Below, piece by piece: positions 1 to 64,000 of a stretch of 64,000 bases of DNA. The position numbers and the translations under genes are program-made. Position 1 is the first letter of the stretch, and each line of letters starts with the position of its first letter. Under the pieces are notes generated by a model that did no database searches, was not told the origin of the DNA, and saw only the letters and a program-made list of their open reading frames with translations. The stretch spans positions 310,001 to 374,000 of the forward strand of contig JAFKEN010000005.1 in assembly GCA_017308515.1 (NCBI GenBank). Direction: 5' to 3'. The stretch is from Actinomycetales bacterium. GTDB lineage: Bacteria > Actinomycetota > Actinomycetes > Actinomycetales > Microbacteriaceae.

Positions 1-602
1 GGGGTCGCGCCGCGACGGCGGTACGCCTCGAGCAGCGAGGGCGCGAAGCCGACGACCGTCGCGCCCCAGTCGGCGGTGAAGCCGAGCATCGGCGAGCCGA
101 TGCGCTCGAACGCGTCGCGCATCGCGAGGATGCCCTCGTGCTTGCCGTGGTGGTGAGCGTGCACCTCGAGCGCGAGCGTGACGTTGCAGCGCTCGGCCAC
201 CGGCAGGATCTTCTCCATGAACTCCGGCGGCAGCGACGTCGGCGTGATGCGCGCGATCGGGAACCCGAGCCGCGCGGCGGCCTCGACCTGCGGGGTCATG
301 TAGTCGACGACCTCGTCGACGCTCATGATGCGCCGCGGATCGACGGCCCAGTCGCCGTTGAGTGCGAGCGAGGTGGGCACGAGGTCGAGCTCGGCCATGA
401 GGTCGCGGAACCAGCCGACGAATCGGTCGTCGAGCGCCGGGAAGTCGCGGATGCTGGAGAACCCGATGACCTCGACACCCGGCCCGAAGCCCTCGGCGGC
501 GACCTTGCGCAGCAGCCCTTCGAGGTCGTACTCGCGCCCGTGGAACGCGCGGGTGAAGCTGTAGAGGGTGACTCCCTGGACGGGGGTTCCGAGGTCGCTC
601 AT
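1..602 (-). CDS. C-glycoside deglycosidase alpha-subunit-like TIM barrel (partial)
   Basis: A sugar phosphate isomerase/epimerase-type TIM barrel whose C-terminal part lies beyond the window start; about 200 residues are visible. It has the family's N-terminal strand (GVTLYSF), a metal-ligand Glu in LALEVHAHH and an Asp in LGFTADWG. It aligns well with the C-terminal half of the two fused proteins at 9710-11185 and 11206-12495. Its ATG overlaps the stop of the DUF6379 gene upstream (ATGA at 599-602), so the two are translationally coupled, as expected for obligate alpha/beta subunits. In characterised systems (CarB, DgpC, DfgA) the alpha subunit carries the metal and cleaves the C-C bond of a 3-keto-C-glycoside. 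The family is clear; the exact substrate is inferred. Confidence 0.82.
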   Translation of the reverse strand, partial: MSDLGTPVQGVTLYSFTRAFHGREYDLEGLLRKVAAEGFGPGVEVIGFSSIRDFPALDDRFVGWFRDLMAELDLVPTSLALNGDWAVDPRRIMSVDEVVDYMTPQVEAAARLGFPIARITPTSLPPEFMEKILPVAERCNVTLALEVHAHHHGKHEGILAMRDAFERIGSPMLGFTADWGATVVGFAPSLLEAYRRRGAT

Positions 603-991
603 CGCTGGGCCGCCTTCATGGTCTTGGTGTCGTGCTCCTCGATCCGCAGCACGCCGTGGTCGGTGACGATGTAGGGGATGTAGAGCTTGAGCTCGACGTC
701 GACGACGTGCTCGGCGTCGGGGGTGACGGGCAGGTCGGCCGTCAGCACCGCCGAGTCGGTCGGGAACCACCAGTCGTCGGTGTCGCCGACCATCTCGTCG
801 AGGGTGCGGGTGCGCCCGTTCATCGTCCAGGTCAGCGACTCGGCGGGCGCCGCCACACCGTCGACCGACAGCCCCACCTCGGAGATGCACGAGGCGGGCA
901 GCGAGCGGTACCAGGGCAGACGCACTTCGACCGACACCGCCGATCCGGTCGTGGCGAGCGTGCCCTGCTCGATGATCCGATCGGGAATCAT
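599..991 (-). CDS. DUF6379 small protein, C-glycoside deglycosidase beta-subunit-like
   Basis: A 130-residue all-beta protein resembling the CarC/DgpB/DfgB family (DUF6379). It carries the family's early LPWYRSLP motif (around residues 25-32) and a late LKLYIPYIV motif. The ATG at 991 has a strong AAGGAGG-type ribosome site. The gene has its own promoter at 1037-1066 and overlaps the TIM-barrel gene downstream by 4 bp. In known C-glycoside deglycosidases this subunit packs on the TIM barrel and helps form the active site. The same domain is N-terminal in the fused proteins at 9710-11185 and 11206-12495, which supports the assignment from within the window. Confidence 0.85.
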   Translation of the reverse strand: MIPDRIIEQGTLATTGSAVSVEVRLPWYRSLPASCISEVGLSVDGVAAPAESLTWTMNGRTRTLDEMVGDTDDWWFPTDSAVLTADLPVTPDAEHVVDVELKLYIPYIVTDHGVLRIEEHDTKTMKAAQR

Positions 992-1026
992 CGTGACCTC
1001 CTTGTCCGCGCCGGACGTCTTATTCC

Positions 1027-1066
1027 GGACTTCGACATATTATTGTTGGATTTCGACACAAGTCAA
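1027..1066 (-). promoter_or_regulatory. Promoter and 21-bp-spaced direct repeats before the DUF6379 gene
   Basis: On the minus strand a TTGACT -35 (1061-1066) and a TAATAT -10 (1037-1042) are separated by 18 bp, unusually close to consensus and AT-rich for this genome. Two near-identical 11-mers read on the plus strand, GGACTTCGACA (1027-1037) and GGATTTCGACA (1048-1058), lie exactly 21 bp apart, flanking and overlapping the -10. Two helical turns place them on the same DNA face, as for a dimeric regulator's tandem sites. The -35 overlaps the stop codon of the preceding gene. Which regulator binds is unknown. Confidence 0.6.
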
Positions 1067-2040
1067 TCGGAGCCGAGGGCACCCGCCACGATCGGGGCGA
1101 GCACGTGCTGCACCTCCCAGCCGTTGAGCATCGTGCTCGTCGGCGGGTGCGGCGAGAGGTCGCTCTCGACGACGATCCAGCCCGCGTAGTCGACCGCCGC
1201 GAGCTCGCGCACGACCGCCGCCGCATCGACGTGGCCCGGTGCGCCGAGCTCCACGAACCAGCGCGGGATCTGGCGCGAGCCCCCGGCACGCAGCACCGTG
1301 TACTCGGCCGCCGGCTGCAGGAACTCGTCGAGGTCGTCGACCGCCGCGGCGTTCTTCAGGTGCACGTGCCCGATGCGCGCGGCGTGCTCGCGCACCGCCT
1401 GCACCGGATCCCGCCCCGCCGCCGCGAACTCCGCGGTGTCGAGGGCGAGGCTCACGAGCGCGGTGTCGGTGGCCGCGAGCAGGCGCTCGAGCCCCTCGTC
1501 CCGGCGCAGCACGGAGAGGAAGTCGAGGTGCAGTGCGAGCCGCACGCCGTCCTCGGCGACCGCCGCACCGACCTCGTTCCAGCTCGCGGCGAGCGTCGCG
1601 ATCTCGGCGTCGCTGAGCGCGTCGCGACCGCCCGCCGCGGGTGCGGGGCGCGCCACGAGCACGTCGCCGCCGAGTTCCGCCAGCGCGCCGGAGAACCAGC
1701 GCGCGTGCGCCACGAGACCCGCACGCGCCGCGGGATCGAGGGGATCGTCGCCGTGGCTGAGGTCCTCGCCGAAGCGCGTCGCGGGATCCCAGAACCAGCT
1801 GCTCACCCCGTCGAGCGCGGCCTCGCGCACGAACTCGCCGAAGCCGGCGACCGAGCCGAAGTTGCGCTCGATCTGGGTCGGGTTGCCCAGCGGCTCCCAG
1901 CGCCCCGAACCGCTCGACAGCTCGACGGCGGAGAAGCCCGAGATCGACATGACCTGCAGCGCCCGCCGGTGCTGCCGACGCCGCACGAAGTCGTCGAACT
2001 GCGGCTTGAACTGGTTGATCGCGTAGCCCCAGCGGATCAT
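1063..2040 (-). CDS. Sugar phosphate isomerase/epimerase family TIM barrel
   Basis: A 325-residue AP-endonuclease-2/xylose-isomerase-like TIM barrel. Strand-end candidates for metal binding are Asp in LALHLDFL, Asp in SLALDTAEF, His in GHVHLKN and Glu in IVVESD; the first position lacks the usual Glu. The ATG overlaps the stop of the upstream isomerase gene (ATGA, 2037-2040). It is the last gene of the operon that starts with the binding protein at 8554. Proteins of this type isomerise, epimerise or dehydrate sugars, inososes or keto-sugars. Here it probably handles a keto-sugar released from a glycoside. The exact reaction cannot be read from sequence. Confidence 0.75.
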   Translation of the reverse strand: MIRWGYAINQFKPQFDDFVRRRQHRRALQVMSISGFSAVELSSGSGRWEPLGNPTQIERNFGSVAGFGEFVREAALDGVSSWFWDPATRFGEDLSHGDDPLDPAARAGLVAHARWFSGALAELGGDVLVARPAPAAGGRDALSDAEIATLAASWNEVGAAVAEDGVRLALHLDFLSVLRRDEGLERLLAATDTALVSLALDTAEFAAAGRDPVQAVREHAARIGHVHLKNAAAVDDLDEFLQPAAEYTVLRAGGSRQIPRWFVELGAPGHVDAAAVVRELAAVDYAGWIVVESDLSPHPPTSTMLNGWEVQHVLAPIVAGALGSD

Positions 2041-2996
2041 CGCGCCACCTCCTCGGCCGCGATCTTCTCGAGCACGTTCTTGGCGTACCAGCGCGCGATC
2101 GCGGTGGACTCCGCGTGATCCCCGCCGAGCTTGTTCGCCTTGTCGTGCTCGACGCTCAGCCAGCCGTCGAACCCGTGCCGGGCGACGGCGCGCATGAAGT
2201 TCTCGAAGTCGACGAGGCCGCCCTCGTCGCCCATCTCGTGGAACCACTTCTCGGTGGTCTCGGCCATGATCTCCGAGTCGGGCCGGCGCCGGTAGTCGCC
2301 GATCAGGTCGTGGTTTCGGGTGTCCTTGAAGTGGAACCCGGTCACCCGGTCGGCGTAGGCCTCGTAGAACTCGATCGGGTCGACGCTCGCGATGCAGTGC
2401 TGCGCCGTGTCGACGAAGAGGTTGACGTACGCCGGGTCGGTGTACCGATAGAAGGTGTCGAGCTCCGCGCGCGACTGGATGCCGCAGAAGAACTCGTGGT
2501 GGCAGGTGAGCTTGACCCCCGCGTCGAGCGTGATCGCGCCGACCTGGTTCCACAGCTCCGCGGTGTACTTGATCTTCTCCTCGGTGACCGGCTCCATGTC
2601 GTAGTAGAGCGTCGCCGGCATGACGATGATGTTGTCGAGCCGGATGCCCGACCAGCGGTCCATCGTGACCCGGAAGTCCTCGAGGATGTTCGGCCAGGTC
2701 TCGGGGATGTGCGGGGCGTAGACCCGCGGGTCGTAGTCGGCCGCGTGGAAGGTGTTGACGATCCGCTCGAGGCCGCGCTCCTGCACGAACTCCTGGTAGT
2801 TCGCGACCGAGCCGTACTCGCCCATGATCTGATACCAGCGGAAGTCGAAGGTGTCGATCGCGCGGTAGCCGACGGCCGCCACCTGCTTGAGGAAGCGGTC
2901 CATCGTGGTGCGCGACTCCCACTGGTCGATCGGCCCGTGGGGGGACTGGCTGCGCCAGTGGTCCATGTAGCTCCACTTGACGTCGAGGCCGCTCAT
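2037..2996 (-). CDS. Sugar phosphate isomerase/epimerase family TIM barrel
   Basis: A 319-residue TIM barrel with a likely metal site: His/Glu in LTCHHEFF, Asp in NLFVDTAQH, His in GFHFKDT and Glu in LSVEHDK. It overlaps both neighbours by 4 bp (the GMC oxidoreductase upstream at 2993-2996 and another isomerase downstream at 2037-2040), so the three are translated as a coupled set. The context with a CarA-like oxidase suggests it acts on an oxidised sugar or glycoside. It could also be a catalytic C-glycoside or O-glycoside cleaving subunit, but no DUF6379 partner lies directly beside it. Confidence 0.75.
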   Translation of the reverse strand: MSGLDVKWSYMDHWRSQSPHGPIDQWESRTTMDRFLKQVAAVGYRAIDTFDFRWYQIMGEYGSVANYQEFVQERGLERIVNTFHAADYDPRVYAPHIPETWPNILEDFRVTMDRWSGIRLDNIIVMPATLYYDMEPVTEEKIKYTAELWNQVGAITLDAGVKLTCHHEFFCGIQSRAELDTFYRYTDPAYVNLFVDTAQHCIASVDPIEFYEAYADRVTGFHFKDTRNHDLIGDYRRRPDSEIMAETTEKWFHEMGDEGGLVDFENFMRAVARHGFDGWLSVEHDKANKLGGDHAESTAIARWYAKNVLEKIAAEEVAR

Positions 2997-4537
2997 CGGG
3001 CGACCCCCGCCCCGGCGCCGAGCCCGGCCGCGATGGCGCGAGCGCCCCGCACCGCGAGCCCCACCGCGGTGAGCGTGGGATTGCACGCGGTCGCCGTCGG
3101 GATCACGCCGTTGCCCGCGACGTAGAGGCCGGGAACGCCCCAGACCGCGCTGTCGGGATCGCACACCGAGCGCCCGTCGTCCTGCGCGCCCATCCGCACC
3201 GCGCCCTGGTAGTGCAGCGAGGCGCCTCCGGGCAGGGTGAACGGCTTCTCGTCGAGGCCCTCGCCGACCGCCGCGCCGAGTTCGACGATGTGCGCACGGG
3301 CACGATCGAGGGTCGCCCGGTCGCGGTCGGTGAGGCGGTAGTGGATGCGCATGGCCGGCATCCCGTAGTCGTCGCGCTCGGCGTCGGAGAACTCGACGCG
3401 GTCGTCCCACTGCAGGTCCTTCGCGCAGAACAGGCCGAGCCCGACGATGGACCCGGGGATCACCGGGTCGTCGTCCGCGAGCGGCACCGGCGAGGTGTCC
3501 AGCTGCATGACCTGGCCGTGGAAGGGCTCCGCGTCGGTGAAGGGCACCCAGCTCACGCCGCTCGTCTCCGAGAGCGCCCCGGCACGCCCCTCGGCCGCGG
3601 CCGGCGGCTCGACGTCGCGCAGCCGCGCGGCGAAGACGACCTGCGGCTGGTCGTTGAGCATGCGGCCGAGCGCGGCCGGGCGCACGCCCGAGGCCCACAG
3701 CAGCTGCGGGGTGCGCAGCCCGTCGGCGGCAACCACGACGACCCGCGCGCGCACCGTGTGCGACTCGTCCGGGCTCCCGTCGCGCATGTCGCGGACCTCG
3801 ACACCGGCGGCGGCACCGTCGTCGCCGAGCAGCACCCGGGTCACGAGGGTCTCGTCGTGGAGCGTGAAGTTCTCGTTGCCGCGCGTGACGTCGCCGAAGA
3901 CGATGTCGGAACCCGACCACACGAGCGCGCCGTCGGCGCGGCGGTGCACCGCGAGCGGCATGCGCTGCACCCGGCGCTCGGCCGGGCGGCCGGCGTCGAC
4001 GGCGGCGGCGAGGCGCTGCCGCACGAGCTCGGCGAAGGGCGCGCCGTCGAAGGCGTCGACCGTGACTCCGAGCAGCCGCTCGCCCTCGTCGAGCAGCTCG
4101 TCGAGGTCGGGGAGGAAGCCGATGCGCTCGCTGTCACCCGGGCGCGGGCACGCGGCGGTCCAGTGCGCCGCCATGCCGCCGACGTTGCTCGAGAAGGCGA
4201 GCGCGGGGATCCCGTCCTCCCCCTCGAGCTGGAAGCCGTCGCGCAGCAGGTAGGTGCCCGCACGCGCGCGGCGCCCCGCCATCTCGACGGGCGAGGCCGC
4301 GGCACCGCCCGTGGCGCCCCGACCCTCGGAGCGGCGCTGCGCCTCGGCGCGCGCCTCGGGGTCGGCGATGTTCTTGACGTGCGATCCGGGCGGGTCGGAG
4401 ACCGTGGGCCCGACCTCGAACATCGCCACGCGCGCGCCGGGAGCGCGCTCGCTCAGGATGCGCGCGTACGCGGCGCCGGTCGGTCCGCTGCCGACGATCG
4501 CGACGTCGACCTCCGCGGGGTAGTCGCGGTCCGTCAT
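2993..4537 (-). CDS. GMC-family FAD oxidoreductase, CarA-like
   Basis: A 514-residue glucose-methanol-choline oxidoreductase. The Rossmann FAD motif GSGPTG is at residues 16-21. The C-terminal catalytic pair is visible as His442 (SLHYQG) and Asn486 (CNPTLT). There is no signal peptide, so it acts in the cytoplasm. In Microbacterium and Arthrobacter the GMC enzyme CarA oxidises the sugar C3 hydroxyl of C-glycosides such as carminic acid, which primes C-C cleavage by CarBC. The presence of CarB/CarC homologues in the same island makes this the likely role. A pyranose-oxidase or 3-dehydrogenase activity on O-glycosides is the alternative. It overlaps the genes on both sides by 4 bp. Confidence 0.82.
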   Translation of the reverse strand: MTDRDYPAEVDVAIVGSGPTGAAYARILSERAPGARVAMFEVGPTVSDPPGSHVKNIADPEARAEAQRRSEGRGATGGAAASPVEMAGRRARAGTYLLRDGFQLEGEDGIPALAFSSNVGGMAAHWTAACPRPGDSERIGFLPDLDELLDEGERLLGVTVDAFDGAPFAELVRQRLAAAVDAGRPAERRVQRMPLAVHRRADGALVWSGSDIVFGDVTRGNENFTLHDETLVTRVLLGDDGAAAGVEVRDMRDGSPDESHTVRARVVVVAADGLRTPQLLWASGVRPAALGRMLNDQPQVVFAARLRDVEPPAAAEGRAGALSETSGVSWVPFTDAEPFHGQVMQLDTSPVPLADDDPVIPGSIVGLGLFCAKDLQWDDRVEFSDAERDDYGMPAMRIHYRLTDRDRATLDRARAHIVELGAAVGEGLDEKPFTLPGGASLHYQGAVRMGAQDDGRSVCDPDSAVWGVPGLYVAGNGVIPTATACNPTLTAVGLAVRGARAIAAGLGAGAGVAR

Positions 4538-5331
4538 GCGTCCGCCGCGATCCGCTGGATGTAGCGCACCGACTCCGCGGAGTCGGTCGTCGGGTAGTAC
4601 TCGAGCCCGATCGGGCCGTCGTAGCCCGCCTGGCGCAGGTCGCCCAGGCGCGCGGTCCAGTCGATGCCGCCGGTGCCGGGCTCGCCGCGGCCGGGGTGGT
4701 CGGCGATCTGCACGTACTTGAGCAGCTCCCCGGCGTTCGCGAGCTCGGCCGCGACGTCCTCCCCCTCGACCGTGGAGTGGTAGAGGTCGTAGAGGATCCC
4801 GAAGAACGGCGAGTCGACCTGCTGGGCGACGTACACCGCCTCGGACGTGCGGTCGAGCAGGGCACCCGGGTGGTCGACGCGGATGTTGACCGGCTCGAGC
4901 ACGAGCGTCACCCCCGAGCCCTCGATCTGCGCGATCGCCCTGCGGTAGATCTCGGCGAGCTCGTCGAGCTGGGTCTGCCGCTTCGATCCGCCGAAGCCGG
5001 TGCCGGACCCGACGACGATGCGGGGCACGCCGAGCTCCTGCGCGATCGCGGCCCCCTCGTCGAGGCCCGCGTAGAACGCGCTGTGGTCGCGCGGCGGGAT
5101 CATGAACTGGGTGCGCGGCTCGGCGAGCTGGGCGGTGATCACCGCGCCGGTCTCCTCGAGCGCCGCCTTGAGCGCCGGCAGGTCCTTCGGGGTGGCGGGC
5201 GCGTCTTTGCTGGTCGGGCCCCACATCTCGACGGCGTCGAAGCCGGCGGCGACGGCGGCGCGCACCCGGTCCGCGTGACTTTCGCCTGCTTCCTTGAACA
5301 GAAGGTCGATATTCGGCGCAAGTCGGTACAT
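4534..5331 (-). CDS. Hydroxypyruvate isomerase-like TIM barrel
   Basis: A 265-residue protein of the Hyi/OtnI branch of the xylose-isomerase-like superfamily. It has the family's N-terminal APNID segment, Glu in LVLEPVN, Asp in GILYDLYH, the QIADHPGR motif typical of hydroxypyruvate isomerases, and Glu in GLEYYP. The ATG at 5331 is preferred over one 18 codons upstream because a GAAAGG ribosome site lies just before it. It sits between the transporter genes and the GMC oxidoreductase. The family isomerises hydroxypyruvate or 2-keto-tetronates to semialdehydes; a role on a keto-sugar fragment is inferred. Confidence 0.8.
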   Translation of the reverse strand: MYRLAPNIDLLFKEAGESHADRVRAAVAAGFDAVEMWGPTSKDAPATPKDLPALKAALEETGAVITAQLAEPRTQFMIPPRDHSAFYAGLDEGAAIAQELGVPRIVVGSGTGFGGSKRQTQLDELAEIYRRAIAQIEGSGVTLVLEPVNIRVDHPGALLDRTSEAVYVAQQVDSPFFGILYDLYHSTVEGEDVAAELANAGELLKYVQIADHPGRGEPGTGGIDWTARLGDLRQAGYDGPIGLEYYPTTDSAESVRYIQRIAADA

Positions 5332-5395
5332 GGTGATGCCTTTCGAGGGGACGGGATGAGTCAGAGCGGAGAAAGAACGCGGCACGCGGGCATGA

Positions 5396-6232
5396 TCAGC
5401 CCTTCAGGCCGCCGGAGAAGCCCTGGATGAAGCGCTTCTGGGCGAAGAGGTAGAAGGCCAGGATCGGGATCATCGAGACGATGACGATCGCGAAGATCTG
5501 GTTCCACGACGACACGAGCGAGCCGATGTAGTAGTACATCGCCACCGGAAGGGTCTGGTTGGCGGAGCCGCCGAGGAAGATCAGCGAGGTGAAGAAGTCG
5601 TTCCACACGATCAGGCCGGCGAGGATCGCGACGGTGCCGGTCGCGGGCGACATGAGCGGCAGCACGATGCGGAAGAAGATCTGCGTGCGGCTCGCGCCGT
5701 CGATGGTCGCGGCCTCCTCGAAGTCGGTGCCGAGCCCGCGGAAGAACCCGGCGTAGAGGAACACCGACAGCGGCAGCAGCATGCCGCCGTAGAGGATGAT
5801 CATGCCCCACACGCTGCCGGTGAGGTGGAGCGACCGGGCCCCGATGTAGAGCGGCACCGTGCCCAGCTGCGTCGGCAGCACGATCGCGACGAGGAAGAGG
5901 TAGTACGTCGCGCGGCTCCAGCGCCGGGTGCTGCGCGCGATCACGTAGCCGGTGAGCGATCCCAGCAGCACGAGCACGATCATCGAGCCGGCGGTGATCA
6001 GCACGCTGTTGAGCAGGCCGAGCATGACGTTCGAGTTGCCGGTCGCGGTGACGACCTTGACGAAGTTGCTGAAGTCGGGGGCCGAGGGCGGGGTGAGCGC
6101 GTTCGTGCTCAGCGTCTCGGCGTCGGACTTGAGCGCCGTCGAGATGAGGAAGTAGAACGGCGCCAGGAAGACGAGCGCGAGAACCCAGAGGCCGACCTCG
6201 CGCAGGGCGGTGAATCCGGTGTAGCGGAACAT
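5396..6232 (-). CDS. Sugar ABC transporter permease, MalG type (CUT1)
   Basis: A 278-residue inner-membrane permease with about six hydrophobic segments and the cytoplasmic EAA loop (EAATIDG, followed by LPL). It pairs with the MalF-type permease just upstream (stop and start 4 bp apart) and with the lipoprotein binding protein at 7262. No ATP-binding subunit is encoded in the operon, so it probably uses a shared MsmK/UgpC-type ATPase encoded elsewhere. Gene context indicates a plant-glycoside or C-glycoside substrate. Confidence 0.92.
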   Translation of the reverse strand: MFRYTGFTALREVGLWVLALVFLAPFYFLISTALKSDAETLSTNALTPPSAPDFSNFVKVVTATGNSNVMLGLLNSVLITAGSMIVLVLLGSLTGYVIARSTRRWSRATYYLFLVAIVLPTQLGTVPLYIGARSLHLTGSVWGMIILYGGMLLPLSVFLYAGFFRGLGTDFEEAATIDGASRTQIFFRIVLPLMSPATGTVAILAGLIVWNDFFTSLIFLGGSANQTLPVAMYYYIGSLVSSWNQIFAIVIVSMIPILAFYLFAQKRFIQGFSGGLKG

Positions 6233-6236
6233 GCGC

Positions 6237-7172
6237 TCAGACCTCCGCTCGCGGTGCGGTCACGCGCTGCTGCAGCACCGCGAAGAACAGGATGATGACG
6301 GTCAGCACGAGCGCGAGCGCCGCGCCGTAGCCGAAGTTGCCCAGCGCGAAGGACTGCTTGTAGACCTGCGTCGCGAGGTTCTCGGTCGCCCCGGCGGGGC
6401 CGCCGCCGGTGAGGGCCATGATCTGGTCGAACACCCGCAGGCCGTTGACGAGTCCGAGCGTCGTCGCGATCGCGACCGCGGGGCGGATCGACGGGAACAC
6501 GACGTTCCAGAAGCGCTTCCACATCCCGGCGCCGTCGAGCGCCGCCGCCTCCTCGATCTCGACCGGCACCGAGGCGAGGCCCGCGAGGTAGATGACCATC
6601 GCGAACCCGGTGTTCTGCCAGGTGATGACGACGAGCACGGTCCAGATCGCCCAGGTCGGGTCGGCCGTCCACGAGGTGACGAGGTCGCCGAGGCCGACCG
6701 ACTTCAGCACCAGGTTGATCGGGCCGTTGTAGTCGAAGATGAACTTCCAGATGTACGAGACCGCGAGCGGGCTCAGCACGACCGGCATGAAGAAGAGGGT
6801 GCGCAGCGCGAGGCGGGTGCGCAGGCCGCGGTTCAGGGCGACCGCGAGCAGCAGCCCGGCCACGTTGGTGAGGATCACCGAGCCGAACGCGAGGAAGAGC
6901 GTGTTGAGCAGGGCGCCGATCTTCGAGGGGTCCTGGAAGATCTTGACGAAGTTGTCGAACCCGATGAACTCGAAGGAGCCGATCCCGCTCCAGTTGGTGA
7001 AGGCGAAGAAGCCGCCGATCGAGGTCGCGACGTAGTGGATCCCGAGCACCAGGAGGATGCCGGGCAGCGCCCACCACCAGTGGCCGAACTTCATGAGCCG
7101 GTTGCGGTCGGTCGCGGCCGGACGGGCCGCGCGAGCCGCCGTCGCCGGGCGGGCGGGCGTCGTGGTGGTCAT
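6237..7172 (-). CDS. Sugar ABC transporter permease, MalF type (CUT1)
   Basis: A 311-residue permease with an N-terminal cytoplasmic Ala/Thr/Arg-rich tail of about 30 residues, six or so membrane segments and an EAA loop (EAAALDG). It is the first permease after the binding protein gene, separated from it by an intercistronic hairpin (7209-7243). It forms the membrane channel together with the product of 5396-6232. Length and topology are normal for CUT1 MalF-like subunits. Confidence 0.92.
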   Translation of the reverse strand: MTTTTPARPATAARAARPAATDRNRLMKFGHWWWALPGILLVLGIHYVATSIGGFFAFTNWSGIGSFEFIGFDNFVKIFQDPSKIGALLNTLFLAFGSVILTNVAGLLLAVALNRGLRTRLALRTLFFMPVVLSPLAVSYIWKFIFDYNGPINLVLKSVGLGDLVTSWTADPTWAIWTVLVVITWQNTGFAMVIYLAGLASVPVEIEEAAALDGAGMWKRFWNVVFPSIRPAVAIATTLGLVNGLRVFDQIMALTGGGPAGATENLATQVYKQSFALGNFGYGAALALVLTVIILFFAVLQQRVTAPRAEV

Positions 7173-7208
7173 GCTGCTCTCGCGTCGTCGGGAGGGGGTT
7201 TCAGGGTA

Positions 7209-7243
7209 CGTCCGCCCGGGGTGCGTGACACCCCGGGCGGACG
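7209..7243 (-). terminator. Intercistronic hairpin after the binding-protein gene
   Basis: A perfect 15-bp inverted repeat (arms 7209-7223 and 7229-7243, loop CGTGA) between the binding protein stop and the first permease start. There is no T-tract. As in malE-malF, such a hairpin may let the binding protein be made in excess over the permeases, by partial termination or by protecting the upstream mRNA from 3' decay. Confidence 0.7.
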
Positions 7244-7261
7244 TCGGTCATCGCTGCGGGA

Positions 7262-8554
7262 TCACTGATCCCAGGCGGCGTCCATGGCGGACAGCACGTC
7301 GTCGATCGACTTCTGACCGGTCAGCAGACCCTGCACGCCGGTGCCGAGCGCGTCGTAGACGGCCGGGTTGGGCCAGACGTTGTTCGGCAGGGTCGTGTAG
7401 GAGCCGTCGGCCAGCAGACCCACGATGGGCTCGTAGATGGTGCCGGTGAGGTCCATCTGCTGGTAGGCCGAGACGGGCAGCTCGCCGGAGTACTCGTAGT
7501 ACTTCTGCTGGGCCTCGTCGCTCGCCATCCACTCGAGGAACTTGGTCGCGGCGTCCTTGTGCTCCGAGGCCGCGTTGATCGAGAGGGTGTAGTTGGTGCT
7601 CGCCAGGATGAACGGCTTGCCGCCGTCCTCGGCCGGGAACGGCTCCACCTGGAAGTTCGCCTCCGGCGGCGCCGCCGCGGCGATCTCGATCGCCGCACCC
7701 GAGGGGATGAAGCCGCCGACCGAGGTGCCGCCCGAGAGGCCGTTGGTGATGGCGTCGAAGCCGCCGCCCTCGACCCCGGCCTGGAAGCAGCCCGCGTCCT
7801 TCAGGTCGATGACCGTCTGGAGGGTGTCGATCCAGCCCTTGCTGTCGGCGAAGGTGACCTTGCCGTCGATGCGCTGCTGGTTCCAGTCCGGCGTCTCGGC
7901 GTAGACGCGGGTGGCCGCGATGGCCTGCGTCATGAGGCCGGTGTTCGGCGGCGCGGCGCCCGCGACGGCGAACAGCGAGCCGCCGGCGGCGGCGAAGGTG
8001 TCGCACGACGCGTAGAGGTCGGTCATGTTCTCGGGCCACGTGAAGTCGGTCACGCCCATGCGGAACGGGTTGCCGAGCGAGGCGACGACCGAGCCGATCG
8101 TGAAGTCGAGCGGCTGACCGTAGGTCTTGCCGTCGACCTGGAACAGCGACTCGCTGCCGCTGGGCACGAGGGAGGTCGCGGTGTCGCCGAGCGGCTCGAG
8201 GAAGCCGGCCTCGGCGAGGCCCACGAGTCCGCGCGCGTCACCCGAGCCGGGCGTGGTCTGGATGACGTCGGACGCGTTGCCCGCCTGCAGCTGGGTGCGG
8301 ACGGTCTCGCCGTACTTGTCGTTCGGCGTCGGGTTCGTCGTGATGGTGACGTCGGGGTTGGCCGCCATGTAGTCGTTCGCGAGCTTCTGGTACGGGCTCT
8401 CGAGGTTGTTCGACGTGGCGAAGGTGAAGGTGAACTCCTGCGCTCCGGAGTCTCCCCCGGAGTCGCCGGAACATCCGGCGAGGAGCAGAGCGCTCGCGGC
8501 GGAGACGGCGAGGACGCCGGTCCACATCGCACGCGCACGGCGGTGCTGGGTCAT
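7262..8554 (-). CDS. Extracellular sugar-binding lipoprotein of ABC transporter
   Basis: A 430-residue family 1 solute-binding protein. The start at 8554 is chosen over 8668 because AGAAAGG precedes it and a classic lipoprotein signal follows: basic N-terminus, hydrophobic core, LLLAGC lipobox, then a Gly/Ser/Asp linker. It would be anchored outside the membrane and deliver sugar or glycoside to the permeases at 5396-7172. It is the first gene of a long operon running to 1063 (transporter, Hyi-like, GMC oxidase, two isomerases), so its ligand is probably the substrate of that pathway. A LysR gene is divergent from it. Confidence 0.92.
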   Translation of the reverse strand: MTQHRRARAMWTGVLAVSAASALLLAGCSGDSGGDSGAQEFTFTFATSNNLESPYQKLANDYMAANPDVTITTNPTPNDKYGETVRTQLQAGNASDVIQTTPGSGDARGLVGLAEAGFLEPLGDTATSLVPSGSESLFQVDGKTYGQPLDFTIGSVVASLGNPFRMGVTDFTWPENMTDLYASCDTFAAAGGSLFAVAGAAPPNTGLMTQAIAATRVYAETPDWNQQRIDGKVTFADSKGWIDTLQTVIDLKDAGCFQAGVEGGGFDAITNGLSGGTSVGGFIPSGAAIEIAAAAPPEANFQVEPFPAEDGGKPFILASTNYTLSINAASEHKDAATKFLEWMASDEAQQKYYEYSGELPVSAYQQMDLTGTIYEPIVGLLADGSYTTLPNNVWPNPAVYDALGTGVQGLLTGQKSIDDVLSAMDAAWDQ

Positions 8555-8641
8555 GGTCAGCCTTTCTGACTTCGTTGTCGGGCCCCGCTCGATCGGGGGA
8601 CCGTGCTGTTCGGCCAGTATCACCGTCCAATGCCGGAAAGG

Positions 8642-8669
8642 CACATTAGTTCTTTCGATATCTCGCATA
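8642..8669 (-). promoter_or_regulatory. Possible promoter of the glycoside transporter operon
   Basis: The only AT-rich stretch between the divergent binding protein and LysR genes. On the minus strand TTATGC (8664-8669) and TAATGT (8642-8647) could be -35 and -10 with 16 bp between. A GATATC-centred dyad lies in the spacer and could be part of a LysR site. This is a guess from position and composition. Confidence 0.35.
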
Positions 8670-8730
8670 AGCCGTCCGGCTGCGCATCGTCGCAGTCGAT
8701 ACCGACCGCCCGCCGGATCGATCGGCTGGA

Positions 8731-8736
8731 TAGACT
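8731..8736 (+). promoter_or_regulatory. Possible -10 of the LysR gene
   Basis: TAGACT, 26 bp before the GTG start at 8763, fits the actinobacterial TANNNT -10. It leaves a short leader that includes the GGAAGG ribosome site at 8751-8756. No good -35 is seen. Confidence 0.4.
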
Positions 8737-8762
8737 CGGAGCGCCCACGCGGAAGGCCTCCG

Positions 8763-9692
8763 GTGACCGATCACGCACTCCTCTCGCGGCTCGACCTCAA
8801 TCTGCTGGTCGCGCTCGACGCCCTGCTCACCGAGCGCAGCGTCACGCGCGCCGCCGACCGGCTGCACCTCAGCCAGCCCGCGCTGAGCGCCTCGCTCGCC
8901 CGGCTGCGCACCCACTTCGGCGACCAGATCCTCGCCCGCCGCGGCAACACCTACGAGCTGACGCCCTTCGCGCTGCGCTTGGCCGAGCACACCACGACCG
9001 CCCTCGAGGCCGCCCGACGGGTGTTCGAGAGCCAGGCCAGCTGGGATCCCGTCGAATCGGTGCGCGAGTTCTCGATCTACGGATCGGACTACGGCTTCTC
9101 CACGATCGGCCGCGCCGTCTCGGAGCTGGCCGCCGCGCGCGCGCCGGGGGTGCGGTTCCGGTTCATGCTCCACAACCCCGTCGTCGTCGAAGACGCGACC
9201 AACCGCCTGCGGGCGATCGACGCGATGGTGATCCCGCACGGCTTCCTCACCGACCTGCCCTACGCCGACCTCTGGCACGACCGCTGGCTCGCGGTCGTCG
9301 CCGAGGGCAACGACGCGGTCGGCGAGCGGCTGAGCAACGAGCAGCTCGCGACGATGCCGTGGGTGCTCAACTACCAGTCGCGGTCGGCGTTCACCTCGGC
9401 CGAGCGGCAGATCCAGCAGCTCGGCATCGAGCCGCACGTCGACGTCGTGGTGGAGAGCTTCCTCGCGGTGCCGCACTTCGTCGCCGGCACCGACCGCATC
9501 GGGCTCATCCAGGGCGCGCTCGCCCCCGCCGCGGTGCGCAGCGGCGGGGTGCGCCTGGTCGAGCTGCCCTTCGAGCTGACGCCCCTCGTCAACGCGCTGT
9601 GGTGGCACCCGGTGCACGCGGCCGACCCCGAGCACGTCTGGATGCGCGAGCTCTTCGTCGAGGCCGGCGCCGGGCTCGACGCGCGCGCCTGA
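8763..9692 (+). CDS. LysR-family transcriptional regulator
   Basis: A 309-residue LysR regulator of the NodD/NahR-like branch. The winged helix-turn-helix is in the first 65 residues (LNLLVALDALL, then VTRAADRLHLSQPALSASL), followed by a periplasmic-binding-protein-like effector domain. The GTG at 8763 is chosen because GGAAGG lies 6 bp upstream and the HTH then begins about 10 residues in. It is divergent from the glycoside transporter operon, so it probably activates that operon in response to an aromatic aglycone or glycoside. NodD/NahR relatives sense flavonoids or aromatics, which fits the pathway, but the ligand is inferred. Confidence 0.9.
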   Translation: MTDHALLSRLDLNLLVALDALLTERSVTRAADRLHLSQPALSASLARLRTHFGDQILARRGNTYELTPFALRLAEHTTTALEAARRVFESQASWDPVESVREFSIYGSDYGFSTIGRAVSELAAARAPGVRFRFMLHNPVVVEDATNRLRAIDAMVIPHGFLTDLPYADLWHDRWLAVVAEGNDAVGERLSNEQLATMPWVLNYQSRSAFTSAERQIQQLGIEPHVDVVVESFLAVPHFVAGTDRIGLIQGALAPAAVRSGGVRLVELPFELTPLVNALWWHPVHAADPEHVWMRELFVEAGAGLDARA

Positions 9693-9709
9693 GCTGCCGG
9701 CGGCCCCGG

Positions 9710-11185
9710 TCAGCCGGAGGCCGTGGAGCGCATGGCCGAGCGGATGAGGTCGTGCTGGCGCCGCACGAGCAGGAGCGGATCCACCTCCCCCGCTTCGGCG
9801 AACGCGTGGCCCTCCCACTCGCTCGACCAGTAGCCGCGATAGCCGTTCTCGACGAAGACCCGCACGTGCTCCGGGTAGTCGATCGCCGGCTCCTGCCCTG
9901 ACGGGTCGATGTCGTAGAACTTCGCGTGCACGTGCAGGATCTGCGGCATGATGTCGGCCCACTCGTGCGGATCGACGTGCCCGTGCATGTTGAAGGCGAG
10001 GTGGGCGAACGAGCCGAGTCGGCCGGGATCGAAGTCCCGCCCGCGGAGGTACCCGATGAACTCCTCCTGGCGCTCGCGCATCGGGGCGTCGGTGGCCCAG
10101 ATCGCCTGCAGGCGCGCGACCGCCTCGTCGTCGAGGCCCGCGCGGCGCACCGCGCGCAGGAGCGTCGGCGACATCGCGTGCATGGTGGACGAGAAGTCGG
10201 CCACGAAGCCCAGCAGCGGCGAGTCGAGCTCGGAGTAGACCTCGCGCACGGCGAGGATCTCGGGGGCGTTCGGCCCCATCGGCGCGTGGATCTCGTAGGC
10301 GAGCTTCAGGTCGAGCTCCTCGGCGATCGGCAGCAGCCGTCGCAGCAGCTCCGGCTTCGCGCTCTGGATGCGCACGAGCGGAAAGCCGAGTCGCTTCGCC
10401 CCGCGGAACAGGAGCTCGCTGAACTCGAACTCCTCGTCGGGGGTCATGTCGCGATCGCGGCGGCGGCCCATGTCGAGGTTCGCCCCGAAGGAGCTCGCGT
10501 CGAATCCGTGCCGATCGAAGGCGGCGCGCCAGGTGCGCTCGAAGCCGTCGTCGACGAGCGGGTACTGCGGCAGCATCTGGGAGGCGACGATCTCGATGCC
10601 CGGTCCGATCCCGAGCTCGGCCACCCGATCGAGCAGCCCGTCGAGGTCGTACCAGCCGGATCGGAATTCGACGCTCGCCGAGTAGAGCGTCAGTCCGAGT
10701 CGGAACGGGTCCGCCTCCGACGCGGGAGGCGGCGCCGAGACCTCGCCGATCGTGACGGGGGGCGCCGCGTCGCGGTCGGTCACGGTGAGCTCGAGCTCCT
10801 GGCGCACGACGTTGGGCACGTAGATCCCCGGTCCGCCGTCCTGGCCGGGCGCGATCTGCATGTACGGCAGCCGCAGCTCACCCGCGACGCCGATCCGGCG
10901 CACGTCGCCGATCGCCACCGGTTCGGCCCGCGGGACGACGAGCAGCGGGTGCTCCTGCAGGAACCAGAGCGTCTCGCTCTGCTCGGGCAGCTCGTCGAGG
11001 CGATAGCGACGCCCGCCCAGCTCGAGACGCAGGTCGCCCGCGGGCACCTCTTCGCCGTCCACCGTGACGCCGAGCGAGCTGACCGAGGAGAGCCAGAGAC
11101 TGCGGTACCAGGGCAGATCCAGCCGGAGCGCGAGACCCTCCGGGTGCGGGCGCAGGCTGTCGGAGGTGATGAGTCCGTTGGGCAT
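9710..11185 (-). CDS. Fused DUF6379-TIM barrel protein (single-chain C-glycoside deglycosidase-like)
   Basis: A 491-residue protein. Residues 1 to about 135 match the DUF6379 beta subunit (LDLPWYRSLW near residues 23-32, later ELRLPYMQI). After a Pro/Ala-rich linker (about 150-165), a TIM barrel begins at FRLGLTLYS and runs to the end. Likely metal ligands are Glu in LAYEIHAP, Asp in LGFVADFS, His in LHVHAKFYD and Glu in WSSEWEG. The domain order equals the gene order of the split pair at 1-991. It would be a one-chain version of CarBC/DgpBC that cleaves 3-keto-C-glycosides. A second fused paralogue follows upstream at 11206. The ribosome site is weak; translation may be coupled to the upstream gene 20 bp away. 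Confidence 0.82.
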   Translation of the reverse strand: MPNGLITSDSLRPHPEGLALRLDLPWYRSLWLSSVSSLGVTVDGEEVPAGDLRLELGGRRYRLDELPEQSETLWFLQEHPLLVVPRAEPVAIGDVRRIGVAGELRLPYMQIAPGQDGGPGIYVPNVVRQELELTVTDRDAAPPVTIGEVSAPPPASEADPFRLGLTLYSASVEFRSGWYDLDGLLDRVAELGIGPGIEIVASQMLPQYPLVDDGFERTWRAAFDRHGFDASSFGANLDMGRRRDRDMTPDEEFEFSELLFRGAKRLGFPLVRIQSAKPELLRRLLPIAEELDLKLAYEIHAPMGPNAPEILAVREVYSELDSPLLGFVADFSSTMHAMSPTLLRAVRRAGLDDEAVARLQAIWATDAPMRERQEEFIGYLRGRDFDPGRLGSFAHLAFNMHGHVDPHEWADIMPQILHVHAKFYDIDPSGQEPAIDYPEHVRVFVENGYRGYWSSEWEGHAFAEAGEVDPLLLVRRQHDLIRSAMRSTASG

Positions 11186-11205
11186 GGGGGTGATTCCGTC
11201 CACGC

Positions 11206-12495
11206 TCAGAGCGCGGAGGCGACCCGTCGCATGAGGGCGTGCTGGCGGCGCACCTGCTCGATCGAGCGCCACGGGTCGCGCTCGCCCTCGTACTCGCTCG
11301 AGAGGTAGCCGCTGTAGCCGGCGTCGCGCAGGCCGCGCAGCACCGGCTCCCACGGGATCTGCTGGTCCTCGAGGTTCTCGTCGATGTCGTGGAACTTCGC
11401 CTGCACGAACACGACGTACTCGCCGATGTCCTTCAGGTCGGCCGGGTCGACGCCGATGCCGTCGAGGAACGCCGGGCGGGTCTCGCGGGTCTCGCCGGCC
11501 CGCAGCGGGATCGGGCGGTCTTGGAAGATCCCGGTGTCGATGAGCAGGCCGAAGTGCTTCGTACCGGTGCGCTGGATGAGCGCGATGTAGTCGTCGACCA
11601 CCGGGTGCTTGATCGGGGTCGGCGAGTGGATCTCGGGGCAGATCACGACGTCGAGCTCGGCCGCCAGGTCGAGGCTGCGCTCGACCGACTCGGTCCAGAT
11701 CGGGTGCGGGATGAGGTCGCTCGAGACGACGCCGATCTTGGGTCGCACGAACCGGAACCCGAGCGTCTTCGCCAGGCGCAGATCCCGCTGCAGGATCGCG
11801 GCGCCCTGCTCGGCGGTCATGTCGCGGTCGGGGTGCAGCCGGGTGTCGATCCACGAGCCGTAGTTGGTCGGCTCCAGACGGTACTTCTCGAGAAGGCCGA
11901 ACCAGGCGTCGATCCAGGCGGCGCTCGGCTCCGGGTAGCCGGGGATGTGTCCCTCGCCGAGGATCTCGATGCCGGTCGCGCCGACGTCGGCGATCCCGGC
12001 CATCGCGGTCTCGAGATCCATCACCGTGCCGAAGTCGTGCATGTGGCTGTAGAGCGAGACGCCGTAGCGGAACGGCCCGCCGTCGAGCTCGGAGCTCAGG
12101 GTGACGTGGCGGGTCTCGCGGAAGCGCGAGGGCTGGTGCTCGATCGGGATGTACGACATCCGCAGCAGCAGCTCGACCTCGACCTCGTGCGCCCCCTCGG
12201 GCAGCCCGCCGGGGTGCGGCACCGTGACGATCGCGGCCTCCTCGAGCGGCCAGCGCACGCCCTCGCTGCGCTGCACCTCGGCGAGCGAGAACTCGCGGCC
12301 CTGGAGGGTCCAGCGGGGGACGTCGGCCGGCACGTCGACGAGGTTCCCGACCCGCACCACGACCCCGTCGATGAGCGAAGCGGACATGCCGCGGTAGGAG
12401 GGCATCCGCAGTCGCAGCTGGAAGCCCGTGACCTCGCCGCCTTCGCGCACGTTGCGGAAGCCGACCGACTGGATGAGGGATCTCTCGAGAAGCAT
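11206..12495 (-). CDS. Fused DUF6379-TIM barrel protein, second paralogue
   Basis: A 429-residue paralogue of the 9710-11185 protein with the same layout. The N-terminal DUF6379 domain (residues 1 to about 140) has LRMPSYRGMSA where the relatives have LPWYRSL, and LLRMSYIPIE later. The TIM barrel starts near FRYGVSLYSH. Ligand candidates are Glu in VICPEIHSP, Asp in GLLIDTGIF and Glu in LSSEYEG. The segment matching HVHAK in the other copy reads FVQAK, so a His is replaced by Gln. The ATG at 12495 is supported by a GGAG close upstream. It is probably the first gene of a two-gene operon. The two copies differ a good deal, so they may act on different glycosides. Confidence 0.8.
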   Translation of the reverse strand: MLLERSLIQSVGFRNVREGGEVTGFQLRLRMPSYRGMSASLIDGVVVRVGNLVDVPADVPRWTLQGREFSLAEVQRSEGVRWPLEEAAIVTVPHPGGLPEGAHEVEVELLLRMSYIPIEHQPSRFRETRHVTLSSELDGGPFRYGVSLYSHMHDFGTVMDLETAMAGIADVGATGIEILGEGHIPGYPEPSAAWIDAWFGLLEKYRLEPTNYGSWIDTRLHPDRDMTAEQGAAILQRDLRLAKTLGFRFVRPKIGVVSSDLIPHPIWTESVERSLDLAAELDVVICPEIHSPTPIKHPVVDDYIALIQRTGTKHFGLLIDTGIFQDRPIPLRAGETRETRPAFLDGIGVDPADLKDIGEYVVFVQAKFHDIDENLEDQQIPWEPVLRGLRDAGYSGYLSSEYEGERDPWRSIEQVRRQHALMRRVASAL

Positions 12496-12673
12496 GGGCT
12501 CCGACTCTCTGTGCGGGGGTCGAGGCGACCCTCCCGGCGGGGACCGGCGGGGCTCGCTCGGCGAGCACCGCGGCACCGGCGCGGCTCTTCGTCGCGCCGC
12601 GAGACACCCTACCGCTTCCGTGTGAATCGTGCGAAAGTGGGGTCGAATCGATCGGATCGTCGAAGGAGACGCC

Positions 12674-13873
12674 GTGAACCCCTCCGACTGGCTCGAGCGC
12701 ACCCGCTCCGAGGCCGAAGTGTCGGGATTCGAGGTCCTCGGCCACCACGACCTCGGCGGGCACGGCGACGGGTTCCAGGTGATCCGGCGGGGCGACGCGC
12801 TGTACGTCGCGCACCTCGGTCAGAGCCCGATGGCCCTGTCGATCCTCGACGTCTCCGACCCCCGCGCGCCGCGCCTGGTGCGGCAGCTCCCGCACCCCGA
12901 GAACACCCGCTGCCACAAGGTGCAGGTCGTGGGCGGTGTGCTGATCCAGAACAACGAACTGCCGTACTGGGCCAGCGGCGAGGCGACCACCGGGCTGTCG
13001 GTCTACGACGTGAGCGACCCGTGGGATCCGCGCCCGATCGCCTTCCACCCCTCGAGCGGCGAGGGCGTGCATCGGCTCTGGTTCGAGCAGGCGCCGTACG
13101 CGCACATCGCCGCGTTCAAGCCCGGCGGTCGCAAGCACGGCTACGAGATCGTCGACCTCTCCGACCCGGAGCATCCGGCGACGGTGGGCACCTGGTCGGC
13201 ACCGGGCACCTTCGACGCCGACGAGGAGAGTTGGTGGCGCGGGGCCCCGCAGGAGCAGGTCGGGGTGCACGCCGCGATCGCGCACGGTGACCGCGCCTAC
13301 GTCGCGTGCATGGACGCGGGCCTCGTGATCCTCGACATCTCCGATCTCGCGCACCCGCGATTCGTGAGCCGGGTCTCCTGGTCGCCCCCGTACGGAGGCT
13401 TCGCTCACACCACGCTCCCGCTACCGGGCCGCGGACTCGTGATCGCCAGCGCGGAGGGGCTGCCGCCGCAGATGCAGGGCGGCGACAAGCGGATCTGGGT
13501 GATCGACGTGCGCGAGGAGGAGCATCCCGTGATCATCGGCACCCTGCCGGAGCCGGTGCCCGACCCGTCGACCGGGCTCACCTCCTATCACGAGCGGCCC
13601 GGCGTCTTCGGGCCGCACAACCTGCACGAGAACCGCCCCGGCAGCTTCGCGAGCGAGGAGCGGATCTTCGCGACCTACTCCAACGCCGGCGTGCGGGTCT
13701 GGGATATCGAGAACGCCTTCCATGCGACCGAGATCGCGCACTTCGTGCCCCCCGCCTGGCCGGGCACCGAGGCCTCGCTCATGAACGACCTGTTCGTCGA
13801 CGCCGACGGCACCACCTTCGTCACCGACCGCGCGGGCGGCGGTCTCTACGTGCTGCAGTACACCGGGGAGTGA
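12674..13873 (+). CDS. LVIVD-repeat beta-propeller protein
   Basis: A 399-residue protein built of repeats like LSILDVSDPRAPRLV, LSVYDVSDPWDPRPI, YEIVDLSDPEHPATV and LVILDISDLAHPRFV, the hallmark of LVIVD beta-propellers. No signal peptide is seen, although family members are often exported. The GTG start has GAAGGAGA directly upstream (12662-12669). It is followed 4 bp later by a flavin monooxygenase gene and is divergent from the fused deglycosidase-like gene. Conserved His and Asp/Glu residues (HPENTRCHK, GPHNLHENRP) suggest metal or ligand binding. The biochemical role is unknown; LVIVD proteins do turn up in catabolic clusters for plant aromatics. Confidence 0.8.
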   Translation: MNPSDWLERTRSEAEVSGFEVLGHHDLGGHGDGFQVIRRGDALYVAHLGQSPMALSILDVSDPRAPRLVRQLPHPENTRCHKVQVVGGVLIQNNELPYWASGEATTGLSVYDVSDPWDPRPIAFHPSSGEGVHRLWFEQAPYAHIAAFKPGGRKHGYEIVDLSDPEHPATVGTWSAPGTFDADEESWWRGAPQEQVGVHAAIAHGDRAYVACMDAGLVILDISDLAHPRFVSRVSWSPPYGGFAHTTLPLPGRGLVIASAEGLPPQMQGGDKRIWVIDVREEEHPVIIGTLPEPVPDPSTGLTSYHERPGVFGPHNLHENRPGSFASEERIFATYSNAGVRVWDIENAFHATEIAHFVPPAWPGTEASLMNDLFVDADGTTFVTDRAGGGLYVLQYTGE

Positions 13874-13877
13874 GTGG

Positions 13878-15008
13878 ATGACCGAGAACGACGACACCGT
13901 CCTGATCGTCGGCGGCGGCCCGGCCGGCATGGCCGCCGCGATCGCGCTTAGCCGCGCGGGGCTGCGCTGCGAGATCGTCGAGCTGGCCCCCGATGCCCGG
14001 CCCGGCGGCGTCGGCATCGCGCTGCAGAGCGCGCCGCTGCGCGCGACCATGGCGCTCGGCCTGTACGACCGGATCCTCGCCGTGGGTCGCCCGCACCGCA
14101 CGATCGACATGGTGCGAGCCGACGGCACGCCGGTCGCCGAGCTGCCGCAGGTGAATGTCAACGGGCCCGAGGATCCGCCCTTCGTCGGCATGGCGCGGGA
14201 GACGCTGCACGAGCTCATGGCGGACGAGGTGCACCGCCTCGGCGTGCCGGTGCGGCTCGGCACCACGATCGCCGCGAGCACCCCGGCCGACGACCACGTC
14301 GACGTCGAGCTGACCGACGGCACCCGCGGGCGCTGGTCGTGGATCGTCGCGGCCGACGGCCTGCACTCGACGACCCGCGCGCGGCTGCTGCCCGGCGCCC
14401 CCGACCCGCAGTACTCCGGCCAGTCGATCTGGCGCGCGGAGGCCGCGTGCCCCGAGCGCCTCGAGCACTACACGATGATGATCGGCGGCCCGTTGCGGTT
14501 GGGCCTCGTGCCGCTGCCGGGCGGACGGCTCTACCTGTGGCTGCTCGACGCGCTGGTGGGCCCGGAGCGCCCGCCCCGCGACCGGATGCTCGGGATGTTC
14601 CTCGAGCGTCTCGCCGCGTTCGGCGGATTCGCCCCCGAGATCGCGGCCGGCTTCGACGACGTCGCCCAGGTGGACTTCCGGGCGCTGCAGTGGCTCGTCG
14701 TGCCGCCGCCCTGGCACGCCGGTCGCACCCTGCTGATCGGCGACGCCGTCCACGGCACCACCCCGCACCTCGCCTACGGTGCGGGGCTCGCCCTCGAAGA
14801 CGCGGTGGTGCTCGGCGAGCTCGCCGGCCAGGGGCTCGCCTTCGAGGAGCTCGCCGCGCGCCTCGCCGAGCGGCGCTTCGCGCGCGCTCGCCGCATCGTC
14901 GAGGCCTCGCTGCAGCTCTCGCGCTGGGAGCAGGAGCCGGGGCCCCCGAACCCGGAGGCCGGCGCGCTCACCGCGGCGACGATGGCGTCGACCGCCGAGC
15001 CGATCTGA
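13878..15008 (+). CDS. FAD-dependent aromatic monooxygenase (PHBH-like)
   Basis: A 376-residue class A flavoprotein monooxygenase. It shows GGGPAG at residues 12-17 (FAD binding), the DG motif in AADGLHSTTR and the GD motif in GDAVHGTTP. Length and motif order are normal for single-component NAD(P)H-dependent hydroxylases such as p-hydroxybenzoate or salicylate hydroxylases. It overlaps no gene but follows the LVIVD gene by 4 bp with GGGGAG as ribosome site, so they are co-transcribed. A likely job is hydroxylation of the aromatic aglycone freed from the glycoside; the substrate is inferred only from context. Confidence 0.87.
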   Translation: MTENDDTVLIVGGGPAGMAAAIALSRAGLRCEIVELAPDARPGGVGIALQSAPLRATMALGLYDRILAVGRPHRTIDMVRADGTPVAELPQVNVNGPEDPPFVGMARETLHELMADEVHRLGVPVRLGTTIAASTPADDHVDVELTDGTRGRWSWIVAADGLHSTTRARLLPGAPDPQYSGQSIWRAEAACPERLEHYTMMIGGPLRLGLVPLPGGRLYLWLLDALVGPERPPRDRMLGMFLERLAAFGGFAPEIAAGFDDVAQVDFRALQWLVVPPPWHAGRTLLIGDAVHGTTPHLAYGAGLALEDAVVLGELAGQGLAFEELAARLAERRFARARRIVEASLQLSRWEQEPGPPNPEAGALTAATMASTAEPI

Positions 15009-15100
15009 GGGCCCGGCGTTCCGCCCGCACCGCAGGAGTCAGCGGCGCGCGAGCGCCCGTCGACGTGCCGCCGCGCGCCCGGCGCCGGCGCCCCGCGCGC

Positions 15101-17419
15101 TCAGGCGCCGTGCACCGCGCTGGTCGCCTGCAGCGACTCCGTGCCCTCGAGCACGTAGACGTCGCCGACGATCTCGAGCTCGGTCGCGGTCTCGCGCTCG
15201 TCGACCGACGGGCCGACCCAGAGCTCCAGCCGGCCCGGCTCGACGACGCGACGGAGGTCGCGGTCGCTGAAGGCGAGGCGCGAGGGCGGGATCCGGAACT
15301 CGACGCGCACCTCCGCCCCGGCTTCGAGCTCGATGCGCCGGTAGGCCAGCAGCTGCGCGACCGGGCGGGTGACCGAGGCGACCGGATCGCGCCCGTAGAG
15401 CTGCACGACGTCGGCGCCCGCGCGGTCGCCGACGTTGCGTACGCGCACCGAGACGGTCAGACTCGCGCCCGCCGCGACGCGCGCGTCGGCGACCAGGCCG
15501 GTGTGCTCGAAGCGGGTGTAGCCCAGGCCGTGTCCGAAGGGCAGCGCCGGGCGGCTCGAGGCGGAGGTCACCTCGGTGTCGCCGCCGAGGATCGGGTGCA
15601 GGTAGGAATAGGGCTGGGCCCCCGCGGAGCGCGGCAGCGAGACCGGCAACCGGCCCGAGGGGTTGACCCGACCGGAGAGCACGCCGGCGATCGCGGGGCC
15701 CCCCTCCTCGCCGGGGAAGAAGCCCAGAAGCGCCGCGGCCGGCCGCGCGTCGGCGCCGATCCAGTCGAGCGCGTAGGGGCGCCCGACGAGCAGCACGACG
15801 ACGACCGGGGTGCCGGTCGCGACGATCCGTTCGAGCAGCTCGCTCTGCACGCCCGGCAGCGCGAGGCTCTCGACGTCGTTGCCCTCGCCGACGGTGCCGC
15901 GCCCGAAGAGCCCGGCCTGGTCGCCGAGCACGACGACCGCGACCTCGCTCGCGCGCGCCGCCGCGACGGCCTCGTCGAAGCCGCTGCGGTCCTCGCCCTC
16001 GACCTCGCAGCCGCGGGCCGCGCGCAGCGTCGCCTGCGGGAACTCGGCGGCGAGCGCGTCGCGCACGGAGAGCATCGGCAGCCGCGCCGGCACCTCGGGG
16101 TGGTGGGCGAGCACGTGGTTGACGAAGGAGTAGCAGCCCATCATGGCCTCGGTACGCTCGGCGTTCGGGCCGATCACCGCGATCGAGTCCGGCGCCCGCA
16201 GCGGGAGCACGCCGTCGTTGAGCAGCAGCACGAGGGACTCCTCGGCGAGCCGGGCGGCGACCTCACGGTGGGCGGGCGAGTCGAGGTCGATCGCGGTCGG
16301 CGCGGGCGCGGTGAAGTCGCGGTCGAGCAGACCGAGCTCCTCCTTCTGCGCGAGCACCCGCAGCACGGCCCGGTCGACGAGCGCCTCGTCGGCCTCGCCC
16401 GCCGCGATCCGCGCGGCGAGCGGGCCGAGGTAGGCCTTGCCGTCGGGCAGCTCGACGTCGATCCCGGCCGCGAGCGCGAGCTCGGCGGCGTGGCCCGCGT
16501 CGGCGGCGACCGCGTGCATCGTCTCGAGGAACGAGACGGCGAAGTAGTCGGCGACCACCACCCCGTCGAAGCCCCAGGTGTCGCGCAGCAGGCCGGTCAG
16601 CAGGCCGGGGTCGCTCCCGACCGGCACGCCGTCGATCTCGGCGTAGGAGTTCATGACCGAGCGCGCGCCGCCCTCCCGCAACGCCATCTCGAACGGCGGC
16701 AGGATCACGTCCGCGAGCTCCCGAGGCCCCATGTGCACCGGCGCGTGGTTGCGCCCCGCGCGCGAGGCGGAGTAGCCCGCGAAGTGCTTGAGCGTCGCGT
16801 GCACCCCGGCGGACTGCAGGCCGCGCACGTAGGCGGTGCCGATCGTGCCGACGAGGTAGGGATCCTCGGAGATGCACTCGTCGACCCGCCCCCAGCGCGG
16901 ATCGCGGATCACGTCGAGCACCGGCGCGAGCCCCTGGTGCGCGCCGAGCTCCACCATCGAGTCGCCGATCAGCCCCGCCATGGTCTCCACCAGCTCGGGG
17001 TCGAAGGCGGCACCCCAGGCGAGCGGGGTCGGGAAGGTCGCCGCCGTCCAGGCGGCGAGCCCCGTGAGCACCTCCTCGTGCACGAGCGCCGGGATGCCCA
17101 GCCGCGTCTGCGTCGTCAGCCGCAGCTGCTCTTCGCGCAACCACGCCGCGCGCTCCACGGGATCGACCGGTCGGGTTCCGTAGACGCGGGTGAGGTGGCC
17201 GATGCCGTGCCGCGTGGCGTCGCGGAAGTCGCGCTCGGATCCCATCTCCCCCGCCATCGGGGCGACGAGCGCGCCGGGGTCGCGGTCGACCCAGTAGCCG
17301 ACGAGCTGGGCGAGCTTCTCCTCGAGGGTCATGCGCGACAGCAGCTCGCGCACCCGCGCCGAGGGCTCGGCGGTGGACCGCGCGGGAGTCGTCCGGGCCG
17401 CCGTCTGCTCGGCGCTCAC
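15101..17419 (-). CDS. Glycoside hydrolase family 3 beta-glucosidase
   Basis: A 772-residue cytoplasmic GH3 enzyme. The (beta/alpha)8 domain carries the KHF motif at 211-213 and the nucleophile Asp291 in VVVADYFAV. An alpha/beta sandwich domain follows, then a C-terminal fibronectin III-like domain (GYTRFEHTGL to the end). The GTG start overlaps the permease stop (GTGA at 17416-17419), so it is the last gene of the transporter operon. No secretion signal is present, so imported oligosaccharides or beta-glucosides are split inside the cell. Beta-glucosidase is most likely, beta-xylosidase possible. Confidence 0.9.
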   Translation of the reverse strand: MSAEQTAARTTPARSTAEPSARVRELLSRMTLEEKLAQLVGYWVDRDPGALVAPMAGEMGSERDFRDATRHGIGHLTRVYGTRPVDPVERAAWLREEQLRLTTQTRLGIPALVHEEVLTGLAAWTAATFPTPLAWGAAFDPELVETMAGLIGDSMVELGAHQGLAPVLDVIRDPRWGRVDECISEDPYLVGTIGTAYVRGLQSAGVHATLKHFAGYSASRAGRNHAPVHMGPRELADVILPPFEMALREGGARSVMNSYAEIDGVPVGSDPGLLTGLLRDTWGFDGVVVADYFAVSFLETMHAVAADAGHAAELALAAGIDVELPDGKAYLGPLAARIAAGEADEALVDRAVLRVLAQKEELGLLDRDFTAPAPTAIDLDSPAHREVAARLAEESLVLLLNDGVLPLRAPDSIAVIGPNAERTEAMMGCYSFVNHVLAHHPEVPARLPMLSVRDALAAEFPQATLRAARGCEVEGEDRSGFDEAVAAARASEVAVVVLGDQAGLFGRGTVGEGNDVESLALPGVQSELLERIVATGTPVVVVLLVGRPYALDWIGADARPAAALLGFFPGEEGGPAIAGVLSGRVNPSGRLPVSLPRSAGAQPYSYLHPILGGDTEVTSASSRPALPFGHGLGYTRFEHTGLVADARVAAGASLTVSVRVRNVGDRAGADVVQLYGRDPVASVTRPVAQLLAYRRIELEAGAEVRVEFRIPPSRLAFSDRDLRRVVEPGRLELWVGPSVDERETATELEIVGDVYVLEGTESLQATSAVHGA

Positions 17420-18273
17420 CCCTTCACCGCGCCGGTCAGGCCGCCGACGATGCGGCGCTCGAAGAGGCTGAAGAACACCAGCGCCGGGATCATCGACAGC
17501 GACGTGAACGCGAGCACCTTCGCGGTGTCCTGCGAGTACTGCGAGGAGAAGGCCTGCACGCCCAGGGGGAGGGTGAACGCGTCCTGGTTGTTGAGGATGA
17601 ACAGCGGCAGCAGATACGCGTTCCAGCTGAAGACGAACGCGAGGATGCCGACCGTGATGACGCCGGGGCGCGAGAGCGGGATCACCATCCGCCAGAAGAA
17701 CCCGAGGCGGCTGCAGCCGTCGATCTCGGCGGCCTCCTGGATCTCGTCGGGGATCGCGCGCAGGAACGGTACGAGGATGATGACCGTCACCGGCAGCTGG
17801 AACGCGATCTGCGGCAGGATCACCCCGGGCAGGGTGTTCATGAGCCCGATCGTCTTGACCACGAAGTACAGCGGGGTGATCGCGACCGTCAGCGGGAACA
17901 TCAACCCGGCCGCGAACAGCGCGTACATCGCGCCGCGCGCGCGGAAGGTGTAGCGCGCGATGACGTAGCTCGCCATGAGACCCAGCGCGACGACCCCGAA
18001 GGTGGTCGCGACGGCGACGATCACCGAGTTGAGCACCTCGCGCCAGAACACCGGGCCGCCGAGCACGCCGAGGTAGTTGCCGACGTTCCAAGGGTCGGGG
18101 AATCCGGAGGGGTCGACCGTGATCTGGGAGTTGGTGCGGAATCCGCCCAGCACGATGTAGGCGACCGGCGCGAGCATCGCGACGATGACGACGACCGCCA
18201 CCAGGTAGACGAGCGGATTGCCCCAGGGCAGGCGGCGGGAGGCGCGCGCCTCGGCGCGCTCGAGAACGGTCAC
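17416..18273 (-). CDS. Sugar ABC transporter permease, MalG type (CUT1)
   Basis: A 285-residue permease with six predicted membrane segments and an EAA loop (EAAEIDG). Its GTG start overlaps the stop of the upstream permease (GTGA, 18270-18273) and its stop overlaps the GH3 start, so the three are translationally coupled. It works with the 18270-19280 permease and the 19292 binding protein. As in the first transporter operon, no ATPase gene is present. Confidence 0.92.
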   Translation of the reverse strand: MTVLERAEARASRRLPWGNPLVYLVAVVVIVAMLAPVAYIVLGGFRTNSQITVDPSGFPDPWNVGNYLGVLGGPVFWREVLNSVIVAVATTFGVVALGLMASYVIARYTFRARGAMYALFAAGLMFPLTVAITPLYFVVKTIGLMNTLPGVILPQIAFQLPVTVIILVPFLRAIPDEIQEAAEIDGCSRLGFFWRMVIPLSRPGVITVGILAFVFSWNAYLLPLFILNNQDAFTLPLGVQAFSSQYSQDTAKVLAFTSLSMIPALVFFSLFERRIVGGLTGAVKG

Positions 18274-19280
18274 CGCGCGCTCCTCTCGGTCAGGGCCCCG
18301 GCGGTATCGCGCCGCAGCACGAAGCGCTGATAGAGCAGCGCGACGGTCAGGGAGATGATGAAAAGGACCACCGCGACCGCGTTGCCGTAGCCGTAATTGC
18401 CGGAGGTGCGGCCGCTCAGCACCATGTAGGTCGCCATCGTCGAGGTGCCCGCGGTCGAGGCGATGTACTGGCCCCAGATGATGTAGACGAGGTCGAACAG
18501 CTGCAGCGAGCCGATGATCGAGAGGAACGCCCAGATCCGCAGGGTCGGGGCGAGCAGCGGCAGGGTGATGCGCCGCTGGATCTGCCAGTAGGAGGCGCCG
18601 TCGATCGCGGCGGCCTCGTTGAGCTCCTCGGGGATGCCCTGCAGGCCCGCGAGGAAGAGGATCACCGCGAAGCCCAGGTACTTCCAGGTGATGATCACCA
18701 TGAGCGTCCAGATCGCGATGCTCGGGTCGGAGAGCCAATCGGTCGCGAGGAAGCCGAGGCCGAGCTTGTCGAGCGCGTCGTTGAGGGCGCCCGCGCTCTG
18801 CAGCATGAGGCTCCAGCCGGTTCCGACGACGACCTCGGAGATGACGTAGGGCACGAACAGGAGCACGCGGATGACCGACTGGCCCCGCATCCGCCGGTTC
18901 AGCAGCAGCGCGACGAGCACCGCGAGCGGGCCCTGGAAGACGAGCGAGAGCACGACGATCACGCCGTTGTGCCACAGGGCCGCGTGGAAGTCCGGGTCCT
19001 GCAGGATCGTCAGGTAGTTCTTGAACCCGACGAAGTCGACCGGCGGACCGAAGCCCTGCCAGGAGAAGAAGCCGTAGAACGCCGCGACCCCGACCGGCAG
19101 GATCACGAACGAGACGAAGACCACGAGAGCGGGCCCGGCGAGCAGTCCGATCTCGAGCCGCTGGCGCCAGTCGGGGGCGCCGAGGCGTCGTCGCCGGAGC
19201 GGGGGCGACACGCGGTCGCCCCCGCCCGGCCCGAGCCGGCTGCTCGTCGGACCGCTCGCGGTGTGGGTGCGAACGGTCAC
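18270..19280 (-). CDS. Sugar ABC transporter permease, MalF type (CUT1)
   Basis: A 336-residue permease with an N-terminal cytoplasmic extension of about 45 residues rich in Arg, Gly and Pro, six or so membrane segments, and an EAA loop (EAAAIDG). The GTG at 19280 has GGAGG 6 bp upstream. The gap to the binding protein gene is only 11 bp, with no hairpin, unlike the two other transporter operons in the window. Confidence 0.9.
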   Translation of the reverse strand: MTVRTHTASGPTSSRLGPGGGDRVSPPLRRRRLGAPDWRQRLEIGLLAGPALVVFVSFVILPVGVAAFYGFFSWQGFGPPVDFVGFKNYLTILQDPDFHAALWHNGVIVVLSLVFQGPLAVLVALLLNRRMRGQSVIRVLLFVPYVISEVVVGTGWSLMLQSAGALNDALDKLGLGFLATDWLSDPSIAIWTLMVIITWKYLGFAVILFLAGLQGIPEELNEAAAIDGASYWQIQRRITLPLLAPTLRIWAFLSIIGSLQLFDLVYIIWGQYIASTAGTSTMATYMVLSGRTSGNYGYGNAVAVVLFIISLTVALLYQRFVLRRDTAGALTERSAR

Positions 19281-19291
19281 GACCAGCCTCC

Positions 19292-20572
19292 TTACTGCTT
19301 CGCGGCGGCCGCGTTCACGGCGTCGACGATGCCCTGCGGGTCGGTCTTGCCGGCCATCAGGTCGACGACGGCGACGTTGAGCGCGTTGCCGACGTTGAGA
19401 CCGTAGAGCGTGTCGAGCCACTGCGAGACGAACGGGGCCGCGTTGTAGGCCTCGAGGATCTGCTTCAGGTAGGGCTCGGTCACGGCCTCCTGCGCGACCG
19501 TGTTCACCGGCGGCGAGTTGTAGGCCTCGTAGTACGCGGTCTGCTGGTCGGAGCTCGCGATGAAGTTTAGGAAGTCGGCGCACTCCGGGGGGGCCGAGGC
19601 CGCGCACGAGTAGCCGTCGACGCCACCCATCATCGAGCCGGGCGCGCCGTCACCACCGGGCACCTCGGGGAAGGGGAACCAGGCGAGGTCGGCCAGCGGC
19701 TTCTCATCGGGGGTCAGCGAGGCGATCACACCCGGATCCCACGCGCCCATGAGCTCCATCGCGGCCTTGTGGTTGGCCACGAGGCCCGCCGAGCTGCCGG
19801 CGCCCTGCTGCGCCGAGGTCGTGAGGAAGCCGTCGTTGAACGGCTCGGTCGCGACGAAGGACTGCAGGTCCTCGCCGGCGCGCAGCCAGCACTCGTCGTC
19901 GAAGGTGAGATCCTGCGCGGCCTTGGTCAGCACGTCGCCGCTGCACTCGCGCAGCGCGAAGAAGTAGTACCAGTGCGCGGCCGGCCAGGCGTCCTTCGCG
20001 CCGAGCGCGATCGGCGCGACGCCGGTCGACTTGAGGTCGGCGACCGCCGACTCGAGGTCGGAGATCGTCGCGGGAGTCTGCGAGATGCCGGCGGCGTCGA
20101 ACAGGTCCTGGCTGTAGAAGAACCCGCCGGGGAGCACCGACAGCGGCATCGCGTAGACCTTGCCGTCGAGGGTCTCGGCCGAGAAGCTGCCCTCGGGGAT
20201 CTCGCTCTTGACGTCGGAGCTGATCGCGTCGGTGATGTCCATCAGCTGGCCGGCCTTGACCATCGCGGCCATCTTCCCGCCGCCGCGCTGCAGGAAGATG
20301 TCCGGCGCGTCGCCCGCGTTGAGCGCGGTCTGCAGCTTGCCGTCGAGGTCTTCGTTCTGGATCGCCTGGATGTCGATCGTGACGTTCGGGTTGGCCTTCT
20401 CGAACGCGGCGACCGCGTCGACCCAGTACTGCTGGCCGGCGCCGGTGGTCGAGTTGTGCCAGAGGGTCATGGAGACGGTGCCGTCTCCCCCGCCGTCGCT
20501 GGAGCATCCGCCGAGCGCGAGCGCGGCGGCCACGACCGCAGCCGACCCGGCGAGGATCGTCGTGCGCTTCAT
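19292..20572 (-). CDS. Extracellular sugar-binding lipoprotein
   Basis: A 426-residue family 1 solute-binding protein with a lipoprotein signal (MKRTT start, hydrophobic core, ALGGC lipobox, Ser/Asp/Gly linker). The WHNSTTGAG segment and the motif GDAPDIF are typical of CUT1 binding proteins. The ribosome site is AGAGG. It is the first gene of the operon that includes two permeases and a GH3 enzyme, so the ligand is probably a beta-linked gluco-oligosaccharide or aryl-glucoside. It is divergent from the LacI gene, with an operator-like palindrome between. Confidence 0.92.
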   Translation of the reverse strand: MKRTTILAGSAAVVAAALALGGCSSDGGGDGTVSMTLWHNSTTGAGQQYWVDAVAAFEKANPNVTIDIQAIQNEDLDGKLQTALNAGDAPDIFLQRGGGKMAAMVKAGQLMDITDAISSDVKSEIPEGSFSAETLDGKVYAMPLSVLPGGFFYSQDLFDAAGISQTPATISDLESAVADLKSTGVAPIALGAKDAWPAAHWYYFFALRECSGDVLTKAAQDLTFDDECWLRAGEDLQSFVATEPFNDGFLTTSAQQGAGSSAGLVANHKAAMELMGAWDPGVIASLTPDEKPLADLAWFPFPEVPGGDGAPGSMMGGVDGYSCAASAPPECADFLNFIASSDQQTAYYEAYNSPPVNTVAQEAVTEPYLKQILEAYNAAPFVSQWLDTLYGLNVGNALNVAVVDLMAGKTDPQGIVDAVNAAAAKQ

Positions 20573-20695
20573 GAGTTCTGCCTCTCTTCGTTGAGGTGCT
20601 GTCGTCGCCGTCCGGGGCGGCCGGGGGCGGCCGGGCCGGAGCAGCCCGCGCGGGGCGCGCGGTTGCCGCGACTTTCGCACGGGGCCGGAATCGCG

Positions 20696-20730
20696 TCAAA
20701 CGTTTTCGAAATCCTTTTCCAGAGTAGAGT
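20696..20730 (+). promoter_or_regulatory. LacI-type operator and leaderless -10 for the divergent promoters
   Basis: The centre AAACGTTT (20698-20705), within TCAAACGTTTTCGA, fits the CG-centred operators of LacI/GalR regulators. TAGAGT at 20725-20730 is a -10 lying 7 bp before the LacI GTG at 20738, so that mRNA is probably leaderless. On the other strand TTGACG overlaps the palindrome and could be the -35 for the binding-protein operon. One bound dimer could therefore repress both directions. Confidence 0.6.
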
Positions 20731-20737
20731 GCTCGCC

Positions 20738-21832
20738 GTGCCGAAGCGCCCCACGATCCACGATGTCGCCGAGGCGGCCGGGGTGTCGATCGCCACGGTC
20801 TCCAAGGCGGTCAACGGGCGCTACGGCGTCGCCGACGAGACCGCGCGGCGGGTGTTCGACGCCGTCGAGGCGCTCAACTACGAGTCGAGCCTCGTCGCCC
20901 GCAGCATGCGCTCGCGCCGCACGGGCGTCGTCGGCGTGCTCGTCCCGGCCTTCGAACCCTTCAGCACCGAGGTGCTCAAGGGCGTCGGGGCGGCGCTGCG
21001 CGAGACCGACCTCGACCTCATGGCCTACGCGGGCGCCGGGCAGCCGCACGGCGCCGGCTGGGAGCGCCGGTCGCTCTCCCGGCTGAGCGGCACCCTCGTC
21101 GACGGGGCGATCCTCGTCACGCCCACGGTGGTCGATGTGGCGGTCGAGATCCCGGTCGTCGCGATCGACCCGCACACGGGGCCGGGTCAGCTGCCGACCG
21201 TCGCCTCCGACAACGACGCGGGAGCCATGCTCGCCACGCGCCACCTCATCGAGCTCGGGCACCGGCGCATCGCGTTCCTGGCGGGCCGCGGCGACCTCCT
21301 CTCCTCCCAGCTGCGCGAGCGCGGGTACCGCGCGGCGCTGCGCGAGGCGGGCATCCGCTACGACCCCGAACTCGTCGGGATCGGCGACTACAGCGTCGAG
21401 TCCTCGCGCCCGACCGCCCACCAGCTGCTCTCGCGTCCCGATCGCCCGACGGCCCTGTTCGCCGCGAACGACCTGTCGGCGATCGCCACCCTCGGCGCCG
21501 CGGCCGAGCTCGGCATCGAGGTGCCCGAGGAGCTCTCGGTCGTCGGATTCGACGACATCCCCGAGGCCTCGCGCACGACCCCGCCGCTGACGACGGTGCG
21601 CCAGTCGATGCAGCTGCTCGGGCGCACCGCGGCGGAGATGCTGCTCGCGCTCATGGCGGGCGAGACGCTCGAGCGGCACGACCTCACCCTCGGCACGCGG
21701 ATGGTGATCCGCGGCTCCACCGCTCATCTCGGCGGCGCGGCGCCGTCCGCCTCCGCGCGCCCCGACGCGCCGAGCACGAGCGTGCGCACGGGGCGCAGGG
21801 GAACGACGGGCGCGAGCGCGGCGCGCACCTGA
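20738..21832 (+). CDS. LacI-family repressor
   Basis: A 364-residue LacI regulator. The N-terminal HTH is TIHDVAEAAGVSIATVSKAVNG (start at about residue 6), followed by the hinge and a sugar-binding domain with VVGFDDIPEA and TTVRQS motifs. The GTG at 20738 is preferred over 20729 because TAGAGT sits 7 bp upstream, giving a leaderless start. It is divergent from the CUT1/GH3 operon and very likely represses it until the sugar is bound. The last 30 or so residues extend past the usual family end and overlap, tail to tail, with the MarR gene. Confidence 0.9.
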   Translation: MPKRPTIHDVAEAAGVSIATVSKAVNGRYGVADETARRVFDAVEALNYESSLVARSMRSRRTGVVGVLVPAFEPFSTEVLKGVGAALRETDLDLMAYAGAGQPHGAGWERRSLSRLSGTLVDGAILVTPTVVDVAVEIPVVAIDPHTGPGQLPTVASDNDAGAMLATRHLIELGHRRIAFLAGRGDLLSSQLRERGYRAALREAGIRYDPELVGIGDYSVESSRPTAHQLLSRPDRPTALFAANDLSAIATLGAAAELGIEVPEELSVVGFDDIPEASRTTPPLTTVRQSMQLLGRTAAEMLLALMAGETLERHDLTLGTRMVIRGSTAHLGGAAPSASARPDAPSTSVRTGRRGTTGASAART

Positions 21833-22329
21833 GACCGGGACGGGGCGGCCGCCGCGCCCTCCTCGACGAAGCCGGCGCCGCGCAGGTGGTCGGCGATCGC
21901 GCCGAGGTCGGCGACGATCGTGCGGGAACGCTCCCCCAGGGGTCGGGCGACGCGCGCCTCGAGCTCGCCGAGGTCGACCCGGCACGCGGCGAGCACCCGT
22001 GCCCCGTCCGCCGAGAGCGTCGCGACGCGCACCCGCCGATTCGCGGGGTGCATGTGGCGCGCGACCAGGCCGCGCCGGGCGAGCGCGACGGCGAGCTCGT
22101 GCCCGGCCTGCGGGGTCACGTGGATGCGGCGCGCGAGCTGGGCGTGCGAGAGGCCGGTGCCCTCGCCGAGCGCAAGCAGCATGGCGAGCTCCGCGACCGT
22201 CAGGCCGTGGCGCTCGGCGATCTCCTCCATCGCGCCGGTCAGCGGGCGCGCGAGCCGCGTGAGGGCGGAGGCGAAGTGCTCCGGTGCGGACGGCCCCGAG
22301 GATCCGTGCGAGGAGGCGTCACTCGGCAC
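21724..22329 (-). CDS. MarR-family transcriptional regulator
   Basis: A 201-residue MarR-like protein. The winged helix is at about residues 40-115 (LTVAELAMLLALGEGTGLSHAQLARRI, then VTPQAGHELAVALARRGLV). The GTG start overlaps the end of the acyl-CoA synthetase gene by 11 bp, making it the last gene of that operon. MarR proteins next to CoA ligases often respond to an aromatic acyl-CoA (as CouR and FerR do), which would fit here. The C-terminal 45 or so residues are low complexity and overlap the LacI coding region on the other strand for 109 bp. Confidence 0.82.
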   Translation of the reverse strand: MPSDASSHGSSGPSAPEHFASALTRLARPLTGAMEEIAERHGLTVAELAMLLALGEGTGLSHAQLARRIHVTPQAGHELAVALARRGLVARHMHPANRRVRVATLSADGARVLAACRVDLGELEARVARPLGERSRTIVADLGAIADHLRGAGFVEEGAAAAPSRSQVRAALAPVVPLRPVRTLVLGASGRAEADGAAPPR

Positions 22330-23833
22330 GGGCGTACTGCTCCCGCAGCTGCGCCCTGCGGATCTTGCCGCTCGCGGTGCGCGGCACCTCGTCGACGACG
22401 ACGGTGGACTTCGGGATCTTGTAGCGGGCCACGCGACCGTCGAGGTGACCGGCGACGAGCTCGTGATCCACCCGCGCCCCCTCGGCGGGCACGACGATCG
22501 CCCGGCCCACCTCGCCCCAGCGCTCGTCGGGCACGCCGATCACGGCGACCGCGGCGATCTCGTCGAGCTCGAGCAGCACCGCCTCGACCTCGGCGGGATA
22601 GATGTTCTCGCCGCCCGAGATGATCATGTCCTTCGAGCGGTCGGCGATCGTGAGGAAGCCGCGCTCGTCGCGCCGGCCGAGATCGCCGGTGCGGAACCAG
22701 CCGTCGTGGAACGACTCCGCGGTCGCGTGCGGCAGGCCGTGGTACTCGCTCAGCAGGTTGGGCCCGCGCACCTCGATCTCGCCGATCTCGCCGACGGGCA
22801 GCGGAGCGCCCCCGCCGTCGACGATTCGAACGTCGGTGAAGAAGTGCGGCAGGCCGGTCGTGCTCGCCATCTCGCGCGAGTAGCGCGGCGGCAGCGCGGT
22901 GACTCCCGGGGAGGCCTCGGTCATACCGTAGCCCCAGGAGAACGCGAGGCCGCGCTCCTCCCACGCGTCGACGATGCGCGCCGGCACCGCGGAGCCGCCG
23001 CAGGTGAGCTTCCGCAGGCTGCTGAGGTCGGTGTCGGCCCAGGCCGGGTGCTCGGCGATCATCTGGAAGGTCGTCGGCACGCCGCTGAGCGCGGTGATGC
23101 GATGCTCCTGGATCGCCGCGAGCGCCTTCCCCGGCTCGAAGCGGCGCTGCAGCACGAGGGTGCCGCCCTTGAGCAGCGTCGGCAGCGCGCCCATGCCGAG
23201 CGAGGCCACGTGGAACAGCGGCGAGATCATGAGCGCGATGTCGTCGCTCGTGACGTCGTAGTCGACGAGCACGTTGTAGGTGTTCCAGGTCAGGGCGCCG
23301 TGGCTGAGCACCGCGCCCTTGGGCCGCCCGGTGGTGCCGGAGGTGTAGAGGATCGCGGCCGGATCCTCGAGCGCGACCGGCACGTCGCGGCGCTCGTCGG
23401 CGCCGCCGCCGAGCACCTCCTCGTAGCGCTCCCCCCGCTCGCCGGCGGGCGCGCCCTCGCCGACCACGACGCGGTGCACCGGAGTGGTGACGAGATGCTC
23501 GAGCTCGCGGTCGTGCACGAGCAGGCCCACGCCCGCGTCGTCGAGCTGGTAGGCGATCTCGGCGGGCGCGAGCCGGAGATTGAGCGGCACGAAGACCGCG
23601 CCGAGGGTTCCCGCGGCGAAGAGGGTCTCGAAGAACTCGATCGAGTTCGCCCCGAGGAACCCGACGCGGTCGCCGGGGGCGACGCCGCGATCCGCGAGCG
23701 CCGAGGCGAGCCTGTCGATGCGGCTCGCGAGCTCGTCGTAGTCGCGGCGGCGGGCGCCGTCGACGACCGCGACTTTGCCCGCTGACTTCACCCGTCGGCG
23801 GTGGATCCAGCTGCCGATCCCCTGGTTCTCCAT
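22319..23833 (-). CDS. AMP-forming acyl-CoA synthetase
   Basis: A 504-residue ANL-superfamily ligase with the P-loop-like ILYTSGTTGRPKGA motif, the GYGMTEASPG adenylate motif, the FRTGDLGR motif and the catalytic Lys in PRTASGKIRR. Full length with no extra domains; cytoplasmic. It activates a carboxylic acid as the CoA thioester. Close neighbours are a MaoC hydratase, an amidohydrolase and an SDR, so the substrate is broken down as an acyl-CoA. A phenylpropanoid or medium-chain acid is plausible, but not readable from sequence. GGAGGG precedes the ATG. Confidence 0.9.
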   Translation of the reverse strand: MENQGIGSWIHRRRVKSAGKVAVVDGARRRDYDELASRIDRLASALADRGVAPGDRVGFLGANSIEFFETLFAAGTLGAVFVPLNLRLAPAEIAYQLDDAGVGLLVHDRELEHLVTTPVHRVVVGEGAPAGERGERYEEVLGGGADERRDVPVALEDPAAILYTSGTTGRPKGAVLSHGALTWNTYNVLVDYDVTSDDIALMISPLFHVASLGMGALPTLLKGGTLVLQRRFEPGKALAAIQEHRITALSGVPTTFQMIAEHPAWADTDLSSLRKLTCGGSAVPARIVDAWEERGLAFSWGYGMTEASPGVTALPPRYSREMASTTGLPHFFTDVRIVDGGGAPLPVGEIGEIEVRGPNLLSEYHGLPHATAESFHDGWFRTGDLGRRDERGFLTIADRSKDMIISGGENIYPAEVEAVLLELDEIAAVAVIGVPDERWGEVGRAIVVPAEGARVDHELVAGHLDGRVARYKIPKSTVVVDEVPRTASGKIRRAQLREQYARAE

Positions 23834-23864
23834 CGAACCCTCCGTGTGCTCCGGTTCGTGCGGC

Positions 23865-24320
23865 CTACGGGATGAAGCGCGCGATGAAGGTCGCGATCGC
23901 CGCCGGGCGCTCCTGGCCCTCGATCTCGAAGGTGTTGGTCGTGGTGATCTGCCACGAGCCCTTGACCTCCTCGACGGCGTCGATCACCGAGCGCATGCGC
24001 ACGCGGGATCCCACCGGCACCGGCGCCGTGAAGCGCACCTTGTCGAGGCCGTAGTTCACCTTCGTGCTGACGCCCTCGACGTCGAACAGCTCGCCCCACA
24101 ACGGGATCACGAGCGAGAGGGTGAGGAACCCGTGCGCGATCGTCGTGCCGAACGGGCCGTCCTTCGCGCGCTCCGGGTCGGTGTGGATCCACTGGTCGTC
24201 GTCGGTCGCCTTCGCGAAGGTGTCGATGCGCTCCTGCGTGATCTCGATGTACGAGCTCGCGCCGAGGTCGCGGCCGACGAGGCCGGGCAGCTCGTCGACG
24301 GTCACCACGAGGTTCGGCAT
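23865..24320 (-). CDS. MaoC-like (R)-enoyl-CoA hydratase
   Basis: A 151-residue hot-dog fold protein of the MaoC/NodN type. The hydratase-2 motif is seen as DDQWIHTDPERA (Asp/His pair) followed by FGTTIAHGFLTLSL. It would add water to an enoyl-CoA made from the acyl-CoA of the ligase upstream in the pathway. The ribosome site GGAAGGA lies 7 bp from the ATG. It is in the same direction and operon as 22319-26249. Confidence 0.9.
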   Translation of the reverse strand: MPNLVVTVDELPGLVGRDLGASSYIEITQERIDTFAKATDDDQWIHTDPERAKDGPFGTTIAHGFLTLSLVIPLWGELFDVEGVSTKVNYGLDKVRFTAPVPVGSRVRMRSVIDAVEEVKGSWQITTTNTFEIEGQERPAAIATFIARFIP

Positions 24321-24406
24321 GAGAGGGGTCCTTCCGGTGGGGCGCGGCGGGCCGCGCGGGTCGAGGTCAGGTGGGGGAGGTCAGGTGGAGGAGGTCGAGT
24401 GGGGGG

Positions 24407-25288
24407 TCAGGCGAGGCCGAGCAGCCGCGCCGCGTTGTGCTTGAGGATCTTGGGGCGCACCTCGTCGGGGATCGGCAGCGCCCCGAAGGCGTGGAGCCAC
24501 TTCTCCGGGGTGAGCAGCGGGAAGTCGGTCGCGAACAGCACGCGGTCCTGCAGCTGGCGGCCCGCGAGACGCACGAGCGACTCGGGGAAGTACCTGGGGC
24601 TCCAGCCGGAGAGGTCGATCCACACGTTCGACTTGTGCAGCGCGATCGAGTTCGCCTCCTCCTGCCACGGCACCGAGGGGTGGGCGAACACGATCGTGAG
24701 ATCGGGGTGCTCGGCCGCGACATCGTCGAGCAGCAGCGGGTTGGAGTAGCGCAGCTTCAGCCCCGCACCTCCCGGCAGACCCGCACCGATGCCGTTCTGG
24801 CCGGTGTGGAAGAGCGCGGGCACCCGAAGCTCGGCGAGCACCGCCCACAGCGGCGCGAACTCCGGCTGGGAGGGATCGAAGCCCTGCACCGTGGGGTGGA
24901 ACTTGAACCCGCGCACGCCGTGCTCCTCGACGAGCCGGCGCGCGCGCAGGGCCGCCGCCGCGCCGGTGCGCGGGTCGACGCTGCCGAAGGGGATGAGCAC
25001 GTCGTTGTGACGGGCGGCGGCGGCCGCGATCTCCTCGCTCGAGATCGCGGGGTGACCCAGCTGGGTCTCGGCGTCGACCGTGAAGACGACCGCCGCCATC
25101 CGCCGCGCACGGTAGCCCTCCGCGATCGCGTCGATCGAGGACGTGCGCTCCCCCGCCCGGAAGTAGGCGCTCGAGGCCTCGAGCAGGCGGTCGGGCAGCG
25201 AGCAGTGCCCGGCCGCGTCGATCTCGACGTGCACGTGCGTGTCGATCGCCTCGAGGGCGTCGAGGTCGAGAGCGGGTTCGTAGCGCAT
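24407..25288 (-). CDS. Amidohydrolase family 2 (ACMSD-like) enzyme
   Basis: A 293-residue metal-dependent TIM barrel with the HxH motif at His18/His20 (DTHVHVE), further His in FKFHPT and LFHTGQ, His in FAHPS and the catalytic Asp in FATDFPLL. This is the pattern of the amidohydrolase 2 group, which includes ACMSD, gamma-resorcylate and other non-oxidative decarboxylases, and lactone hydrolases. In this operon it may decarboxylate an aromatic acid or open a lactone. Both are inference. Confidence 0.85.
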   Translation of the reverse strand: MRYEPALDLDALEAIDTHVHVEIDAAGHCSLPDRLLEASSAYFRAGERTSSIDAIAEGYRARRMAAVVFTVDAETQLGHPAISSEEIAAAAARHNDVLIPFGSVDPRTGAAAALRARRLVEEHGVRGFKFHPTVQGFDPSQPEFAPLWAVLAELRVPALFHTGQNGIGAGLPGGAGLKLRYSNPLLLDDVAAEHPDLTIVFAHPSVPWQEEANSIALHKSNVWIDLSGWSPRYFPESLVRLAGRQLQDRVLFATDFPLLTPEKWLHAFGALPIPDEVRPKILKHNAARLLGLA

Positions 25289-25316
25289 CGTCGCGGCCGG
25301 CCGGCGGATCGGGGGC

Positions 25317-26249
25317 TCAGGCGCGCGCGGGCTCGCGCCGCAGGTCGTCGGGCAGCTCGGGGAAGCTCTCGCCCACCGACTGCAGGCGCCCCTCGAGCAG
25401 TCCCGGCAGCGTCTCGACGAGCGCGTCGTAGCTCCAGCCGCCCTCGCGGTACTCGCCGAACACGGCCTCCGGGTGCGACCACAGCTGGAGGCGGTCGCCG
25501 CCGACGCCGACGACCTGACCGGTGATGCCGGCGGCCGCGTCGGAGGAGAGGAACGCGACGAGGCCCGCGACGTCGTCGGCGGTGCCGAAGCCGAGCTCGT
25601 GGCGGAAGAAGGCGGGCATCGCCTCCCCCGCGTCCTCGGCCTCGATCGCGGCGGCGAAATAGGGCACGGTGCGGGTCATCGCGGTCGCGGCGACCGGCAC
25701 GACGGTGTTCACCATGACGCCCGCGCGCTTCATCTCGAGGGCCCAGGTGCGGCTCATGCCGACGATCCCCGCTTTCGCGGCGGCGTAGTTGGTCTGCCCG
25801 AAGTTGCCGCGCTGCCCGGTCGGCGAGCCGATCGTGACGATGCGGCCGGCGACTTCGTTCTCCTTGAAGTAGCCGTAGGCCTCGCGCACGCAGGTGAAGG
25901 TGCCGCGCAGGTGCACGTGGATCACGGTGTCGAAGTCGTCGTCGGTCATCTTGAGGATCGACTTGTCGCGCAGCACGCCCGCGTTGGTGACGAGCGCGTC
26001 GAGGCGGCCGAACTCGTCGACCGCGGTGCGCACGAGCTGCTGCGCGGTCTCGGTGGATCCCACCGCCGCCACCACGGGGACGGCGCGCCCGCCGGCCTCG
26101 ACGATGCTCGCGACCGCCTCGGCCGCGACCGACTCGTCGACGTCGTTGACGACGACGGCCGCACCGCGGCGCGCGAGTTCCTGCGCGTAGGCGAGACCGA
26201 GCCCGCGGCCGCTGCCGGTGACGATGGCGACCTTGCCGTCGAGGGACAT
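25317..26249 (-). CDS. Short-chain dehydrogenase/reductase, hydroxyacyl-CoA dehydrogenase-like
   Basis: A 310-residue SDR. The NAD(P) motif VTGSGRGLGL starts near residue 10; TNAG follows, and the YAAAKAG catalytic motif has Ser in IGSPTG before it. The C-terminal extension of about 50 residues (LQLWSHPEAVFGEYREGGW...) resembles that of peroxisomal MFE-2-type hydroxyacyl-CoA dehydrogenases. The ATG at 26249 is preceded by AAGGAG. It is the first gene of the acyl-CoA operon and would oxidise the product of the MaoC hydratase. Confidence 0.88.
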   Translation of the reverse strand: MSLDGKVAIVTGSGRGLGLAYAQELARRGAAVVVNDVDESVAAEAVASIVEAGGRAVPVVAAVGSTETAQQLVRTAVDEFGRLDALVTNAGVLRDKSILKMTDDDFDTVIHVHLRGTFTCVREAYGYFKENEVAGRIVTIGSPTGQRGNFGQTNYAAAKAGIVGMSRTWALEMKRAGVMVNTVVPVAATAMTRTVPYFAAAIEAEDAGEAMPAFFRHELGFGTADDVAGLVAFLSSDAAAGITGQVVGVGGDRLQLWSHPEAVFGEYREGGWSYDALVETLPGLLEGRLQSVGESFPELPDDLRREPARA

Positions 26250-26292
26250 GTCGGAGCTCCTTCGCTGCCGCCGGGGCGGTCCTCGAAATTCG

Positions 26293-26310
26293 TTGCAGTT
26301 CGCAATGATA
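26293..26310 (-). promoter_or_regulatory. Promoter -10 and operator of the acyl-CoA operon
   Basis: On the minus strand a TATCAT -10 (26305-26310) is followed directly by the dyad TTGC-N5-GCAA (26293-26305), which would cover the transcription start. A repressor bound there, perhaps the MarR protein encoded at the operon's end, would block initiation. The stretch is AT-rich compared with its surroundings. Confidence 0.5.
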
Positions 26311-26317
26311 GTCGATG

Positions 26318-26632
26318 TCAGTCGACTCGACCAGGCGCGGGATCGGTCTCGACCGCGTCGAGCGACTGCGGCGAGATGTGGTCGATCTCCTCGATCGCGA
26401 TCCGGATGAGCTCGCGCGCCTTGGCGTTCAGCCGACGCGCCCGCGGCCGGGCGATCGCGACCAGCGACTTGTAACGCACGCACAGCTGTGCGCCGAGGCC
26501 GCGCTCGAGGTCGTCGAGCGCCGAGGCGATCGTCGAGCGCGAGACGTGACGGTCCTCGGCGGCGGCGCTCAGGCTGCCGGTGACGGCGATCGCGCGGAAG
26601 TACTCGAGCTGGCGAAGCGTGATGCGCGTCAT
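26318..26632 (-). CDS. LysR-type HTH protein without effector domain
   Basis: A 104-residue protein that is only the LysR winged helix (LRQLEYFRAIAVTGSLSAAAEDRHVSRSTIASALDDLE) plus the linker helix (ARRLNAKARELIRIAIEEID). Typical LysR regulators have 200 further residues for ligand sensing, which are absent here; the stop is followed by the SDR promoter and no remnant is seen. The ATG has GGGAGG upstream, so it looks expressed. It may be a constitutive dimeric DNA-binding protein or a recently truncated gene. It lies just upstream of the acyl-CoA operon. Confidence 0.75.
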   Translation of the reverse strand: MTRITLRQLEYFRAIAVTGSLSAAAEDRHVSRSTIASALDDLERGLGAQLCVRYKSLVAIARPRARRLNAKARELIRIAIEEIDHISPQSLDAVETDPAPGRVD

Positions 26633-26687
26633 CGCGATCCTCCCGCTCCCGCCCGTGGGCCCCTGCCGAGAGTCTAGGAGACCGCTC

Positions 26688-27773
26688 TCACGCGTCCCAT
26701 CCGCCCGCCCGCGGCGTGAGCGGCACCGGGTCGGGGCGCTCGACGGTCGTCGTCACCGGATGCGCGCGGTGATCCTCGGCCGAGGCGAGCAGTCCCGTCA
26801 TGATCTCGAGCACGTGCGCCGCGAGGGGGCCGTCGGCGCGGCCGCCGCCGCGCAGGAAGTCGATCAGTCCGATCCCCCGCCCGGCGTCGAGGTAGCCCGC
26901 CGAGGGCGGCACGAGGCGCCAGTCCGGTTCGTCGACGGCGCGCACGCGCACGTCGCCCGCGAACAGGTTCGGGTCGGGCACGAGCATGCTGCCGCGCTCG
27001 CCGTGCACCTCGATCGGCGCCGCCGTCGTCCACGGGGCGTCGAAGCCGAACTGCACGGTCGAGATCGCGCCGCCGCGATGCACGAGGGTGCCCGCGACGT
27101 GCGTCGCCACCTCGACCGGGATCACCTCCCCCGCCCGCGGCCCCGAGGCGATCACGCGCTCGGCCCGCGAGCGCGAGGCCTCCGCCGCGACCCGCTCGAC
27201 GGGCCCGAGCAGGTGCACGAGCGCGGTGAGGTAGTACGGACCCATGTCGAGCAGCGGCCCTCCGCCGGCGCGGTAGTAGAAGTCGGGGTTGGGGTGCCAG
27301 GACTCGTGGCCGGCCGAGAGCCAGGTGGCCGAGGCCGCCACCGGCCGCCCGAGCTCTCCGGAGTCGACCACGGCGCGCGCGGTCTGCACTCCGGTGCCGA
27401 GCACCGTGTCGGGAGCCGCGCCCACCCACGCCGAATCCCGCGCGGCGAGGATCGCGGCCGCCTCGGCGTCGGTCGCGGCGAGGGGCTTCTCGCCGTAGAC
27501 GTTCTTGCCGTGCGCGAGGGCGGCGAGCGCGACGGACGCGTGCGCCGCCGGGATCGTGAGGTTCAGCACGGTGTCGACCGCCTCGTCGGCGACGAGCTGC
27601 TCGGTGCTCAGCGCGCGGGCGCCGTCGATGCCGGCGGCGGCCTCGTGCGCGCGGGCCTCGTCGAGATCGGCGACCGCGGTCACGGCCACCTCCGGGTGGC
27701 CGACGAGCGTCGCGCGGTACTGCGCCCAGATGACGCCGAGACCGACGACCCCTACGCGGTGCGGGCGGCCCAC
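26688..27773 (-). CDS. Gfo/Idh/MocA-family dehydrogenase
   Basis: A 361-residue NAD(P)-dependent oxidoreductase: N-terminal Rossmann motif GVVGLGVIWAQY, the EKPLA catalytic Lys segment (YGEKPLAAT), then the C-terminal alpha/beta domain with DMGPYYLTALVHLLG. The GTG at 27773 overlaps the ThuA-like gene by 22 bp, with a purine-rich GAGGGGG upstream. ThuA plus Gfo/Idh (ThuB-like) pairs are known in 3-keto-glycoside or trehalose catabolism. A sugar C3 dehydrogenase is thus the best guess. Confidence 0.88.
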   Translation of the reverse strand: MGRPHRVGVVGLGVIWAQYRATLVGHPEVAVTAVADLDEARAHEAAAGIDGARALSTEQLVADEAVDTVLNLTIPAAHASVALAALAHGKNVYGEKPLAATDAEAAAILAARDSAWVGAAPDTVLGTGVQTARAVVDSGELGRPVAASATWLSAGHESWHPNPDFYYRAGGGPLLDMGPYYLTALVHLLGPVERVAAEASRSRAERVIASGPRAGEVIPVEVATHVAGTLVHRGGAISTVQFGFDAPWTTAAPIEVHGERGSMLVPDPNLFAGDVRVRAVDEPDWRLVPPSAGYLDAGRGIGLIDFLRGGGRADGPLAAHVLEIMTGLLASAEDHRAHPVTTTVERPDPVPLTPRAGGWDA

Positions 27774-28504
27774 AGCATCCCCCTCTCGAGGATCGTGCGC
27801 ACCGGCGCCCGGCGCAGCACGTCGAGGTCGTGGCCGGGAGTCGCGACGACGATGCGGCCGTCGCCCCAGCGCCGGGTCCACACCGCGGGCGAGGTCACCG
27901 GGCGGTGCCAGGGGTGGTGCGCGGGCGCGGGATGCGTCGTCGTCGCGAGCACGTCGATCAGGTCGTCGTGCAGCACCCAGTACTGCTCGGTCTCGAGCTC
28001 GAAGTCGTCGAGCCCGGCGGTGATCGGGTGCTCGCGCCCGGCGGGGGTGAACTCGACGCGGTACGGGAGGAAGTAGTCGCTGCCGTCGCCGACCCGCTGC
28101 TCGGGCTCGCGCGCCGGATGCGCCGCGAACTGCCCGCCGATCAGCTGCAGGTAGTCGGCCTCGCCGCGGTACGCGTCGGCGATGCCGCCGTGCCAGCCGA
28201 CCAGTCCGGCGCCGGCACGGACCGCCTCGCGCAGCCCGGCGAGCGCCTCGGGTGCGATCGTCGACATCGTGACGCACTGCACGACGAGGTCGGTGGCGGC
28301 CATCGCCGCCGCGTCGGCGTAGACCGCGTTCGACTCCTCGACGCGCACGCTGAAGCCGGCCGCCTCGAGGAACGGGAGGAACAACTCGGTCGCCTCCCGC
28401 GGGTGGTGGCCCTCCCAGCCGCCGCGCACGACGAGCGCGGTGCGCGGGGCGGCGTCGTCGGGCCGCCGGGCGTCGGGCTGGCGCGTGTCGGGGGAGCCGG
28501 TCAT
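27752..28504 (-). CDS. ThuA-like glutamine-amidotransferase-fold protein
   Basis: A 250-residue ThuA domain protein (class I glutamine amidotransferase-like fold). Family features are ALVVRGGWEGHHP at the start, the GLVGWHGGIADAYR strand and GGQFAAHPA, with HPITAGLDDFELETEQYWVL toward the C-terminus. The ATG at 28504 has GAGAGGA upstream. ThuA proteins work with Gfo/Idh dehydrogenases on disaccharides; a role in handling 3-keto-glycosides is suggested for the family. It follows the ABC transporter genes in the same direction. Confidence 0.87.
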   Translation of the reverse strand: MTGSPDTRQPDARRPDDAAPRTALVVRGGWEGHHPREATELFLPFLEAAGFSVRVEESNAVYADAAAMAATDLVVQCVTMSTIAPEALAGLREAVRAGAGLVGWHGGIADAYRGEADYLQLIGGQFAAHPAREPEQRVGDGSDYFLPYRVEFTPAGREHPITAGLDDFELETEQYWVLHDDLIDVLATTTHPAPAHHPWHRPVTSPAVWTRRWGDGRIVVATPGHDLDVLRRAPVRTILERGMLWAARTA

Positions 28505-28542
28505 CCCCCGATCCTCTCGCGCGCGGGCGGCCCGGCGCGCGC

Positions 28543-29451
28543 TCAGGCGGCCGAGTCCGGGGTCGCGGGTGAGAGAGCACCCGGCGTCGGTCCGGCGGCC
28601 GCGGCGAGGCGGGCCGCACGGCGCTGCCGCTGGAGCACGGGATCCGGCACCGGGGCGGCCGCGACCAGGCGTCGGGTGTACGGGTGCTCGGGCGCGTCGC
28701 AGACCGTGCGCGAGGGCCCCGTCTCGACGATCCGCCCCGCCTCGAGCACCGCCACCCGGTCGGCGAACTCGCGCACCGCGGCGAGGTCGTGGGTGATGAA
28801 GAGGTAGGCCACGCCGAACTCGGCCTGCAGTTCTTGCAGCAGCTCGAGCACGGCCGCCTGGGTGACGACGTCGAGGGCGCTCGTCGGCTCGTCGCACACG
28901 ATCAGGCGCGGCTCGAGGGCGAGCGCGCGCGCGATCGCGATGCGCTGGCGCTGCCCGCCACTGAACTCCGCGGGGTAGCGGGTGAGCGCATCCGTCGGCA
29001 GGTGCACCCGGTCGAGCAAGCGCTCGAGCCGGCCCCGCACCTGCTCACGGGGCATCCCCGCCGCGCGCAGCGGCTCGGCGAGGGTGGTGCCGACCGTGAT
29101 CCACGGGTTGAGCGAGCCGTAGGGGTTCTGGAAGACGGCCTGCACCTCACGCGCGAGCGCGCGACGGCCCCGCCCGCGCAGCCGGGTGATGTCGCGCCCG
29201 GCGAGCTCGATGCGGCCGCCGGCGACCGGCACGAGGCCCAGCACGGCGTTGCCGATCGTGGTCTTGCCCGAGCCGGACTCGCCCACGAGCGCGAGGGTCT
29301 CGCCCGCGGCGAGGTCGAGGTCGACGCCGTGGATCACGGTGCGACCGCGCGCGCGGGCCCGCCCGGCGTACGCGACCTCCAGTTCGCGGATGCTCAGCAG
29401 CGGCGCGGCGGGCGCCGCGGGGTCGGCGGGGCGGGCGGATCGGGCGCTCAT
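28543..29451 (-). CDS. Oligopeptide-type ABC transporter ATP-binding protein (DppF/OppF-like)
   Basis: A 302-residue ATPase with Walker A GESGSGKTT, signature SGGQRQR, Walker B LIVCDEPTSALD, the switch His in FITHDLAAV and the C-terminal HPYTRRL motif of the Opp/Dpp family. Its ATG overlaps the stop of the fused permease-ATPase gene (ATGA, 29448-29451). It provides the second nucleotide-binding domain of the complex. Confidence 0.93.
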   Translation of the reverse strand: MSARSARPADPAAPAAPLLSIRELEVAYAGRARARGRTVIHGVDLDLAAGETLALVGESGSGKTTIGNAVLGLVPVAGGRIELAGRDITRLRGRGRRALAREVQAVFQNPYGSLNPWITVGTTLAEPLRAAGMPREQVRGRLERLLDRVHLPTDALTRYPAEFSGGQRQRIAIARALALEPRLIVCDEPTSALDVVTQAAVLELLQELQAEFGVAYLFITHDLAAVREFADRVAVLEAGRIVETGPSRTVCDAPEHPYTRRLVAAAPVPDPVLQRQRRAARLAAAAGPTPGALSPATPDSAA

Positions 29452-31184
29452 GTGGTGCTCACCAGGTTGGGCGTGCTCGCGAGGAGCTCGCGGGTGTAGG
29501 CCTCGCGCGGGCGGGCGAAGAGCTCGTCGACGCTCCCGCTCTCCACGATCTCGCCGTTCTCCATCACGACCACCCGGTCGCAGATGTCGGCGACGACGGC
29601 GAGGTCGTGCGTCACGAAGAGCACCGCGAGCCCCCGCGCCGCCTGCAGCTCGCGCAGCAGGTCGAGGATCCCGGCCTGCACCGTCACGTCGAGCGCCGTC
29701 GTGGGTTCGTCGGCGACGAGCAGCTCGGGGTCGCCGGCGAGCGCGAGGGCGATGGCGACCCGCTGGGCCATGCCGCCCGAGAGCTCGTGCGGGTACTTGC
29801 GCAGCACCGCGGCGGGCTCGGGCAGGTGCACCTGGGCGAGCAGTTCGAGGGCTCGCGCCCGGCGCTGCCGCCGGTCGAGGTCGGTCGCGTGGCGCAGCAC
29901 GTCGCCGAGCTGCGAGCCGACGGTGAAGAGCGGGTCGAGCGCGACCATCGGCTCCTGTGAGATGAGGCCCACCCGGCGGCCGCGGATCCCGCGGAACGCC
30001 GCGTCGTCGGCGCCGGTCACGTCGGCGCCGGCGAGCACGATCCGGCCGGAGGTGACCGCCGCCCCGGGAGGCAGCAGCCCGAGGGCCGCGAGGGTCGTCA
30101 CCGTCTTGCCGCTGCCGGACTCGCCGACGAGGCCCAGCACCTCCCCGGCGCGCACCTCGAAGCTCACGCCGCGCACGACCTCGCGCGGCGGACGGCCGCC
30201 GAAGGCGATGACGAGGTCGCGCACCTCGAGCACGGCCCCGGTCGCGCCGGGCGAGGCCGCGTCGGCCGCGGCCGCGGTCGCGGCGGCCGGGGCTGCGGGA
30301 GCCGCGACGGTGCGCGGCGCGGCGACCTCCCCGCCCCGACGTCGCGCCGCGTCCGCGTCGCGCAGGCCGTCGCCGATGAGCGCGAAGCCGAGCGACACGA
30401 GCGTGATGATGCCGCCCGAGACCGTGAGCAGCCAGGGCGCCTTCGCGAGGTTCGCGGCCGCCTCGCCGACCATGCCGCCCCAGGTCGGCTCCGGCGGATG
30501 CACCCCGAGGCTCAGGAACCCGAGCCCGCTCTGCACCGCGAGCGCCGCGCCCGCGAAGAGCGAGGCCTGGATGATGACAGGCGACACGACGGTCGGCAGG
30601 ATGTGGCGCGCCATGATGCGGCCGGGGCGCAGGCCCGACACGATCGCCGCGGAGACGAAGAGCTCCGAGCGCACCGCGAGCACCGCCGCGCGCACGACGC
30701 GCACCAGGCTGCCGCTGCCGAGCAGGCCGAGAGCGATCATCGCGGGGGCGAGGTCCTGGTTGAAGATCGCGAGGATGGCGAGGATCAGCACGACGCCCGG
30801 CAGCGACATGAGGATGTCGGCCACGGCGCTCACGAGCGCGTCGACCCAGCCGCCGATCGTGCCCGCCAGCACGCCGAGCACGACGCCGGCGACGACGAAG
30901 GCCACCACCGCGGCGAGCACGCCGAGCAGGGTGGGCTGGCCGCCCCACAGCAACCGGCTCAGCACGTCGCGGCCGAGGGAATCGGTGCCGAGCCAGTGCG
31001 CGGCGGAGGGGCCCTCGAAGATGTGCGCCAGATCCTGCTCGTTCGAGCCGTAGGGCGACAGCACGGGCGCGAGGGCGACCGCGATCGCGACGAGCGCGAC
31101 GACGACGAGCGCGACGGTGGCGACGGGGTTGGCGGTCAGGCTCGCGGACCGGGGCCGGCGGCGCGGAGTCGGGGAGCTGCTCAT
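29448..31184 (-). CDS. Fused permease (DppC-like) and ATPase (DppD-like) of ABC transporter
   Basis: A 578-residue fusion. Residues about 15-285 are a DppC-type permease (HWLGTDSLGRDVLSRLL, six membrane segments, EAA-like loop near VSGLRPGRIMARHILP). An Ala-rich linker (about 290-325) leads to a DppD-type ATPase with GESGSGKT, LSGGMAQR, VADEPTTALD and FVTHDLAVV. The upstream overlap is ATGA (31181-31184). Such fusions occur in Actinobacteria and make one chain that both spans the membrane and binds ATP. Confidence 0.93.
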   Translation of the reverse strand: MSSSPTPRRRPRSASLTANPVATVALVVVALVAIAVALAPVLSPYGSNEQDLAHIFEGPSAAHWLGTDSLGRDVLSRLLWGGQPTLLGVLAAVVAFVVAGVVLGVLAGTIGGWVDALVSAVADILMSLPGVVLILAILAIFNQDLAPAMIALGLLGSGSLVRVVRAAVLAVRSELFVSAAIVSGLRPGRIMARHILPTVVSPVIIQASLFAGAALAVQSGLGFLSLGVHPPEPTWGGMVGEAAANLAKAPWLLTVSGGIITLVSLGFALIGDGLRDADAARRRGGEVAAPRTVAAPAAPAAATAAAADAASPGATGAVLEVRDLVIAFGGRPPREVVRGVSFEVRAGEVLGLVGESGSGKTVTTLAALGLLPPGAAVTSGRIVLAGADVTGADDAAFRGIRGRRVGLISQEPMVALDPLFTVGSQLGDVLRHATDLDRRQRRARALELLAQVHLPEPAAVLRKYPHELSGGMAQRVAIALALAGDPELLVADEPTTALDVTVQAGILDLLRELQAARGLAVLFVTHDLAVVADICDRVVVMENGEIVESGSVDELFARPREAYTRELLASTPNLVSTT

Positions 31185-32122
31185 GACACGCGCACCTTCG
31201 GGTTGAGCAGCGCGTAGCTGATGTCGACGAGGAGGTTGACGACGATCGTCACGATCGTGAAGGCGAGGGCGATGCCCTGGATGACGGGGATGTCCTGGCG
31301 GGCCGTCGCGGTGACCGCGAGCGAGCCGATCCCGGGCAGCACGAAGACGTTCTCGACGAGGATCGTGCCCGACAGCGAGGCGACGAAGATCACCCCGACG
31401 ACGGTGACGAGCGAGACGCTCGAGTTGCGCAGCGCGTGCTTCCAGATGAGCACCCGCCGAGGGACGCCGGCGGCGCGGAGGGTGCGCATGAAGTCCTGCG
31501 CCATGGCCCCCTGCACGCCGTCGCGTACGACCTTCGCGATCGTCGCGATGCCGCTCAGCGAGAGGGCGATCACCGGGAGCACGAGGCTCTGGGCCCAGAG
31601 AGCCGGCGAGAACTCGAAGGGGACGTAGCCGGTCGCGGGCAGCACTCCGAGCGCGACCGCGAAGATCGCGGCGAGCACGAGACCGACCCAGAAGTTGGGC
31701 AGCGCGCCCCCGACGAGCGAGAAGACGTCGACGAAGCGGGCGAGGGCGCGGCCGCGCGTCGCGCTCATCACGCCGAGAGCGACGCCGACGAGCAGGGCGA
31801 GCACCGTGCCGCCGATGATGAGCGAGAGCGAGACCGGCAGGCGCACCGCGAGGGTGCCGGCGACGTCTTCCCCGGTGAAGATCGAGCGCCCGAGGTCGCC
31901 GTGCAGAACGCCGAGGAGGTAGTCGCGGTACTGGACGAGCACGGGCTGATCGAGGTGCAGCGCCTGGCGCAGCGCCTCGTACTGCTCGGGGGTCGCCGAG
32001 GGGCCCAGCAGCGAGCGGGCGGGGTCGCCGGGGATGAGGCTCTGCAGCACGAAGGTCACGGCGGTGACCACGAGCAGCAGCGGCACCGACAGGGCGACGC
32101 GGCGGAGGATCAGGCGGAGCAT
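31181..32122 (-). CDS. Oligopeptide-type ABC transporter permease (DppB-like)
   Basis: A 313-residue permease with an N-terminal membrane helix (LILRRVALSVPLLLVVTAVTF), the LIPGDPARSLLG motif, six membrane segments and the conserved LRNSSVSLVTVVG near the C-terminus. GAAAGG precedes the ATG. It is the first membrane gene after the binding protein, from which it is separated by an intercistronic hairpin (32140-32169). Confidence 0.93.
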   Translation of the reverse strand: MLRLILRRVALSVPLLLVVTAVTFVLQSLIPGDPARSLLGPSATPEQYEALRQALHLDQPVLVQYRDYLLGVLHGDLGRSIFTGEDVAGTLAVRLPVSLSLIIGGTVLALLVGVALGVMSATRGRALARFVDVFSLVGGALPNFWVGLVLAAIFAVALGVLPATGYVPFEFSPALWAQSLVLPVIALSLSGIATIAKVVRDGVQGAMAQDFMRTLRAAGVPRRVLIWKHALRNSSVSLVTVVGVIFVASLSGTILVENVFVLPGIGSLAVTATARQDIPVIQGIALAFTIVTIVVNLLVDISYALLNPKVRVS

Positions 32123-32139
32123 GGGGCCTTTCGCGCCAG

Positions 32140-32169
32140 GGTCGGGGCCGGCTCGCGCCGACCCCGACC
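32140..32169 (-). terminator. Intercistronic hairpin after the oligopeptide-type binding protein
   Basis: GGTCGGGG (32140-32147) pairs with CCCCGACC (32162-32169); an inner CGGC/GCCG pair extends the stem. There is no T-tract. The position, just after a binding-protein gene and before the permease, is the same as that of the 7209-7243 hairpin. Confidence 0.6.
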
Positions 32170-32184
32170 GTCCCGGGTGCGGGG

Positions 32185-33744
32185 TTACTTCAGCGGCCAG
32201 GTCTCGATCGGCGCGAGTTCGCCGGTCGAGCCCAGATAGTAGGGCGTCACCTTGTCGCCGTTGAAGATGATGATCGACTGGTTGGCCGCGATCGGCAGGG
32301 CGAGCGCCTCGTCGACGATGACCGTGTTGACCGCCTGCGCGGCCGCGCCGATCTGGTCGGGGGTCGCCGTCGCGAGCGCCTGGAAGGCGTCGTTGAGCGC
32401 GGGGTCCGAGACGCCGAACTGGTTCATCACCGCGTTGGGGGTGAACGCGAACTGCGCGTTGATGTACATCTGGCTGCCGTCACCGGTGAGCAGGGTCGCC
32501 GCGTAGTTGCCCGACACGAGGTCGTTGACCCAGCTGCCGAAGTCGGGCTCCGACTTGAGGTCGAGGGTCACACCGACCTCGGCGAGCTGCGAGGCCACCG
32601 CCTGCGCGATCGTCGTGTCGGTCGGGCTGAACCCGAGGTAGGTCGCCGGGATGGTGAACCCGTCGGCGAAGCCGGCCTCCGCGAGCAGCTGCTTGGCCTT
32701 CTCGGGGTCGTAGCCGTACACCGACTCGAGCGCGGCGTCGTAGCCCGAGGCGGGGCCGGCGTCGATCGCGGTCTGGTCGGTCGCGGTGCCGTAGTCGCCG
32801 AGCGCCGCCTGCGCGATGCTCTCGCGGTCGACCGCGAAGTTGAGCGCCTGGCGCACCTTCTCGTTCGCGAGCGCGGGCACGACCTTGCCGTCGCGGTCCA
32901 TCAGGTAGAAGTTGTAGACCGTCGCCGGCTGGTGGATCTCCTGGAACCCGCCGCCGGTCACGGTGCCGCCGATCGAGGGGTCGCCCACGATCGCGTCGAC
33001 CTGCCCGGTCTTGAGCGCCTGCACCTGCTGCTGCGGGTTCGGGATCACCTTGATCTCGATCTGGCTGTAGGTGATCGCGTTCTGGTCGTAGTAGTTCTCG
33101 TTGGGCACGTAGACGTAGTGGTCGCCCGAGACCGTCTGCGCGGTGTCGAGCACGTACTGCCCGGCGCCGAAGGTGTCGCCCGCACGCGCCGACTCGTCGG
33201 CGATGCCGGCGGGGCTGATCGGCGCGCCGCCGAGCAGTCCGACGGTGAGCATGTCGGGGATGATCGGGTTCGGCACGGCGCTCGTGATGTGCACCGTGAG
33301 GTCGTCGACCGCGGTGAAGGTCATCGGCGCGAAGTAGGCGCGCGTCGGGCCCGTCGTCGTCGCCGTGAAGTAGGTCAGCGAGTCCGCGACCTCCGTCGCG
33401 GTGAGCGGGGTGCCGTCGGCGAAGGTCAGGCCGTCGCGCAGCGTGAACTCGAACTCGGTGTTGCCGTCGCCGACGTAGCCCCACTTCTCGGCGAGGCCCG
33501 CCTGGATCTGCCCGTCGGCGTCGCGTGTGAGCACGGCGGCGTAGGCGGGCGTCTCGAACCAGGTGCCGGGCACGCCGGTCGCGGCCTTGAGGGTGTCGAG
33601 GCTCACCGGCGGGGTGCCGACCGCGACGGTGAGGGTGCGGTCGGCGGGGGTTTCACCGCCGGAGGAGGTGCCGGTGCATCCGGCGAGTGCGAGCCCGGCG
33701 GCGGCGACGAGCGCCGCGGCTCCGAGCAGGTGCCTGCGTGTCAT
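32185..33744 (-). CDS. Family 5 solute-binding lipoprotein of ABC transporter
   Basis: A 519-residue SBP_bac_5 protein with a lipoprotein signal (RRHLLGAAAL, lipobox LALAGC, Gly/Ser linker). Typical features are FTLRDGLTFADGTPLTATEV, NFAVDRESIAQ and GYDPEKAKQLLAEAGF. AGAGGAA precedes the ATG. The family binds peptides, nickel chelates, opines or oligosaccharides. The neighbours (ThuA and Gfo/Idh, a CocE-type hydrolase) make a glycoside or an acylated compound as likely as a peptide. Confidence 0.92.
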   Translation of the reverse strand: MTRRHLLGAAALVAAAGLALAGCTGTSSGGETPADRTLTVAVGTPPVSLDTLKAATGVPGTWFETPAYAAVLTRDADGQIQAGLAEKWGYVGDGNTEFEFTLRDGLTFADGTPLTATEVADSLTYFTATTTGPTRAYFAPMTFTAVDDLTVHITSAVPNPIIPDMLTVGLLGGAPISPAGIADESARAGDTFGAGQYVLDTAQTVSGDHYVYVPNENYYDQNAITYSQIEIKVIPNPQQQVQALKTGQVDAIVGDPSIGGTVTGGGFQEIHQPATVYNFYLMDRDGKVVPALANEKVRQALNFAVDRESIAQAALGDYGTATDQTAIDAGPASGYDAALESVYGYDPEKAKQLLAEAGFADGFTIPATYLGFSPTDTTIAQAVASQLAEVGVTLDLKSEPDFGSWVNDLVSGNYAATLLTGDGSQMYINAQFAFTPNAVMNQFGVSDPALNDAFQALATATPDQIGAAAQAVNTVIVDEALALPIAANQSIIIFNGDKVTPYYLGSTGELAPIETWPLK

Positions 33745-33786
33745 TTCGGGGTTCCTCTTTCGTGATTCGGTGCGAGGGCGGAGGGG

Positions 33787-35532
33787 TCAGGAGGCCGGAT
33801 CGGCGCCGGGTTCGCGGCCGAGCAGCTCGGGCGGCGGCACAGTGAGGCGCAGCCGGCTCGGGTGGGCGGAGCCCAGGTGCACGGTGTTCCGGGTGCGGCG
33901 CGGCGCGGCCGGCGGGTACACGCCGGGGTTGACGTCCCACCGGGGCGACGACGAGGGGGTCAGGTCGACGCGGATGCGGTGGCCGGGCCGGAACACGTGC
34001 GCCGTCGACCAGAGGTCGACGCGGTACTCGAGCACGGCGCCGGGCTCGATCGCGGCGACCGGGCCCGCGCCGGTGAGCGGGTCCGTGGCGCGCGCCGAGC
34101 CGCGCTGCACACCGTCGGCGATCGGGATCACCCGCCCGTCGGGGTGCTCGTCGCTCAGCCGCACGACGACGTCGGCGTCGGTCCCGGTGGAGGCGAGGTG
34201 GATGACCGCCTCCACCGGGCCGAGCACCGCGACCGCGGCGTCGAGCGGCTCCGATCGCCACGACAGCACGTCGGCGCGGGATTCGAGCGGCCCCTGGTCG
34301 ACGGGACCGGGGCCGTAGGGCGGGAAGAGCAGCGTCGCGCCGCCGCGGGTGGGCACCGGGTCGGCGGGGTCGACGTCGACCGTCGCCTCGGCGGCGGGGC
34401 CGACGGCGTCGGTGAGAGCGCCGTCGCCGCCGAGGAAGAGCTCGCGCTCGGTCGAGCCGGTCGCGGGGAAGCCGTCGAGGTCGACCCAGCGGTCGAGCCC
34501 CATCACGAAGACGCGCGCGGGCGGCAGGGCCGGGTCGGCGCGGCGGCCCGCGAGGGTCGCGTCGAACCAGTCGATGAGCGTCCGGGTGAGGTCGCGCCCG
34601 CCGAGGTCGCCGCTCGACGCGGTCGGTCCGAAGTCGAGATCGCCGAGCCGGCCGGTCCAGTCGTCGTGCGACCACGGCCCCACGACGAGATGCCGCGGGG
34701 CGGTCGAGGGCAGGTCGCGCCAGACCCGGAGCGTCGAGCCGAGGAACACGTCGTACCAGCCGCCGAGCAGCAGCATCGGCACGTCGATCTCGTGCTCCCG
34801 GCCGAGGATCTTGCCGACTGCGTGCGCCGGGGCGTCGAGGGGGTCGCGCAGCCGGGCGCGCATCCAGTCGAGGGTCGGGCCGCCGGGCTCCCCGTCGAGG
34901 GCGCCGGCCGCGAAGGCCGCCCCGGAGACGATCGCCGCGTCGGCGGCCTCCCAGTCGCGCTGCGCGCGGGCGCGCTCGGTCTCGTCGGCGAGGTGCGCGA
35001 TGCGGTCGGGGTCGATCGCCCCGTGCGACCACGCCGTCATGCTGCCGATCTCGGGCACTCCGCCGCGGAAGCGGAAGCCGTCGAGGCCGGTGGCGACCGG
35101 CGTCACCGCGGGCGCGATCGAGCGCAGCGCGGGCGCGCCGCCGAGCAGGGCGGAGAACTGGGTCTCGGAGGCGTAGGAGGCGCCCCACATGCCGACCCGG
35201 CCGTCGCACTCGGGCAGGTCCGCGAGCCACGCGACGGCGTCGGCGCCGTCGTCGAGCTCCTGCGCGGAGGGGTCGAACTCGCCGCCCGAGCCGTAGCGGC
35301 CGCGCACGTCCTGGAGCGCGACGAGGTAGCCGGCGGCGACGAGGCGATCCACCTCGACGCGCGTGCCGCTCTCGTCACCGCTCACGTCGTAGGGGTGGCG
35401 GGTCATCAGAGCCGGCCAGGGTCCCGCGCCGGCGGGGACGAGCAGGGTGGTGCGCAGGGCGACCCCGTCGCGCAGCACGCACTCCACCTCGCGCCGCGTG
35501 ATCGCGGTCGTCGGGTCGGGCTGCGTCGCCAC
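33787..35532 (-). CDS. CocE/NonD-family alpha/beta hydrolase (S15-like)
   Basis: A 581-residue cytoplasmic hydrolase of the CocE/X-Pro dipeptidyl-peptidase group. The nucleophile Ser is in GMWGASYAS, Asp probably near GGWYDVFLG, and His in VGPWSHDDW. The C-terminal half is the jelly-roll domain (VDLWSTAHVFRPGHRIRVDLTPSSSPRWDVN). The GTG at 35532 has GAAGGTGG upstream. Enzymes of this family cleave esters, Xaa-Pro peptides or acylated drugs. It is the first gene of the transporter operon. Confidence 0.88.
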   Translation of the reverse strand: MATQPDPTTAITRREVECVLRDGVALRTTLLVPAGAGPWPALMTRHPYDVSGDESGTRVEVDRLVAAGYLVALQDVRGRYGSGGEFDPSAQELDDGADAVAWLADLPECDGRVGMWGASYASETQFSALLGGAPALRSIAPAVTPVATGLDGFRFRGGVPEIGSMTAWSHGAIDPDRIAHLADETERARAQRDWEAADAAIVSGAAFAAGALDGEPGGPTLDWMRARLRDPLDAPAHAVGKILGREHEIDVPMLLLGGWYDVFLGSTLRVWRDLPSTAPRHLVVGPWSHDDWTGRLGDLDFGPTASSGDLGGRDLTRTLIDWFDATLAGRRADPALPPARVFVMGLDRWVDLDGFPATGSTERELFLGGDGALTDAVGPAAEATVDVDPADPVPTRGGATLLFPPYGPGPVDQGPLESRADVLSWRSEPLDAAVAVLGPVEAVIHLASTGTDADVVVRLSDEHPDGRVIPIADGVQRGSARATDPLTGAGPVAAIEPGAVLEYRVDLWSTAHVFRPGHRIRVDLTPSSSPRWDVNPGVYPPAAPRRTRNTVHLGSAHPSRLRLTVPPPELLGREPGADPAS

Positions 35533-35598
35533 GGGGTCCACCTTCGTCGTCGAATGGTTCCGGGCCGCCGGGCCGCGAGGGCGGCGGCGTCCCTGGCC

Positions 35599-35628
35599 AG
35601 TGTGGGAAGCCGCGCGCGAGAGAGTCAA
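35599..35628 (-). promoter_or_regulatory. Possible promoter of the CocE-transporter operon
   Basis: On the minus strand TTGACT (35623-35628) and CACACT (35599-35604) are 18 bp apart, about 70 bp upstream of the GTG at 35532. The -35 is near consensus; the -10 only partly fits. Confidence 0.45.
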
Positions 35629-35690
35629 CGCTGCTTTCCCGGCGTGTGATGCCGGGATTCCCGTCATTCCGGCGGCCGGATCCCCGTGAT

Positions 35691-35696
35691 TAGCAT
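35691..35696 (+). promoter_or_regulatory. -10 of the leaderless DUF3237-like gene
   Basis: TAGCAT followed by exactly 7 bp and then GTG (35704), the same geometry as the LacI gene. No ribosome site exists between, so translation probably begins at the transcript's 5' end. Confidence 0.5.
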
Positions 35697-35703
35697 CGCC
35701 CTC

Positions 35704-35937
35704 GTGTCCGACTCCGGCGTCGCACCGACGCTCACCTTCCTGGCCCGCATCGACGTCGATGTGGACGCCCCGATCGACCTCGGCGCCGGGGAGGGCCCCG
35801 TGCGCATCTACTTCCCCTCGAGCCCGCGGATGTCGTCGGCCTCCGACCGCTGGGCGTGGCTGTCCAGCCGCATCCTCGTCGCGCGCGGCGAGCGCACCCC
35901 GACGACCGTGGCGCTCGAGGTGTTCACGGTCGACTGA
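35704..35937 (+). CDS. Shortened DUF3237-like protein
   Basis: A 77-residue product. Its N-terminal part (LTFLARIDVDVDAPIDLGAG) resembles the start of DUF3237 proteins, and its C-terminal part (WAWLSSRILVARGERTPTTV) resembles their end. The usual middle of about 60-70 residues (the GG-rich barrel) seems to be missing in frame. It is probably a deletion derivative, functional or decaying. The last 130 bp overlap the 3' end of the mgtA-like gene on the other strand. Identification rests on my memory of the family pattern. Confidence 0.5.
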   Translation: MSDSGVAPTLTFLARIDVDVDAPIDLGAGEGPVRIYFPSSPRMSSASDRWAWLSSRILVARGERTPTTVALEVFTVD

Positions 35938-38441
35938 GCGACCGCGCGCCCGACCCCGAGCAGCCGTCGCGCGGGCCGTTTGACGAGCTCGTTGGCGGCG
36001 ATGTAGCCCAGCAGCACGCCGCCCAGCGCGAGCGCCATGACGGGGCTCGGCGGCGCGATCCCCAGGAGCATGGCGACCGGCGGCACGAACGGCAGCGCGA
36101 CCGTGAGCGCCGCGACGCCCAGGCTCAGGCCGAGCAGCAGTCGCGAGGGTCGGGAGGCCCAGATCGGCCGAGCCGTGCGCAGCGAGAACAGCACGGCCAG
36201 CTCGGTGAGGGTGGAGATCACGAACCAGGCGCCCTGGAAGACCCCGGCGGTCGCGTGGAACCCGAGCACCAGCACCGCGAAGGTCGCGATGTCGAAGACC
36301 GTCGAGATCAGCCCGAACACGACCATGAACAGCTGGATGCGCCCGAGCCGCCAGCGCACCGGCAGGCGCTCCTGCTCCGGGTCGACCGCGTCGGAGGCGA
36401 TCGCCATCGCCGGGATGTCGCTCAGGAAGTTGAGCAGCAGGATCTGGCGCGGCAGCAGCGGCAGGAAGGGCAGCACGACGCTCGCCACCGCGAGCGAGAG
36501 CATGTTGCCGAAGTTCGCACTGGTGGTCAGCCGGATGTACTTGAGGGTGTTGGCGAAGGTCTGGCGCCCGAGCCGCACCCCGTCGACCACGACGTCGAGG
36601 CCCTTGTCGAGCAGCACCACGCTCGCCGCCTGCTTGGCGACGTCGACCGCGGTGTCCACCGAGATGCCGACGTCGGCGGCGTGCAGGGCGGGGGCGTCGT
36701 TGACACCGTCGCCGAGGAACCCGACGGTCTCGCCGCCGTGCCGCAGCGCCGCGACGATGCGCTCCTTGTCGATCGGCTCGACCTCGGCGAACACCGTGAC
36801 CTCGCGCACGGCGATGGCGAGCTGCGCGGGACCGAGCCCACGCAGCTGCTCGCCGCGCAGCACCCGGTCGGCGGGGATCCCCACCGCGCGCGCCGCGGTC
36901 TGCGCGGCGGCGACGCTGTCGCCGGTGATGAGGCGCACGTCGACCCCGAGCTCATGAAGGGTGCCGACCGCCTCGGCCGCCCCCGGCTTCGGCGGGTCGT
37001 GGAACACCAGCAGCCCCTCGAGCCGCAGCTCGCGCTCGTCGTCGCGAGTGAGGCGGCCCTCCTCGCGGGGCCGCGGCCGGGAGGCGAGGGCGATGACCCG
37101 GTCGCCGCGGCGGGCGTGACGCTCCGCGAGCTCGGCGACCCCCGCCGGAGGCGTTGTGCAGAGCGCGAGCACCGAGGCGACGGCGCCCTTCGTGATGAGA
37201 AGATCGGTTCCCGCGACCTCGACGAGCACGCTCAGCCTCTTGCGCTGGAAATCGTAGGGCACTTCGTCGAGGGCGACCGCCCGGGAGGGGGCGACCGCGA
37301 GGATCGCGTCGTCGAGCGGGTTGACGAAGCCGCGCTGGGCCGCCGCGTTCGCTGCGGCGAGGTCGCGCACCCGCTCGCTCGGGCGGCCGTCGGCGTCGAT
37401 CCAGGCGTCGAGGTGCGCCGCGCCGGCCGTGAGCGTGCCGGTCTTGTCGGTGCACAGCACGGTGAGCGCACCGAGATCCTCGATCGCGTCGAGTCGCTTG
37501 ACGACCACGCGTCGGGCCGCGAGACGGCGGGCTCCGGTCGCGAGGCTCAGCGCCACGATCGCGGGGAGCATCTGCGGCGTGATGCCGACCGCGAGCGAGA
37601 GGGCGAACAGCAGCGAGTCCAGTACGGGCCGCCCGAGCAGCCAGTTGACGAGGAAGATCGCGGTCGTCAGCACGGCGACCAGGCGCACGAGCAACCAGCC
37701 GAAGCGCCCGATCCCGCGTTCGAACGACGTGCGCACCGCCGCGGTGCCGACCGCGCGCGCGACGCGGCCGAACTCGGTGGCGCGTCCGACCGCGGTCACG
37801 ACCGCCACGGCGCGGCCCGACACGACGTGGCTGCCGAGGCTCACGCAGTTGGTCCGCGCCGCGATGCCGGCCGAGGCCGGCACGGTCGCCTCGGCGCTCT
37901 TCTCCACCGGGAAGGTCTCGCCGGTCAGCGCGGAGGCGTCGACGAGCAGGTCGGTGCTCTCGAGCAACCGCGCGTCGGCGGGCACGAGGTCGCCCGCCGC
38001 CAGCTCCACCACATCGCCGACGACGACCTCGCCGAGGGGGACGGCCGTGCGGACCGCGTCGCGGCGCACGTACGCCCAGACCTGCACCGACGCGAGCAGT
38101 TCGGCGACGGCGCGGTCGGCACGGTGCTCCTGCCAGAACCCGAGCAGTCCGCTCGCGGCGATGATGGCGAGGATGATCCCGCCGTCGAGTACGTCGCCGA
38201 GCGCCATCGAGATCACCGTCGCGGCGACCAGCACGAGCGAGATGGGATTGGCGAACTGGGCCGCGAGCACGCGCACCGTGCTGCGTCGGGCGGGCCCGCC
38301 GAGCCGTTCCGACGCCGGGGGGCGGCGCGCCTCGACCTGAGCGGTCGACAGCCCCTCCGGTCGGGTGCCGAGTGCGGTCAGGAGAGCCTCGCGCGGGCAA
38401 GCCCAGGGGGAGGAGACGCCGGACGGCGGCAGCGCGCTCAT
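35808..38441 (-). CDS. mgtA: P-type ATPase, Mg2+-transporting (MgtA/P3B type)
   Basis: An 877-residue P-type ATPase. It has an N-terminal actuator domain with LTGETFPVEK, the phosphorylation Asp332 in CTDKTGT, GDGVNDAPAL in the hinge and about ten membrane segments. The N-terminus and IAFDKLTSANFGNM-like region (TTSANFGNMLSLA) match MgtA rather than calcium pumps. The ATG has TAGCGT 6 bp upstream (leaderless). The final 45 or so residues after RPARRL are atypical and antisense to the DUF3237-like gene, perhaps a result of the rearrangement there. Mg2+ import is likely. Confidence 0.88.
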   Translation of the reverse strand: MSALPPSGVSSPWACPREALLTALGTRPEGLSTAQVEARRPPASERLGGPARRSTVRVLAAQFANPISLVLVAATVISMALGDVLDGGIILAIIAASGLLGFWQEHRADRAVAELLASVQVWAYVRRDAVRTAVPLGEVVVGDVVELAAGDLVPADARLLESTDLLVDASALTGETFPVEKSAEATVPASAGIAARTNCVSLGSHVVSGRAVAVVTAVGRATEFGRVARAVGTAAVRTSFERGIGRFGWLLVRLVAVLTTAIFLVNWLLGRPVLDSLLFALSLAVGITPQMLPAIVALSLATGARRLAARRVVVKRLDAIEDLGALTVLCTDKTGTLTAGAAHLDAWIDADGRPSERVRDLAAANAAAQRGFVNPLDDAILAVAPSRAVALDEVPYDFQRKRLSVLVEVAGTDLLITKGAVASVLALCTTPPAGVAELAERHARRGDRVIALASRPRPREEGRLTRDDERELRLEGLLVFHDPPKPGAAEAVGTLHELGVDVRLITGDSVAAAQTAARAVGIPADRVLRGEQLRGLGPAQLAIAVREVTVFAEVEPIDKERIVAALRHGGETVGFLGDGVNDAPALHAADVGISVDTAVDVAKQAASVVLLDKGLDVVVDGVRLGRQTFANTLKYIRLTTSANFGNMLSLAVASVVLPFLPLLPRQILLLNFLSDIPAMAIASDAVDPEQERLPVRWRLGRIQLFMVVFGLISTVFDIATFAVLVLGFHATAGVFQGAWFVISTLTELAVLFSLRTARPIWASRPSRLLLGLSLGVAALTVALPFVPPVAMLLGIAPPSPVMALALGGVLLGYIAANELVKRPARRLLGVGRAVAQSTVNTSSATVVGVRSPRATRMRLDSHAQRSEADDIRGLEGK

Positions 38442-38447
38442 GGCAGA

Positions 38448-38453
38448 ACGCTA
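38448..38453 (-). promoter_or_regulatory. -10 of leaderless mgtA-like gene
   Basis: On the minus strand TAGCGT, 6 bp, then ATG (38441). No ribosome site is present. Same spacing as at 51556, 51666, 56927 and 60166. Confidence 0.5.
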
Positions 38454-38599
38454 GGTGCGTCGCGGCCGCGCGACCGGGACCTTCGCCCCGCGCGTGCGCC
38501 GCGCGAACCGCCGCCTCCCGTGGGACGTTCGGCTCTGCGCACCCGCGAGCCGTGCGCGCACGCTGGGATCGTCGGATCGCAGCCACGCGGGAGGTCGCC

Positions 38600-39448
38600 G
38601 TGTCCGAGGAGTGGAGCATCGTCGTCGGGATCGACGAGGAGCCGGCGAGTCGACTCGCCCTCGACTGGGCGATCGATCTCGCCCATGGCCGACCGGTCCG
38701 GCTGCGGCTCGTGCACGCGGTCGACGTGCTCATGCCGGAGTCGGCGGACGCCGAGCGGATCCTCGCCGAGGCCGCGCACCGGGTCGAGGAGACCGCGCCG
38801 GGATGCCCGATGGACACGGTCGTGGCCGACGGTCCCATCCCGGACGCGCTCCTGCGTCACGCGGAGGGGGCCGACCTGCTCGTCATCGGCTCGCACCGCA
38901 CTCGTCGGTGGCGGTCGATCCTGACCGGCGACGTGCCGGGGCGGATGGCGCGCGCCGAGCGCTGCGCGGTGGTCGTGGTACCGGATGACTGGGCTCCCCA
39001 TCCCGGTGGCGATGTCGTGGTGGGGGTGGCCGACGACGACAGCAGCCGGGAAGCCATCGAGCGGGCCGCGGAGTTCGCCGAGGTCGACGGCGCCGCGCTC
39101 CGGCTGGTGCACGGCTGGAGCCCGATCCTGCCGGGCGATCCGGCGCTGCCGCCGCCGGTGGATCTCGAGACCCTGCACCGCGACCGGCTCGACGACGCGC
39201 TCGACGCCGTGCGCGGCGGCCACCCGGATCTGCGGGTGCACGGCGCACTTCTCCCCGGCGACGCCGCTCATGGTCTCATCCAAGCCTCGCGGACCCCGGA
39301 ACTGATCGTCGTGGGCTCGCACCGCCACGGCGTGCTGGCCGGGGCGTTGCTGGGCTCGGTCGCGCGACGCCTGCTGCGCGAGTCCCGGACGCCGCTGTGC
39401 ATCGTGCCGGCGGGTCCCGACGACGCGGGGGCCGCGCTCGTGCGATGA
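38600..39448 (+). CDS. Tandem universal stress protein (UspA family)
   Basis: A 282-residue protein with two Usp domains (about 5-130 and 142-275). The second carries the ATP-binding G-2x-G-9x-G-S/T type motif as VVGSHRHGVLAGALLGSVARRLL; the first has VIGSHRTRRWRSILTGDVPGR. GGGAGG precedes the GTG at 38600. Such proteins bind ATP and act in stress, dormancy or ion homeostasis. It is divergent from mgtA and faces the large permease gene, which suggests a shared role in cation or membrane stress. Confidence 0.9.
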   Translation: MSEEWSIVVGIDEEPASRLALDWAIDLAHGRPVRLRLVHAVDVLMPESADAERILAEAAHRVEETAPGCPMDTVVADGPIPDALLRHAEGADLLVIGSHRTRRWRSILTGDVPGRMARAERCAVVVVPDDWAPHPGGDVVVGVADDDSSREAIERAAEFAEVDGAALRLVHGWSPILPGDPALPPPVDLETLHRDRLDDALDAVRGGHPDLRVHGALLPGDAAHGLIQASRTPELIVVGSHRHGVLAGALLGSVARRLLRESRTPLCIVPAGPDDAGAALVR

Positions 39449-39467
39449 CCGACGCAGGGCGCCGGGC

Positions 39468-41456
39468 TCATCCCCCGACGTGCACGACGGGACGCTGCTC
39501 GGGATCCGGCTCGACCTCCCGGAGGATCTCGCGGACCAGCGGTGCCGTGTCGCCCTTGCCCAGCAGCAGGTACCTCAGCAGGTGCTGCACCGGGTTGCCC
39601 TCCGACCACTCGAAGTAGGCGTGCGGGCGCACCCCGGTCGCGTCGCGCAGGGCGACGAGGATTGCCGCGATCGCGTTGGGGACGGCCGGGCTGTCGGCCC
39701 GCAGAATCCGGAACCCGCCGACCTCCACGCCGCGCACGACGAGGGTCTCCCGGAAGTCGGAAGGGTCCACGACGTCGATCTCGAGGAAGAGCAGGTCGAC
39801 CCGCCGCGGCAGCGGGTTGATCTGCGCGAGCGCGCGACGCTTGCGCACGTAGTCGCCGGGGTCGCCCGCGTCGCGCCGATTCGCGACGAGATCGAGCCGG
39901 TCGTCGCCCCGCAGCGACTCCTCGACGAAGCGGCGCGCCGCCTCGTCGAAGTCCACCGAGGTCGCGCGCAGCTCGGTCGCCCGGCGCACCCGCGAGAGCA
40001 GCGAGATCACCACGATCGCGAGGATGAACAGGAGCGAGATCGCGATCCCGTCCGGCTTCTCGATCATGTTCGCGACCAGCGCGTACCCCATCACGACCGC
40101 GACGACCGAGAACGCGACCGCGGAGGCCACGGCCCGGCGACGCACGGCCGAGATGACGACCGCGACGACAGCCGACACCATCATCGCGAGGATACCGGTC
40201 GCGTACGCGCCCGCCTGCGCGTTCACGTCGGCGCCGAAGGCGACCGTGATGACGACGCTGATGCCGGTGTACACGAGCACCACTGGGCGCACCGCGCGGG
40301 TCCAGTCGGGCGCCATCCCGTAGGTCGGCAGGTAGCGCGGCACGATGTTGATCAACCCGGCCATCGCCGACGCGCCCGCGAACCACAGGATCGCCACCGT
40401 GCTCAGGTCGTAGACCGTTCCGATCACCGGTCCGAACCACGCGTGCGCGAGGTACGCGAGCGCACGGCCGTCGGCGTCGCCGCCGGGCTGGAACTCCCGA
40501 GCGGGGATGAACAGCGTCGTGACCAGGGAGCTGCCGATCAGATAGACGCTCATCGTCGCCGCCGCGGCCGTGAGCAGCTTGCGGGTGTTCCGGATCCGAT
40601 CCGCGAGCCGCGCGGCGGCCGATCCTCCGCGCGCGGCGATGAGCGGCATCATGCTGACGCCGGTCTCGAATCCCGAGAGCCCGAGCACGAGGAGCGGGAA
40701 CGCGAGCACCGTCGTCGCCGCCACCGCGCCGGCACCTCCCGCTCCCGCAATGAGGCCCGCCCACCAGTGCGTCACGAGCGAGGGAGTCGCGACCAGCCGG
40801 GCGAGCCCGGCGGCGATCACGGCCGCATTGAGGCCGAGGAACGCGAGCACGATCGGAACCGCGACGTTGACCGCCTCGGTGAACCCCAGCAGGAAGACGC
40901 CGCCGAGCAGCAGGACGAGCGCGATCGTCAGGGGGAGCTGGAGGCCACGCAGGCTCTCGGGTGTGATCGGGTTCTCGAGCAGATGGACCGAGGCGTCGGC
41001 GGCGGAGAGCGTGATCGTCACGATCCAGGACGTCGCGACGAACCCGAGGAGTACCAGCACGAACAGCTTGCCCCGCCAGAAGGGCAGCAGGCGCTCGAGC
41101 ATCGCGATCGAGCCCTGACCGTGCGGGCTCTCGACGGCGACCCTGCGGTACATGGGGAGCATGCCCAGGAGGGTGAGCGCCACGATGACCAGGGTGGCGA
41201 GCGGCGACAGGGCCCCCGCCGCCAGCACGGCGATGGCGGGCAGGTACGAGAGCGTCGAGAAGTAGTCGACGCCGGTCAGAGTGAGCACCTTCCACCACGG
41301 ATGCGCCGACCGGCCGGGACCCTCGCTCTCGGGTCCCACCGGCGCCACGGTGTCGCGACCCAGCCACCGCTGCAGGGGGGTGCGGGCCGGGGGATGCGAC
41401 AGCCGCCCGGGCACCGACGCCGGCAGCACGAAGGCGCTCCAGTCACGGTGCTCCAC
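39468..41456 (-). CDS. APC/KUP-superfamily permease with C-terminal cytosolic domain
   Basis: A 662-residue transporter with about 12 hydrophobic segments between residues 55 and 510, then a soluble tail of about 150 residues. It starts with [18 protein letters not shown] and contains [13 protein letters not shown] and [10 protein letters not shown], features of a large APC-superfamily group related to KUP/KimA potassium transporters and amino acid permeases. The GTG has CGAGGAGAG upstream. Potassium or amino acid uptake are both possible. Neighbouring Usp and mgtA genes favour an ion-related role, as a weak inference. Confidence 0.75.
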
Positions 41457-41547
41457 GAACGCTCTCCTCGACGACCGACGATGGTCGGCGGACGCGTTCG
41501 TCGACCCGGAGCGGAGACTACTCCCGCCGAACGTCGAGTCGCTGCTG

Positions 41548-41621
41548 TAGCGAGGGCGGGACTCGAACCCGCGACACCACGATTATGAGCCGTGTGCTCT
41601 AACCACCTGAGCTACCCCGCC
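41548..41621 (-). tRNA. tRNA-Met (CAT, elongator)
   Basis: A cloverleaf reads on the minus strand: acceptor GGCGGGG pairs with CCTCGCT (two G-U pairs), the D arm is GCTCAGGTGGTTAGAGC, the anticodon loop CTCATAA (anticodon CAT) resembles elongator Met tRNA, and the T arm is GCGGG-TTCGAGT-CCCGC. No CCA is encoded. tRNA-Thr lies 46 bp upstream. Confidence 0.93.
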
Positions 41622-41667
41622 GGGCCCCACTCCTGCCGCCGTGCAGCCACACCGACGAGAGCGGGAG

Positions 41668-41739
<72 letters not shown>

Positions 41740-41883
41740 GCGCACGAGAGGCCGACCGGCCGCTGGCACCGCACGATGCTATCACCGGGCTCGGGGCCCT
41801 CCGAACCGGAGCCAACCCGAGCGCCGCCCGAGAATCGCCGCCGCGCTCGGCCGCGCGGCGCCGAATTCCGCTACACCGTTGGC

Positions 41884-43161
41884 ATGGGCGTTCTCGAGTC
41901 GCTGCGGGAGTGGATGCCCCGCCAGCGTTGGTTCGCCGGGAAGGGCCACTCCCCGCGGCTGCGCCTGCTCGACGCGCAGCCCGACGGCCCGGCCACCCGC
42001 TACCTCGTGATGGACGACGCCGGGTGGCTGCCGACGCTGTACCACGTGCCGCTGTGCCACGCGTCGCGCCCGCCCGCCGAACTGACGCCCGTGCTCGAGG
42101 CGGCGGTCGTCGGGCCCGACGACGCGGGCCGCGTGCTGCTCGACGCCCCGCGCGATCCGCGCTACGCGGCCGACCTGCTCGCGCGCTTCGGGGTCGAGGC
42201 GCTGCCCGGCGGCACGCGCGTTCTCGGCGGCGAGCAGTCGAACACCTCGCTCGTGTGCGCGACTGTCGACGGGCCGCCCGTCGTCGTGAAGCTCTACCGG
42301 GTGCTGCACCACGGCGAGAACCCCGACGTGACGGGGCAGGCGGCGCTGAGCTCCGTCGGCTCGCGCGACGTGCCGCGGTTCGTCGGGCAGCTCGGCGCGA
42401 TCTGGCCCGACATCGGCCGGACCGACGGGGTCGCCGCCGGAACCGTCGCCTTCGCGCAGGAGTTCGTCCCCGACGCGCGGCCCGCGTGGGAGGTCGCGCT
42501 CGACGCGGCGCGCCGGGGCGAGGCGCTCGACACGGCGGCGGCGGGGATCGGCGCGGGCGTCGCGCGCATCCATCACGACCTCGCGCGGGCGCTGCCCACC
42601 CGCCCGGCCGACGAGGACGACCGCGCCGCGATCACCGGCGCGTGGGACCGGCGGCTGCGGATCGCGCTCGCCGAGGTGCCCGGCCTCGCGGAGGCCGAGG
42701 CCGGGATCGCGGCGGTGTACGCGCGGGCGGCAACGGAGTCGTGGCCGACGCTGCAGCGCATCCACGGCGACCTGCACCTGGGCCAGGTGCTCGCGGTGCC
42801 GGGCGGCGGGTGGCGGTTCATCGACTTCGAGGGCGAGCCGATGCGGCCGATGGCGGAGCGCTCGGCTCCCGACCTCGCGCCCCGCGACGTCGCCGGCATG
42901 CTGCGCTCGTTCGACTACGCGGCGGGCGCGGCGCTCGGACCGGGCGCCGACCCGGCCTGGGCGCGCTCGGCGCGCGCGGCGTTCCTCGCCGGCTACGCCT
43001 CCGAGCGCGGCGACGCCGCGGCGAGCGGTCCGCTGGGCGAGGCTCTCGAGCTCGACAAGGCCGTGTACGAGGCGATCTACGAGTCGCGCAACCGCCCGGC
43101 CTGGCTGCCGATCCCGCTCGCGGGCATCGCGGCGATCCTCGCGCGCGGCGGCACCGCCTGA
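41884..43161 (+). CDS. mak: Maltokinase-like phosphotransferase
   Basis: A 425-residue kinase of the maltokinase (Pep2/Mak) family: N-terminal cap domain (LREWMPRQRWFAGKG), nucleotide region (VLGGEQSNTSLV, VVVKLYR), and catalytic IHGDLHLGQVL followed by IDFEGEP. It would phosphorylate maltose to maltose-1-phosphate for GlgE. The ATG at 41884 follows TACACC and 6 bp, a possible leaderless start. Mak is commonly next to treS or glgE; here it precedes treX by 113 bp, with neither partner present in the window. Confidence 0.88.
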   Translation: MGVLESLREWMPRQRWFAGKGHSPRLRLLDAQPDGPATRYLVMDDAGWLPTLYHVPLCHASRPPAELTPVLEAAVVGPDDAGRVLLDAPRDPRYAADLLARFGVEALPGGTRVLGGEQSNTSLVCATVDGPPVVVKLYRVLHHGENPDVTGQAALSSVGSRDVPRFVGQLGAIWPDIGRTDGVAAGTVAFAQEFVPDARPAWEVALDAARRGEALDTAAAGIGAGVARIHHDLARALPTRPADEDDRAAITGAWDRRLRIALAEVPGLAEAEAGIAAVYARAATESWPTLQRIHGDLHLGQVLAVPGGGWRFIDFEGEPMRPMAERSAPDLAPRDVAGMLRSFDYAAGAALGPGADPAWARSARAAFLAGYASERGDAAASGPLGEALELDKAVYEAIYESRNRPAWLPIPLAGIAAILARGGTA

Positions 43162-43274
43162 GCGCGCGCTGCGAACCTGTCAAGACCCGCCCCCGCCCCG
43201 CGGCGCGCACCTACCCTGCCGACAGGGGCAGTCCGCTCCCCGGTGCGGGCCGACCCCGTCGACGAGAGGCGCGC

Positions 43275-47865
<4,591 letters not shown>

Positions 47866-47869
<4 letters not shown>

Positions 47870-49656
47870 GCGCCGCGGGCGGGAATGGCGCCGGCGGCGC
47901 GCTCCCGCCGCGGGCGCGGGTGTGGGCGCCGCGGCCGCAGCGCGTGCGGGTCGTCGTCGACGGCGCCGAGCACCCGATGACCCCCGGCGGCGGCGGCTGG
48001 TGGGAGGGTCCCGAGCTCGCGCCCGGTGCGCGCTACGGGTTCCTGCTCGACGACGACCCGACGCCGCGGCCCGACCCCCGCGCGCGCTCGCTCCCCGACG
48101 GGGTGCACGGCCTCGCCGAGGCGGTCGCCCCCACTGCGGCGCCCACCGAGGGCTGGGCCGGCCGCGCGCTGCCCGACTCGGTGATCTACGAGCTGCACGT
48201 AGGCACCTTCACGCCCGAGGGGACCCTCGACGCCGCGATCGACCGGCTCGACCACCTCGTGGAGCTCGGCGTCGACCTCGTCGAGCTGCTGCCGGTCAAC
48301 GCCTTCGAGGGCCGGTGGAACTGGGGCTACGACGGGGTCGGCTGGTTCGCCGTGGACGTCGACTACGCGGGCCCCGATCGGGACGCGCCCGCGGCGTACC
48401 GACGCTTCGTGGCCGCCGCCCACGCGCGCGGGCTCGGGGTGATCCAGGACGTCGTCTACAACCACCTCGGCCCGAGCGGCAACTACCTGCCGCTGTTCGG
48501 CCCCTACCTCACCGACGCGCTCACCACCTGGGGCGAGGCGGTGAACCTCGGCGAGCCGGAGGTGCGCGCGTTCATCCTCGACGACGCGCGGATGTGGCTC
48601 GAGGAGTACGGCGTCGACGGCCTGCGCCTCGACGCGGTGCACGCCCTCGTCGACCCGACGTCGCGGCACCTCCTCGCCGAGCTCTCCGACCGGACCGCGC
48701 GGCTCGCGGAGCAGCTCGGCCGGCCGCTCAGCCTCATCGCCGAGAGCGACCTCAACGACCCCGTCATGATCGCGCCGACCGCCGAGGGCGGCCGGGGCAT
48801 GACCGCCCAGTGGTCCGACGACTACCACCACGCGCTGCACGTCGCGATCACCGGCGAGACGAGCGGCTACTACGCCGACTTCGCCCCGCTGTCGGCGCTC
48901 GCGAAGGCCGCCACCCGCGGGTTCTTCCACGACGGCACGTTCTCGAGCTTCCGCGGGCGACCGCACGGGCACCCGCTGCCGCCCGAGACCCCCGCGTGGC
49001 GGCTCGTGAGCTTCGCGCAGGATCACGACCAGATCGGCAACCGCGCCGCGGGCGACCGGCTGCCCGCGCAGCTCGCGGCCTCGGGCCTCGGCCCGGACGC
49101 CGTCGAGCGGCGGCTCGCGGTCGCGGCGCTTCTCGACGTGCTGAGCCCCTTCACCCCGATGCTCTTCATGGGCGAGGAGTGGGCGGCCGGCACCCCGTGG
49201 CAGTTCTTCACCGCGCACGAGGATCCGGAGCTCGGCCGGGCGACCGCCGAGGGCCGGGTCGCGGAGTTCGCGCGCATGGGCTGGGATCCGGCCACCGTGC
49301 CCGACCCGCAGGATCCGGCGACCTTCCGCCGCTCGAAGCTCGACTGGGGCGAGCCCGCGCAGCGTGACGGCGTGCACACCCGGATGCTCGCGCGGTACCG
49401 CGAGCTCATCGCGCTGCGGCGATCCGAGCCGGAGCTGCACTCGCCGCCGCTCGCGGCCCTGGCGGCGGAGTGCGACGAGGAGCGCCGGACGCTCGCGCTG
49501 GTGCGGGGCGGGATCGTGATCCGGGTCAACCTCGGCACCGAGCCGTGGCGGATCGACACCCGCGAGGAGCGCCTCTGGGCGACCGACCCCGAGGTCGCGG
49601 TCGGCGAGGGCGGGCTCGTGCTGCCGCCCGACACGGGGCTCGTGTCGCGGCGCTGA
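47866..49656 (+). CDS. treZ: Maltooligosyltrehalose trehalohydrolase
   Basis: A 596-residue GH13_10 enzyme with an N-terminal beta domain and the barrel. Catalytic residues are Asp256 (GLRLDAVHA), Glu293 (LIAESDLND) and Asp388 (QDHDQIGN). GVGWFAVDVDY is typical of TreZ. It releases trehalose from the TreY product. The GTG start overlaps the treY stop, making treX-treY-treZ one unit. Confidence 0.96.
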
Positions 49657-49663
49657 GCGGGCC

Positions 49664-49694
49664 CGGCCGTCGCGCGGCTCGGCCGTCGCGCGGC
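49664..49694. repeat. Tandem 16-bp repeat between convergent genes
   Basis: CGGCCGTCGCGCGGC occurs twice (49664-49678 and 49680-49694) separated by one T. It lies in the 39 bp between the treZ stop and the convergent GH13 stop. It might fold into weak hairpins and act as a two-way transcription end. Confidence 0.7.
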
Positions 49695-49695
49695 C

Positions 49696-51549
49696 TCAGC
49701 CGAAGGCCGGCACCGCGACGCCGGGCAGCCGCCACACCGCGAAGGTCGGCCCCGGCAGGGCGAGGCGCCCCTCGGAGGCGGCGACCGACAGCCCGCCCGC
49801 CTCGGCCGCGATCACCTCGGCGTCGTCGGGAAGCTCCTCGCCGAGTTCGAGCAGCGCGATCGCCCGGCTCGCGACGACGAGTAGGCACTCCTCGGCGCTC
49901 TCGCGCACGAAGGCGACGGCGTCGTCCTCGGCGACCAGCCAGCGGATCCCGCCGCGGCTCAGCACCGGATGGTCGCGCCGCAGCCCGATCAGCCGGCGGT
50001 AGAGGCCGATCGTCTCGGCCGACTCCTCGAGGCGGTCCCAGGGCAGCGGGGTGCGCGAGTGCTCGCCGTCGTCGCCGGTCAGACCGAACTCGTCGCCCGC
50101 CCAGACCACCGGGATCCCCGGCATCGTCATCGCCAACCCCACCGCGACCGGCACACAGCCCTCGCGCGCCGAGTTGCGGAACCGCGGGGTGTCGTGGGTA
50201 TCGAGGGCGTTCATCGTGTGCAGCCGCGAGCGCCACGGGAAGGCCGCGGCGAACTCGCGGTGCGCGGCGTAGAAGTCGCGCCCCGAGTAGTCGGCGGTGC
50301 GGCCGAGGGTCATGCCGAGCCCGCCGCCCGCGGGCGAGCCGGGCACCGAGAGCCAGTTCCACAGCGGGCGGGTGAAGTTGGCGTAGGTCATGGCGCCGTG
50401 CCACGCGTCGCCCGGGAAGTCGGCCGCGGCGTCGTTGGTCGACTCCCCCAGCAGCAGGGTGTCGGCGTCGACGCTCTCCATGGTGCGCCGGATCGTGCGG
50501 CGCACCTCCTCGTTGAGATCCTCGTCCCGCCAGCGGCCCGTCATGTTGGCGACGTCGATGCGCCAGCCGTCGAGGTCGAAGGGTGCGCCGAGCCACTTCG
50601 CGACGACCGAGTCGGGGCCGTCGATGAAGCGGCGCCGCAGCTCGACGGCCCGCCAGTCGAACTTCGGCAGGCTCGGCACCCCGAGCCAGGAGACGTAGGT
50701 CTCCTGGTGCTCGTCGAGCCACAGGTAGAAGCCGCTCTCGGGGGCGCCGGGGTTGCGGTGCGAGGCGCGGAACCACTCGTGGCCGTCGCCCGAGTGGTTC
50801 GAGGTGAGGTCGCCGATGACGCGCATGCCGCGCGCGTGCGCGGCCTCCACGAGCGCGACGAGCGCCTCGTCCCCGCCCAGGAGCGGGTCGACGTGGTCGA
50901 AGGAGAGCGCGTCGTAGCGGTGGTTGGAGCGCGCCGGGAAGACCGGGGTCAGATACAGCAGGTTCACGCCGAGGGCCTCGAGGTGATCCAGGTGCTCGAC
51001 GACGCCGGGCAGGTCGCCGCCGTAGAACTGCACCGCGGTGTGGCGGCGGTCCTGGTCGACCGGGTCGCTCCACGCGGCCGGCTCGGCCCAGTCGGGCAGC
51101 TCGCGCGCATCGGCCGCGGCCGAGCGGGCGAAGCGGTCGGGGAAGATCTGGTACATCACGCTGTCGGCGCCCCACGCGGGCGGCGGGGTGTGGGTGCTCA
51201 GGCGGAAGTCGTCGATGTCGCGGGTCTCGACGTGGCTGAGGCCGGCGCTCGTGAGCCACCAGGTCGCGCCGTCCGCGAGCTCGAGCAGGAACCGGTAGCC
51301 GTGCACCGGGTTCTCGACCTCGAGCTCGGCCTCCCACCACACGGCGCGGCCGTCATCGTGCACGGGCTGCGCCGAGGTGAACCGCGGCTCGCGGTCGGGA
51401 TTGCTGCGGGTGCGCACCGAGACGACCTCGCCGAAGGCGTGCGGAACCCGCACCCGCACCCGCACCTGCCCGCCGAGCGTCGGCGCCGGGTCGGAGAGGT
51501 ACAGCGGCGAGCCGTCGTGATGGGGACGGTCGGCGAGCGGATGCGGCAT
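49696..51549 (-). CDS. GH13 alpha-glycosidase, cyclomaltodextrinase/neopullulanase-like
   Basis: A 617-residue GH13 enzyme with an N-terminal starch-binding-like beta domain (about 1-125) before MYQIFPDRFA. Catalytic residues fall at Asp332 (GWRIDVANM), Glu369 (LLGESTND) and Asp453 (LDTHDTPRF). The N-terminal domain is typical of neopullulanase and cyclomaltodextrinase enzymes that act on short maltodextrins inside the cell. There is no signal peptide. TACTCT lies 6 bp before the ATG, so the mRNA is probably leaderless; it is divergent from another alpha-glucosidase gene. Confidence 0.9.
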   Translation of the reverse strand: MPHPLADRPHHDGSPLYLSDPAPTLGGQVRVRVRVPHAFGEVVSVRTRSNPDREPRFTSAQPVHDDGRAVWWEAELEVENPVHGYRFLLELADGATWWLTSAGLSHVETRDIDDFRLSTHTPPPAWGADSVMYQIFPDRFARSAAADARELPDWAEPAAWSDPVDQDRRHTAVQFYGGDLPGVVEHLDHLEALGVNLLYLTPVFPARSNHRYDALSFDHVDPLLGGDEALVALVEAAHARGMRVIGDLTSNHSGDGHEWFRASHRNPGAPESGFYLWLDEHQETYVSWLGVPSLPKFDWRAVELRRRFIDGPDSVVAKWLGAPFDLDGWRIDVANMTGRWRDEDLNEEVRRTIRRTMESVDADTLLLGESTNDAAADFPGDAWHGAMTYANFTRPLWNWLSVPGSPAGGGLGMTLGRTADYSGRDFYAAHREFAAAFPWRSRLHTMNALDTHDTPRFRNSAREGCVPVAVGLAMTMPGIPVVWAGDEFGLTGDDGEHSRTPLPWDRLEESAETIGLYRRLIGLRRDHPVLSRGGIRWLVAEDDAVAFVRESAEECLLVVASRAIALLELGEELPDDAEVIAAEAGGLSVAASEGRLALPGPTFAVWRLPGVAVPAFG

Positions 51550-51555
51550 GCCGGG

Positions 51556-51671
51556 AGAGTAGCCGCCGCAGGTTACGCGCGTGTTCCGCCGCCGCGCTCG
51601 TCCGGGCTCCGGCGCGACGCCTCCGCGCCCGACCGGCGGCGGCTCGGGGCCCGCGGGGAGCCCGCTAGCGT
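51556..51671. promoter_or_regulatory. Divergent leaderless promoters of two GH13 genes
   Basis: Minus strand: TACTCT (51556-51561), 6 bp, ATG at 51549. Plus strand: TAGCGT (51666-51671), 6 bp, ATG at 51678. Both fit TANNNT with transcription starting at or next to the start codon. No -35 elements or palindromes stand out in the roughly 95 bp between. Confidence 0.5.
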
Positions 51672-51677
51672 GGAGGC

Positions 51678-53300
51678 ATGACGGACTGGTGGCGGACCGC
51701 AGTGATCTACCAGGTGTACCCGCGATCCTTCGCGGACGCCTCGGGCGACGGCATGGGCGACCTGGCGGGCATCACGAGCCGCCTGCCCGAGCTCGCCGAC
51801 CTCGGCGTCGACGCGGTGTGGCTCTCGCCGTTCTACCGCTCCCCCCAGAACGACGCCGGCTACGACGTCGCCGACTACTGCGACGTCGACCCGCGCTTCG
51901 GCACCCTCGCCGACTTCGACGCCTTCGCGACGCGCGCCCGGGAACTCGGCCTCAAGGTCATCGTCGACCTCGTGCCCAACCACTCCTCGAGTGAGCACGC
52001 CTGGTTCCAGGCGGCGCTCGCGGCGGCGCCCGGATCGCGCGAGCGCGCCCGCTACATCTTCCGCGACGGGCGCGGCGAGAACGGCGAGTTCCCGCCCAAC
52101 AACTGGCAGTCGGTGTTCGGCGGCGACGCCTGGACCCGGGTGGAGGACCCGGCGGCGCCCCAGAAGGCACAGTGGTACCTGCACCTGTTCGACACCTCGC
52201 AGCCCGACTTCGACTGGACCAATCCGGAGGTGCGGGAGATGTTCCGCGGCGTGCTGCGGTTCTGGCTCGACCGCGGGGTCGACGGGTTCCGGGTCGACGT
52301 CGCGCACGGCCTCGTCAAGGCCGCCGGACTGCCCGACTACGAGGCCGACCCGGGCCTCACGAGCCACGCCGCCCCCGCACCCTACTGGGCGCAGGACGGC
52401 GTGCACGAGATCTACCGCGACTGGCACGAGGTGCTCGCCGGCTACGGGCCCGACCGCGTGCTCATCGGCGAGGCCTGGGTCTCGCCGCTCGAGAAGCTCG
52501 CCCTCTGGGTGCGCCCCGACGAGATGCAGCAAACCTTCAACTTCGGCTACATGGAGACGCCGTGGTCGGCGCCGGCCATGCGGAAGACGGTCGACGACTC
52601 GCTCGCGGCCTTCGGCGGGGTCGGCGCTCCCAGCACCTGGGTGCTGTCGAACCACGACGTCGTGCGGCACGCGAGCAGGCTCGGTCTCACCCCGCAGCTG
52701 CCGATCACGGTCGGGATGGGCCCGCGCACCGAACCCAAGCCCGACGAGGCGCTCGGCCTGCGCCGGGCCCGCGCGGCGACGCTCTTCATGCTCGCGCTGC
52801 CCGGCAGCGCCTACCTCTACCAGGGCGAGGAGCTCGGCCTGCCCGAGGTCATCGACCTGCCCGACGCGGTGCGCGAGGATCCGACCTTCCATCGCACGCA
52901 CGGCGAGTCCTACGGGCGCGACGGCTGCCGGGTACCGATCCCCTGGGAGGCCGACGCGCCCGCCTACGGGTTCAGCCCGACCGGCGAGAGCTGGCTGCCC
53001 CAGCCCGACGAGTGGGCCCGCCTCGCGCACGACCGCCAGGTCGGCGTCGAGGGATCGACGCTCGAGATGTACCGTGCCGCGCTCCGACTGCGGCACGAGC
53101 ACGGCCTCGGCGCGGGCGAACTCGAGTGGGTCTCCGAACCCGATTCCGAGGTGCTCGTCGCCCGCACGTCCGGCCTCGTGGTCGCGACCAACGTGAGCGA
53201 TGAACCCGCCCCGCTGCCCGAGGGCGAGATCGTGCTCGCGAGCGGGCCCGTGGCGGGCGGTGAGCTGCCGGTCGACACGACCGTGTGGATCCGGGCCTGA
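51678..53300 (+). CDS. Alpha-glucosidase (GH13, oligo-1,6-glucosidase-like)
   Basis: A 540-residue GH13 enzyme starting WWRTAVIYQVYPRSFADA, a hallmark of alpha-glucosidases and oligo-1,6-glucosidases. Catalytic residues fall at Asp207 (GFRVDVAHG), Glu265 (LIGEAWVS) and Asp327 (LSNHDVVRH). No secretion signal. It would hydrolyse maltose, isomaltose or short dextrins from the glycogen pathway. The leaderless start is described at the shared promoter entry. Confidence 0.92.
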   Translation: MTDWWRTAVIYQVYPRSFADASGDGMGDLAGITSRLPELADLGVDAVWLSPFYRSPQNDAGYDVADYCDVDPRFGTLADFDAFATRARELGLKVIVDLVPNHSSSEHAWFQAALAAAPGSRERARYIFRDGRGENGEFPPNNWQSVFGGDAWTRVEDPAAPQKAQWYLHLFDTSQPDFDWTNPEVREMFRGVLRFWLDRGVDGFRVDVAHGLVKAAGLPDYEADPGLTSHAAPAPYWAQDGVHEIYRDWHEVLAGYGPDRVLIGEAWVSPLEKLALWVRPDEMQQTFNFGYMETPWSAPAMRKTVDDSLAAFGGVGAPSTWVLSNHDVVRHASRLGLTPQLPITVGMGPRTEPKPDEALGLRRARAATLFMLALPGSAYLYQGEELGLPEVIDLPDAVREDPTFHRTHGESYGRDGCRVPIPWEADAPAYGFSPTGESWLPQPDEWARLAHDRQVGVEGSTLEMYRAALRLRHEHGLGAGELEWVSEPDSEVLVARTSGLVVATNVSDEPAPLPEGEIVLASGPVAGGELPVDTTVWIRA

Positions 53301-53301
53301 C

Positions 53302-54255
53302 CTAGTCACCCGCGGTCGGCGTTCGCTCTCCCTCGTCCTCGCGCCCCGCATCCTCGCGAGCCCTCCGCTCGCGGATGCCGCCCTCGACCGAGGTGCCCCG
53401 GCCCGACGGCGCGTGGATCGACCCGCTCGTGCGCGGGCGGCGGGCGCCACGGCGCACCTCGCGCTGCGACACCTCGGCCGAGATCCGCTCCGCGGCGCGC
53501 GGCAGCAGGTGGTGAACGAGTGCATCGCCGGCCGACTTCGCTCCGACGTGCCGCTCGCCGCGCGGGTCGGCGCAGGCGTCGACGATCGCGTCGACCACCT
53601 CCCACGGGTCGTCCATCGCGGCCATCCGGGGCTCGTGCCCGCTGTGGTTCGCGGCGTGATCCCACCACGGGGTGTCGACTGCGAACGGCAGGATCGTCGC
53701 GACCTGCACGTCGTCGGCTCCGACGAGCCGCAGCTCCTGGGTGAGCGAGCGCCCGAGGCTCAGCACCGCGGCCTTCGTCGCGGCGTACGAGGCCTGGTAG
53801 GCGAGCGGCGTCTCGCTGTCGATCGACCCGAGGTTGACGACCGTGCCGCGGCCCCGCGCGACGAAGCGGCGCAGCGCGACATGGGTGCCGTTGATCGCGC
53901 CGGTGAGGTTGACGGCGACGACGCGTGCGTGATCCTCGGGCGGGATCTCCCAGAACAGGCCGATCGCGCCGATGCCGACATTGTTGACCCAGACGTCGAT
54001 CGCGCCGAAGCGTTCCTCCGCCTCCGCGGCAAGCCGCTCGACCTGGTCGGCCTCGCTCACGTCGACGGGCACCGCCAGCGCCTCGCCACCGGCGGCGCGG
54101 ATCTGCGCCGCGACGTTCTTCAGCACGTCACCGCGGCGGGCGGCGATCACCACTCGCGCGCCGCGTTCGGCCAGCCGGATCGCGGTGCCCCGGCCCAGCC
54201 CGCTCGAGGCGCCGGTGATGACCACGTTTCGATCGCGCAGTTCGTCGTCGCTCAT
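53302..54255 (-). CDS. Short-chain dehydrogenase/reductase
   Basis: A 317-residue SDR with VVITGASSGLGRG near the N-terminus, VNNVGIG, Ser in NLGSID and the catalytic SYAATKA motif. After residue 265 or so there is a charged Arg/Glu-rich tail (RRGARRPRTSG... to the end) not needed for the fold. The ATG at 54255 is chosen since the Rossmann motif then lies about 12 residues in. The substrate is unknown. It ends only 1 bp from the convergent alpha-glucosidase stop. Confidence 0.87.
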   Translation of the reverse strand: MSDDELRDRNVVITGASSGLGRGTAIRLAERGARVVIAARRGDVLKNVAAQIRAAGGEALAVPVDVSEADQVERLAAEAEERFGAIDVWVNNVGIGAIGLFWEIPPEDHARVVAVNLTGAINGTHVALRRFVARGRGTVVNLGSIDSETPLAYQASYAATKAAVLSLGRSLTQELRLVGADDVQVATILPFAVDTPWWDHAANHSGHEPRMAAMDDPWEVVDAIVDACADPRGERHVGAKSAGDALVHHLLPRAAERISAEVSQREVRRGARRPRTSGSIHAPSGRGTSVEGGIRERRAREDAGREDEGERTPTAGD

Positions 54256-54370
54256 CCCGCCACGGTGAGACGGCGGCGCGCGCCGCACGGCCGGATGGAG
54301 GAGACGTTCGGGGGATGCGGAGGCGGTTCGGATGCTCCGCACGGTGACGGAGGCGGCCCGGCAGCGCGGC

Positions 54371-55648
54371 TCAGCTCACGTGCGCCTGCAACCAGGCGAA
54401 GGGGTCGACCTTCACGCCCTCGACGTGGATCTCGAGGTGCAGGTGCGGCCCGGTCGCCTCGCCCGTCTCTCCGACCAGGCCGACGAAGTCGCCGACCGAG
54501 ACCGGGTCGCCCGGCTGCAGCGGGCAGGTGCCCGGCTGCATGTGGGCGTAGAGCGAGTCGACGGTCTGCCCGTCGATCTGGTGCCGGATGACGACGTTGT
54601 TGCCGTAGCTCCAGTCGTCTTCGACGTGGCTGAGCACCACCCCGTCGGCGATCGCGTAGATCGCGGCTCCCGAGCCGGGGGTGAAATCGACCCCCTGGTG
54701 GAAGCTCGAGCACCCCGCGCACGGCGAGACACGCGGGCCGTAGCCGTCGCTGATCGTCGCGGTGTAGGGGAAGGGCCAGCGGATCGGGCCGCTGCTGACC
54801 GCGTAGGTGTAGTCGCGGCTGCCGTACTTCTCGGCGAGCACCTGCGCGTAGGACAGGGCGTTCCAGCCGTCGCGGGTCGGGGTCTCGACGGTCGTCGTCG
54901 GGGCGACGACGAGATCCTGGGCGCCCGCGGCGGACGGCCCCGAGGCGACCGTCGCGTCGGCCGAGGCGCCGGTACCCGCGGCGGTCACGAGCGCGTTGGC
55001 GGGCAGCGACATCGCGACGGCGAGCGCGCCGACGAAGAGCATGGCGACCGCGGAGAGCAGACGCGCACCGAGCTTGCGGCCCTCCGAGCGGGCGGATGCA
55101 CCGCGCGAGACGGTGCGCACGGCGCCGGTGCGGGTGGTCGGGCCGCGACCGCCGCGCCCCCGGCTCGAGCCCCGACCGCGACCCGATCCGCGTCCGCGCG
55201 AGCGTGCGGAGCCGCGCGCGGCGGCGGAGCGGGAGCGCCGCGTCTCGGCGAGGAGCTCGGAGGCGGGCACCGAGGTGATCGGGTCGGCCGGGAAGATGGC
55301 GGCCAGATCGGCGGGGAGCACAGGGGCGTCGGGCGCCGGGGCGGCTGCGGGGGCCGCGGGGGTCGACGTCGCGGGCGGGCCGATCGGGGCGGGCGCCGCG
55401 GCGACCGCCGGGACGGCGGGGAGAGCCGACGCGATCGGCGGGGCGACCGGGATCGACGCCCGCGCCGCGGCCTCGGCCGCCTCGAGCTCGCGCCGGCGCA
55501 GCTCGCGCCGCGTCAGGGGCCCGCCGGACTCCACGGCGTGCGACGCCGAGGCGACCGGTGCGGCGGCAGGCGCCTCGGCGTCGGTCATCGGCCGCGGGGC
55601 GGGCGTGCCGAGGAGGCGGGCGAGCTCCTCGAAGGTCTCGTCGTTCAC
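54371..55648 (-). CDS. Membrane-anchored M23 peptidase (LytM domain)
   Basis: A 425-residue cell-wall endopeptidase. The first 195 residues are cytoplasmic and disordered (Ala/Pro-rich, then an Arg/Gly/Ser-rich stretch at 138-170). A membrane helix at about 197-217 leads to an outside M23 domain. Zinc ligands are intact: His317 and Asp321 (HQGVD), and His402/His404 (HLHLE). It probably cuts peptidoglycan cross-bridges in growth or division. The start is GTG at 55648. A leader of about 100 nt precedes it (promoter 55756-55785). Confidence 0.9.
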   Translation of the reverse strand: MNDETFEELARLLGTPAPRPMTDAEAPAAAPVASASHAVESGGPLTRRELRRRELEAAEAAARASIPVAPPIASALPAVPAVAAAPAPIGPPATSTPAAPAAAPAPDAPVLPADLAAIFPADPITSVPASELLAETRRSRSAAARGSARSRGRGSGRGRGSSRGRGGRGPTTRTGAVRTVSRGASARSEGRKLGARLLSAVAMLFVGALAVAMSLPANALVTAAGTGASADATVASGPSAAGAQDLVVAPTTTVETPTRDGWNALSYAQVLAEKYGSRDYTYAVSSGPIRWPFPYTATISDGYGPRVSPCAGCSSFHQGVDFTPGSGAAIYAIADGVVLSHVEDDWSYGNNVVIRHQIDGQTVDSLYAHMQPGTCPLQPGDPVSVGDFVGLVGETGEATGPHLHLEIHVEGVKVDPFAWLQAHVS

Positions 55649-55755
55649 CGCGCGCGACCCCCGTGGGCACCGCGCAACGCGGCACGGATCGGCGGGCAGG
55701 CGTTCATGAGACCAAACGTTCGCGGGATGACGTCAGTCCAGGCAACGGACGCTCG

Positions 55756-55785
55756 ATCGTAACGAATCGATATCGACGCAGCCAA
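55756..55785 (-). promoter_or_regulatory. Promoter of the M23 peptidase gene
   Basis: On the minus strand TTGGCT (55780-55785) and TACGAT (55756-55761) are 18 bp apart in the only AT-rich spot of the gap. Transcription would start near 55749, leaving a leader of about 100 nt. I do not recognise a riboswitch in it. Confidence 0.5.
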
Positions 55786-55854
55786 CTCCCCGAGCGGGTG
55801 TCAGCACTGATGGGGGGCGGATTCCCAGCCCGGCGGCCCCGCGCGCGGGAGGTC

Positions 55855-56664
55855 TCAGTCGGCGGCCGTCATCCCGAGCTCGACGAGGGCGGCCTCGAGC
55901 TCCGCGACGAGCCCGCGCGGCCCGGCGAGCGCGGCCCGCCGCCCCGGCGCGGCCCCGGCCAGGCCCGTGACGACACCGCCGGCCTCCCGCACGATGAGGG
56001 TGCCGGCCGCGTGATCCCACGGATTGAGGGTGCGTTCGTAGTAGGCGTCGAGGCGGCCGGTGGCGACGGCGCACAGGTCGAGCGCGGCCGAGCCGATCCG
56101 GCGGATGTCGCGCACCCGCGGCAGCAGGCCGGCGACGACGGCACCCTGCTCCGCCCGGATCTCGGGCCGGTACGCGAAGCCGGTGCCGATGAGGGCGAGG
56201 TGGAGCGGCACGCCGTCGCCGATCCGCAGCGGTGCGCCGTCGAGGTGGGCGCCGGCACCGCGCTCGGCGGCGAAGACCTCGCCGGTCGCCGCGTTGACGA
56301 CGCAGCCGGCGATCGGCTGCCAGGCCTCGTCGTCGCCCAGGTCGCCCTCGGCGACGGCGATGCTCACCGCGTAGGCGGGGATGCCGTAGAGGTAGTTGAC
56401 GGTGCCGTCGATCGGGTCGACGACCCAGGTGAGGCCGGTGGCGCTGTCGGCGGTTCCCGACTCCTCCCCGTAGAAGCCGTCGCCGGGTCGCAGCTCGGCG
56501 AGCCGGCCGCGGATGAGCGCCTCCACCTCGCGGTCGGCGGCGGTCACGACGTCGACCACCGTCGACTTCGTCGCGGCCACCTCGACCCCCTCGCGCCGGC
56601 GCCGCGCGGCGAGGTCCCCCGCTTCGACGGCGAGGGTGCGGGCGAGGTCGAGCAGCTCGGTCAT
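55855..56664 (-). CDS. Inositol monophosphatase family protein
   Basis: A 269-residue phosphatase of the IMPase/FBPase/CysQ group. Metal-binding residues are seen as Glu67-Glu68 (GEESG), DPIDGT at 83-88, and WDHAAG near 216-221. It could hydrolyse inositol-1-phosphate, histidinol phosphate (HisN-like) or PAP. Actinobacteria carry several paralogues and none can be singled out here. GGGGAGGA lies 8 bp before the ATG. Confidence 0.92.
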   Translation of the reverse strand: MTELLDLARTLAVEAGDLAARRRREGVEVAATKSTVVDVVTAADREVEALIRGRLAELRPGDGFYGEESGTADSATGLTWVVDPIDGTVNYLYGIPAYAVSIAVAEGDLGDDEAWQPIAGCVVNAATGEVFAAERGAGAHLDGAPLRIGDGVPLHLALIGTGFAYRPEIRAEQGAVVAGLLPRVRDIRRIGSAALDLCAVATGRLDAYYERTLNPWDHAAGTLIVREAGGVVTGLAGAAPGRRAALAGPRGLVAELEAALVELGMTAAD

Positions 56665-56689
56665 GACCCCATCCTCCCCGACCGGCTTT

Positions 56690-56850
56690 CTTGATCAGAA
56701 CCTGAGCCCACGCAGACCCATCCGAGGGGGTGGATGGTGTCGAATGTTCCTTTGTCGGGCCCGAACCCGGCGAACCGGCAGTTGGTTACTGTCCGGCGGG
56801 GCGCGCTGCCGATCGAGACCCTGATCCCTCGATGTGAGCTGCGCGCCCCA
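56690..56850. other. Unexplained structured non-coding stretch
   Basis: The largest gene-free gap (56665-56938) holds several inverted repeats: CCATCC/GGATGG (56718-56737), TCGGGCCCGA (near 56755-56764), and a larger imperfect one with arms at about 56798-56817 and 56828-56849 (GGGGCGCGC/GCGCGCCCC at the base). GC content is lower than in the flanks. It lies between the divergent IMPase and beta-lactamase-like genes. It could be a structured RNA in the IMPase leader, or a remnant of a mobile or repeated element. Confidence 0.4.
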
Positions 56851-56926
56851 CCCTTTTCTCCCGCGTCTCTCCCGCGGTGGACTCCTCCCGCGGTGGACGC
56901 TGCCGCCTCCGCCACCGCCCTCGGGT

Positions 56927-56932
56927 TACCGT
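56927..56932 (+). promoter_or_regulatory. -10 of the leaderless beta-lactamase-like gene
   Basis: TACCGT, 6 bp, then ATG at 56939. No ribosome site is present between. Confidence 0.5.
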
Positions 56933-56938
56933 GGCGGC

Positions 56939-58042
56939 ATGCGTCTCCGCCCGCTCGCGGCCGGGGCGGCGCTCGCCGCCGTGCTCGGTCTCGTGGGCGG
57001 CTGCGCGACGGGGCCGATCCCCGAGCCCACGCCGACGACGCGCCAGCTCGGCGACGGCTCGCCCGATCGGCGACCGGCGCTGAGCGACCGCGCGCTCGCC
57101 GCACTCGTCGACCCGGCCCTGCCCGGATGCTCCGCCGCGGTCGGCGTGGAGGGCGGGATCGCCTGGGCGAACGCCGCGGGTCTCGCCGACCTCGCCACGG
57201 GGAGTCCGGTCACCGTCGACACGAGGTTCGACATGGCCTCGGTGACGAAGCAGTTCACGGCGACCGTGATCCTGCAGCTGGCCGACGAGGGGGCGATCGC
57301 GCTCAGCGACACGGTCGCCGCGCACGTGGCCGGCATGCCGGCGTGGGCCGAGACGACGACGCTCGAGCAGCTGCTGCACCACACGAGCCACATCCGCGAC
57401 TACTACCAGGCCATCCAGTTCGACTGGGGCCTCGGCTTCGCGGACTACGTGAGCCACGCGGACATGCTGCGCGCGATCGCCGACCTGCCGACGCTCGAAC
57501 CCGGCGAGGGCTTCCTCTACTCGAACTCGAACTACGTGCTGCTGGCCGAGGTGATCCAGCGGGTCACCGGGCAGACCTACCCCGAGGCGCTCGACGCGCG
57601 CATCTTCGCGCCGCTCGGCCTCGAGATGGTCGCGGGCCCCAACCTCAAAGCCGACGACGTGGCCGTCTCCTACGATGACGACCTGAACCGCCAGGACTCG
57701 GGATGGTCGGGCTACGGCGCCGTCGGCATCTTCTCGACGCCGACGCAGCTCGCCCTCTGGGGCGACCAGTACCGCGCCGGCGGTCTGGTGTCGCCCGCGG
57801 CGCTCGAGGGTGCGGTGCCCGAACCGGACGGCACCTTCTACGCCGCGGGCATCGAGATCCAGCCCGACGGATCACTCGCGCACCTCGGCCGCTTCGGCGG
57901 CCACATCACGACCTTCCGCGTCTCCGCCGACCGCGCGACCACGGTCGTCGTCATGTGCAACGGCCACAGCTCGAACCGGGAGGGGCTGTTCGACGCGCTG
58001 TGGGGGATCTGGGTGCAGGCGCCGGCGGCGGGGGCGGCGTAG
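56939..58042 (+). CDS. Beta-lactamase-family serine hydrolase lipoprotein
   Basis: A 367-residue class C/PBP4-type serine hydrolase with a lipoprotein signal (lipobox ending in Cys22, VGGC). Active-site motifs are SVTK (Ser101-Lys104) and YSN (194-196); the third motif may be HLGRFGGH near the C-terminus. It is anchored outside the membrane and may be a carboxypeptidase, esterase or D-amino peptidase. True beta-lactamase activity is not implied. The ATG at 56939 is the lipoprotein start; longer upstream starts would break the signal. Confidence 0.87.
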   Translation: MRLRPLAAGAALAAVLGLVGGCATGPIPEPTPTTRQLGDGSPDRRPALSDRALAALVDPALPGCSAAVGVEGGIAWANAAGLADLATGSPVTVDTRFDMASVTKQFTATVILQLADEGAIALSDTVAAHVAGMPAWAETTTLEQLLHHTSHIRDYYQAIQFDWGLGFADYVSHADMLRAIADLPTLEPGEGFLYSNSNYVLLAEVIQRVTGQTYPEALDARIFAPLGLEMVAGPNLKADDVAVSYDDDLNRQDSGWSGYGAVGIFSTPTQLALWGDQYRAGGLVSPAALEGAVPEPDGTFYAAGIEIQPDGSLAHLGRFGGHITTFRVSADRATTVVVMCNGHSSNREGLFDALWGIWVQAPAAGAA

Positions 58043-58049
58043 GTAATCG

Positions 58050-59048
58050 CTAGGAGGAGACGCTCGCGCCTTTCGTCCGATTGCACTTCCAACAGAGTGT
58101 CTGGAGATTCTCCTCCGTACTGAGACCGCCTCTCGACACCGGGACAATATGGTCCACCTCTAGTAGCAGGTGGGGCTCCACTGCGAGCGAGACGCCACAC
58201 AGTCGGCACGTGTGTTGGTCGCGATCCTTGATATAGCTGCGGAGCCGGGCAGTCATGAGCGCCCGTTGCCCAGCAGCGGACTTTGCCCATCGGATCTTGT
58301 CGACAAGAGTCTCGGACAGCGCGTCCAGCGTCGGCGTGTCCAGGCGCACTACGGTCTGCTGGCTGCTGTTGCCGCCAGCTGACACGTACTGAAACTTGTA
58401 CTCGGGGTACGGCACGAACACGGGCGAGAGGTGCACGCCCACCTGACTCCAGAACTCGTCTCGGTAGTGCTTGAGGATGAACGCTGGCGGGTCGATCTTC
58501 GCGGCTATGTCAGCCTCACGAGCTCGAACGTTTGCGACGGCGTCCTCCAGGCGAGATATGTCGGTAGCGACGCGTTGGACATCCGCCAGGGTGTTCTGGT
58601 CGGCCTTCACCGAGAAGTACTTCATGAAGTACTTGATGGGATCAGCGCTCGCGTTACGGACCACTTGCAACGAAGCATTGTGAACGTGGGGCGCATACTC
58701 GACCACATTCCGGTCTCGACGATTGTTCCAGGAGGAGGTGTTCTCAAACGTGGCAAGATGCGCGTACTGGCCCGTTCCGGACGCACCCAACTCAAAGGAT
58801 CCGCTGGCGCGGATTTCTTCGACGTAGCCGACCACTTCATTGTGCTCGGCAACCACCGACGCGACCTCTGACTTGAGAGCTTGAAACTGCTCCGAGCCGA
58901 AATAGCGGTTCTTTCGAATCACGCGGACAATCGGATTCGCGATTAGAACCAGCCCCAAGGCCAGCAGCATCAACACCCCGTTTTGCGTCGATAAGACGAC
59001 AACCAAAGGGGCAGCTATAAGCAGCGTGATGAACAGGGGCTTCGGCAT
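58050..59048 (-). CDS. Membrane-anchored HNH endonuclease-domain protein, low GC
   Basis: A 332-residue protein. Two N-terminal hydrophobic segments (about 5-42) are followed by a helical region with coiled-coil character and a middle domain I do not recognise. The C-terminal HNH nuclease has CRLC (281-284), the DH pair (299-300), Asn314 and CWKC (319-322), so zinc and catalytic residues are intact. GC content is about 55-58%, against above 70% in neighbours, and codon use is unlike theirs, which points to transfer. It lies next to tRNA-Tyr, ends 7 bp from the convergent gene and has a 20-bp palindrome upstream. A defence role is possible, not shown. Confidence 0.85.
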   Translation of the reverse strand: MPKPLFITLLIAAPLVVVLSTQNGVLMLLALGLVLIANPIVRVIRKNRYFGSEQFQALKSEVASVVAEHNEVVGYVEEIRASGSFELGASGTGQYAHLATFENTSSWNNRRDRNVVEYAPHVHNASLQVVRNASADPIKYFMKYFSVKADQNTLADVQRVATDISRLEDAVANVRAREADIAAKIDPPAFILKHYRDEFWSQVGVHLSPVFVPYPEYKFQYVSAGGNSSQQTVVRLDTPTLDALSETLVDKIRWAKSAAGQRALMTARLRSYIKDRDQHTCRLCGVSLAVEPHLLLEVDHIVPVSRGGLSTEENLQTLCWKCNRTKGASVSS

Positions 59049-59085
59049 GGGACCGGGTCTCTCCGCGCTCGAAAGGTGACGACGA

Positions 59086-59105
59086 TGTCAATCTCGAGTT
59101 TGACA
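59086..59105. promoter_or_regulatory. 20-bp palindrome upstream of the HNH gene
   Basis: TGTCAA-T-CTCGAG-T-TTGACA: a perfect dyad except for the T/T pair at positions 7 and 14. It is 38 bp upstream of the HNH start, and each arm gives a TTGACA -35 pointing outward. It may be an operator for autoregulation. Confidence 0.6.
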
Positions 59106-59141
59106 CATGTCTGTGCCGCTATGGGCGCGAGTCGTAGAGCG

Positions 59142-59181
59142 ACGGAAGCCCCGTCGACGCAGAGGTCGACGGGGCTTCCGT
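59142..59181 (-). terminator. Terminator hairpin after tRNA-Tyr
   Basis: A 17-bp perfect stem (arms 59142-59158 and 59165-59181, loop GCAGAG on the plus strand) starting 5 bp past the tRNA 3' end. There is no T-tract, as is usual in high-GC Actinobacteria. It also separates the tRNA from the HNH gene. Confidence 0.85.
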
Positions 59182-59185
59182 GTGG

Positions 59186-59267
59186 TGGCGAGTGAGGGAT
59201 TCGAACCCCCGAAGTCGTAGACAGCTGATTTACAGTCAGATCCCTTTGGCCGCTTGGGTAACTCGCC
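59186..59267 (-). tRNA. tRNA-Tyr (GTA)
   Basis: Minus-strand class II cloverleaf: acceptor GGCGAGT pairs with ACTCGCC, D arm CCCAAGCGGCCAAAGGG, anticodon loop CTGTAAA (anticodon GTA), a variable arm, and T loop TTCGAAT. A73 is present; CCA is not encoded. Confidence 0.96.
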
Positions 59268-59386
59268 ATGCGCCCCCGAACGGCTCGTGACCGCGCGGAA
59301 GCGCCCGACAAGGATACAAGCTCCGCGGGGTCGGGATGACCGTACCCGGTCCACCGCGCTCGACGTCCCCGCAGCGCGCCGAGGGG

Positions 59387-60154
59387 TCACCCGGCGGCGG
59401 GAGTCACGCTCGCGCCGACCACGCTCTGTGCCGCCTCCCCGTACGCGACCGCCCGCGCGGCGACCTCGCCGACGTAGGTGGTGGCCGAGTTGTAGGCCTC
59501 GACCGCGGCGCGCCACCCCTCTTCCGTGTCCTGCGGCTTGGACGCGCGGCAGAGGTAGTTGGTGGCCGCCATCGAGGCGTCGTCGATGTCCTGCGGGTCG
59601 GCCACGCCATCCCCGTCGATGTCGATGTGCCAGTTGCGCCAGCTCTGCGGGATCATCTGGAACGGCCCAACCGCCCGGTCGAGGTGGGCGTCGGCGTCGA
59701 TCTCGCCGCCGTCCGAGTCGGGGATGAGCGCGACCCCGTCGCCGTCGAGCGCGACTCCGTAGATCGGGGGCGACACCCGACCGTCGGCGTCGACCTCGGA
59801 TCCGTCGTGCCGGCCGTGATCGCTCTCGATCCATCCGATCGCGGCGAGCGTCGTCCAGGAGAAGACGCACTCGGGCATGGTGTCGTGCTTCACGATCGCG
59901 GCGGCGGCGTAGGCGGCGAGCTGGCGGGCGGGGATGCCGGTGGCCTCCGAGACGGCGCTGACCCAGGCGGGATCCGCCAGGTCGGCGTATCCGACGGAGG
60001 CCGGATTCTTCGGCGGGGTCGGCGCGGGCTCGGCCCACCTCGGCGCCGGCGCCGGCAGCGCCGCGACGCACCCCGCGAGCACCCCGGCCGCGAGAGCGAG
60101 AGCCGCCGCGACCGATACCCGCCTCGGGACGGGGAGCATCCGGCGGCCGCGCAT
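59387..60154 (-). CDS. Lytic murein transglycosylase lipoprotein with calcium-loop insert
   Basis: A 255-residue SLT-type enzyme with a lipoprotein signal (lipobox VLAGC). Catalytic Glu is in AIGWIESDHG; VGPFQMIPQSW and AVEAYNSA complete the SLT motifs. Between them sits DIDGDGVADPQDID, a canonical 12-residue EF-hand-type calcium loop, and an earlier LDGDGVALIPDSDGG segment. Cleavage of glycan strands outside the cell is expected. Two ATGs exist 5 codons apart; the first is used here. Confidence 0.9.
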   Translation of the reverse strand: MRGRRMLPVPRRVSVAAALALAAGVLAGCVAALPAPAPRWAEPAPTPPKNPASVGYADLADPAWVSAVSEATGIPARQLAAYAAAAIVKHDTMPECVFSWTTLAAIGWIESDHGRHDGSEVDADGRVSPPIYGVALDGDGVALIPDSDGGEIDADAHLDRAVGPFQMIPQSWRNWHIDIDGDGVADPQDIDDASMAATNYLCRASKPQDTEEGWRAAVEAYNSATTYVGEVAARAVAYGEAAQSVVGASVTPAAG

Positions 60155-60165
60155 GTGCCTCGTTC

Positions 60166-60171
60166 TAGCAT
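60166..60171 (+). promoter_or_regulatory. -10 of leaderless yajQ-like gene
   Basis: TAGCAT, 6 bp, ATG at 60178. There is no ribosome site. The gap to the divergent transglycosylase start is only 23 bp, so promoters overlap. Confidence 0.5.
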
Positions 60172-60177
60172 GGCGAC

Positions 60178-60666
60178 ATGGCCGATTCCTCTTTCGACAT
60201 CGTCAGCAAGGTCGACCCGATGGAGGCGCAGAACGCCCTCAACCAGGCCGAGAAGGAGATCGCGCAGCGCTACGACTTCAAGGGCGTGGGCGCGTCGATC
60301 GACACCTCCGGCGGCAAGGTCGTCATGAAGGCGAACTCCGAGGAGCGCGTCAAGGCGGTGCTCGACGTCTACCAGTCCAAGCTCATCAAGCGCGGCATCT
60401 CGCTGCAGTCGCTCGACGCGGGCGAGCCCTTCGCGAGCGGCAAGGAGTACCGCATCGAGTCGACGCTCAAAGAAGGGATCACGAGCGACGACGCGAAGAA
60501 GATCGCCAAGATCATCCGCGACGAGGCCCCCAAGACGGTGAAGAGCCAGATCCAGGGCGACGAGCTGCGCGTCACGAGCAAGAGCCGCGACGACCTGCAG
60601 GCGACGATCGCGCTGCTCAAGGGCAAGGATCTCGACGTCGCCCTGCAGTTCGTGAACTTCCGGTAG
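60178..60666 (+). CDS. yajQ: YajQ family nucleotide-binding protein
   Basis: A 162-residue UPF0234 protein: [20 protein letters not shown] at the start, RYDFKGV, the tandem ferredoxin-like fold and the ending [11 protein letters not shown]. Length and motifs match the family throughout. YajQ proteins bind nucleotides, c-di-GMP in Xanthomonas, and possibly RNA; the role in Actinobacteria is unclear. Confidence 0.95.
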
Positions 60667-60726
60667 CCGACCCCGACACGGGCGGCCACCGCCGCCGCGC
60701 GCGGAGGCGCGGGCCATGATGGTGCC

Positions 60727-62220
60727 ATGGACGACGACACCGTCGACGCGACCATCCAGATCGACGCCGGCCTTTTCACGCTGCTCGTCCTGCTCGCGCT
60801 CATCCTCATCGACATCGGGCTGCGCGTGTTCGCGATCGTCTACGTGCCCCGCAACCGCCGACCGCAGACCGCGGCCGCGTGGCTGCTCGCGATCTTCTTC
60901 CTGCCCTACCTCGGCATCCTGCTGTTCCTGCTGCTCGGGTCGGCGCGGCTGCCGAAGGGCCGGCGGCGCAAGCAGCGCGAGATCAACGAGTACATCCTCG
61001 CTACGACGGAGGGCATCGACCGGGTCACCCGCGACGAGCCCTGGCCCGAGTGGCTGGCCCCGATCGTCGAGCTCAACCGCACCCTCGGGGCGATGCCGCT
61101 CGTCGGCGGCAACGCGGCCGAGCTCTACGACGACAACCAGGCCGCCTATGACGCGATGACCGCGGCGGTGCGCACGGCGACCCGCACGGTGCACGCCGAG
61201 TTCTACATCATGTCGCTCGACGCGACGACGGAGCCCTTCTTCGACGCGCTCGAGGAGGCCGTCGGCCGCGGGGTCACGGTGCGCGTGCTGCTCGACCACC
61301 TTGGCAACTGGCAGTACCCGGGCTTCCGGCGCACGAAGAAGCGACTCACCGCGATGGGGGCGCAGTGGCACCTGATGCTGCCGTTCCAGCCGCTGCGGGG
61401 CAAGGTCCAGCGCCCCGACCTGCGCAACCACCGGAAGCTCCTCGTGATCGACGGCGAGGTCGCCTTCACCGGATCCGCGAACGTCATCGAGACCCCGTAC
61501 CAGAAGAAGGCCAACCATCGGCGCGGCCTGCACTGGAAGGACCTGATGGCCCGCTTCGAGGGCCCCGTCGTCGCCGGCATCGACGCGGTCTTCGTCACCG
61601 ACTGGTACTCCGAGACCGACGAGCTGCTCGCCCGCGAGGCGGCGCCCGCGCGCGCGACCGGGACCGGCGCCCTCGACTGCCAGGTGGTGCCCTCCGGGCC
61701 GGGCTTCGAGGGCGAGAACAACCTGCGGCTGTTCAACTCGCTCGTCTACGCGGCGCAGTCGAAGGTCATCCTGACGTCGCCCTACTTCGTGCCCGACGAC
61801 TCGATGCTCTACGCCATCACGACCGCCGCGCAGTCGGGGCTCGACGTGCAGCTGATCGCCTCGGAGATGGGCGACCAGTTCCTCGTCTACCACGCGCAGC
61901 GCAGCTACTACGAGGCGCTGCTCAAGGCGGGGGTGCGGATCTTCCTCTACCGCAAGCCGACGATCCTGCACGCCAAGCACATGACGATCGACGACGAGAT
62001 CTCGATCATCGGCTCGAGCAACATGGACATGCGCAGCTTCAGCCTCGACCTCGAGCTGTCGGTCATGGTGCGCGGCGGCGACTTCCTGCAGAAGCTGCGC
62101 GCGATCGAGGACGACTACAAGGCGCACTCGCACGAGCTGACGCTCGACCAGTGGATGGAGCGCCCCGCGCTCTCGGCCGCGTTCGACAACGCGGCGCGGC
62201 TCACGGCCGCGCTGCAGTAG
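60727..62220 (+). CDS. cls: Cardiolipin synthase (phospholipase D family)
   Basis: A 497-residue membrane enzyme with two N-terminal membrane segments (about 14-70) and two HKD motifs, at His235 (HRKLLVIDGE) and His415 (HAKHMTIDDE), each followed by GSANV/GSSNMD. It condenses phosphatidylglycerol into cardiolipin. CATGAT lies 6 bp before the ATG, a weaker leaderless arrangement. Confidence 0.93.
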   Translation: MDDDTVDATIQIDAGLFTLLVLLALILIDIGLRVFAIVYVPRNRRPQTAAAWLLAIFFLPYLGILLFLLLGSARLPKGRRRKQREINEYILATTEGIDRVTRDEPWPEWLAPIVELNRTLGAMPLVGGNAAELYDDNQAAYDAMTAAVRTATRTVHAEFYIMSLDATTEPFFDALEEAVGRGVTVRVLLDHLGNWQYPGFRRTKKRLTAMGAQWHLMLPFQPLRGKVQRPDLRNHRKLLVIDGEVAFTGSANVIETPYQKKANHRRGLHWKDLMARFEGPVVAGIDAVFVTDWYSETDELLAREAAPARATGTGALDCQVVPSGPGFEGENNLRLFNSLVYAAQSKVILTSPYFVPDDSMLYAITTAAQSGLDVQLIASEMGDQFLVYHAQRSYYEALLKAGVRIFLYRKPTILHAKHMTIDDEISIIGSSNMDMRSFSLDLELSVMVRGGDFLQKLRAIEDDYKAHSHELTLDQWMERPALSAAFDNAARLTAALQ

Positions 62221-62293
62221 CCGGCGTCGTCGGCCGCCTCGCTTCGCGCATCGACCACGGGGAGCCGGTCGCCGTCGGCATCGTTTCCCGAAC

Positions 62294-63142
62294 TCAGGAT
62301 CGCAGGGCTCGTTCCCCGCGACGCAGGGCGATTTCGGCCTCTCGTCCTGAGAACGGCGCGCCGCGCGACTCCCGCACCGCCGCGATCACCGCCTGCATGA
62401 CCGAGGGGAGATCGTCGAGCACCTGAGCCGCGTCGAAGCGGAGAGGCGTCAGTCCCCCGACGGCCGTCGCCGAGTCGCGGACGTAGTCGACATGGCGTCG
62501 GGGACCACGGTGAAACGCAGCGCCGTCGGTCTCCACCACGACGCGTCCTTCCACGACGAGATCCACTCGACCGACACCGGCGATGACGACCTGGCTCTCG
62601 ACCCGTAGACCGGCGAGAACCAGTGCCACGCGAACGATCGACTCGAGGCCCGACTCCGCTCGGGAGTCGACGAGATCGAGAATGCGTCGCCGGCGCGCAT
62701 CTCTGCAGTGCGGGCGCAGATCGGACATCCGCACGAGTCCGAGATGCAGCGCGGAGTCGACGGACGCCACCGCGTCGATCGGGTGCTGGCACAGCATCGC
62801 CGTCAGCAGTGCGTCGAGCACCGATACTCGCGCAAGCTCGGGCGGGTTCACCGTGCGCTCCCAGTGTCGCCGGGCCGCTCCGGGGCGCAGTCGCGAGGCA
62901 TTGCGCGGCAACTGCACGTGCAGTCCGGTGCGGCGGCTGACCCAGACGCCGTAAGAGCGCAGGGCTGAGATGCAACCAAGTGCACCTCCGATCCGCACGG
63001 CCTCGATCTCGTCGGCGCCCGATTCCGAATCGGCGTAGAGGCCCCGGCGAACGCGCACGAGTGTCCCCTCGGCGACGAGGTCGGCGATGCGCGACTTCGT
63101 GATGCCGCGGGCGCGCAACGACGCCATCGAGTGGATCGCCAT
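62294..63142 (-). CDS. AbiEi-like HTH plus DUF559 domain protein
   Basis: A 282-residue protein. The first 60 residues resemble the AbiEi antitoxin-type winged helix (MASLRARGITKSRIADLVAEGTLVRVRRGLY). The C-terminal third resembles DUF559, a very-short-patch-repair-like nuclease fold, with Asp in GVGRVDLVVEG and Glu in VVVETDG. This type is common in multiple copies in Actinobacteria. No AbiEii toxin gene is adjacent, so it is not a complete toxin-antitoxin pair. The function is not established. Confidence 0.82.
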   Translation of the reverse strand: MAIHSMASLRARGITKSRIADLVAEGTLVRVRRGLYADSESGADEIEAVRIGGALGCISALRSYGVWVSRRTGLHVQLPRNASRLRPGAARRHWERTVNPPELARVSVLDALLTAMLCQHPIDAVASVDSALHLGLVRMSDLRPHCRDARRRRILDLVDSRAESGLESIVRVALVLAGLRVESQVVIAGVGRVDLVVEGRVVVETDGAAFHRGPRRHVDYVRDSATAVGGLTPLRFDAAQVLDDLPSVMQAVIAAVRESRGAPFSGREAEIALRRGERALRS

Positions 63143-63200
63143 GACGCGAGAGTGCCCGGCGACGGCCTCTCCCGGCGCGGGGATCGGCGATCGGGGGAAT

Positions 63201-63221
63201 CCGCGAGGTCGGACCTCGCGG
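63201..63221. terminator. Hairpin between fprA-like and DUF559 genes
   Basis: CCGCGAGGTC (63201-63210) and GACCTCGCGG (63212-63221) form a perfect 10-bp inverted repeat with one base between. It is probably a transcription end for the fprA-like gene. Confidence 0.6.
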
Positions 63222-63239
63222 TGGGGTATGCGGCCCCAC

Positions 63240-63296
63240 TCAGGACGAGGGCGCGGATCCTGCGCCCGGCGCGCATCTCGACGCCGCTCGTCCTGA
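63240..63296. repeat. Inverted repeat containing a copy of the DUF559 3' sequence
   Basis: TCAGGACGAG (63240-63249) is the reverse complement of CTCGTCCTGA (63287-63296), with an inner GCGC/GCGC dyad. The right arm and the next 7 bp match 62341-62357, inside the 3' end of the DUF559 gene, with one mismatch. On the minus strand it reads PFSGR in both. It may be a remnant of a second DUF559 gene and may serve as a terminator. Confidence 0.5.
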
Positions 63297-63337
63297 AAAC
63301 GGCCGGCGCAGGCGGGACTGCCTCCCGCCGCCGGGGG

Positions 63338-64000
63338 CTACTCCCCGCGCGAGATCGCGACCATCTCGACGCGGTCGACGACCTTCACGCGCACCCGCTC
63401 CGGCTCGTGGCCGGCGGCGGTCCACGCGGCGCCGAGGGCGAGCTCGTGCTCGTCGAGACGGTGCCAGCCGGCGAGGTCGGTCCAGGCCACGCCGCGCTCC
63501 TCCAGCAGGGCGGTGACCGCCTCCTCCGACGGGTCCTCGGGGCTCCACCAGGAGGCCTGGTCGTTCACGAGGTGGCCGATGGTCTCCATCGCGTCGCTCT
63601 TGGTGTGGCCGATGAGGCCGACCGGGCCGCGCTTGATCCAGCCGGTCGCGTAGACGCCCGGCATGATGTCGTCGAGCTGGCCGCCCTGGTCGTCGACCTG
63701 CAGCACCTGACCCTCGTGGTTGGGGATCACCCCGCGCCGCTCGTCGTAGGGGACGCCCGGCAGCGGCGACCCGAAGTAGCCGACCGCGCGGTAGACGGCC
63801 TGCACCGGCACCTCGCGGATCTCGCCGGTGCCGCGGATGCCGCCCGCGCCATCCGCCTCGGTGCGCTCGAACCGGAACGCGGCGACCCGCCCGTCGGGGC
63901 CGGCCACCACCTCGTGCGGCTTCGCGTGGAAGTGCAGGTGCAGCCGCCGGCTGGCGGCGCCGGTCTCGCGCTGCCGCCACTGGGTGAAGACGCGGTCGAT
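63338..64000 (-). CDS. fprA: FprA-type ferredoxin/adrenodoxin-NADP+ reductase (partial)
   Basis: The C-terminal 220 residues of an FAD- and NADPH-binding reductase; the N-terminus is beyond the window end. Visible signatures are YRAVGYFGSPLPGVPYDERRGVIPN and YATGWIKRGPVGLIGHTKSDA, as in mycobacterial FprA, whose motif normally reads GVIGTNK. The reading frame is open to 64000. It passes electrons from NADPH to ferredoxin for P450s or other enzymes. Confidence 0.9.
   Translation of the reverse strand: MDRVFTQWRQRETGAASRRLHLHFHAKPHEVVAGPDGRVAAFRFERTEADGAGGIRGTGEIREVPVQAVYRAVGYFGSPLPGVPYDERRGVIPNHEGQVLQVDDQGGQLDDIMPGVYATGWIKRGPVGLIGHTKSDAMETIGHLVNDQASWWSPEDPSEEAVTALLEERGVAWTDLAGWHRLDEHELALGAAWTAAGHEPERVRVKVVDRVEMVAISRGE

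Follow-up and report, generated by a model that had tools for sequence, protein, structure and literature searches.

C-glycoside deglycosidases (CGDs) follow a route of sugar 3-oxidation and subsequent β-elimination, for which the metal ligands and a tyrosine, Tyr39, are given in the available text of PMC8563793, PMC10628242 and PMC13273386. EuCGD (DfgAB, 7BVS) and PuCGD/PuCGE (DgpBC, 7BVR and 7EXZ) contain the same two domain families as the fused proteins P0001 and P0002 described here and perform metal-dependent cleavage of 3-keto-C-glycosides (PMC8563793 and PMC10628242, as far as their text is available), but consist of separate chains arranged as α4-β4 according to the available part of PMC8563793. 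In that same part, CarBC (MiCGD) of a soil Microbacterium, which shares both domain families, is described as two-chain, and AgCGD2 (AgCarB2-C2, 7DNM/7DNN) of Arthrobacter globiformis as a heterodimer of separate α and β chains. The CGD of Deinococcus aerius (8QVC and 8UMC) likewise has both families (8QVC chains A and B) on two chains.

A one-chain architecture is nevertheless already known, because the structures 8QRZ and 8UN2, both titled ‘Microbacterium testaceum C-glucosyl deglycosidase (CGD), wild type’ and released on 2025-04-23, contain one chain of 435 aa that matches P0001 along its whole length. A gene of M. testaceum NS220 is identical to the first 102 residues of 8QRZ. Within the open-licence literature, neither a published report of a measured activity for 8QRZ nor a paper on a fused CGD was found; the P0002-type fusion may nonetheless have been described in print. 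The available text of PMC8563793, PMC12724307, PMC10628242, PMC10807413 and PMC11673046 does not use ‘fused’ or ‘fusion’ of CGDs, and that of PMC12141560 and PMC10646112 does not use ‘fused’ of them.

The window, a 64,000-nucleotide stretch of a contig from an Actinomycetales bacterium of the family Microbacteriaceae, carries two adjacent fused genes and a split pair, with the following features.

1..602, minus strand, P0004, 5' part of a split α subunit gene that continues past window base 1
599..991, minus strand, P0003, split β subunit gene (130 aa) with an ATGA overlap with the next gene
1063..2037, minus strand, TIM-barrel protein (AP_endonuc_2), weakly like IolE and the 2-hydroxy-3-keto-glucal hydratase 8RO4 (E 4e-4)
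2037..2975, minus strand, TIM-barrel protein (AP_endonuc_2), with weak similarity to IolE and even weaker similarity to 8TCS/8TCD
2993..4537, minus strand, GMC oxidoreductase of the glycoside 3-oxidase type (7QF8, E 1e-232; 7DVE, E 6e-228)
9710..11185, minus strand, P0002, fused CGDB-TIM barrel protein of the AgCGD2-like subfamily, 491 aa
9713..10711, minus strand, P0002 α-like TIM barrel, residues 159-491
10811..11185, minus strand, P0002 β-like domain, residues 1-125, with Tyr27 aligned with PuCGE Tyr39
11206..12495, minus strand, P0001, fused CGDB-TIM barrel protein of the 8QRZ type (Pfam, PDB match and model), 429 aa
11209..12078, minus strand, P0001 α-like TIM barrel, residues 140-429
12121..12495, minus strand, P0001 β-like domain, residues 1-125, with Tyr34 aligned with PuCGE Tyr39

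P0001 (12495-11206) and P0002 (11185-9710) are each a single reading frame, open from ATG to stop, in which a CGDB domain at the N-terminus is followed by a xylose-isomerase-like barrel at the C-terminus. CGDB (PF19906, C-glycoside deglycosidase beta subunit) is the current name for DUF6379, so the two adjacent fusions of DUF6379 with a TIM barrel that a sequence-only reading had proposed are present as described. In Pfam, the CGDB domain of P0001 spans residues 3-115 (E 1e-32) and its AP_endonuc_2 domain residues 168-418 (E 3e-16). The CGDB domain of P0002 spans residues 16-108 (E 3e-13), and its AP_endonuc_2 domain, residues 186-469 (E 1e-7), scores 32.0 bits where the cut-off is 31.1. None of P0001, P0002, P0003 and P0004 had a match in NCBIfam. 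The two fused proteins are 26% identical over 483 alignment columns and are therefore no recent tandem copy of one another.

Chain A of 8QRZ, in a phmmer comparison with PDB sequences that also returned 8UN2, matches residues 1-428 of P0001 (E 2e-223), and like P0001 it is a single chain in which the β domain precedes the TIM barrel. Modelled with AlphaFold (27 sequences, mean pLDDT 86.4, pTM 0.88), P0001 superposes as a whole on 8QRZ, with 425 residues at 1.8 Å (Z 49.8, TM 0.95), 75% identity in the structural alignment and the same placing of the two domains. P0001 belongs to the same one-chain type, so for this protein the suggested novelty of a single-chain architecture fails. Of the two-chain enzymes, DfgA (7BVS A, E 9e-61) is nearer to P0001 than DgpC (7BVR A, E 6e-29).

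For P0002 the nearest solved relative is the two-chain AgCGD2 (7DNM), with E-values of 1e-126 for the α part and 9e-29 for the β part. In the P0002 model (33 sequences, mean pLDDT 80.8, pTM 0.81), the barrel matches AgCGD2 α (7DNM A) with Z 35.2 over 332 residues at 3.5 Å and the N-terminal domain matches AgCGD2 β (7DNN B) with Z 20.0 over 130 residues at 2.0 Å, each predicted domain corresponding to one AgCGD2 chain. Both domains of AgCGD2, its five metal ligands and the His of its EIH motif recur in P0002. Within its own genome, however, the closest relative found for AgCGD2 is not P0002 but a split α gene at L005 13459-14493 (E 2e-192). The only fused chains among the solved structures listed for P0002 are 8QRZ and 8UN2, both of the P0001 subfamily. 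Structural alignments put the identity between 8QRZ and P0002 at 24-29%. The domain placing of 8QRZ differs from that of the P0002 model, of which 393 residues align at 15.7 Å, the two domains failing to superpose jointly.

The GMC oxidoreductase at 2993-4537 is, by sequence, the likely maker of the 3-keto-glycoside; its best matches 7QF8 and 7DVE we take to be PsG3Ox and CarA respectively, the names shown in the PDB being different. In Pseudarthrobacter siccitolerans, PsG3Ox has adjoining CGD homologues (available text of PMC10646112). The region upstream of the window contains an AgCGD2-like α gene of the split form, a SnoaL-like gene, a β gene with a CGDB match, and genes for a Gfo/Idh/MocA oxidoreductase and for a protein of the glyoxalase fold that weakly matches extradiol dioxygenases. 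Judged by these neighbours, the cluster fits the use of a C-glycoside and perhaps also of its aglycone.

P0001 and P0002 are probably one-chain C-glycoside deglycosidases (3-keto-C-glycoside lyases), an activity that we infer. Both the domain content and the glycoside 3-oxidase homologue in the cluster agree with the earlier assignment of the fusions to this kind of enzyme. In the proposed mechanism, the GMC oxidase of the cluster would oxidise the sugar at C3, after which the fused enzyme would β-eliminate the aglycone, the N-terminal β-sandwich domain supplying the aglycone pocket with its tyrosine and the C-terminal TIM barrel supplying the divalent-metal site and the acid-base histidine. 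We likewise infer the substrates of P0001 and P0002 and the intrachain active site of P0002. Fusion would in addition fix a 1:1 pairing of cognate halves.

The catalytic positions are preserved to a different extent in the two proteins. In P0002, E298, H300, D330, H420, K422 and E456 are all six as in AgCGD2 (E147, H149, D179, H269, K271 and E305), and each of the five metal ligands (Glu147, Asp179, His269, Lys271 and Glu305 in AgCGD2 numbering) is kept in 86/86 fused rows. H300, at the EIH His149 of AgCGD2, is also His in all 86 and, going by the E-x-H motif, would be equivalent to His143 of PuCGE. The corresponding residues of P0001 are E288, H290, D320, Q365, K367 and E401. The 1His/2Glu/1Asp/1Lys metal site of CGDs (available text of PMC8563793) is therefore not found in P0001, where Gln365 replaces the His. 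Gln stands at this position, His269 of AgCGD2, in 75/75 rows of the P0001-type fused clade and 17/17 of its split sisters, whereas His is present in 86/86 P0002-type fused rows, 26/26 of their split relatives and 27/27 P0004-type rows. EuCGD and PuCGD/PuCGE, too, have His in the metal site, unlike the P0001 type; 8QRZ shares the Gln with P0001 in the printed alignment. In alignments, PuCGE Tyr39 falls on Tyr34 in P0001 and on Tyr27 in P0002, and this β-domain Tyr is kept in 86/86 P0002-type fused rows and in 225/225 rows, fused and split, of the P0001, P0002 and P0004 subfamilies. In a divergent third class, Gln takes the place of His149 in 12/12 α rows and Ile that of the β Tyr in 8/10 β rows. 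From the Gln at the metal His it follows that the metal or the reaction may differ in the P0001 subfamily, and on a less likely reading both this subfamily and the third class, with its Gln for His and mostly Ile for Tyr, may catalyse other reactions.

Two functional readings can be set beside that of one-chain CGDs. The first, a refinement of it rather than its opposite, is that P0001 and P0002 share one reaction but differ in the aglycone or the attachment position that they accept (C6- versus C8-glycosides, for example), the cluster being a substrate-range set of five α/β units. Two fused and three split α/β sets are present in the genome, soil enzymes differ in C6/C8 preference (available text of PMC8563793), and the pocket positions S124 and N248 of AgCGD2 differ in the P0001 type, where the alignment is less sure; we regard this version as quite possible, if just short of probable. 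The second assigns C-C cleavage to P0002 and another step to the P0001 type, either 2-hydroxy-3-keto-glucal hydration or 3-keto-O-glycoside elimination, so that the tandem would represent consecutive steps. Two observations speak for it: all 92 rows of the P0001 subfamily have Gln where the other groups have His, and in 65/86 rows the P0002-type gene is immediately preceded by a fused gene of the P0001 type. Against it, the P0001 type retains the catalytic His, the other four metal ligands and the β Tyr. Loss of Tyr39 in PuCGE removed nearly all C-glycoside cleavage but affected O-glycoside cleavage little (PMC10628242, in its available part), and 8QRZ, with the same Gln, was deposited as a CGD. 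A division into consecutive steps is accordingly unlikely, and cleavage of 3-keto-C-glycosides by both fused proteins remains the preferred reading.

The distribution of the fusions was surveyed in a contig scan seeded with P0002, from which the best 80 of 139 confirmed loci were kept, so that the counts lean towards close relatives of P0002; loci were classed with β and α profiles built in this analysis. Among these best 80, a P0002-type fusion is present in 77, a P0001-type fusion in 64 and both in 63. The 77 P0002-type loci encode proteins 74-84% identical to P0002, except for L108 (63%), and come from 61 Microbacteriaceae, 13 Micrococcaceae, one member of the Demequinaceae and two genomes without a named family. 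L116 (Microbispora) and L119 (Geodermatophilus) have the split form, and L110, cut by a contig end, was left unclassed. The gene directly upstream of the 86 P0002-type rows is a P0001-type fusion in 65 and its split form in nine, one of which (L053) is merely cut by a contig end; none was seen in 12, which include the window's own copy since that row was taken from a short locus.

CGDB was present in 26/398 genomes sampled from the family, in 5/394 of the class sample, and P0001 matches occurred in 5/396 of the phylum sample, the genome described here being included in each count. A fused set occurs in 21 of the 26 CGDB genomes of the family sample (13 P0001-type, 19 P0002-type and three of the third class), and in eight of the 26 a split P0001-type set and a fused P0002-type set are found together. 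Fused sets were found in 21/22 genomes with at least three CGDB matches and in 0/4 with a single match, although shared descent of the cluster alone could explain this association.

The α tree covers 255 barrels (164 labelled fused and 91 split), after removal of segments that were shorter than 270 residues, scored below 60 bits or duplicated another row; its fused rows occupy three places. The P0001 type comprises 75 rows, of which 74 were seen fused and one, L053, starts at a contig end with its β part unseen and was labelled split by the script; these adjoin split pairs from sphingomonads and actinobacteria. The P0002 type comprises 86 rows adjoining 26 split rows, among them the AgCGD2-like gene of the same genome, and the divergent third class contains four fused among 12 α rows. 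A β tree of 235 rows, without domains that were shorter than 85 residues or identical, repeats the grouping for the P0001 and P0002 types, which is what fusion between partners within each type would produce. With FastTree, the P0001 type forms a single clade of 75 α rows (support 0.97) and 71 β rows (0.97). A 56-row IQ-TREE analysis gave two changes in the P0001 group in the best tree and one change in 22% of bootstrap trees, so that the P0001-type fusion may have arisen once or more than once. Support for the P0002 fused clade was 100/94 in the 56-row IQ-TREE, 0.82 in the α FastTree and 0.25 in the β FastTree. The four fused rows of the third class form no single clade in the α tree, with low support. 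A joint clade of P0001- and P0002-type fused rows was rejected in the 56-row subset (log-likelihood 375.7 lower, p-AU 0.0002), a test whose groups had been defined with the first tree already in view and to which a long-branch warning applies. Fusion therefore seems to have arisen more than once. The fuller proposal, that the subunits fused separately in at least two, possibly three, co-clustered CGD subfamilies and that cognate halves were thereby kept together amid up to five paralogous sets, is tentative and on balance doubtful.

The split pair of the window bears on how such joins could have formed. The β gene (991-599) ends CGA TGA and the α gene begins ATG AGC, the ATGA at 599-602 being common to both, and the unfused β-α pair with a 4-bp overlap reported at 1-991 by the sequence-only reading is thereby borne out. 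P0004 is complete in the genome beyond the window edge (370 aa, L005 14490-15602). This pair is an unlikely parent of the fusions and was rejected as such: its α subunit falls in a third subfamily, all 27 rows of which are split in the α tree, and each fused group adjoins its own split relatives in both trees. An overlapping β-α layout as the starting point, which that reading had placed in this pair, is supported in part by the split sisters of the P0001 subfamily: the order is β then α in 15/17, and at the 15 β-α junctions the α start, chosen by eye, lies at or near the β stop. The spacer of a fused protein therefore corresponds approximately to an old β tail joined to an old α head. Between the β and α profiles it measures nine residues in 73/74 P0001-type fused rows and 30-33 residues in 83/86 of the P0002 type. 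It is highly improbable that faulty assembly or a frameshift turned split pairs into apparent fusions, or that the α part is produced on its own from an internal start. A small error could bridge a β stop and so close an α start, and three GTG codons, at 123, 127 and 135, stand in frame near the P0002 join. Yet among the best 80 of 139 loci, 77 carry the P0002-type and 64 the P0001-type fusion, with near-constant joins; no ATG lies between residues 114-150 of P0001 or 110-168 of P0002, and for P0001 the single 435-aa chain of 8QRZ refutes an artefact.

Beyond the record of 8QRZ and 8UN2, what remains is a second, separately fused subfamily (P0002), a conserved tandem pair and a Gln-containing metal site. 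With this Gln, the P0001 subfamily departs from the published catalytic site in a definite and testable way. Fused and split copies within one cluster, together with apparently repeated fusion, form a natural set for testing what fusion alters. As catalysts, one-chain enzymes would be less complex than two-chain CGDs, whether used to remove aryl C-glycosides or, run backwards, to make them.

Two genes are transcribed divergently from P0001, the fused gene whose product joins a beta domain to a TIM-barrel alpha domain:

window 12674-13873, + strand, LVIVD-repeat protein
window 13878-15008, + strand, FAD-binding monooxygenase-like protein

Outside Actinomycetota, split relatives of P0001 were present on Croceicoccus and Novosphingobium plasmids (L161 and L162), where the alpha gene precedes the beta gene, the reverse of the P0001 arrangement, and TonB-dependent receptor genes lie close to the split pairs. 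A further P0001-type fused gene, at L159 6446-7791 (+) of genome G363, appeared to be broken, its barrel being spread over two frames; the same genome additionally holds a split copy. Fused genes of the actinobacterial type were also found in a metagenome-assembled genome labelled Fulvimarina (L110), with 77% identity to P0002, the second fused protein of the window, across the part present. This contig may be mis-binned.

Upstream of the window, the window's own genome (L005, G000:C4) carries two further sets, both split:

L005 12244-14493, - strand, AgCGD2-like split set
L005 7694-9085, + strand, third CGD-like class (class also at L127, L135, L152, L194)

The AgCGD2-like set has a reversed gene order of alpha, a SnoaL-like gene and beta. 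Within this split group the beta gene lies 200-1000 bases behind alpha in 12 of 26 rows, the content of the gap being examined at L005 only.

The third class is divergent, with four of its 12 rows fused and eight labelled split, a partner beta being located for six of the eight. The metal ligands are retained, the position of the catalytic His (AgCGD2 His149) is occupied by Gln in every row (12/12), and that of the beta Tyr (PuCGE Tyr39) by Ile in 8/10. This class possibly performs a different reaction.
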